Positions 1 to 29,196 of a stretch of DNA of 29,196 nucleotides are shown here, one piece after another. The stretch lies in the IMG/VR virus record IMGVR_UViG_3300031801_000011, positions 1 to 29,196 of that record; one strand, given 5' to 3'. Each line of letters begins with the position of its first letter. Position 1 is the first letter of the stretch. The notes under the pieces are model-generated. The model saw nothing but the letters and a program-made list of their open reading frames with translations. It had not been told where the DNA came from and made no database searches. The stretch is from a virus. A program made the position numbers and the translations under genes.

Positions 1-2
1 AC

Positions 3-1019
3 GTTGCTACTCTAAACAGAGTGATTCTTCCAGTAATACGTAGGGTTATGCCTACTGTTATAGCGAACGAGATCGTTGGTGTACAACCAATGACTGGTCC
101 GGTTGGACAGATTCACACGTTAAGAATAAGATATGCAGACACAGTGGCGTCGAATGCGACAGCTGGTGAAGAAGCATTATCTCCATTCAAAATTGCGAGA
201 GCATACTCTGGTAATGAAAATGAAAGTACACCTAAAGCGGCTACAACAGCGGCTAAAGAAGGTACTGCTGGAAACAGACTTTCAATCCAGATCTTGAAAC
301 AACCGGTAGAAGCGAAATCTAGAAAACTATCAGCTAGATGGACTTTTGAAGCGGCTCAAGATGCTCAAGCACAACAAGGTATTGATGTAGAAGCAGAAAT
401 CATGGCGGCATTAGCTCAAGAAATTACGGCTGAGATCGACCAAGAAGTTATTGGTTCATTAAGAACATTGGCTGGAACAGCTAGTGAAACTTTTGACCAA
501 TCAGCTGTTTCTGGTACTGCAACTTTCGTTGGTGACGAACACGCGGCTTTGGCTGTGTTAATCAACAGAGTGGCAAACCAAATCGCAACAAGAACACGTA
601 GAGGAGCTGGAAACTGGTCAGTAGTTTCTCCAACTGCTTTAACGATTCTTCAATCTGCGACAACATCAGCATTTGCTAGATCAACTGAAGGTACTTTCGA
701 AGCACCTACTAACACTAAATTTGTTGGTACGTTAAATGCTTCTATGAGAGTATACGTTGACGCATATGCCGTGGACGCAACCGACGTTTTAGTTGGCTAT
801 AAAGGAGCAAGTGAGGCAGACGCACCAGCGTTTTATTGTCCTTACATTCCTTTAATGTCTTCAGGCGTTGTACTTGATCCGTCTACTTTCGAACCAGTTG
901 TTGGCTTCTTAACAAGATATGGCTATGTAGAGTTAACAAACACTGCATCATCTCTTGGTAATGCGGCTGATTACGTTGGAAAAGTAGCGATCACTTCAGC
1001 TAACTTAAAATTTAAATAA
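3..1019 (+). CDS. gp23: Major capsid protein gp23, 5'-truncated by the window edge
   Basis: This is the major head protein that forms the hexamers of the T4-type capsid lattice. The reading frame is open to the left edge (codons from base 3), so the gene starts outside the window; the GTG at base 21 is internal. About 338 C-terminal residues are visible. The segment RRVMPTVIANEIVGVQPM followed by GPVGQIHTLR matches the T4 gp23 block RRAIPNLIAFDICGVQPM...PTGQVFALR, which is the family signature. The middle and C-terminal parts contain the expected HK97-fold shell sequence, ending near GYVELTNTASSL. The N-terminal scaffold-cleaved segment is not visible. A strong terminator follows 30 bp after the stop, as expected for a very highly expressed late gene. 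Assignment to the family is firm; the full length is unknown. Confidence 0.95.
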   Translation, partial: VATLNRVILPVIRRVMPTVIANEIVGVQPMTGPVGQIHTLRIRYADTVASNATAGEEALSPFKIARAYSGNENESTPKAATTAAKEGTAGNRLSIQILKQPVEAKSRKLSARWTFEAAQDAQAQQGIDVEAEIMAALAQEITAEIDQEVIGSLRTLAGTASETFDQSAVSGTATFVGDEHAALAVLINRVANQIATRTRRGAGNWSVVSPTALTILQSATTSAFARSTEGTFEAPTNTKFVGTLNASMRVYVDAYAVDATDVLVGYKGASEADAPAFYCPYIPLMSSGVVLDPSTFEPVVGFLTRYGYVELTNTASSLGNAADYVGKVAITSANLKFK

Positions 1020-1048
1020 TCTATATATAGATTTTTTTGAATCATAGA

Positions 1049-1079
1049 GAAAGGCGGCTTCGGTCGCCTTTCTTTTTTT
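1049..1079 (+). terminator. Intrinsic terminator after gp23 (UUCG tetraloop)
   Basis: A 10-bp stem (GAAAGGCGGC with GTCGCCTTTC, one G-U pair) is capped by the very stable C(UUCG)G tetraloop and followed by a T7 run. It closes the capsid transcript. A near-copy of this hairpin occurs at 12321-12349. Confidence 0.9.
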
Positions 1080-1177
1080 GTGACTAAATTTTTCTTTTTA
1101 TACACAGATAAAAAATTATTTTCACCATCACATGGTTCATAAACCAAATAGCATATTATAACTTCAACATTCTGTCT

Positions 1178-1185
1178 TCTAAATA
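1178..1185 (+). promoter_or_regulatory. T4-type late promoter (TCTAAATA)
   Basis: This matches the T4/cyanophage late core (TATAAATA or CTAAATA). With T4 spacing (last A at -6) the start falls at A1191, the first base of a 19-nt palindrome. It drives the 77-codon gene at 1229. Confidence 0.6.
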
Positions 1186-1190
1186 AATTT

Positions 1191-1209
1191 AAGATTCGAT
1201 TCGAATCTT
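1191..1209 (+). promoter_or_regulatory. Palindrome at the predicted mRNA 5' end
   Basis: AAGATTCGA, then a central T, then TCGAATCTT form a perfect 9+1+9 palindrome. It begins exactly at the predicted +1 of the late promoter and ends 6 nt before the AAGGGAGGT ribosome-binding site (1216-1224). In RNA it would make a 5'-terminal hairpin (about 7 bp with a 5-nt loop), perhaps protecting the transcript. As DNA it could be a dimeric-protein site. Function is inferred. Confidence 0.5.
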
Positions 1210-1228
1210 AACATCAAGGGAGGTCCAT

Positions 1229-1462
1229 ATGGATATCATGATGAAAGTTAAAGGATGGGCAAAAGGATTAGCTGATGTAGGCGTAAGTCTAATAGCATTA
1301 GGAATCATTTTAGAAATTCTTTTTAATGGTCAAGGTGTTCCGTTCTGGCCACATATTTCTGTAATAGGAAATATTCAGGGCGTACTTGCTGGCTTTTCAG
1401 ATCAAGGTTTGATTGGATTAGTAGCAGTTTGGATTTTATATCATATCTACAATAGAAAATAA
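1229..1462 (+). CDS. Small two-TM membrane protein, unknown function
   Basis: This 77-residue protein is not one I can name. Two hydrophobic stretches are visible: about residues 14-33 (DVGVSLIALGIILEILF) and 58-73 (GLIGLVAVWILYHIY). They are joined by a Gly/Pro/Trp-containing loop, and basic residues lie at both ends (KVKGWAKG at the start, YNRK at the end), so both termini may be cytoplasmic. The start at 1229 is set by a very strong AAGGGAGGT ribosome-binding site 4 bp upstream; ATGs at 1238 and 1241 are too far from it. It is a single-gene unit between its own late promoter and a 14-bp terminator hairpin, directly after the capsid gene. Size and topology would fit a holin-like or inner-membrane morphogenesis protein, but nothing in the sequence proves either. 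Confidence 0.8.
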   Translation: MDIMMKVKGWAKGLADVGVSLIALGIILEILFNGQGVPFWPHISVIGNIQGVLAGFSDQGLIGLVAVWILYHIYNRK

Positions 1463-1490
1463 TATAATAATCTAGAAATACGTAAACCTC

Positions 1491-1533
1491 AAAGAATGGT
1501 GTAACTAACTTTTATTTTACACCATTCTTTTCT
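1491..1533 (+). terminator. Hairpin terminator after the two-TM gene
   Basis: A perfect 14-bp stem, AAAGAATGGTGTAA (1491-1504) with TTACACCATTCTTT (1517-1530), has a 12-nt loop and is followed by TCTT. The T tract after the stem is short, but the stem itself ends T-rich. Only 14 bp separate it from the next late promoter. Confidence 0.75.
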
Positions 1534-1547
1534 TACTACAATAAAAA

Positions 1548-1555
1548 CATAAATA
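1548..1555 (+). promoter_or_regulatory. T4-type late promoter (CATAAATA)
   Basis: Late core motif with predicted start at A1561, one base before the first paired base of the structured leader at 1562-1641. It serves the gene at 1654. Confidence 0.65.
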
Positions 1556-1561
1556 ATAGCA

Positions 1562-1641
1562 GTTCAAACAGAGCTTCACTCAAGTGGAGACTTATGCGGA
1601 ATTAACCGCGTAGTGAGTAGAACTCACATTAGGCTCTGAAC
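1562..1641 (+). ncRNA. Structured 5' leader: four-way-junction RNA, candidate cis-regulator
   Basis: About 80 nt fold into one compact shape. A closing helix joins GTT(C)AAA-CAGAGC (1562-1574) to GCTCTG-AAC (1633-1641), with a short A-rich bulge. It encloses hairpin 1 (1574-1589, CTTCAC/GTGGAG, loop TCAA), hairpin 2 (1593-1612, TATGCGG/CCGCGTA, loop AATTAA) and hairpin 3 (1613-1627, GTGAG/CTCAC, loop TAGAA), which abuts hairpin 2 and could stack on it. The closing helix ends at base 1641, immediately before the AGGAG ribosome-binding site (1642-1646), so opening or closing it could control translation of the 1654 gene. I could not match it to a riboswitch family I know. It is not a tRNA: there is no T-loop motif and no 7-nt anticodon loop. 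Pairing is read by eye. Confidence 0.55.
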
Positions 1642-1653
1642 AGGAGAAAACAA

Positions 1654-2079
1654 ATGGGAAGACCAATCAAAAAGTCAAGAATACATGGCGCGGCATCAGG
1701 ATTTGGTGGTGACGTTGCAGGTAAAATTGCAGTAACTGGATATCGACCAACTGGTGGATCTTTAGTTAGTTCAGCAACAGCATACGTTGTATCTCAAAGA
1801 GGATCAAAATTATTCAAGATTCACTTAGAAGATTCATCTGAAGCAGTTTATGAATTAAAAGCAGTAGCACCAGCATCATTGGCGAATACATCGAACCAAT
1901 TTTGCGTTCAAGTTATATTGAACGACTCTACTGTTGCTTACGTAGATAAGTTCTTTAATAGAACTATACACTATGTAACGGCGGCTGGAGCGGCAGGCAA
2001 CTGTACGTATTCATTAGGTACTGAAGGTACTGATGAAGGACAAGCAGGAGCAGGCGTAGGTAATATTGACGTTAGATAA
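1654..2079 (+). CDS. Small virion structural protein, marine T4-like type
   Basis: This 141-residue protein begins MGRPIKKSRIHG, resembling the GRP-(I/L)-(K/N)K openings of small structural proteins in marine T4-like phages. After the basic N-terminus it is β-rich, with Ala/Gly/Ser/Thr-rich segments (for example FNRTIHYVTAAGAAGNC) and a Gly-rich tail (EGQAGAGVGNIDVR). This suits a virion surface or baseplate decoration protein. The AGGAG ribosome-binding site at 1642-1646 fixes the start. The gene sits alone between a late promoter with a highly structured leader and a G+C-rich terminator, so it is controlled separately from its neighbours. The exact virion location is not visible from sequence. 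Confidence 0.75.
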   Translation: MGRPIKKSRIHGAASGFGGDVAGKIAVTGYRPTGGSLVSSATAYVVSQRGSKLFKIHLEDSSEAVYELKAVAPASLANTSNQFCVQVILNDSTVAYVDKFFNRTIHYVTAAGAAGNCTYSLGTEGTDEGQAGAGVGNIDVR

Positions 2080-2105
2080 CCAAAACACGTGCTTATAAGA
2101 ATACT

Positions 2106-2132
2106 GGGGGAGTTTAGGCTCCCCCTTTCTTT
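2106..2132 (+). terminator. Intrinsic terminator
   Basis: GGGGGAG (2106-2112) pairs with CTCCCCC (2119-2125) across a TTTAGG loop and is followed by TTTCTTT. The next late promoter begins at 2134, one base past the T tract. Confidence 0.85.
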
Positions 2133-2133
2133 A

Positions 2134-2141
2134 TATAAATA
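2134..2141 (+). promoter_or_regulatory. T4-type late promoter (consensus TATAAATA), leaderless class
   Basis: Exact T4 late consensus. The predicted +1 is A2147, leaving a 2-nt leader before ATG 2149. No Shine-Dalgarno is present between the promoter and the start. Confidence 0.75.
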
Positions 2142-2148
2142 GTAGCAA

Positions 2149-2865
2149 ATGGCAAAGACTTTACGTACATCAGGTGATTATACAATTAAAACGGGCACGG
2201 GTGCGAGTGGCTCAAACTCCTTATTTTTTGACTCAAAAACAACAAGAGTCATGGGAGATTTAGTAGTTGATGGTGACCGAACAGAATTAAACACATCAGT
2301 AATGACAATTGAAGACAAATTTTTAGTTGTCAATAAAAACAATTCAACAGCAGATACAGAAGATTCAGGAATATTTTTTAATAGAGGTACTTCAAATCAT
2401 GGATTATTATATTGGGACGCAGGAGACGATGAATTCCAATTAGGTACAACTACTAATGATCCAACAAGTATAACAACTATTGATAATATTACATTAGGAA
2501 ATTTAGCAGTTGCTGAGCCGGCTCAAAGTGATCATGCCGCAACAAAAAATTATGTAGATACGGCGGGTGGAGCAGTATTAACAGGTTCAACAAATAATCA
2601 AGTTACAACTGTAACAGGTGCAAATGCTATAACTGGTGAAGCAAATTTAACATTTGATGGCACAACACTAACAGTAGCTGGTGTTATTGATGTTGATTGG
2701 GTGCGATTAAAAGATAATCAAATAACAACTAATGCCACAAATGCTGATTTAGAAATTTCAGCGGCAGGTACTGGAAATGTGAAGATTAATGGCATAGATT
2801 TTTTGACTTCAGGAGAAATGATAAGTAAGAGTAAGGCTACGGCTTTAGCGATAGCATTAGGATAA
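2149..2865 (+). CDS. Tail-fibre-type structural protein
   Basis: This 238-residue protein carries the fibre cassette shared by several genes in this window. TRVMGDLVVDGDRTELNTS leads into IEDKFLVVNKN, then GIFFNRGTSNHGLLYWD and FQLGTTT. These correspond to the GDLxVxGTxT - IEDNxI - RG - WDExxDxFxxGTT series in the 4589, 9520 and 11283 products. It ends its first half with DHAATKNYVDTAGGA, a DxAATKxYVD joint common in phage fibres. The C-terminal half has short repeats (LTFDGTTLTVAG, ISAAGTGNVKINGI) typical of trimeric β-structured shafts. It is the first gene of a three-gene run (2149, 2869, 3188) with gaps of 3-4 bp. There is no ribosome-binding site, and the consensus late promoter sits 7 bp before the ATG. 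Confidence 0.8.
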   Translation: MAKTLRTSGDYTIKTGTGASGSNSLFFDSKTTRVMGDLVVDGDRTELNTSVMTIEDKFLVVNKNNSTADTEDSGIFFNRGTSNHGLLYWDAGDDEFQLGTTTNDPTSITTIDNITLGNLAVAEPAQSDHAATKNYVDTAGGAVLTGSTNNQVTTVTGANAITGEANLTFDGTTLTVAGVIDVDWVRLKDNQITTNATNADLEISAAGTGNVKINGIDFLTSGEMISKSKATALAIALG

Positions 2866-2868
2866 AAT

Positions 2869-3183
2869 ATGGCAATAACAAATTTTCAAGTAGGAACAGG
2901 TCTAGGATCAGCGGCGTATACTGCTTCGGCGGAATCTGCGGTTACTGTGATTTACATTACTAATAAGTCAAGTAGTGACGGAACTGTTGATGTATATATT
3001 GTACCAAATGGTGGAACAGTAAGTGAAAACTTTAAAATTTATAATTCATTAACTATTAAAGCACAAGACACTTATATTATTGATACTGAGAAAACAATTT
3101 TAGAAATAGGTGCAAAAATTTATATTGCGGCTCCTGATTCAGCGGCACAATTCAACGCAACAATATCAACTATAGGATTATAA
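2869..3183 (+). CDS. Small β-rich structural protein in fibre operon
   Basis: This 104-residue protein is β-rich and contains IYITNKSSSDGTVDVYIVPNG, then TIKAQDTYIIDTEKTILEIG. I recognise that pattern from small accessory structural proteins of marine phages, where the (Y/V)ITNK - DVY(I/L)V - DT-E-K-x-(I/L)LE series forms a small sandwich-like domain. No catalytic motif or membrane segment is seen. It starts 3 bp after the upstream fibre gene and has no clear ribosome-binding site, so translation is probably coupled. A role as a fibre-associated or decoration subunit is inferred from context. Confidence 0.7.
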   Translation: MAITNFQVGTGLGSAAYTASAESAVTVIYITNKSSSDGTVDVYIVPNGGTVSENFKIYNSLTIKAQDTYIIDTEKTILEIGAKIYIAAPDSAAQFNATISTIGL

Positions 3184-3187
3184 TCTT

Positions 3188-3655
3188 ATGGGTAGATTTT
3201 TAAAAAATCCATTAATAGGTGACAATGCTTTCGGAATTACAATTCCAAACGTAACTACTGCTCAAAGACCTTCTGGTACTAACGGACAATTAGTTTACAA
3301 CACAACAACATCAACATATCAATCTTATATTGGAGCGGCTTGGTACAATATGTCAACTGCGGCAAGTGAAAAAACAATTTCAATAGACAAATTTCAAGGT
3401 GATGGAACAACTGTAACTTTTGGTAGTGGTGCAGGAAATACTTTAGATGGTTCAACTGGAGCAAGTTTTACTGTTGCTGTAAATGATGCAACAGATATTA
3501 TAGTTTTTGTTGGAGGCGTTTATCAAGTACCAGCAACAAACTATACAGTATCAGGACAACAAATAACTTTTGGTTCTGCTCCACCGGCAAACGATAGTGC
3601 AACAAATGGCCATATTATTTCTATCATCCACGGCCTACATAAACTAGGCGAATAA
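3188..3655 (+). CDS. Short tail-fibre protein with RP-NTTT and GDG-NYT modules
   Basis: This 155-residue protein has two modules that recur in larger fibres here. The first (about residues 25-58) is TTAQRPSGTNGQLVYNTTTS followed by a W-containing turn. It matches GTTGTRPTAQEGVIRFNTTT (7528 product) and GTTGERPTGATGIIRFNTTT (9520 product). The second (about residues 65-150) runs DKFQGDGTTVTFGSG, then IIVFVGGVYQVPATNYTVSG, then ITFGSAPP. It matches IVYIDGVMQEPTTNYTMSG in the 7528 product. The N-terminus MGRFLKNPLIG may be its attachment segment. It is the third gene of the 2149-3655 run and converges on the minus-strand fibre gene with a 3-bp gap. Confidence 0.8.
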   Translation: MGRFLKNPLIGDNAFGITIPNVTTAQRPSGTNGQLVYNTTTSTYQSYIGAAWYNMSTAASEKTISIDKFQGDGTTVTFGSGAGNTLDGSTGASFTVAVNDATDIIVFVGGVYQVPATNYTVSGQQITFGSAPPANDSATNGHIISIIHGLHKLGE

Positions 3656-3660
3656 TTTTT
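3633..3660 (+). terminator. Weak hairpin at a convergent gene end
   Basis: GCCTA (3633-3637) pairs with TAGGC (3645-3649) across a 7-nt loop and is followed by GAATAATTTTT. It overlaps the 3' end of the plus-strand gene and the junction with the minus-strand gene. The stem is only 5 bp, so this is a weak candidate. Confidence 0.3.
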
Positions 3661-4525
3661 ATTGAATTAATCCGAAAGGACGCCAGGAACCTGGCTTTCC
3701 ACCTTTAATACATACCCAACCAACAGGAAGATTCTTTTCAGGTTTTTCATTCCACACAATTGAACCTGTATTCCATCTGCCATCTGATGGTTCTTTTTCT
3801 CCTGCGGCAAATGTTCTTTCGGCAAATTTAATATTGCCGTCTACTTCTAAACTTTCTTGAGGATATTTTACTCCAATACCTAGTTGACCATACACATTTA
3901 ATTTAACAGGCTTACCTGATTCTGTTCCAACAACTACATCTCCATTAGCTCTGCAAGTTAATCTTGGTGTAAAATCTGTTCCAATAGCAAATGCAACGTG
4001 AGTATGTGTTCCAACAAATGCATTCGCTTCTTGCATAGTTGTAAGAATTTCATAACCACCCGAGTTTACTGAAAAGTCTGCCGACGGTGCTGTTGTATTA
4101 ACTCCAACTCTACCATCTCCTACATAAAAAGTATTTCTAACTTGTAAATTTTTTAGTATACCTAACTCTTGTAAAGAACTTTTTATAACAGATTTTCCTA
4201 ATCTATCTTTCCATAATACTTCATTATGTTTAACCATAATAGCATCAGTAACATTTAATTTTGGAACGTGTGCTTGTACATATTGTAAATTTTCAACTTT
4301 TACTGTTCCTTTAATATGTAAATCTTTTACAACTTCAACATAATCATCTTTAACTATAATTTGTGTTTCGTTTGATTCATCTTTTATACCTGTTGATGTA
4401 AAATTTGTAATTGTTCCCCCGTCAATAACATCACCCGACACAGAGTTTTTTTTAAAATCAACTTGAGAGACTTTTACAATAGAATCAGCAACCTTTTCAA
4501 TTTTATTAAGGGGTAATAGTGTCAT
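3659..4525 (-). CDS. Tail-fibre protein on the opposite strand
   Basis: This 288-residue fibre protein has the modular style of marine T4-like adhesins. The N-terminal VSGDVIDGGTITNFTSTGIKD and ETQIIVKDDYVEVVKDLHIKG resemble the DGDVIDGG...VVVKDD...DLHVKG N-termini of baseplate-proximal fibres. It continues with DGRVGVNTTAPSADFSVNS, a GxGT-x-xP fibre repeat, and then GQLGIGVKYPQESLEVDGNIKF. The C-terminus (EPSDGRWNTGSIVW...VGWVCIKGGKPGSWRPFG) is Trp/Gly-rich and likely a tip or binding domain. Its ATG lies 8 nt after ACTAAATA on the minus strand with no Shine-Dalgarno, so the mRNA is predicted to be leaderless. It is divergent from the large fibre gene at 4589 and convergent with 3188-3655. 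Confidence 0.8.
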   Translation of the reverse strand: MTLLPLNKIEKVADSIVKVSQVDFKKNSVSGDVIDGGTITNFTSTGIKDESNETQIIVKDDYVEVVKDLHIKGTVKVENLQYVQAHVPKLNVTDAIMVKHNEVLWKDRLGKSVIKSSLQELGILKNLQVRNTFYVGDGRVGVNTTAPSADFSVNSGGYEILTTMQEANAFVGTHTHVAFAIGTDFTPRLTCRANGDVVVGTESGKPVKLNVYGQLGIGVKYPQESLEVDGNIKFAERTFAAGEKEPSDGRWNTGSIVWNEKPEKNLPVGWVCIKGGKPGSWRPFGLIQ

Positions 4526-4533
4526 ATAATGAT

Positions 4534-4541
4534 TATTTAGT
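4534..4541 (-). promoter_or_regulatory. T4-type late promoter (ACTAAATA), leaderless class
   Basis: Read on the minus strand, ACTAAATA is followed by 8 nt and then ATG 4525. Predicted leader is about 3 nt. It lies back to back with a weaker motif for 4589. Confidence 0.6.
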
Positions 4542-4567
4542 GTGACTTATCTACCGTATGATATTCT

Positions 4568-4575
4568 GGTAAATA
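4568..4575 (+). promoter_or_regulatory. Possible late promoter (GGTAAATA)
   Basis: A partial match to the late core, 13 nt before ATG 4589. It would give a leader of about 8 nt with no Shine-Dalgarno. It is the only promoter-like motif seen between the divergent genes at 4525 and 4589. Confidence 0.35.
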
Positions 4576-4588
4576 TCGATGTAGTATT

Positions 4589-7528
4589 ATGGCAATAACA
4601 AAGATAGCAGGGGAATTATTAGAATCCAATCTGATTCGTACAACGGATCTAGCATTCAATACGAATGTATTAGTGGTAGATGTAGCCAACGGCAGAATTG
4701 GTATTGGTACATCTAGTCCTGGTAATTTTGCTTTAGATGTTACAGGTGATACAAGAATTACAGGTGACCTTACAGTTGAAGGTACAACAACCACAGTAGA
4801 CTCACAAAATTTATCAATAGAAGACAACATGATTGTCTTAAACAGCTCAGGATCAATAGGACATAATTCAGGAGTAATGATTAACAGAGGCGGAGCAGGT
4901 AACAATGCTGTAATGTATTGGGATGAATCCGTAGACAAATTTAGATTTGGAACTACAACAAGTGATGGTTCTACAACAGACGATTTTGCAGGAACTTTGT
5001 CAAAAATACAAGTAGGATCTCCAATAGCAGATGATGATGCGGCAACCAAAAAATTTGTAGACGATTCTATTGGCGTAGTAAGTTCATCAGTTTCATCATT
5101 AACGGGAGGAGAAGTAACTTTAGGTCTTCCAACAGATTCAAGTTTTGGTGATGGTTCTTATACACTTAACAACGCAGGGTCAGTTGTAGATGCAATTGAT
5201 GATTTAAATGAAGTACAAGAAAATATTAGATTAAGTCAATATGTAAAAAGTGTAACGTTTACAGCAGATGTAACAGCGGCAGGTTCAGGTGCAACAATAA
5301 CATTAACAATTTCACCTATAGGTGGAGGTGCAGACAGATATACAATTACTTGGGGTGACAGTAATACAACAACAGGTACCGCTGATTCAACACCATCTCA
5401 CACTTATACAGCAACTGGTGCCATGTCAGTTACTGTAAAAGCATATAACAATAGTGCAATAACAGATTCATCAGGATCACACGCATCTTCCACAAGAACA
5501 AATTATATTACAATTTACACAGCAACACCTGTTGTAGATTTTGAATTATACACAGCAAGTTCAGGTGGTTCTGCATTGACTGGTAGTAACCTTTGGGTAG
5601 TTGAAGGACAAACAAGATACATGAAAAATTTAACATCTAATACATCAGGTGCCACAGTAGGGTATGATATGAATTGGGGATATGGAAGTGATGAAACTAT
5701 TGCCTCAGGTACAGTAGCAGGTGGTGTAGGTGGAGCAAGATTGTCACATAGTTGGGGAGCAGGTACAAATACTAGCACAGGTTCAGACACAATGACTTTA
5801 GAATTAGATGTACATAGTACAGCTAACCCAGGAGACATTCCAGCAACAGATACATTAACATTAAAAGTTTATGATGACTTTCCAGCGGCACCAAACAATC
5901 TAGGTTCAAAAACAATAGCCATGAACGCAGTCGTAGGAATAAGTCCAAAACTTTGTTCTGGGTTTGGTGAAAACGTTGTAGGTTCTCCAACTTATACAGC
6001 AGGAGATTCTGTTAACAGAGTTACAACTATTGATCCTGTTAGAACTGCATCACAATCAACTTATGCGTACAATGCCGCATCAGGTACATTAGAAGCATTT
6101 GTAAATGGGGTTGAAGACGGAAGTATTGTTATGTCAGGTAGTGATAACAGTGGCACAGCAACAAGTTTAACAATAGAATCTGAAAGTGATTTTAATTTAT
6201 TAAATGCAACAGGAGCCACAACAAGTTTTGCATCAAGCATTTATTATCCAACACATTTTAGTGGATTTAAAGCAATTGTTAGTAAAGCAACAAGCGGAAT
6301 TAGTGTAGGCGTAAACAGTTTTCAAATAAGATCCTCATCACCTTCTGCAGTAACTACAAACGTTTTAGAATTTGTAAAAGAAGAAGTAACAAGTGTACCA
6401 ACAATTTCAGGTGCAGGAACATTAACACAAGGCACAGCAGGAACATTTCAATATATTTCAGGTGTACCTTATTATTCTGATTCTGGTTCAGCACCAAGTT
6501 TAAATTTGGCCGGAGTTACAGCAACTATTTTAACAGGACAATGTTATTCTGATGTTGCTAATCCAGTTGAAGTTGATTACGATACAAGATTAGAAGGTAG
6601 TGTTGGCAATGCTATTGCAAATTTAGATTTTACATATGCAAATATTGACGGTGCGTCAACTATGTTAAGCAGTGGAATACCTACTGTTAACGTAGGAGTT
6701 GCTGGAACATATACACTTGGCACTCTTACTGTTCCAATTACTACATCAGGTTCAGCAAAAACAGTTAACGAAATTAAAATAATGGCTAGAAATTGTAATG
6801 GTCCAGGCGGTTACAATACTTCTAGCACAACAAAAATTCAAGTTTACAATGCAACAACATCTGGTCTTGATAAAGAAGACGGTGGTATCGCAGTATCAGA
6901 TTCGTTAGGGGCAACGCACGATGATGATGCTGTGCGTATATACAATTTTGCATCAGCAACAACCGACAATCCAGCATTCGTTGATTCAGGAGCAATGAAT
7001 TATTATACAGACGACGTTTTCACAGGTACAATTACAGATGTAGTTGCTGGAACACGAGAAGCGATCTGCAGGTTTGGAACTATCTCACATAATACTACAA
7101 ACTATTCAACAGGTTATCTACCTGCAGGTCCCGACTTAAACACAGGAAGATCCGGAGCACAATATTATACTTTTGCTTTTAGAAGATCTAATATGGCAAA
7201 CTTTAATTTAACAATGTCTGGTAGAGTATCTGGTATGTTTATTGCCGCACCTGGCACAGCAATTGATGGATTTTCTGGATTAGGTGGTTGGTTAACTTGT
7301 AGTACAGTTGCAATAGCAGGTGGCGTACCAGGATCAAATGGTGGTAACGGTGGCGATGGTTGTGCAGTTAATTCTGGTGACATCGTTGTAGATAATACAA
7401 CATATTCAGCACAAGAATTTACATTTACATTAGGTGAAGAAAACGGAAGTAATGCAAGAGGTAACGTTGTATTAGTTAGAATAAAATTAGAATCAGGAGA
7501 TAGTGTTACAGCACTAGAAATAGATTAA
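4589..7528 (+). CDS. Large tail fibre / adhesin with PKD-like domains
   Basis: This 979-residue fibre is built of recognisable modules. Residues 1-50 (MAITKIAGELLESNL, then LAFNTNVLVVDVANGRIGIGT) are the anchor shared with the 9520 and 12445 products. Residues 55-125 are the GDLTVEGTTTTV...IEDNMIVLN...WDESVDKFRFGTTT cassette. Residues 147-160 (DDDAATKKFVDDSI) and 195-207 (AGSVVDAIDDLNE) are joints. Residues 220-310 form a PKD-like domain (YTITWGDSNTTTG...HTYTATGAMSVTVKAYN), and 315-430 a second, more diverged one. The last 80 residues hold a Gly-rich tip with GGVPGSNGGNGGDGCAV and a closing VLVRIKLESGDSVTALEID. PKD-like domains usually mediate protein or glycan contact, so this is a good candidate host-recognition fibre. 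Its TAA stop overlaps the next ATG by one base. Confidence 0.85.
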   Translation: MAITKIAGELLESNLIRTTDLAFNTNVLVVDVANGRIGIGTSSPGNFALDVTGDTRITGDLTVEGTTTTVDSQNLSIEDNMIVLNSSGSIGHNSGVMINRGGAGNNAVMYWDESVDKFRFGTTTSDGSTTDDFAGTLSKIQVGSPIADDDAATKKFVDDSIGVVSSSVSSLTGGEVTLGLPTDSSFGDGSYTLNNAGSVVDAIDDLNEVQENIRLSQYVKSVTFTADVTAAGSGATITLTISPIGGGADRYTITWGDSNTTTGTADSTPSHTYTATGAMSVTVKAYNNSAITDSSGSHASSTRTNYITIYTATPVVDFELYTASSGGSALTGSNLWVVEGQTRYMKNLTSNTSGATVGYDMNWGYGSDETIASGTVAGGVGGARLSHSWGAGTNTSTGSDTMTLELDVHSTANPGDIPATDTLTLKVYDDFPAAPNNLGSKTIAMNAVVGISPKLCSGFGENVVGSPTYTAGDSVNRVTTIDPVRTASQSTYAYNAASGTLEAFVNGVEDGSIVMSGSDNSGTATSLTIESESDFNLLNATGATTSFASSIYYPTHFSGFKAIVSKATSGISVGVNSFQIRSSSPSAVTTNVLEFVKEEVTSVPTISGAGTLTQGTAGTFQYISGVPYYSDSGSAPSLNLAGVTATILTGQCYSDVANPVEVDYDTRLEGSVGNAIANLDFTYANIDGASTMLSSGIPTVNVGVAGTYTLGTLTVPITTSGSAKTVNEIKIMARNCNGPGGYNTSSTTKIQVYNATTSGLDKEDGGIAVSDSLGATHDDDAVRIYNFASATTDNPAFVDSGAMNYYTDDVFTGTITDVVAGTREAICRFGTISHNTTNYSTGYLPAGPDLNTGRSGAQYYTFAFRRSNMANFNLTMSGRVSGMFIAAPGTAIDGFSGLGGWLTCSTVAIAGGVPGSNGGNGGDGCAVNSGDIVVDNTTYSAQEFTFTLGEENGSNARGNVVLVRIKLESGDSVTALEID

Positions 7529-8544
7529 TGGCAATATCAGACGCAAAAAAAGTAGATTATCTTTGGAAGAAAATAGGTTATGGTAAAACAAAAACCGACA
7601 CCAATGCTAGTAAGGCGGCCGCGAATGAAGCCATTGCATCTCCATTATTATTAAGAGGTGATAAAGTTTGGAATCAAGCAGATGCCATTCCAGCTTCTTT
7701 ACCTGGAGCATCAGCAAATCCAGTTACTCTATATACAACACCAGCTGAATGTACCGAAGACAACACATCACCAACAAGTAGAACTTGGAAAACAAGTTTA
7801 ACAGATTGGATTCCACCAGAATTTCATGCAACATATTCCGTAGCAGTTTATATTCATACATCAGGTAACGCCGGGTCAGCAGTAGGAAGTGGAACACTTG
7901 TAGGACCAACAGGATCAGGTAACAATGATGAATTCTTTTTTGATTATCAATCTGGTGTATTACACTTTATTGGTACTAACTTACCTAATGGAGTTAACTT
8001 TTCAGGAAAATCAGTTTACATAAAAGGTGCAAGATACACAGGAACAATTGGTGTTGCAAACCTAAAAGCAGATACAGGTAACTTTACACTTTCAGGATCT
8101 GCAATAAACCAAGATGTTACAAACGCCGACTTTACATTAGGCACATCGGGTACAGGACAATATATATTCAGCTCTGATACCGGCATAGTTTTACCTACAG
8201 GTACTACAGGTACAAGACCAACAGCACAAGAAGGTGTAATAAGATTTAACACTACAACCGCAAAATATGAAGTATCAGAAGACGGATCCACATGGTCAAA
8301 TTTAAGAACTGAAACAGTTGCTGGTGCTATTACTAAAGATATTTTTACAGGAGATGGATCTACAACAGCATTTACAATGAGTGAAGAACCTAACGATGCT
8401 AAGAACGTTATAGTCTATATTGATGGCGTAATGCAAGAACCAACAACAAATTATACAATGAGTGGAACAACTGTTACTACTGCTGGAGAGGCCGCACACG
8501 CAGGCGCACGAATAGTAGTAATGCACGGATTTGCAGAAAATTAA
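7528..8544 (+). CDS. Tail-fibre protein, conserved marine-phage type
   Basis: This 338-residue protein opens MAISDAKKVDYLWKKIGYG, then SPLLLRGDKVW, TWKTSLTDWIPPEF and FFFDYQSGVLHFIGTNLP. I recognise this N-terminal domain as widely conserved in cyanophage and pelagiphage structural proteins. It is followed by GTTGTRPTAQEGVIRFNTTT with a W turn (about residues 228-258), and by a C-terminal GDGSTTAFTMS - VIVYIDGVMQEPTTNYTMSG - ARIVVMHGF module shared with the 3188 and 9520 products. Translation is coupled to the 4589 fibre (TAATG overlap), so the two are likely made together and may form one fibre. Its last four bases, TTAA, also supply the stop codon of the convergent gene at 8541. Confidence 0.85.
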   Translation: MAISDAKKVDYLWKKIGYGKTKTDTNASKAAANEAIASPLLLRGDKVWNQADAIPASLPGASANPVTLYTTPAECTEDNTSPTSRTWKTSLTDWIPPEFHATYSVAVYIHTSGNAGSAVGSGTLVGPTGSGNNDEFFFDYQSGVLHFIGTNLPNGVNFSGKSVYIKGARYTGTIGVANLKADTGNFTLSGSAINQDVTNADFTLGTSGTGQYIFSSDTGIVLPTGTTGTRPTAQEGVIRFNTTTAKYEVSEDGSTWSNLRTETVAGAITKDIFTGDGSTTAFTMSEEPNDAKNVIVYIDGVMQEPTTNYTMSGTTVTTAGEAAHAGARIVVMHGFAEN

Positions 8545-8903
8545 TCTATTACTACACCAGTAGGTGTATATTGAATCTCAAAATTTTGTAATTGGCCAGT
8601 TATAATATTAATTACATCTAATGTTGGAACAACTTCCCAACCAAATTCTGGTTGGCGTATAATAAAATCATAAACATCTTGCCCTGACTCAAACCAAATT
8701 CTAATACCTGTCATCGAATGATTATTATCAATATAAGAAGATTTTCGACAAACAATTTTTAATACATTTGAAACTTTTTCTCTATAACGATTCATTTGTT
8801 CTACAAGATCTGGACGTTCTTTTAAAATCTCAACTGAACGATTACGACATACAGACGGCCATCTTAACTTTAAACTATATTTGTAAAATTTATTTTCTGT
8901 CAT
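8541..8903 (-). CDS. Hypothetical phage protein, unknown function
   Basis: This protein is about 120 residues and has no motif I can name. It starts MTENKFYKYSLKLRWPSVCRN and contains WFESGQDVYDFIIRQPEFGWEV and a β-type C-terminus (IQYTPTGVVID). No signal peptide or membrane segment is seen. The ATG at 8903 is preferred because AGGAAGT sits just upstream; a TTG one codon earlier would be the alternative. The start overlaps the end of the upstream minus-strand gene by 14 bp, so the pair is translationally coupled. The two genes form a minus-strand island between plus-strand fibre genes, suggesting a fibre-linked role or a recently acquired cassette. Confidence 0.7.
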   Translation of the reverse strand: MTENKFYKYSLKLRWPSVCRNRSVEILKERPDLVEQMNRYREKVSNVLKIVCRKSSYIDNNHSMTGIRIWFESGQDVYDFIIRQPEFGWEVVPTLDVINIITGQLQNFEIQYTPTGVVID

Positions 8904-9426
8904 CAATTACTTCCTGATATTTTATATAAGTGTCACAAAAACAATTATCTAATTCGTCTAATTTCTTTACACGTGGACTACAAATATTTGCAAATCGTAT
9001 GTTTGGGTTAGATATTATAATACTTTTTAATCTTGTAAATTCTATTGGATTATTCAAGTCATACCCTAATAAAAATATAATTTTTGGTTTAAGATATACT
9101 GCTAACATTAAAGATAAACATTGTGGAGTACAATTATTAGGATCAATTTCTAATGTTTTTATACCAGGAAAATCAGGTAAACACGTTGTCTCATTAAAAA
9201 ACACATATTTTTTAAACATCTCTTCTGGAACAAGTATATTAGTACCTTGAAAATTAGCAGAATTTAACATATCTTGAAGAATTGTTTCTGAATTACACGT
9301 AGCATAAGCAAAGTTAATACTTTTATTACTATTTGCTGATGCAATTACAGGACCAATATGCATGGATTCATGTAAATCAAAGCTGATTGGCAAGTTTCCA
9401 ACGATAGTTACACAATTGTTTTTCAT
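8890..9426 (-). CDS. Hypothetical protein with LLGYDL motif, possibly DUF115/MAF-like
   Basis: With the start at ATG 9426 this is a 178-residue protein beginning MKNNCVTIVGNLPISFDL. A longer version from ATG 9462 adds 12 residues. I prefer 9426 because a GTTAAATA late motif lies 10 nt before it and VTIVGN then sits at a natural N-terminus. The IVGN-x-P opening and a later PKIIFLLGYDLNNPIE segment resemble Rossmann-like proteins of the DUF115/MAF type and some phage glycosyltransferase-like proteins (VxGxGPS ... FLLGxDL), but the usual catalytic residues cannot be confirmed. It is the first gene of a minus-strand pair with 8541-8903, between fibre genes. A role in modifying fibre or host-surface glycans is possible but speculative. 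Confidence 0.65.
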   Translation of the reverse strand: MKNNCVTIVGNLPISFDLHESMHIGPVIASANSNKSINFAYATCNSETILQDMLNSANFQGTNILVPEEMFKKYVFFNETTCLPDFPGIKTLEIDPNNCTPQCLSLMLAVYLKPKIIFLLGYDLNNPIEFTRLKSIIISNPNIRFANICSPRVKKLDELDNCFCDTYIKYQEVIDDRK

Positions 9427-9436
9427 TATCTTAAGG

Positions 9437-9444
9437 TATTTAAC
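9437..9444 (-). promoter_or_regulatory. Possible late promoter for the minus-strand pair (GTTAAATA)
   Basis: On the minus strand GTTAAATA is followed by 10 nt and ATG 9426, giving a leader of about 5 nt. If used, it excludes the ATG at 9462. It is back to back with the plus-strand promoter at 9466. Confidence 0.45.
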
Positions 9445-9465
9445 GACGTGATTATCATGCATTCA

Positions 9466-9473
9466 AATAAATA
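9466..9473 (+). promoter_or_regulatory. T4-type late promoter (AATAAATA)
   Basis: Late core match with predicted +1 at A9479. The 41-nt leader contains two perfect palindromes, TTTTGCAAAA (9481-9490) and AATTATCGATAATT (9493-9506). The second runs into the AAGGGGA ribosome-binding site (9507-9513) of the 9520 gene. Confidence 0.6.
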
Positions 9474-9519
9474 CCTATAGTTTTGCAAAAACAATTATCG
9501 ATAATTAAGGGGAATTAAA

Positions 9520-11121
9520 ATGGCAATAGGACGTATAACAGGACAGATGCTTTCAGCTAACCTGGCAAGATCAGGTACTGATTTAGCGTTTGAAACAAAT
9601 TTATTAGCTTTAGACGTAACGAATTCTAGAGTAGGAGTTGGGACAGCCAGTCCTGCAACTACTTTACACGTCTCGGCAACAGATGCAGTAAGAATAGCAT
9701 CAGGATCAACAGCACAAAGACCTGGTTCACCAGCACACGGTGACTTAAGATATAACTCATCACTGTCAACTATTGAAGGATATTCAAACAGTGCTTGGGC
9801 TAACTTGGCATCAGGTGATACAGTAAAAGACGCAGACGAAGACACAAAGATTCAAGTAGAAGAAAGTTCAGACGAAGATGTTATAAGATTTGATATAGCA
9901 GGATCTGAAATTATGTCTTTGGGTGCATCTGGATTATCTTTTACATCAGGTGGAATAACATCTAATTTAACAGTCACAGGTAACTTAACAGTTAATGGTA
10001 CAACAACAACAGTTGCTACTACTAACACAGTTATTGCAGACAATATTTTAGAATTAAACAATGGTATATCAGCTAGTACAAATGATGCAGGTGTTATCGT
10101 AGAACGTGGTTCTACAGGTAATAACGCGGCAGTAGTTTGGGATGAATCAGCAGACCAGTGGGTAGTTGGAACAACAACTGCCACAGGTGCAGATAAATCA
10201 GGTGGAATTACAGTTGCAACTGGAAATCTATTATGTACTAACACAGGTGGAGCAAGTTGGACAACGGCTTGTGTCTTCAATGAAGCATCAGGAGCCGATG
10301 TTGACTTTAGAATGGAATCTAATGGCAACACACACGCTTTCTTTTTAGATGGTTCAGCAAATGCAATTGGTATTAACACTAGTGCACCAACTTTTGAGTT
10401 GGACGGTAGTGGTTCTACTAACGCATGGAGAATACCAGTAGGTACAACAGGCGAAAGACCAACAGGTGCAACAGGTATTATAAGATTTAATACAACAACT
10501 GGTGGTTATGAAGGTTGTACAGACGGATCTACATATGTTGCAATAGCAACATCTAGTGGAACGGCACCTACAATATCTAAAGTATCAGCAACAGGAGACG
10601 GATCAACAACAACATTCGCACTTTTTAGTTCAGCGCCGGCGGCGGTGGCTAACGTAATGGTGTTTATTGATAACGTTTATCAAGAACCAACTGAAAACTA
10701 TACAGTAAGTTCAACTAACATTACATTTACTTCTGCTCCGCACAGTGCGGCTAGAATATTTGCTATCGTTGGATTTGACAATACTGCATTAGTAACAGGT
10801 GGAGTTGCAAGAACTGAAACAAGTTCAGTTAACTTTACATCAACTGCGACTAACATTATGACGTTTAACGGTGGCACTTACAGAGCGGCAGAAATATTTG
10901 TTACATTACAAGATGCGGCAAATACTGAATATGCTTGTATGAAAGCTAACGTAACACATAATGGTTCAACAGCATTTGGTAACGTATACGGTGTTGTAAA
11001 CACTGGATCGTCTGATTTAGGAACACTTACATTTGTTTATAATTCAGGTACAATTGAAGTTAAAGCAGTATCAAGTGGTGGCGTAACAGCGGCTACGGTA
11101 CAATACTCACTAGCGGCGTAA
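9520..11121 (+). CDS. Tail fibre with shared anchor and C-terminal HNG-type domain
   Basis: This 533-residue fibre opens with the anchor MAIGRITGQMLSANL / LAFETNLLALDVTNSRVGVGT, also present in the 4589 and 12445 products. An RPGSPAHGDLRYNSS module follows (about residues 67-98). Next comes the GNLTVNGTTTTV...IADNILELN...WDESADQWVVGTTT cassette (about 155-220). A second RP module (GTTGERPTGATGIIRFNTTT) and the GDGSTTTFALFSS - VMVFIDNVYQEPTENYTVSS module come after. The last 104 residues (430-533) are one copy of the roughly 100-residue THNGSTAFGNVYG domain that is repeated six times in the 12445 product. A ribosome-binding site AAGGGGA fixes the start. The gene is a single transcription unit, ending at the strong terminator at 11155. 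Confidence 0.85.
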   Translation: MAIGRITGQMLSANLARSGTDLAFETNLLALDVTNSRVGVGTASPATTLHVSATDAVRIASGSTAQRPGSPAHGDLRYNSSLSTIEGYSNSAWANLASGDTVKDADEDTKIQVEESSDEDVIRFDIAGSEIMSLGASGLSFTSGGITSNLTVTGNLTVNGTTTTVATTNTVIADNILELNNGISASTNDAGVIVERGSTGNNAAVVWDESADQWVVGTTTATGADKSGGITVATGNLLCTNTGGASWTTACVFNEASGADVDFRMESNGNTHAFFLDGSANAIGINTSAPTFELDGSGSTNAWRIPVGTTGERPTGATGIIRFNTTTGGYEGCTDGSTYVAIATSSGTAPTISKVSATGDGSTTTFALFSSAPAAVANVMVFIDNVYQEPTENYTVSSTNITFTSAPHSAARIFAIVGFDNTALVTGGVARTETSSVNFTSTATNIMTFNGGTYRAAEIFVTLQDAANTEYACMKANVTHNGSTAFGNVYGVVNTGSSDLGTLTFVYNSGTIEVKAVSSGGVTAATVQYSLAA

Positions 11122-11154
11122 TAGAGAGTATAATATAACCTTATAGATAATTTT

Positions 11155-11196
11155 AAACGCTCTAACGGTAAATACTACTGTTAGGGCGTTTTTTTT
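11155..11196 (+). terminator. Intrinsic terminator after the 533-residue fibre gene
   Basis: A 15-bp stem (11155-11169 with 11177-11191, two G-U pairs) has a 7-nt loop and runs into T6. It is one of the strongest hairpins in the window. Confidence 0.9.
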
Positions 11197-11282
11197 ACGA
11201 CAAAAAAATCTTTGATATAATTGAGTACAGTTTTATATCTTAACTAACTATTTTAACAAATAATCATGCGGGAGAATGAACC
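11197..11282 (+). promoter_or_regulatory. Promoter region of the 11283 gene, type unclear
   Basis: No good NNTAAATA motif occurs here. The nearest is AACAAATA (11255-11262). A TATAAT sequence lies at 11216-11221 without a convincing -35. The ribosome-binding site GCGGGAG (11268-11274) is clear. Confidence 0.3.
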
Positions 11283-12293
11283 ATGACAACACGTAACTTT
11301 AGAGTTAACACAGGATTAGAGGTAGGTGATATCGTAATATCAGCTAGTGCTAATACTATTACAGGCGGAGCAACAGCGGCACCTTCAAGTGACGGTGACT
11401 TTGCTAACAAAAAATATGTTGATGACGGACTAGCAGGTCTTTCACAGACATCGATTAGTTCAGGAACAACTAATATAACTGTGGCATCTACAACTGCAAT
11501 TACTACAATTAGTGGTGCGGCGGCATTATCAATTGGGGCGGCAGAAACAAGAGTACACGGTAACTTAATTGTTGACGGTACAAGAACTGAGTTGAATACA
11601 GCAACACTTTCAGTTGAAGATAATATAATTGAAGTGAACAGAGGAATATCATCTAATAGTGGTATGCCAAATTACTCAGGTCTTAAAGTAAACAGAGGTG
11701 AAACATCAACAGCAACAGAAGAAGATTTATTCTGGGTTTGGGATGAAGGATTTGCAGACGACGGTACAACTACTTACGGTAACGCAGGTGGTGCCTTTAC
11801 AGCATTGAGATCAGCTACGGCGGTTCCAACAAGCACAGAAACTAATTTAGTTGATATTAGAGCAAACGTAGTACACGCAAGATCAACATCGGCGCAATAC
11901 GCGGACGTTGCCGAGCGTTTCGAAGCAGACGCTCCTATGTCAGAAGGTGCAGTAGTAATAGTTGGCGGTGACGCTGAAATTACTGAAGTAACTTCAGACT
12001 TATCAGAAAATGTATTTGGTGTTATTTCAACTCAACCAGCATATGCCATGAACGCAGGTGCAGGTAACAGTGATTCACATCCATTTGTTGCAATGACAGG
12101 AAGAACTCCAGTTAGAGTAACAGGTACAGTTACAAAAGGACAAAGACTTGTTTCTAGTACAGTTAAAGGAACTGCAAGAGCAGTTGCTACTGGCGAAACA
12201 ATTAGTCCATTCAACGTAATTGGAAGAGCTTTAGAAAACAAAACTGAAGCATCAATTGGGTTGGTAAATTGTGCAGTGAGAACTAACAACTAA
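11283..12293 (+). CDS. Tail-fibre protein with ADVAERFEAD C-terminal domain
   Basis: This 336-residue protein begins MTTRNFRVNTGLEVGD. It has a FANKKYVDDGLAGL joint (about 40-53) and then the fibre cassette TRVHGNLIVDGTRTELNTA - VEDNIIEVNRG - LKVNRGE - FWVWDEGF (about 97-165). The C-terminal 130 residues start QYADVAERFEADAPMSEGAVVIVGG. They continue GVISTQPAYAMN, MTGRTPVRVTGTVTKGQRLV and FNVIGRALE. This series is a widespread C-terminal domain of marine phage fibres and resembles auto-processing or chaperone-type fibre ends (Peptidase_G2-like); cleavage here is unproven. The cassette is closest to that of the 2149 product (both have TELNT). The UUCG terminator 27 bp downstream makes this a single-gene unit. 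Confidence 0.8.
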   Translation: MTTRNFRVNTGLEVGDIVISASANTITGGATAAPSSDGDFANKKYVDDGLAGLSQTSISSGTTNITVASTTAITTISGAAALSIGAAETRVHGNLIVDGTRTELNTATLSVEDNIIEVNRGISSNSGMPNYSGLKVNRGETSTATEEDLFWVWDEGFADDGTTTYGNAGGAFTALRSATAVPTSTETNLVDIRANVVHARSTSAQYADVAERFEADAPMSEGAVVIVGGDAEITEVTSDLSENVFGVISTQPAYAMNAGAGNSDSHPFVAMTGRTPVRVTGTVTKGQRLVSSTVKGTARAVATGETISPFNVIGRALENKTEASIGLVNCAVRTNN

Positions 12294-12320
12294 TAAATAT
12301 TAATACTTTTTAGTAGAATT

Positions 12321-12349
12321 AAAGGCGGTCTTCGGATCGCCTTTTTTTT
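12321..12349 (+). terminator. Intrinsic terminator (UUCG tetraloop)
   Basis: AAAGGCGGTC (12321-12330) pairs with GATCGCCTTT (12335-12344) around C(UUCG)G, followed by T5. It is nearly the same hairpin as the one after gp23. A late promoter starts 7 bp further on. Confidence 0.9.
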
Positions 12350-12355
12350 GTGGCG

Positions 12356-12363
12356 TATAAATA
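12356..12363 (+). promoter_or_regulatory. T4-type late promoter (consensus TATAAATA)
   Basis: Exact consensus with predicted +1 at A12369. It drives the 12445-16921 operon through a 76-nt leader. Confidence 0.75.
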
Positions 12364-12368
12364 CGTAT

Positions 12369-12420
12369 ACTGCTGTCAGTCGGCAACGTAAACGAGACTG
12401 TGTGTAATGTATTGTTACAC
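12369..12420 (+). promoter_or_regulatory. Foldable leader of the 12445 fibre operon
   Basis: Two hairpins are visible: CAGTC (12377-12381) with GACTG (12396-12400), and GTGTAA (12402-12407) with TTACAC (12415-12420, 7-nt loop). The AAAGGAGA ribosome-binding site lies outside them, so the structures do not mask it directly. Confidence 0.4.
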
Positions 12421-12444
12421 TAACATATTAAAGGAGACCTAGAT

Positions 12445-15400
12445 ATGGCTATAGGCCGTATATCTGGATCAGTACTAAAGTCTAACCTTACGAGGAACGG
12501 TACCGATCTGGCTTTTGAAACAAACCTACTTTATCTTGACGTCACGAATTCTCGTGTAGGAATAGGTACTTCTTCCCCAACAACAGCATTAGACATAAAC
12601 GGAACAGTAAACGCAACAGCAGTAACAGCCTCGGCCGCAGTAACAGGAGGCACATTATCAGCTTCTGGTACAGGTACAAGTGCTCTATTAACATTAACTA
12701 CTACAGAAGCAAGTAATTCAGCAAGTCCAAAAATAGACTTAAAAAGAAACAGTTCAAGTCCGGCAGACTCGGACAAACTAGGTCAAATAAATTTTTTAGG
12801 TGAAAATAGTGCCGACGAAGAAGTTACATATGGAAGAATAACCACTAGTATTTTTGATGTAACTAACGGAACTGAAGACGGAAAAATGCAAATTATGTTA
12901 ATGGAGAACGGTACTCTTACAAATGCTGTACGTATTGAATCTACAGGAATATTCTTAAACACAGGAAACTATATTGAATTTGAAGGCTCAGTTGCTGATG
13001 GACATGAAACAATTTTAACAACTATTAATCCAACAGATGATAGAACAATATCTTTACCTGATGCAACAGGTACAATATCATTAATAACTGCAACAGAAAC
13101 TTTAACAAATAAAACATTAACAGCTCCTTCAATAAATGGTGCTTATACACTTCCAACAACAGACGGAAGTAATGGACAAGTAATACAAACTGATGGTGCA
13201 GGTGCATTAACATTTGCAGAATCAGGTGGTGGCGGTGGTGGAAACAACACAGCAATAAAACAATTTAATTACTACAAACTTACAACAACATCAGCAGTTA
13301 TAGATGAATTTGATATAGGAGAATTTAGAGGTGCTGTTTATGATGTCACAATGGAGGATCATGACAATTCATTAATTGGTCATGTAAAAGTTTCTATTGT
13401 ACATAATAGCTCAACACCTTATATTTCTGTATACAACGTTAACGAAGATAGTACAAACATAGTTAATTTTACTGCGGCAATATCTGGAGATATGTTGCAA
13501 TTATCTGGTTCAACACAAAGCTCTACACATACAAATTTAAGAATTTATAGAATTGCATTAGGCGACCATCATGAAACAGTTGCTAATACAAATTCAAAAA
13601 TTGTAGCAACAAGCACAGCAATTACTTCTAGTGCAACAACATTAGATCAATTTACAAAAACAGATATACAAGGTGCAAAATATATTGTATTAATTAAAGA
13701 TTCAACACAGAGTGACTATCAAATTTCAGAAATGAGTATGACTCATAATGGAACAACAGTTTTCTTTGACGATTATGCTAACGTATCTTCTAGAAGCACA
13801 GCATTTGTTACTTTTGCGGCAACAATTTCATCAGCAACAGTAACAGTAACAGCGGCATCAACTGCTGGTACAACTGCTACTGCAATATTATATAGACAAG
13901 ATTTAGGATCTAAAACAAAATTAGGAGAATTTGATAATACACTTTACAGTAAGAAAAGTGATATGGATTCTGCTACGGAAACATTGGATTCTTTTGACGT
14001 ATTCAAATATCGAACAGCAAAATATTTTATAAACATAGGAAACTCTGGTAGTACTGAATATCAAAATTCTGAGATTACTATGACTGTAAATGCGGCAGGA
14101 ACTGGCGCAACAATTTCAGAAAGTTTTGTAATTACAGGTAATAATACACTTGCAACATTTACAGCAGATGTGTCAGGAGGTAAAGCAAGATTAAGAGCAT
14201 CATGTTTACCTAATAGTGTAATTTACTTTGCAAGACTAGGAATGGAAGCCAAAAATATTTACAGAGTAAACGCACAAACATCAGATGATTTATATATTAC
14301 ACACAACAATATTAAACTAACAGCAGAAATGCTTGACTTATCCGGTGCAACTGGATCATTAAAACTACCTGCAGGTACTACTGCACAAAGATCAACAGGT
14401 GCAGTTGGTATGATTAGATATAACACAACAACAAGTACGTATGAAAGATATGATACTAGTGGTTGGGTAGCAATAACAAAAACAACAGCAACATCAGAAT
14501 CTAGTGACACAACAACCGGTGAAAAAACTTCTATATCTACTAGTGCAGTAAACATAGATACATTTACAACAAGTACATATGATTCTGCATTTTATCTTGC
14601 TGTAACAAGAGACGAAATTAATGACGAAGTTGCTACTGATCAAATATCATTAGTACACAACGATACAACTGCATTTGTTGCCTCTGGCGGTGGTGTACGA
14701 TCCGGGTCTAATGATCACGTAACATATACAGCAGACATAAGTTCTGGTACAGTAAGGTTAAGAGGTACTGGATCGTCTGATGTAAACTCAATTAAATTTT
14801 TTAGAATTAGTTTAGGTGATTCAACTTCGGCGGCAACAACAGGAAACATAACAACTATTTTAAATTCAGACGTAGATTCTGCAGTAGAAAATTTAGATAC
14901 TTGGGCAAAAGCATCATATAGAAGTGCAAAATATTATATTTCTTGCAATAATTCTAGTAAAACAGAATTAGGAAATATTGAATGTTTAGTAACACATGAT
15001 GGTACAAGTGCTTATATTACAATTTACAATGATACATTTACAGGAAGTAATTCTTTATTAACACTAACAGCAGATATAAGTGGTAGTGATGTTAGGTTAC
15101 GAGCATCAGGAAACGAACCAAATACTGTTGTAAAAATATATAGAATTTTATTAAGTGATTCTGAAAGCGATGCATCAGGTACAAACACAAACGTTGTAGG
15201 TGCTGTTACAGTTTCGTCAAGTGCAACTTCTTTAGACTCGTTTTCATCAGATTCATACACAGGTGCTCATTATATTGTATCAGGATATAATTCAAGTGAA
15301 ACATCTGCATCAGTGCATGAAGTATTTGTAGTAACTGATGGTACTACGGCTTACGTATCAAATACACAAACATCATCTAAAAATTCAGATATGTTAACCT

Positions 15401-16080
15401 TTACTGCAGATATATCAGGCTCAACTGTAACATTATACGCGGCAAGTTCTGCAGGGGGATCTACAACTGTTAATGCTTTTAGAACACATATACAAAGAAC
15501 AGCGGCTGGAGCCTCAACATCATTACAAGTTTTAACAACTAACGCACAAACAATTTCAGGTACAAAAACAATAGCGGATAATGTTAAATTACAGTTTGGT
15601 ACTGGTGCTGATCTACAAATTTATCATGATGGTAGCAACAGTTATATTGATGATGCAGGTACTGGTAATATAATTTATAGATCAGGCACACAAACATTTC
15701 AAAATGCCGCTGGCTCAAAAACAATGGCTGTTTTTAATGCGGCAAGTTCTGTTGATTTAAATTATAACAGTACAACAAGATTACAAACATCATCTACTGG
15801 TGTTACAGTAGCTGGTGTTGTGGCAATGGGAGTTGTATCTGACCCGTCAACCGTAGCCAACTATGCTCACGTTTATGCTAAAGATGACTCAGCAAGTGCT
15901 GAAGTATATGTAAGAGATGAAGCAGGAAACGTTACAAAACTTTCACCGCACAATGAACACGGTGAATGGGAATATTTCTCAAGAAATACTATAACAGGTA
16001 AAACTGTTAGAGTTAATATGGAAGAAATGATTAAAGATATTGAAAAACTAACAGGTAAAAAATATATTAAGGAGGAATAA
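12445..16080 (+). CDS. Giant tail fibre with six tandem ~100-residue domains
   Basis: This 1211-residue fibre starts with the common anchor (MAIGRISGSVLKSNL, LAFETNLLYLDVTNSRVGIGT; residues 1-45). Residues 95-210 form a shaft block (PKIDLKRNSSSPADSD...LGQINF...DDRTISLPDATGTISL) related to the next gene. Residues 260-266 are a poly-Gly hinge. Six copies of one domain follow, at about 280-372, 386-487, 500-599, 695-792, 806-904 and 920-1017. Each runs LDxF - xYRxAKYxI - (T/V)HNGT - FxADISGxxVxL. An RP/NTTT module (640-680) splits copies 3 and 4. The end has LQIYHDGSNSYIDDAGTGN (1057-1075) and a charged C-terminus (EHGEWEYFSRNTITGKTVRV...DIEKLTGKKY) seen in many marine fibres. A strong ribosome-binding site (AAAGGAG) fixes the start. 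The stop overlaps the next ATG. Confidence 0.9.
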   Translation: MAIGRISGSVLKSNLTRNGTDLAFETNLLYLDVTNSRVGIGTSSPTTALDINGTVNATAVTASAAVTGGTLSASGTGTSALLTLTTTEASNSASPKIDLKRNSSSPADSDKLGQINFLGENSADEEVTYGRITTSIFDVTNGTEDGKMQIMLMENGTLTNAVRIESTGIFLNTGNYIEFEGSVADGHETILTTINPTDDRTISLPDATGTISLITATETLTNKTLTAPSINGAYTLPTTDGSNGQVIQTDGAGALTFAESGGGGGGNNTAIKQFNYYKLTTTSAVIDEFDIGEFRGAVYDVTMEDHDNSLIGHVKVSIVHNSSTPYISVYNVNEDSTNIVNFTAAISGDMLQLSGSTQSSTHTNLRIYRIALGDHHETVANTNSKIVATSTAITSSATTLDQFTKTDIQGAKYIVLIKDSTQSDYQISEMSMTHNGTTVFFDDYANVSSRSTAFVTFAATISSATVTVTAASTAGTTATAILYRQDLGSKTKLGEFDNTLYSKKSDMDSATETLDSFDVFKYRTAKYFINIGNSGSTEYQNSEITMTVNAAGTGATISESFVITGNNTLATFTADVSGGKARLRASCLPNSVIYFARLGMEAKNIYRVNAQTSDDLYITHNNIKLTAEMLDLSGATGSLKLPAGTTAQRSTGAVGMIRYNTTTSTYERYDTSGWVAITKTTATSESSDTTTGEKTSISTSAVNIDTFTTSTYDSAFYLAVTRDEINDEVATDQISLVHNDTTAFVASGGGVRSGSNDHVTYTADISSGTVRLRGTGSSDVNSIKFFRISLGDSTSAATTGNITTILNSDVDSAVENLDTWAKASYRSAKYYISCNNSSKTELGNIECLVTHDGTSAYITIYNDTFTGSNSLLTLTADISGSDVRLRASGNEPNTVVKIYRILLSDSESDASGTNTNVVGAVTVSSSATSLDSFSSDSYTGAHYIVSGYNSSETSASVHEVFVVTDGTTAYVSNTQTSSKNSDMLTFTADISGSTVTLYAASSAGGSTTVNAFRTHIQRTAAGASTSLQVLTTNAQTISGTKTIADNVKLQFGTGADLQIYHDGSNSYIDDAGTGNIIYRSGTQTFQNAAGSKTMAVFNAASSVDLNYNSTTRLQTSSTGVTVAGVVAMGVVSDPSTVANYAHVYAKDDSASAEVYVRDEAGNVTKLSPHNEHGEWEYFSRNTITGKTVRVNMEEMIKDIEKLTGKKYIKEE

Positions 16081-16709
16081 TGCCAAAACGATATAGTTTA
16101 ATGAAAGTAGAAGATGACGATACTGAAGGTAAAACAGTAACGGATACAGATGCTGACTTTCACAAAAAACAAATATTTCATAAAGTACAAATTAAAAATC
16201 GTTCCACTAGTGAAAATGCATTATTACTTTCTACAATAGACGATGGATCAGCAAGTGGTCCTTTACTTACATTAGAAAGATTTTCCGACAATCCAGCAAA
16301 AAGTGATATATTAGGAAAAATACAATTTAAAGGTAAAAATACTGCAGGTGATATGATGCGTTATGCAAGTATTGATAGTAAAATTAGAAAAGCAAATGGT
16401 GATGATTCTGCTTTACAGTTTACTGTAAGAACTGGTGGACAACACAAAACAATGTTGATAGTACAAAACGATGGTGTACTTGTTCATGTAGACAAACCTT
16501 TAATGTTGCAGGCACAAGGTTATAAAAAAGTTAGATTATTTGGTAGAAATGCTACTGGAAGAAGAGATATTGATTTTCCAGATCAAGCTGGTACTGTAAT
16601 GGTTAACGAATCAGGTAAAATTATGGCAACTGATTTGCCAACAAGTGATCCAAGTAATGCTGGACAACTTTGGAACGATTCTGGTACAGTAAAAATTAGT
16701 GCAGGATAA
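16080..16709 (+). CDS. Short fibre-type protein paired with the giant fibre
   Basis: This 209-residue protein begins with a charged segment (MPKRYSLMKVEDDDTEGK). It then repeats the shaft block of the preceding fibre: LLTLERFSDNPAKSDILGKI (about 71-90) corresponds to SPKIDLKRNSSSPADSDKLGQI, and MLIVQNDGVLVHVDKP to the MENGTLTNAVRIESTGIF region. FPDQAGTVMVNESGK matches LPDATGTISLI. It ends LPTSDPSNAGQLWNDSGTVK, a common fibre C-terminal motif. The AAGGAGG ribosome-binding site lies inside the end of the upstream gene and the start overlaps its stop (TAATG), so production is coupled to the giant fibre. It is probably the distal or linking part of the same fibre. Confidence 0.8.
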   Translation: MPKRYSLMKVEDDDTEGKTVTDTDADFHKKQIFHKVQIKNRSTSENALLLSTIDDGSASGPLLTLERFSDNPAKSDILGKIQFKGKNTAGDMMRYASIDSKIRKANGDDSALQFTVRTGGQHKTMLIVQNDGVLVHVDKPLMLQAQGYKKVRLFGRNATGRRDIDFPDQAGTVMVNESGKIMATDLPTSDPSNAGQLWNDSGTVKISAG

Positions 16710-16921
16710 TGAAATTTATTATTATATTATTAACAGTGATTGGCTTAACTTTCCTATTAGTTGCGTGTACTAGCGGAAATCATACTTTAACCTCAGTGTG
16801 TTATAAAGAAAAATATCATACGTTAGTATTAGATGGAGCCAGAACTGTCAAACAAGTTGTAAAAGACAATTGCTATAAAAATCCAGAAGTGCTACGTTGG
16901 CAGTTTAAAAAAACTTTTTAA
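16709..16921 (+). CDS. Small predicted lipoprotein
   Basis: This 70-residue protein has a clear lipoprotein signal. MK is followed by a hydrophobic run (residues 3-19) and the lipobox LVAC, with Cys20 as the lipidated residue. The mature 51-residue part contains two further Cys (31 and 55), which could pair in the periplasm, and a basic end (WQFKKTF). It is the last gene of the giant-fibre operon, coupled to the upstream gene by a TAATG overlap. Phage lipoproteins of this size are often outer-membrane spanins (Rz1-like) or superinfection-exclusion proteins. It lacks the Pro-rich character of classical Rz1, and no i-spanin is next to it on the same strand. The function is undecided; the localisation call is good. 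Confidence 0.75.
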   Translation: MKFIIILLTVIGLTFLLVACTSGNHTLTSVCYKEKYHTLVLDGARTVKQVVKDNCYKNPEVLRWQFKKTF

Positions 16922-17004
16922 TAAACAGTATTTCCATAAAAAGATAAAACAATTATAGCAATTATAAAAAGTACCATTAAAAAAATAACTATTTTTCTTA
17001 TCAT
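16918..17004 (-). CDS. 28-residue single-TM mini-protein
   Basis: The minus strand encodes MIRKIVIFLMVLFIIAIIVL followed by SFYGNTVY and TAA. It is almost entirely one membrane helix with a basic IRK N-terminus, so probably N-in. Its ATG (17004) directly follows the stop codon of the Nudix gene (TAA then ATG), which suggests translational coupling; there is no clear ribosome-binding site. It fills the gap between the Nudix gene and the lipoprotein gene and overlaps the lipoprotein stop by 4 bp. I do not recognise a family. A chance hydrophobic ORF in A+T-rich DNA is the alternative, but exact abutment to the upstream stop favours a real gene. Confidence 0.45.
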   Translation of the reverse strand: MIRKIVIFLMVLFIIAIIVLSFYGNTVY

Positions 17005-17433
17005 TTAAACAATTAAGTCTAGAATAGTTTGAAGTTTACCTTTTATCGCTTTATTATTAAGAGTATTTCTTAATCCTGCGTGTAAATTTTTTGGCCAACT
17101 TTCAAAATTACACCAACAATATCCTGAATGCTCTTTATTTAATTTTGCTACAAATTCATTTTCAACTGCAATAAGATATGTATTAAAGAAAAACTTTTGA
17201 TCGTTTGACGTAAACAATTCTAAAGGAATTACTTTTTTAAATTTTTGAGTTTCTCCGACTTCTTCTATAATTTCTCTTTTCAAACCGTCAAATGCTGACT
17301 CAGTATAACGTGCTCTGCCGCCAACTAACCCCCACATACCTCTAGTTTTAAAATCAGTTCTTTGTAATAAAAGAAAACGTTTAGTCGATGTAGCGTAGAA
17401 TAATGCTCCCGAACAAATAATATTCTTTTCCAT
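17005..17433 (-). CDS. Nudix hydrolase
   Basis: This 142-residue protein has a complete Nudix box at about residues 39-61: G-x5-E-x7-REIIEEVGE. This is the loop-helix-loop that binds Mg2+ and hydrolyses nucleoside diphosphate-linked substrates. The N-terminal strand (IICSGALFYATSTKRFLLLQR) and the WGLVGGR entry are typical. A substrate (damaged dNTP, dinucleotide polyphosphate, mRNA cap-like end or sugar nucleotide) cannot be read from the sequence. It lies 32 bp downstream of gp15 on the minus strand and before the 28-residue TM gene. Placing a nucleotide-metabolism gene inside a neck operon is unusual relative to T4. The length is normal for the family. Confidence 0.9.
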   Translation of the reverse strand: MEKNIICSGALFYATSTKRFLLLQRTDFKTRGMWGLVGGRARYTESAFDGLKREIIEEVGETQKFKKVIPLELFTSNDQKFFFNTYLIAVENEFVAKLNKEHSGYCWCNFESWPKNLHAGLRNTLNNKAIKGKLQTILDLIV

Positions 17434-17465
17434 ATTTTATATTATAACAATTTAACTTAAATTAA

Positions 17466-18908
17466 TCAAGGAGTTGTTGCATCTGAACTTGCATCATATC
17501 CAGTATTTCCGCCACCATCAAGTACAATACTCCATTTACCAGCGTAATAAATTCCTTCATATGATTTAACCCATTCTGATCCATTAAAACGATATTGAAT
17601 TCCTGTGTTTACATTAGTAATATAATGTTGTGTTGAATCTGGGTGTGATGCGTCAAATACTTTTAACCATTTGCTTTGAGATGAACTATATTCTATTATA
17701 TCGCCTACTGAAGCAATTAATGTTCCCCAAGTTGAACTTTGTACTGTTGCAGTAGAATCACCTATCTCGTCTATAATTAAATATCTATCACCATTTGCTG
17801 GTGTTCCAGGAGCAAACGTTGTAGGATTAATAATTTTTAAAACCGACGTTAATGTATTTGTTGGGATAGTATCAGTATCAATGTTAAACAATAATATTGT
17901 ATCGTCTAATGTTGTAGTTGCAATAGTACCAATTATTTCATTTCCTGTTGGTAGTGTTAATCTTATTTGAGATGTACCGTTTGTAACTTTGCCATACTGA
18001 TCTAATAATATTTTCCAATTAACTGCAGGACCAAATGTTTCAAATGGATCTAAATTTGATGGTGCATTTGCACCTGTATAATATCCATCCCCGCCCGATG
18101 TAACACTTGTACCTGTTGTACCAAGTAATCTTAATTGGTTTCCTGATACCAATAATCCAAAGTTGTTTGGTGTTATATAACTTCTTGAAATTAGAGACCC
18201 ATCTATTAATTCTTTTGCAATTCCGCCATCATCATCATAGATACTCATAATAATTTTTTGTATAACACCTAATTTTGATACTTTAACAGGTGGTGATAAC
18301 CATATTGGCATAGAAAATTGTAATGTTGCAACATCAATTTCTGAATCTGCACCTATAGGAATAGTTCTAGAACTAAATGTTGTGCCTGTTAATTCAACAT
18401 AACTTAAACTTGTCCAATCAATATAATTGTCTGTTTTTTGTATTTCAAAATCTGGGTTAAACAAATATAAAATTTGTTCCATTATTTGTAATTTTTGATC
18501 TGTATTAGTTGTCCAAATATCTGCTGATACTTCTAATCTAAACGGAGATGGCATGACTTTTTCAACAGTATATCCAGCTCCTAATTTATTACTATATGTT
18601 CCGTCTGCTAAAACATCACGTTCTTTTAAATGTTGTTTTTCTACATGATAAGGATTTTGCATTCTATCTCTATCATATGTTAATTCTCTTACATAAGCGG
18701 CAATTCTTGGTGCATATTGTAATACATTTTCTGAATTTTGTCTTATAATATTTGCAACTTGTCTTGTAGGATCTCCATACACAACCGGAACTGCTCTTAA
18801 TGTTACAGTATCATCTTTACCTTTTCCTGTTTCCACAGAAAAATTACTCAAAATTCTTATAAATTGAGTTAAAAATTTTCTAATTTGTCCGTCGTAAAAA
18901 TGTAACAT
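17466..18908 (-). CDS. gp15: Tail terminator / proximal sheath stabiliser gp15-like, with long C-terminal extension
   Basis: This 480-residue protein's first ~225 residues follow T4 gp15, which caps the tail tube and locks the last sheath ring. FYDGQIRKFLTQFIRILSNF corresponds to T4 FYNSSFRRYATLMGDLFSNI. VPVVYGDPTR corresponds to VPITYASKEH, SPFRLEVSADIWTTNTDQKL to SPIKMIYELSIFTRYEDDMF, IMEQILYLFNPDF to IVEQILPYFQPHF, and WLSPPV to MYPPVD. T4 gp15 is 272 residues, so about 250 residues are extra. This extension contains ANGDRYLIID and FNGSEWVKSYEGIYYAGKW, a W/Y-rich module also seen in gp14 and the sheath. The ATG overlaps the gp14 stop (TAATG), so the two neck genes are coupled. The gp15 call rests on remembered T4 sequence. 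Confidence 0.7.
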   Translation of the reverse strand: MLHFYDGQIRKFLTQFIRILSNFSVETGKGKDDTVTLRAVPVVYGDPTRQVANIIRQNSENVLQYAPRIAAYVRELTYDRDRMQNPYHVEKQHLKERDVLADGTYSNKLGAGYTVEKVMPSPFRLEVSADIWTTNTDQKLQIMEQILYLFNPDFEIQKTDNYIDWTSLSYVELTGTTFSSRTIPIGADSEIDVATLQFSMPIWLSPPVKVSKLGVIQKIIMSIYDDDGGIAKELIDGSLISRSYITPNNFGLLVSGNQLRLLGTTGTSVTSGGDGYYTGANAPSNLDPFETFGPAVNWKILLDQYGKVTNGTSQIRLTLPTGNEIIGTIATTTLDDTILLFNIDTDTIPTNTLTSVLKIINPTTFAPGTPANGDRYLIIDEIGDSTATVQSSTWGTLIASVGDIIEYSSSQSKWLKVFDASHPDSTQHYITNVNTGIQYRFNGSEWVKSYEGIYYAGKWSIVLDGGGNTGYDASSDATTP

Positions 18909-20068
18909 TAATTGTCAGCCTTTGGTTTTAATGCATTTGTTAATGATTGTCTTTGTTCTACTGTTAATCCATTTATTGTAGTTGTGCTTGATTCATTAAC
19001 AAATTTAGTTTTCCAATTTGCTCTTGTATCATCATTAGTTGTAGTTAATCTAATTGAATCCTCTATCTTAACCCATCTGGTTCCATCAAAACGGAATAAT
19101 CTATTTGGTAAAAAGTCTGTTCTTAAGAAATAATCGCCATCAGCGTAATTACTTGGAAACGCTGTTCCAAAACCAGCTGGATGACCGTTAGGTGCAACGC
19201 CGTCTCCATCTAAATAGAACCCATAATGCGAACTTGCTGGTGTGTCTATTGTTGCATTTATTGGTTTATCTGAAATTCTTTCAGTTGAGTTTACGTTATC
19301 AGTTCTAATATTTCCTTTTTCATCTATTGGAGCAACATAATATTGTTTATAATTAAATCCTGATTTAGGTGCATCTGCTTCTGCCTGTGCAACTATTTGA
19401 TCACTAATTTCTTTTTCTTTATTATAGGTACTCATATAACTTGCAAGAGAACCTGTTGTAGTTGCATCACCAATAACATCTCTAAATTCTTGTGCGTCAA
19501 CTAGTGTTTTCATTTTTAATCTTAATAAATGTGGCCACCATGTTGGTGAGAATCCTTCTGCCGCTCTGTTAACATCTTCAATAACATAATATCTTTTAAG
19601 TGCAATTGGTATAGTTTCATCTAAAGAAAAATCTTCTTTCATATGTGGAAATTCTAGTACATCTCCAGACATAGGTTTTCTGCCCAATCTTTCAACAACA
19701 TCATTCATATGTACAGTTAAAAATATAGTATCATTTTGTAAAAACATACCAAATTGTGATAAATTAAAGTCTATGTCTTGTACATTGTATATTCCTCTAA
19801 CCGTATAAATGTCTGGTGAATATTTTCTATCTCTATTTTCTAAAAATAGCAAGTCTTGTATTGTTGTTTCATTAATATTGCTATCAGCTCGTAGTGGTTG
19901 CGTAGGCGAAGGTGCTCCGTCTTTAGTCTCATCACTTTGATTGTAAGGTCCTAAGTATTTGTGAAAGTGTAAATCTGTTCCACCCACCGTAAACATCTCT
20001 TTGATGTTACGATCAAAAAACTTATAGTCATTGCCTTTTTCAGGCTTAAAAATTGATAATCTTGGCAT
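18908..20068 (-). CDS. gp14: Neck protein gp14-like
   Basis: This neck (head-to-tail connector) protein is 386 residues from ATG 20068 (MPRLSIFKPEKGNDYKFFDR). The frame is open to ATG 20101, but the in-frame part before 20068 overlaps the AATAAATA late promoter, so the MPRLS start is preferred. It gives an 8-nt promoter-to-ATG gap and no Shine-Dalgarno. The opening KPEKGNDYKFFDRNIKEMFTVGG is typical of gp14 in marine T4-like phages, where it follows gp13. Residues of note are a WWPHLLRLKMKTL helix (about 177-189) and a C-terminal YADGDYFLRTDFLPNRLFRFDGTRWV module (about 308-333). It is longer than T4 gp14 (256). It runs opposite to gp13, unlike T4. Confidence 0.75.
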   Translation of the reverse strand: MPRLSIFKPEKGNDYKFFDRNIKEMFTVGGTDLHFHKYLGPYNQSDETKDGAPSPTQPLRADSNINETTIQDLLFLENRDRKYSPDIYTVRGIYNVQDIDFNLSQFGMFLQNDTIFLTVHMNDVVERLGRKPMSGDVLEFPHMKEDFSLDETIPIALKRYYVIEDVNRAAEGFSPTWWPHLLRLKMKTLVDAQEFRDVIGDATTTGSLASYMSTYNKEKEISDQIVAQAEADAPKSGFNYKQYYVAPIDEKGNIRTDNVNSTERISDKPINATIDTPASSHYGFYLDGDGVAPNGHPAGFGTAFPSNYADGDYFLRTDFLPNRLFRFDGTRWVKIEDSIRLTTTNDDTRANWKTKFVNESSTTTINGLTVEQRQSLTNALKPKADN

Positions 20069-20076
20069 TCCATACA

Positions 20077-20084
20077 TATTTATT
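20077..20084 (-). promoter_or_regulatory. T4-type late promoter (AATAAATA), leaderless class
   Basis: Minus-strand AATAAATA is followed by 8 nt and ATG 20068. Predicted leader 3 nt (GGA). Only 14 bp separate it from the plus-strand promoter of gp13. Confidence 0.65.
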
Positions 20085-20098
20085 GATAACACACAAAC

Positions 20099-20106
20099 CA
20101 TAAATA
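20099..20106 (+). promoter_or_regulatory. T4-type late promoter (CATAAATA), leaderless class
   Basis: The predicted +1 is A20112, exactly the A of the second candidate ATG of gp13, so the mRNA would begin at the start codon. Confidence 0.65.
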
Positions 20107-20111
20107 TGTGT

Positions 20112-20873
20112 ATGTCAGAACTACAAACAGGTCAACAACAAGTATTTGAATACGTTAAAGCTAATTTAGGTGAGGGCATGATTGACGTAGAATTAGACCC
20201 AAAACACTACCAAATAGCACTTGAAAGATCAATTAATAGATATAGACAAAGATCGTCTAATGCTGTTGAAGAATCTTATGCTTTTTTAACGATGAAAAAA
20301 AATCAAAATACTTACATTTTACCTGATGAAATAATCAACGTTAGAAGATTATTTCGTAGAACAGTGGGCTCTCGTACAGAAGGCGGCGAAGGTGGAACAC
20401 TTTTTGAACCTTTTAACCTGGCATATACTAACACATACTTGTTAAGAGCAGGAGCAACAGGCGGACTTGCAACATATTTTGCTTTTGCTTCTTACCAGGA
20501 ATTAATCGGAAAAATGTTTGGAAGTTTTATACAATTTCATTTTGACGTTGCAACTAAAAAACTTACAGTTACACAAAGACCTAGAGCAGATAACGAAGGT
20601 ATTCTAATGCACACTGATAATTATAGACCTGATATTACACTGTTTAAAGACATCTATTCTAAACCATGGATTAGAGATTACACATTAGCAGTATGTAAAA
20701 TAATGCTAGGTGAAGCAAGAGGTAAATTTAATACTATTGCCGGTCCACAAGGTGGTACTACACTTAATGGTACTGAATTAAAACAACAAGGTATGCAAGA
20801 AATGGAGAAACTTGATGAAGAAGTTAACAATTTTGCAGAAGGCGGAACTCCACATAGTTTTGTTATTGGTTAA
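20112..20873 (+). CDS. gp13: Neck protein gp13-like
   Basis: This is the connector protein that binds the portal after packaging and, with gp14, seals the head for tail joining. The chosen start (MSELQTGQQQVFEYVKANLG) gives 253 residues, against about 309 in T4. ATG 20106 two codons upstream is possible, but it lies within the promoter motif, and the frame further upstream runs through gp14. Characteristic segments are the ERSINRYRQRSSNAVEESY helix (near 38-56), DEIINVRRLFRRTVG, YLLRAGATGGLATYF and a C-terminal KPWIRDYTLAVCKIMLGEARGKF helix. This is the pattern of gp13 in marine T4-like phages. It is transcribed away from gp14 with 43 bp between the start codons. Confidence 0.8.
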   Translation: MSELQTGQQQVFEYVKANLGEGMIDVELDPKHYQIALERSINRYRQRSSNAVEESYAFLTMKKNQNTYILPDEIINVRRLFRRTVGSRTEGGEGGTLFEPFNLAYTNTYLLRAGATGGLATYFAFASYQELIGKMFGSFIQFHFDVATKKLTVTQRPRADNEGILMHTDNYRPDITLFKDIYSKPWIRDYTLAVCKIMLGEARGKFNTIAGPQGGTTLNGTELKQQGMQEMEKLDEEVNNFAEGGTPHSFVIG

Positions 20874-20889
20874 TTCCATATAATATTAC

Positions 20890-20897
20890 TTTAAATA
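20890..20897 (+). promoter_or_regulatory. Possible late promoter (TTTAAATA), leaderless class
   Basis: A diverged core, but it lies exactly 8 nt before ATG 20906, the same spacing as at 4525, 20068, 26324 and 29083. No Shine-Dalgarno is present. Confidence 0.45.
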
Positions 20898-20905
20898 TTC
20901 GTGAA

Positions 20906-21088
20906 ATGAAAGATTCCCGATATAGAAAATATTCAGATTGTGATATAAATGAACTAGAACAAATTGTTAACGATTTGGAAAATATGTCTATTAGTGCGTT
21001 AAAAAATAAAAAATTAGACATACGTAAAACCATCCTTGGGGCGGTAAAAGAAGCAAAATTAGAGATTGAAAAACGCTTAAAAAAATAG
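20906..21088 (+). CDS. 60-residue charged helical protein, unknown
   Basis: This short, highly charged protein (MKDSRYRKYSDCDINELEQI..., ending KEAKLEIEKRLKK) is nearly all predicted helix. It has Leu/Ile spacing that suits a short coiled coil (ELEQIVNDLENM and later KLEIEKRL). There is no recognisable domain. It sits between gp13 and gp1, 12 bp before gp1, and a late-type motif at the leaderless spacing precedes it. It could be a small regulator or assembly factor; nothing in the sequence decides. Confidence 0.6.
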   Translation: MKDSRYRKYSDCDINELEQIVNDLENMSISALKNKKLDIRKTILGAVKEAKLEIEKRLKK

Positions 21089-21100
21089 TATAATCAATTA

Positions 21101-21697
21101 ATGTTAATAGGTTTAGTAGGACCAATTGGGTCTGGCAAAGATACCGTTGCGGATAGGCTGGTAACACACCACGGCTATAAACGAGATAGCTTCGCAAAAA
21201 GTTTAAAAGATGCTGTTAGTTCAATGTTTAATTGGGACAGAGAAATGTTGGAAGGCAATACTAAAATAAGCCGTGAATGGCGAGAAACAGCAGATGAATT
21301 TTGGAGTAAAAAAATGGGTAAAGAAGTTACTCCTCGTTGGGTGTTACAATACTTCGGTACTGAAGTTATGCGTCAAGGTATGTATGATGCTATATGGGTT
21401 GACTCTGTTATTGGAAGATATAAAGGCGAAAATACTGTTATTTCTGATACAAGATTCCAAAACGAAATTAAAACAATAAAAGCACACGGTGGCAAAATAC
21501 TACTTGTAAAAAGAGGACCAATGCCAACTAGAGAAGAAATGCAAAAGCGAGGAATACATAAATCCGAATGGGATTGGATTGGTTCTGACTTTGATTATAT
21601 TATTGATAATACAAGTAGTTTAGAAGGGTTAAATGCTAATATAGATTATTTTATTCATCTGCTACAAGATCACCCATCTTCCAACGTAATTTCTTAA
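21101..21697 (+). CDS. gp1: Deoxynucleoside monophosphate kinase (T4 gp1-like)
   Basis: This enzyme phosphorylates dNMPs to dNDPs with ATP, feeding phage DNA synthesis. The 198-residue protein has an N-terminal P-loop, GPIGSGKDT (residues 7-15), followed by VADRLVTHHGYKRDSFAKSLK. This is the layout of T4 gp1, including the S/F-A-x-x-LK block. WVLQYFGTEVMR (about 81-92), a VISDTRFQNEI segment (Walker-B-like SDTRF) and a C-terminal DFDYIIDN also fit. The length is slightly under T4 gp1 (241). The 3' end overlaps the convergent HNH-like gene by 47 bp. T4 also places gene 1 close to head/tail completion genes. Confidence 0.9.
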   Translation: MLIGLVGPIGSGKDTVADRLVTHHGYKRDSFAKSLKDAVSSMFNWDREMLEGNTKISREWRETADEFWSKKMGKEVTPRWVLQYFGTEVMRQGMYDAIWVDSVIGRYKGENTVISDTRFQNEIKTIKAHGGKILLVKRGPMPTREEMQKRGIHKSEWDWIGSDFDYIIDNTSSLEGLNANIDYFIHLLQDHPSSNVIS

Positions 21698-22016
21698 CAC
21701 TTGCTAATCGTTGACAATTAGCACATATAGTTTTTAAATTGTGTGTAGCAGTATTATTTTTATTTCCGTCTACAAAATATACATCTAATTGCATAGATTC
21801 TTGTGCTTTAAATCCACACAACTCACACTTATTTTTTTTTCTATAACCTGAACGTTGTAATGGTGTTACTCCTCCTATATGAAGTTTCTTCTTTTTTCGA
21901 ATACAGGTATCACATAAACTACGCCAATAAACTTTCTTTCCTCGTCTATAACCCATAGCTCTAACTTTTATTTTACATTGTTTACACAATGGTCTGGTGC
22001 CTATAAATGGTTTCAT
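21651..22016 (-). CDS. Degenerate HNH-like zinc protein
   Basis: This 121-residue protein has two zinc-type Cys pairs near the N-terminus (CKQC, CDTC) and two flanking an HNH-like core (CELC ... CANC). The core reads MQLDVYFVDGNKNN then NLKTICANCQR. A canonical HNH nuclease has LDVHHIDGNxNN and a CxxCH end. Here the His-His pair is Tyr-Phe and the final His is Gln, while the DGN, NN and NLKTIC frame is intact. The fold is therefore probably kept and nuclease activity probably lost; it may now bind DNA. It is convergent with gp1, overlapping it by 47 bp. One arm of a 13-bp inverted repeat lies in its first codons. Confidence 0.75.
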   Translation of the reverse strand: MKPFIGTRPLCKQCKIKVRAMGYRRGKKVYWRSLCDTCIRKKKKLHIGGVTPLQRSGYRKKNKCELCGFKAQESMQLDVYFVDGNKNNTATHNLKTICANCQRLASVKKLRWKMGDLVADE

Positions 22017-22069
22017 CTAATGCCTATAGTCATTGTAAATGTATTTACGTAACCTATATAGGCACCAGA
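21993..22069. repeat. 13-bp inverted repeat around the HNH-like gene start
   Basis: TCTGGTGCCTATA (21993-22005, within the first codons of the HNH-like gene) is exactly inverted as TATAGGCACCAGA (22057-22069). A third partial copy, TGCCTATA, lies at 22021-22028. The arms flank the HNH-like start and precede the gp18 promoter. Confidence 0.7.
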
Positions 22070-22104
22070 ATTATTAAAATAAAGTCGTAATTTACGTATA
22101 ATGT

Positions 22105-22112
22105 AATAAATA
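22105..22112 (+). promoter_or_regulatory. T4-type late promoter of tail sheath (AATAAATA)
   Basis: Late core with predicted +1 at A22118. It gives a 45-nt leader with AAGGAGA as ribosome-binding site. The leader opens with GTAT...ATAC, which can pair weakly. Confidence 0.65.
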
Positions 22113-22162
22113 GTTTTAGTATTACGTAGTATACGGATAAACTTGCAAGGAGAATACGAGAC

Positions 22163-25100
22163 ATGGCATTAACGTCACCAGGAGTAGAAGTAAGTGTAAT
22201 AAACGAGAGTTTTTATGTACCATCAGATGCGGGTACTACACCACTTTTTATAGTAGCATCAGGACAAAATAAAGCACCGGGTTCAGGATCAGGTACAGCA
22301 TCAGGAACAACAACTGCTAACGCAAATACAGTATATTTGCTATCTTCACAAAGAGAATTAACAGAGACTTTCGGTGATCCAAAATTTTATACAGACGCTT
22401 CAGGAAACGCATTACATGGTTACGAATTAAATGAATGGGGATTACAAGCGGCATATTCTTTCTTAGGAATAGCCAACAGAGCGTATGTTCTAAGACCAAA
22501 CGTTGACTTAACAGAATTAGTAGGAAGTGCATCATCTCCAACTGCTGATCCTACAGATGGAACATACTGGTTTGACCTTGCATCAAGCAGTTTTGGTGTC
22601 CAAGAGTGGTCAGCAACTAATCAAGTATTCACAGCAAAAACACCAACTTTAATTACATCAGTATCTGATTTAGCTGGTAACAGTTCAACAGGTGCACCTA
22701 AAACATCAATAGGTTCAATAGGCGATTATGCTGTAAACACAACACACGTATCAAACAAAATGTATTATAAAAACGATGCAGGAGCTTGGACACAATTAGG
22801 ATCAAGTGCATGGCACTTATCACATCCAGTGGTTTCAGTTGCATCAGGTACAACTGTTGTAAGTGGACAAACAATGTCAATTAACGGAATTACAGTAACA
22901 CCGGGTGGAACTGCACTTTCAGACGTTGTTGCGGCAATTGCCTCAAACGTTACTAACGTAACTGCGGCAATAGATACTGTAACAGGAAATTTAGAAATTT
23001 ATCACAATGGTTATGCACTAGGTGATTCATCTGGAGCTGGAGGCACAAACACAATTAGATTTGAAGAAGGAAATGGAGTATTAGCTTCTTTAGGAATTAC
23101 AGCAAAAATATATAAAGGGCCTACATTCTTACAATCAAAACACACTAGCAGACCTACTTGGAAAACAGCAGACGACAACAGACCTAATGGTTCTGTTTGG
23201 TTTAAAACAACTTCTGCTAATAGCGGAACAAATATTATTGCTAAACTTTATGATTCAACAAACGGAGCATGGGGAACAGTAAGTTCACCATTATATGCAA
23301 CTAATAATTCAGCAATATACAATACTGATCCAACTAACGGCGGAACAGGTATTGCGGCTGGAACTTTATATGCACAATACAACATAACTGAAGAATCGAT
23401 GGCATCAGGTGATGCATTAGACACAACTCCAAATGTTGGTGACTTACAATTATTCAGATTTGAAGGTGCTGAAACTATAATTTCTTCTAAAACAGTTTAT
23501 CCATTAAATTTACAAGGTAAATTTACTTGTTCAGAATCAGTAAAAAATGCAGAAGCATTGGTAGAAAAAATAGTAACAGTTGCTAACCAAGACGGTTCAA
23601 CTATTGCAGATGCAGAAGATTTTGTTACAGGTTTTGCGGCGGCTAACTTTACTAACTTAGAAGCTTCAATTGTAACTTCAGGAAATTACAAAGGTGCAAT
23701 TGAAATTAAACACAAATTAGGTGGTGATTTTAGAATGGCTGACAATGTTGAAGGTACTCCATTAGCAACTGCAGGATTTAGTACTTCAACTGCTCATGCT
23801 TACGGTGGATACACAGCAAATTCAACAACACTAATTGACAATTTATATGCGGCACCAACTGGTGAAACAATGGACTCAACTACAAATGCAGGAATAGTTG
23901 CTTCTAACTGGAAAAGATTAAGTTACACAGCAGGTATAAACTCACCAAACAATGAACCAGCAGACGGTTCATTATGGTATGATACAACAGTTGATTCAGC
24001 TGATATTATGTCACACAACGGAACAACTTGGGTAGGCTATAGAACAGCACACGCAACAACTGATCCAAGTGGTCCACAATTTTCAGCAACAACACCAACT
24101 ACACAATCAGATGGTACTGCACTTGTAACAAATGACTTATGGGTTGATACAAGCGATTTAGAAAATTATCCAAAAATTTACAAATACAATACATCTGCAA
24201 CATTAAGCTCAACTAATACAGCAAACCAAGTAGCAGTTACTACAACTGGCGCGGCTTGGGTAACAGTTGACAAAGCAGACCAAACAACAGAAGACGGTAT
24301 TGTGTTTGCTGATGCTAGATGGCATACATTAGCAGAAAGAAGTGCCAATGCCAGCACACAGGCCGGAACAGCAAGTTCAATTAAAGACTTGTTAACTGAT
24401 GGCTTCTTAGACCCAGATGCGCCTGATCCAGCTTTATATCCACAAGGTATAATGCTTTGGAATTCTAGACGTTCTGGTTACAATATTAAAGAATACAAAA
24501 ACAGTTATATTACTGAAACAAAATATCCAAGTTCAGGATCAAGTGGATTAGGTAACATTAGATACAGCAACGAAGCTGTAGGCGGTTACTTCCCAGACAG
24601 ATGGGTTACTAGATCAGGAAATAAAGAAGATGGTTCAGGAACATTTGGAAGAAAAGCACAAAGAAAAGTTGTTATTCAGCAAATAAAATCTGAGATAGAC
24701 ACTAACCAAGCAATAAGAGAAGATCAAAGAGGATTCAACGTTATTGCTTGTCCTGGTTATCCAGAAGCAATTTCAAATATGATTAACTTAAACACTGATC
24801 GAAATAATACAGCATTTATAATTGGTGATACACCTTTAAGATTAGAAGGTACAGCAACAGCAATTACAAATTGGTCAAATAACTCGGCGGCGGCACTTGA
24901 TAACGGTGAAGACGGATTAGTAAGTGCGAGTGATTACTTAGGCGTATTTTATCCATCAGGAAAAACAACAGATAACAGCGGAAATACAGTTGTAGTTCCA
25001 CCATCTCATATGATTATGAGAACGTTAGCAAATAATGATAATGTTGCGTATCCATGGTTTGCACCAGCAGGTACAAGACGTGGTGTTGTAGACAATGCAA

Positions 25101-25594
25101 CAGCAGTTGGTTATATTGATGCAAGTGAAGGCGAATTTAAAACAATATCTGTAACAGAATCAGTAAGAGATTCAATGCATTCAGTTAAAATTAATCCAAT
25201 TACTTTCTTCTCAGGAGCAGGAATTGTTAACTTTGGTAACTTAACTAAAGTTTCTGGAAGTTCAGCATTAGATAGAATTAACGTTTCAAGATTAGCAGTA
25301 TATCTAAGAAGTCAATTAGATGCAATTGGAAAACCGTTTATTTTTGAACCAAATGATGAATTAACTAGAAATGAAATTAAAGGTGCAATAGAATCATTCT
25401 TATTAGAACTAGTTGGACAAAGAGCATTATATGACTTCTTAGTAGTTTGTGATGAAACTAATAACACAGCAACTAGAATAGATAGAAATGAATTATATGT
25501 TGATATAGCAATTGAACCAGTTAAATCGGTTGAGTTTATTTACATACCATTAAGAATTAAAAACACAGGAGAAATTGCAAAATTAGGGAACTAA
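22163..25594 (+). CDS. gp18: Tail sheath gp18, greatly enlarged
   Basis: This is the contractile sheath subunit. The N-terminus (MALTSPGVEVSVINESFYVP, residues 1-20) and C-terminal ~400 residues are classical gp18: GFNVIACPGYPEA, SVRDSMHSVKINPITFFSGAGIVNFG, INVSRLAVYLRSQLDAIGKP, then FEPNDELTRNEIKGAIESFL and DIAIEPVKSVEFIYIPL. At 1143 residues it is far longer than T4 gp18 (659). The extra sequence lies between about residues 120 and 745, in the outer insertion domain. Five small W/Y-rich modules are visible there, near 127-158, 183-212, 336-374, 596-625 and 651-701, for example ADGSLWYDTT ... HNGTTWVGY. It has its own late promoter and a strong ribosome-binding site. Confidence 0.95.
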   Translation: MALTSPGVEVSVINESFYVPSDAGTTPLFIVASGQNKAPGSGSGTASGTTTANANTVYLLSSQRELTETFGDPKFYTDASGNALHGYELNEWGLQAAYSFLGIANRAYVLRPNVDLTELVGSASSPTADPTDGTYWFDLASSSFGVQEWSATNQVFTAKTPTLITSVSDLAGNSSTGAPKTSIGSIGDYAVNTTHVSNKMYYKNDAGAWTQLGSSAWHLSHPVVSVASGTTVVSGQTMSINGITVTPGGTALSDVVAAIASNVTNVTAAIDTVTGNLEIYHNGYALGDSSGAGGTNTIRFEEGNGVLASLGITAKIYKGPTFLQSKHTSRPTWKTADDNRPNGSVWFKTTSANSGTNIIAKLYDSTNGAWGTVSSPLYATNNSAIYNTDPTNGGTGIAAGTLYAQYNITEESMASGDALDTTPNVGDLQLFRFEGAETIISSKTVYPLNLQGKFTCSESVKNAEALVEKIVTVANQDGSTIADAEDFVTGFAAANFTNLEASIVTSGNYKGAIEIKHKLGGDFRMADNVEGTPLATAGFSTSTAHAYGGYTANSTTLIDNLYAAPTGETMDSTTNAGIVASNWKRLSYTAGINSPNNEPADGSLWYDTTVDSADIMSHNGTTWVGYRTAHATTDPSGPQFSATTPTTQSDGTALVTNDLWVDTSDLENYPKIYKYNTSATLSSTNTANQVAVTTTGAAWVTVDKADQTTEDGIVFADARWHTLAERSANASTQAGTASSIKDLLTDGFLDPDAPDPALYPQGIMLWNSRRSGYNIKEYKNSYITETKYPSSGSSGLGNIRYSNEAVGGYFPDRWVTRSGNKEDGSGTFGRKAQRKVVIQQIKSEIDTNQAIREDQRGFNVIACPGYPEAISNMINLNTDRNNTAFIIGDTPLRLEGTATAITNWSNNSAAALDNGEDGLVSASDYLGVFYPSGKTTDNSGNTVVVPPSHMIMRTLANNDNVAYPWFAPAGTRRGVVDNATAVGYIDASEGEFKTISVTESVRDSMHSVKINPITFFSGAGIVNFGNLTKVSGSSALDRINVSRLAVYLRSQLDAIGKPFIFEPNDELTRNEIKGAIESFLLELVGQRALYDFLVVCDETNNTATRIDRNELYVDIAIEPVKSVEFIYIPLRIKNTGEIAKLGN

Positions 25595-25600
25595 TTTTTA

Positions 25601-25608
25601 GATAAATA
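25601..25608 (+). promoter_or_regulatory. T4-type late promoter of tail tube (GATAAATA)
   Basis: The predicted +1 is near 25614, 10 nt before ATG 25624. The AGGAGAG ribosome-binding site (25608-25614) lies just upstream of +1, so it would be present only on read-through mRNA from gp18. Confidence 0.55.
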
Positions 25609-25623
25609 GGAGAGAGAAAACAC

Positions 25624-26250
25624 ATGGCAATATCAACATTATCAAAATTTACAGTACCTTTAGCAAACGATCAAAGTTCAGCATCACAAGGCTTGTTGAT
25701 GCCAAAACTACAATATCGTTTTAGAGCAATCCTAGAAAATTTTGGAGTATCAACACCAAGATCAGAATTAACAAAACAAGTAATAGATATTACAAGACCT
25801 AATTTAACTTTTGATACTGTAACATTAGACGTTTACAACTCAAAAGTATTTGTAGCAGGTAAACATACTTGGGATCCAATTACAATCACATTAAGAGATG
25901 ACGTTAACAACGCAGTTACTAAACTAGTTGGTGAACAAATTCAAAAACAATTTGATTTCTTTGAACAATCAAGTGCGGCATCTGGTATTGATTATAAATT
26001 TACAACTAGACTTGAAATGCTAGATGGTGGTAACGGAGCAAGTAAACCAAATGTATTAGAAACATTTGAGTTATACGGTGCTTATGTTGAAAACGTTAAC
26101 TATAATACTTTAGCATATGCAACATCAGATCCAACAACAATTACAATGTCAATAAGATATGACAACTGTATACAAACACCAACTGGTACAGGAATTGGTA
26201 CTGCTGTAACAAGAACAATAGGTACACTTTCAACTGGTGGTGGACAATAA
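25624..26250 (+). CDS. gp19: Tail tube protein gp19
   Basis: This forms the inner tube of the contractile tail. The 208-residue protein has the expected tube signatures: LQYRFRAILENFG (about 30-42), VIDITRPNLTFDTVTLDVYNSKVFVAGKHTWDPITITLRDDV (about 58-99) and a closing TITMSIRYDNCIQ. T4 gp19 is 163 residues; the N-terminal LSKFTVPLANDQSSASQ lead and the T/G-rich tail account for the difference. It follows gp18 by 29 bp as in T4 and is closed by a terminator 23 bp downstream. Confidence 0.9.
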   Translation: MAISTLSKFTVPLANDQSSASQGLLMPKLQYRFRAILENFGVSTPRSELTKQVIDITRPNLTFDTVTLDVYNSKVFVAGKHTWDPITITLRDDVNNAVTKLVGEQIQKQFDFFEQSSAASGIDYKFTTRLEMLDGGNGASKPNVLETFELYGAYVENVNYNTLAYATSDPTTITMSIRYDNCIQTPTGTGIGTAVTRTIGTLSTGGGQ

Positions 26251-26273
26251 CATTTAAAAAAGCAATTATAATG

Positions 26274-26302
26274 AAAAAAGCGTCTTTATAGGCGCTTTTT
26301 TT
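26274..26302 (+). terminator. Intrinsic terminator after the tail tube gene
   Basis: AAAAAAGCGTC (26274-26284) pairs with GGCGCTTTTTT (26291-26301) across a TTTATA loop, ending in T7. A consensus late promoter begins 6 bp later. Confidence 0.85.
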
Positions 26303-26307
26303 GTGGC

Positions 26308-26315
26308 TATAAATA
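26308..26315 (+). promoter_or_regulatory. T4-type late promoter (consensus TATAAATA), leaderless class
   Basis: Exact consensus, 8 nt before ATG 26324. Predicted +1 is A26321 and the leader 3 nt. The GTG at 26303 lies upstream of the promoter and cannot be the start of this transcript. Confidence 0.75.
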
Positions 26316-26323
26316 CAAGTACT

Positions 26324-27706
26324 ATGCCAAGTATAAACAATTTTCTTAAAGGATTTTCAAACGGCCTTCCAGGAATGAAAGACTACCGTCACGCATCTAG
26401 ACTTTACATAGACGATAATTTCAAATTAATGCCGAAACAGAAATTTCTGTTTCACGTGGTATTAACATTAAATGATGTTGTTGCACAATCTAAATTTACT
26501 CCTAATGAATTATTAGAATTGAATATGCTTGTTAAGGCTTGTGAACTTCCTCGTTATAATATGAACATTGAAGAAAAAACTCAATACAATAAAAAAATAT
26601 ATGCGGCAACACGTATTGCTTATGATCCAGTTAATATTACGTTTCATGATGATCATGCTGATACTGTTAATGCGTTTTGGAAAAAATATTACGAATATAA
26701 TGTTGCAGATTCGGTTCATCTTAATGAAGAACTTGCAGAAACTTATGCTAAAGATGATTATTATACAACAAATAGAAAAACAACAAAATGGGGTTTAGAT
26801 ACTCCTAAACAAAGTAAACTTCCGTTTCTAAAAAATGTTGAAATTTTTGTGTTACATAAAAAAAAATTTACTTCATTTAGATTAGTTAACCCTATTATTG
26901 GTTCATTTAATCATGATAATTTAGATGCGGCAGACGGAACTGGTGTTATGCAAAATACAATGCAAGTTTTATATGAAACTGTAAGATACAGAACAGGAAA
27001 AGTTGATAAAGGATCAATAACAGGATGGGCTACAATACATTATGATAACGAACCTTCTCCGTTAAGTGTATTAGGTAAAGGTACAAATTCAATATTTGGA
27101 CCCGGCGGAGTTATTGATGGCGTAGGTTCGGTAATAAGAATGGCTAGAGGCGGAAATATTTTAGGTGCAATTATTGGTGCAACAAACACATATAATAATG
27201 CAAAAAAAATTAAAAAAAGTTCCGTTAAAGAAGAATTAAAAGGAATTGTAAAAGAAGGTGTTTTAGAAGTTGGCAAACAAGCAGGCACAATTACAAATCC
27301 AATTGGCAACTTTGCAATTGGAGCCGCGGCGGGAACAGCACTAACTATTGCAACTGCAAAAGGTTTAGTAGATAATAAAAATCCACAAAACACAACAATA
27401 ATATCAAATCCAATTTTAGATAGTACACTATATCTTACAGCAGACGAGGCTTATAATATTGTTACTACTAACGACGCTATAAAAAATGCAATTGCGGCTG
27501 GAATATATTATAAAGATGTAGGTTCTAGAAAAGGATTAACAATAGCAGAATCAGATGTAGAATATACAGGATCTACTGATACAACAAAAACAGTATATAA
27601 GTCTAAAGCAATTACAAATATCCGTAAACTTGTAACCGAAGGATATATAAAAATTGATAGAGATACACAAAACGTATCAATTATAGTTGAGAAGGCAAAT
27701 TTATAA
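26324..27706 (+). CDS. Second tail-tube-family protein, gp48/gp54-like baseplate tube candidate
   Basis: This protein is 460 residues from ATG 26324 (MPSINNFLKGFSNGLPGMKD). Residues about 40-270 resemble a tail-tube fold. KFLFHVVLTLN, ELNMLVKACELPRYNMNIEEKTQYNKKIY and IAYDPVNITFHDDHADTVNAFWKKYYEYN parallel gp19-type proteins, in which a substrate strand is followed by (D/W)P(V/I)xIT(F/L)xDD. The C-terminal ~190 residues are different: Gly/Ala-rich, amphipathic segments (GGNILGAIIGATNTYNNAKK, IGNFAIGAAAGTALTIATAK). In T4 the tube-fold proteins with extra domains are gp48 and gp54, which start the tube on the baseplate, so one of those roles is likely; which one is unclear. The stop overlaps the next ATG (TAATG). 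Confidence 0.7.
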   Translation: MPSINNFLKGFSNGLPGMKDYRHASRLYIDDNFKLMPKQKFLFHVVLTLNDVVAQSKFTPNELLELNMLVKACELPRYNMNIEEKTQYNKKIYAATRIAYDPVNITFHDDHADTVNAFWKKYYEYNVADSVHLNEELAETYAKDDYYTTNRKTTKWGLDTPKQSKLPFLKNVEIFVLHKKKFTSFRLVNPIIGSFNHDNLDAADGTGVMQNTMQVLYETVRYRTGKVDKGSITGWATIHYDNEPSPLSVLGKGTNSIFGPGGVIDGVGSVIRMARGGNILGAIIGATNTYNNAKKIKKSSVKEELKGIVKEGVLEVGKQAGTITNPIGNFAIGAAAGTALTIATAKGLVDNKNPQNTTIISNPILDSTLYLTADEAYNIVTTNDAIKNAIAAGIYYKDVGSRKGLTIAESDVEYTGSTDTTKTVYKSKAITNIRKLVTEGYIKIDRDTQNVSIIVEKANL

Positions 27707-28083
27707 TGGACATTTTTTACACTAACTTACCACAAAAAGAAAAAGACCAATTCGATAAGACTATTCAAGAATTAACTACAACAAATTACGAAGAAGAGTT
27801 TCAATTTAATGTTGGTGAATATGATGCGGCAATTGGACATTTTGTTAAAAGAGGCTTTTCAAGAACTGCGGCCGAATCAACTGCTTATGTTATTTTACAA
27901 CAAGCAAAGATCGACTCTGTTAGTCCACAAGAAATATTAGATCAATTAACAAAAGCAGACGAGGCCCAACTTTCTGAATTAATAACAATTATATTAAATG
28001 CTAATAGATATAAGTCTAGTAGGTTGGGTGTAAGACAAACTCGTTCAACAAAAGATACCGTGTCTAGAAACATTCTAGACTAA
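27706..28083 (+). CDS. Conserved phage protein, unknown function
   Basis: This 125-residue protein is mainly helical and carries EEEFQFNVGEYDAAIGHFVKRGFSRTAAESTAYVIL (about 26-61, here quoted only as a region of interest: key residues are the NVGEYDAA and KRGFSRTAAE blocks). I believe similar proteins occur beside tail and head-completion genes in marine T4-like phages, but cannot give a function. The basic C-terminus (RYKSSRLGVRQTRSTKD) could bind nucleic acid or an acidic partner. It is coupled on both sides: its ATG overlaps the upstream stop and its stop overlaps the gp4 start. This suggests a role in the same assembly step as those two. Confidence 0.65.
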   Translation: MDIFYTNLPQKEKDQFDKTIQELTTTNYEEEFQFNVGEYDAAIGHFVKRGFSRTAAESTAYVILQQAKIDSVSPQEILDQLTKADEAQLSELITIILNANRYKSSRLGVRQTRSTKDTVSRNILD

Positions 28084-28523
28084 TGATACCAAGATTTGCT
28101 AAAGGAAAATTTTCTCCAAAAAATCCAGAAAAATATGTTGGATTAAAAACGCCAACTTATAGAAGTAGTTGGGAACAAGCATTTATGAGATTATGCGATG
28201 AACATCCTAACGTATATAAATGGGCAAGTGAATCAATTAAAATCCCGTATAGGCATCCATTAACAGGCAAGTATACAATCTATGTACCTGATTTTTTCAT
28301 TGTTTATAACGACAAACAAGGGCGTAAACACGCCGAAATGGTCGAAGTTAAGCCAATGTCCCAGACAACATTAGAACGTGCAGGTAAAAGTATGGGAAAG
28401 AAAAAACAAGTTGTAATAAACATGGCCAAATGGGAGGCCGCAAACGCTTACGCAAAACAAAATAGAATGAGATTTAGAGTCGTATCAGAAGACCAATTAT
28501 TTCATCAAGGTACACGTAAATAA
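28083..28523 (+). CDS. gp4: Head completion protein gp4 (PD-(D/E)xK nuclease fold)
   Basis: T4 gp4 (gene 4/50/65) completes the packaged head before tail joining. This 146-residue protein is close to T4's length (150). It has the opening FSPKNPEKYVG, SSWEQAFMRLCDEHPNV (about 29-45), and IKIPYRHPLTGKYTIYVPDFFI (about 53-74). It ends with HAEMVEVKPMSQ. The residues E31 (SSWE), D71 (VPDF) and E-x-K (VEVKP, about 92-96) line up as a PD-(D/E)xK nuclease or TnsA-like active site. The gene is coupled to its upstream neighbour (TAATG) and lies 5 bp before the terminase small subunit, fitting a head maturation group. Confidence 0.85.
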   Translation: MIPRFAKGKFSPKNPEKYVGLKTPTYRSSWEQAFMRLCDEHPNVYKWASESIKIPYRHPLTGKYTIYVPDFFIVYNDKQGRKHAEMVEVKPMSQTTLERAGKSMGKKKQVVINMAKWEAANAYAKQNRMRFRVVSEDQLFHQGTRK

Positions 28524-28528
28524 TCAAA

Positions 28529-29071
28529 ATGACTAAAAAGTTAGAAGACATATTAAATTTACCAAATGTTAAAGAAGCATTTAAAGAAGTAGATAAAAAA
28601 GACAAAGAAAATCAAGCTAAACAAATAAATGGTATTCCAAAAAATATTGACCCACAAACTGCAAAAAATTTAGAAAAAACTTATGCTGAATTTGATAAAA
28701 TTGCGGCATCACTTCCTCAAGTAAAAGGACTAGGAGATTTATCAGATTTAGAATTAGATAAACTGGCTGTTGAAGCTGAAGAAAGTTATAAAAATTTAAT
28801 GGATTTAGGAATGAACGTAGACTCACGTTATTCAGGACGTATATTTGAAGTTGCAAGTACTATGTTACGTAATGCCATAGATGCTAAAGGTTCTAAAATA
28901 GACAAAAAACTTAAAATGGTTGAATTACAACTTAAAAAACTAAAAATAGATAAGGATGGTAAAGACGGTGGTGCAATTGAAGAAAGCGAAGGATTTGTTA
29001 TATCAGATCGTAACGAATTAATGAAGAAACTGCTTAAAACAGATGACGCCAAAGCTGAAGATAAAGACTAA
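28529..29071 (+). CDS. gp16: Small terminase subunit gp16
   Basis: This is the DNA-recognition and regulatory subunit of the packaging motor. The 180-residue protein opens MTKKLEDILNLPNVKEAF. Its centre EESYKNLMDLGMNVDSRYSGRIFEVASTMLRNAIDAK parallels the T4 gp16 oligomerisation helices ([36 protein letters not shown]); key shared features are the paired long helices with an SxRxxEV/F turn. A charged C-terminus follows (LMKKLLKTDDAKAEDKD). T4 gp16 is 164 residues. A CGTAAATA motif 6 nt before the ATG overlaps the end of gp4. The large terminase is expected just beyond the window or after the next gene. Confidence 0.75.
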   Translation: MTKKLEDILNLPNVKEAFKEVDKKDKENQAKQINGIPKNIDPQTAKNLEKTYAEFDKIAASLPQVKGLGDLSDLELDKLAVEAEESYKNLMDLGMNVDSRYSGRIFEVASTMLRNAIDAKGSKIDKKLKMVELQLKKLKIDKDGKDGGAIEESEGFVISDRNELMKKLLKTDDAKAEDKD

Positions 29072-29074
29072 ATA
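29067..29074 (+). promoter_or_regulatory. T4-type late promoter (ACTAAATA), leaderless class
   Basis: Overlaps the gp16 stop codon and lies 8 nt before ATG 29083. Predicted +1 is A29080, leader 3 nt. Confidence 0.6.
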
Positions 29075-29082
29075 GTACTAAT

Positions 29083-29196
29083 ATGAGCACGTTTGCAAAA
29101 TATCTAACAGAATCGACTAACACTTACGAGTATAAAGTCAAAATAGCAGGTGATACTAAAGAGAATTTTTCTTCTCGTTTAGAGACAGCCTGTCAA
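29083..29196 (+). CDS. Start of a conserved phage gene, 3'-truncated by the window
   Basis: Thirty-eight codons are visible, beginning MSTFAKYLTESTNTYEYKVK and continuing IAGDTKENFSSRLETAC. I recognise MSTFxxYLTE-x(4)-Y-x-(Y/F)-K-(V/I)-x-(I/V)-AG as the opening of a conserved, unassigned protein found near the terminase genes of marine T4-like phages. The start lies 8 nt after a late-type motif with no Shine-Dalgarno. Function unknown. Confidence 0.6.
   Translation, partial: MSTFAKYLTESTNTYEYKVKIAGDTKENFSSRLETACQ

Follow-up and report, generated by a model that had tools for sequence, protein, structure and literature searches.

A freshwater-2 RNA leader linked to late promoters and MGRP-family genes in T4-like phages

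The late locus and its structured leader

The DNA analysed here (the window) is a 29,196-base IMG/VR fragment from an uncultured T4-like phage. Near its left end lies the gene for the major capsid protein gp23 (nt 21–1019; Pfam PF07068, E = 1.6e-97), which is followed by a T4-type late promoter box, CATAAATA (nt 1548–1555), a structured 5' leader RNA (nt 1561–1641), a Shine-Dalgarno motif, AGGAG (nt 1642–1646), and a late gene of the MGRP family (nt 1654–2079) that starts with the AUG at nt 1654 and specifies a protein of 141 aa. The promoter box and the Shine-Dalgarno were recognised from the sequence, the gene from sets of homologues and a predicted protein model, and all of these features are on the plus strand. 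T4 late promoters carry TATAAATA at positions -13 to -6 (PMC1524935), and the late promoter box of cyanophages is NATAAATA (PMC2984593). With the T4 spacing, the box at nt 1548–1555 places the +1 of the leader at about nt 1561, in line with the transcript start predicted in the initial annotation. TAAATA is found 25 times in the window, whereas dinucleotide shuffles lead one to expect 56 (sd 6.7), and many of the copies are shortly 5' of ORF starts (nt 1550, 2136, 4570, 11169, 12358, 20892, 22107, 25603 and 28517). Judged by their placement, the copies near ORF starts are putative late promoters, and the motif appears to be avoided elsewhere. The gene at nt 2149 begins only about 8 nt past its TAAATA box, so that the long leader of the gene at nt 1654 stands out as special.

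Searches of the product of this gene against PHROGs and Pfam gave no match at E ≤ 0.001. Modelling with AlphaFold2 on 45 homologues returned a mostly beta structure (pLDDT 81), for which Foldseek found matches among uncharacterised phage proteins, including two of Atu_ph07, and nothing in the PDB at E ≤ 0.001. A second structural comparison gave weak resemblances to small barrels of the KOW/Tudor/SH3 type (Z about 5). Because of the late promoter and the position beside the capsid gene, the product is probably a virion protein.

The leader had initially been described as a four-way junction in which a bulged closing helix encloses three hairpins, and the pairings, the loop sizes (4, 6 and 5 nt), the abutting hairpins and the boundaries are all present in the sequence as claimed. 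The closing helix, P1, pairs nt 1562–1564 with 1639–1641 and nt 1569–1573(4) with 1633(4)–1638, with the bulge CAAA at nt 1565–1568. Its 5' strand (nt 1562–1574) reads GUU(C) and then CAGAGC, and its 3' strand (nt 1633–1641), GCUCUG followed by AAC, overlaps a possible anti-Shine-Dalgarno, CUCU (nt 1634–1637). Hairpin P2 (nt 1574–1589; pairs 1574–1579/1584–1589) has the loop UCAA. The conserved core, ACUUAUGCGG..CCGCGUA (nt 1590–1612), contains hairpin P3 (pairs 1593–1599/1606–1612, loop AAUUAA), which directly abuts hairpin P4 (nt 1613–1627; pairs 1613–1617/1623–1627, loop UAGAA; written as a heptaloop, GUAGAAC). The 80-nt fold has a predicted energy of -27.5 kcal/mol compared to a shuffle mean of -15.4 (sd 2.9, z = -4.16), and none of 200 dinucleotide shuffles was as good. 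The three hairpins alone are predicted at -21.0 kcal/mol, at -25.6 when the closing helix is added, and at -26.2 with only its inner part. In a longer transcript, the closing helix competes with pairing of CUCU to the GGAG of the Shine-Dalgarno; this alternative fold is predicted at -24.1 kcal/mol, within about 2 kcal/mol of the closing-helix fold, and it is possible that the window leader has two states of near-equal predicted energy.

Family membership and gene context

A search of the whole window against Rfam (release 15) returned one match, the freshwater-2 RNA (RF02980, type Cis-reg), at nt 1574–1656. It scored 72 bits (cut-off 49.9; E = 2.3e-9) and covered model positions 1–84 of 84, so the initial statement that no family matches has been superseded. 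The window shows the three hairpins, the CUUAUGCgG..CcGCGUA core and the UAGAAC loop of the model, and model positions 70–84 align with AGGAGAAAACAAAUG, placing the Shine-Dalgarno and AUG at the 3' end of the element. The closing helix (CAGAGC/GCUCUG and GUU/AAC) is absent from the model. Membership of the freshwater-2 family is practically certain, and the window leader is a further member of a family already catalogued in Rfam. The Rfam entry gives neither a gene nor a promoter, and no discussion of the function of freshwater-2 or RF02980 was found in the literature searched, the paper describing the family lying outside that search. What is new here is the gene linkage, the late-promoter +1, the structural subclasses and the constrained second codon. 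The records behind L151, L087, L231 and L230 carry clear freshwater-2 leaders that score 44–49 bits, under the Rfam cut-off of 49.9; the curated threshold therefore misses part of the family.

A protein-first scan of IMG/VR with the product of the gene at nt 1654 gave 56 loci, the leaders of which contain the core. Pattern scans of IMG/VR added more (a viral scan without the loop gave many chance rows among the matches listed), and after removal of duplicates and chance matches at least 152 distinct leaders were collected. All 152 have TAAATA shortly upstream and all 152 are followed by an MGRP-type gene, the products of which begin with MGRP or a variant (MARP, MARS and similar) and are mostly 116–160 aa in length. 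A gp23 gene lies upstream in 117 of the 134 leaders with enough flanking sequence, usually within 1.5 kb. Twelve large phage records carry one copy of the RNA each, and L135 carries two.

Two further protein-first scans, free of any bias towards the RNA, provided 142 loci with enough upstream sequence. The RNA is present at 140 of these (139 with the core exact or with up to three changes, and a shortened version in L375 that was recognised by eye), and is therefore near-obligatory for the MGRP gene in these phages. The two loci lacking a leader of their own (L414 and L416) have the apparent tail of another MGRP-type gene (LTAI*) directly upstream. Upstream of position 1501, both show what appear to be tandem MGRP genes, the second with only a short intergenic Shine-Dalgarno. 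From this arrangement, each of the two exceptions appears to be a second gene that follows a leader-bearing MGRP gene, and in L414, where the leader was checked, an RF02980 match lies upstream of the first gene.

Among cultured phages, a DNA search for the leader returned nothing beyond short chance pieces, one of which pointed to gp466 of Atu_ph07, and a protein search with three MGRP proteins matched only the Sinorhizobium phage Phosso. Both are jumbo phages with distant MGRP homologues that keep the motif MGRPL.K..F, and the leaders of these homologues are short, without a freshwater-2 match. In L330, a manA RNA (nt 1137–1346; RF01745, 55.4 bits, just over its cut-off), with a terminator-like stem 3' of it, lies directly upstream of the freshwater-2 leader.

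The compact arrangement of several helices, the invariant nucleotides, the 3' end at a Shine-Dalgarno and the possible bistable pairing would also suit a small-molecule riboswitch. The gene context makes such a function very unlikely: the RNA stands only before one structural-type gene family, under a late promoter, and of 51 pattern matches in cellular genomes (257 billion bases) only that in L219 precedes an MGRP gene. L219, which was placed in the bin of a Rickettsiales MAG (MED657), carries a window-like freshwater-2 leader together with an MGRP gene, and is probably a misbinned or captured phage contig.

Helix conservation, subclasses and the gene start

The initial annotation proposed that a late gene carries a structured leader which acts in cis and has its 3' end at the ribosome-binding site. 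This is supported, and P2, P3 and P4 are all conserved by strong compensatory changes among relatives; the covariation counts treat the sequences as independent and are thus overstated, and one alignment with a misplaced row (L265) did not enter them. P4 is a stem of 3–4 bp that closes a heptaloop, N[U/G]A[G/A]AA[C/U]. Where the stem has 4 bp (105 sequences), standard pairing amounts to 91–100% at its individual pairs, compared to 43–62% in shuffles, with 32–61 double changes per pair. The variable pair of P3 (GC 84, UA 43, AU 24) is paired without exception; the remaining P3 pairs are fixed by the search pattern in the leaders that were found by it, and the protein-first loci include the paired variants UAUGGGG/CCCCGUA and UACGCAG/CUGUGUA. 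P2 varies freely across the family (88 distinct stems), is longer than in shuffled sequence, and in a few leaders shrinks to a tiny hairpin (GUCUAAGAC in L170). Two readings of the P4 loop were dropped, the first as a T-loop or anticodon-loop, since loop positions 1 and 2 vary, and the second as a pseudoknot between 5' GUUC and the loop GAAC, since the loop is unchanged in leaders with 5' GUC.

The closing helix is a different case. Of 151 leaders classed, it is present only in class W (12 leaders, the subgroup of the window); the remaining classes are L (69 leaders) and S (70), with five irregular leaders classed as Lx. Within the 12 leaders of the window's subgroup there are double changes at four of the six P2 pairs and at one P4 pair, while CAGAGC/GCUCUG is invariant and GUU/AAC departs only by unpaired cells, so that the closing helix shows no covariation. 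Hence the compensatory changes anticipated for four helices were found for three, and the four-way junction, although its pairing is present in the window, is confined to a subgroup. At the site of the closing helix, class L leaders have a match of 3–4 nt, GU(U)C/GGAC, and in 46 of them (Lc) CUCCU or CUUCU comes next, either of which can pair with AGGAG. Class S leaders are without the P1 3' strand. Mean fold z-scores are -5.0 (W), -3.3 (L) and -1.8 (S).

In every case the Shine-Dalgarno follows closely on the end of the structure, at a distance of 1–25 nt, and the mean predicted unpaired fraction of that motif is 0.18 in Lc, 0.58 in W, 0.63 in La and 0.69 in S (about 0.59 in the window itself). 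Strong pairing of the Shine-Dalgarno is thus predicted in 46 of the 151 leaders, and its sequestration as a family-wide mechanism was rejected, as it holds in the Lc subclass only. At the other end, most leaders have GU(U)C on the predicted +1 or no more than about 1 nt from it. In class S, the nucleotides immediately 5' of UUAUGC vary with this motif, leaders with GUUC tending to have xAAC and those with GUC tending to have xGAC (8/3 versus 3/39, p = 2.5e-5, an optimistic value given that the sequences are related), which suggests that in this class the 5' end closes P2 instead.

These features bear on the main rival to translational control, in which the leader is a constitutive 5' stabiliser or translation enhancer, its paired terminal GU(U)C blocking 5'-end-dependent decay or aiding 30S loading without any switch or partner. 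The position of GU(U)C at the +1, the class S coupling, as if the 5' end were kept paired, and a Shine-Dalgarno that is mostly free in two subclasses are consistent with such a role. It does not account for why P3 and the P4 loop are invariant in sequence, why the leader is restricted to one gene family or why 46 leaders carry an anti-Shine-Dalgarno, and we consider it an unlikely alternative, though one to be taken seriously.

Conservation extends past the Shine-Dalgarno. In 141 of the 147 MGRP genes with Gly at position 2, that codon is GGA (codons 2–3 of the window are nt 1657–1662), compared to 25% of Gly codons in gene bodies and 11 of 29 other ORFs that are preceded by a Shine-Dalgarno and start with Met-Gly; from this excess, the constraint extends beyond the start codon. 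The Arg codon at position 3 tracks the RNA class, with 48 CGN and 22 AGA in class S, and 11 CGN and 70 AGA in classes L and W together. Where class L leaders occur on protein families that otherwise have class S, most bring AGA along. The leader and the first codons may have been swapped together as a unit, or else the first codons may belong to the RNA element itself; in class S, the 5' GUC would find a match in a GGAC across codons 2–3. Arg codon bias itself also differs between the RNA classes, and for this reason the codon-3 pattern stays a lead.

The travelling of leader class and codon 3 together across protein subfamilies would also fit a role at the DNA level, with the leader as a recombination anchor for swapping MGRP genes behind a constant sequence. 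Strand-specific, paired compensatory changes in three helices and the fixed position at the +1 and Shine-Dalgarno need a role as RNA, and a DNA-level explanation is most improbable.

A proposed role in translation initiation and comparison with known systems

Our preferred explanation, held with modest confidence, is that freshwater-2 is the leader of a late mRNA, extending from the +1 to the Shine-Dalgarno of the MGRP gene, and that it controls translation initiation. The core, made up of P2, the CUUAUGC..GCGUA hairpin P3, and P4 with its N[U/G]AGAAC loop, would fold as a compact unit. The fixed letters of P3 and of the P4 loop argue for recognition by something, most likely a trans-acting factor that recognises the core, and the exclusive linkage to one late gene makes a protein the likelier partner than a metabolite. 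The output would be access of the ribosome to the downstream Shine-Dalgarno. The window belongs to the roughly one half of the family in which competition between the closing helix and anti-Shine-Dalgarno pairings could couple the fold to this access. We infer the translational control, as well as the partner and the sign of any effect; pairing of the Shine-Dalgarno is not general, and a leader that was a mere stabiliser or enhancer would look much alike.

The simplest form of protein-mediated control is autoregulation, and as a special case of the preferred explanation the MGRP protein may bind the leader and repress its own translation when the needs of the virion have been covered. The exclusive linkage of the leader to MGRP genes points in this direction, as do the short, basic and conserved N-terminus (MGRPxxK), the resemblance, albeit weak, of the model to tandem small beta-barrels of the Tudor/KOW/SH3 type, and the tandem MGRP genes of L414 behind a single leader. 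An autogenous operator is nonetheless rather doubtful, as the Phosso and Atu_ph07 homologues lack the RNA but retain their N-terminal motif, some proteins with a class L leader have close relatives with class S, and the RNA core stays identical among genes whose MGRP products share as little as about 20% identity.

A more elaborate version, which we regard as improbable, is that this dsDNA phage RNA serves as the operator of a virion protein gene and has a relocatable closing helix around the start site. In this version the 5'-terminal GUC would partner a GGAC that in class L precedes the Shine-Dalgarno, in L007 and L016 directly follows it, and in class S (AUGGGACGUCC) lies in codons 2–3. The element would then extend into the beginning of the gene, and translation would be governed by whether the start site is enclosed or released.

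With an orphan RNA tied to late promoters and to one gene family, its function becomes testable, as there is one leader, one gene and a defined +1. If the preferred reading of translational control is true, such structure-based regulation of a virion gene, exerted by a conserved leader of several helices, would be an unusual finding among dsDNA phages. The autogenous translational operators of T4-type phages (gp32, gp43 and the targets of RegA) precede genes for replication or nucleic-acid-binding proteins. Freshwater-2 is like these operators in being a phage leader structure beside a Shine-Dalgarno and in serving a single gene family, but differs in preceding a late, capsid-adjacent gene, and any protein that binds it is hypothetical. 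The manA RNA found in L330 is another orphan structured RNA from the same phage group; it has no match in the window, and is a separate element ahead of a terminator-like stem.
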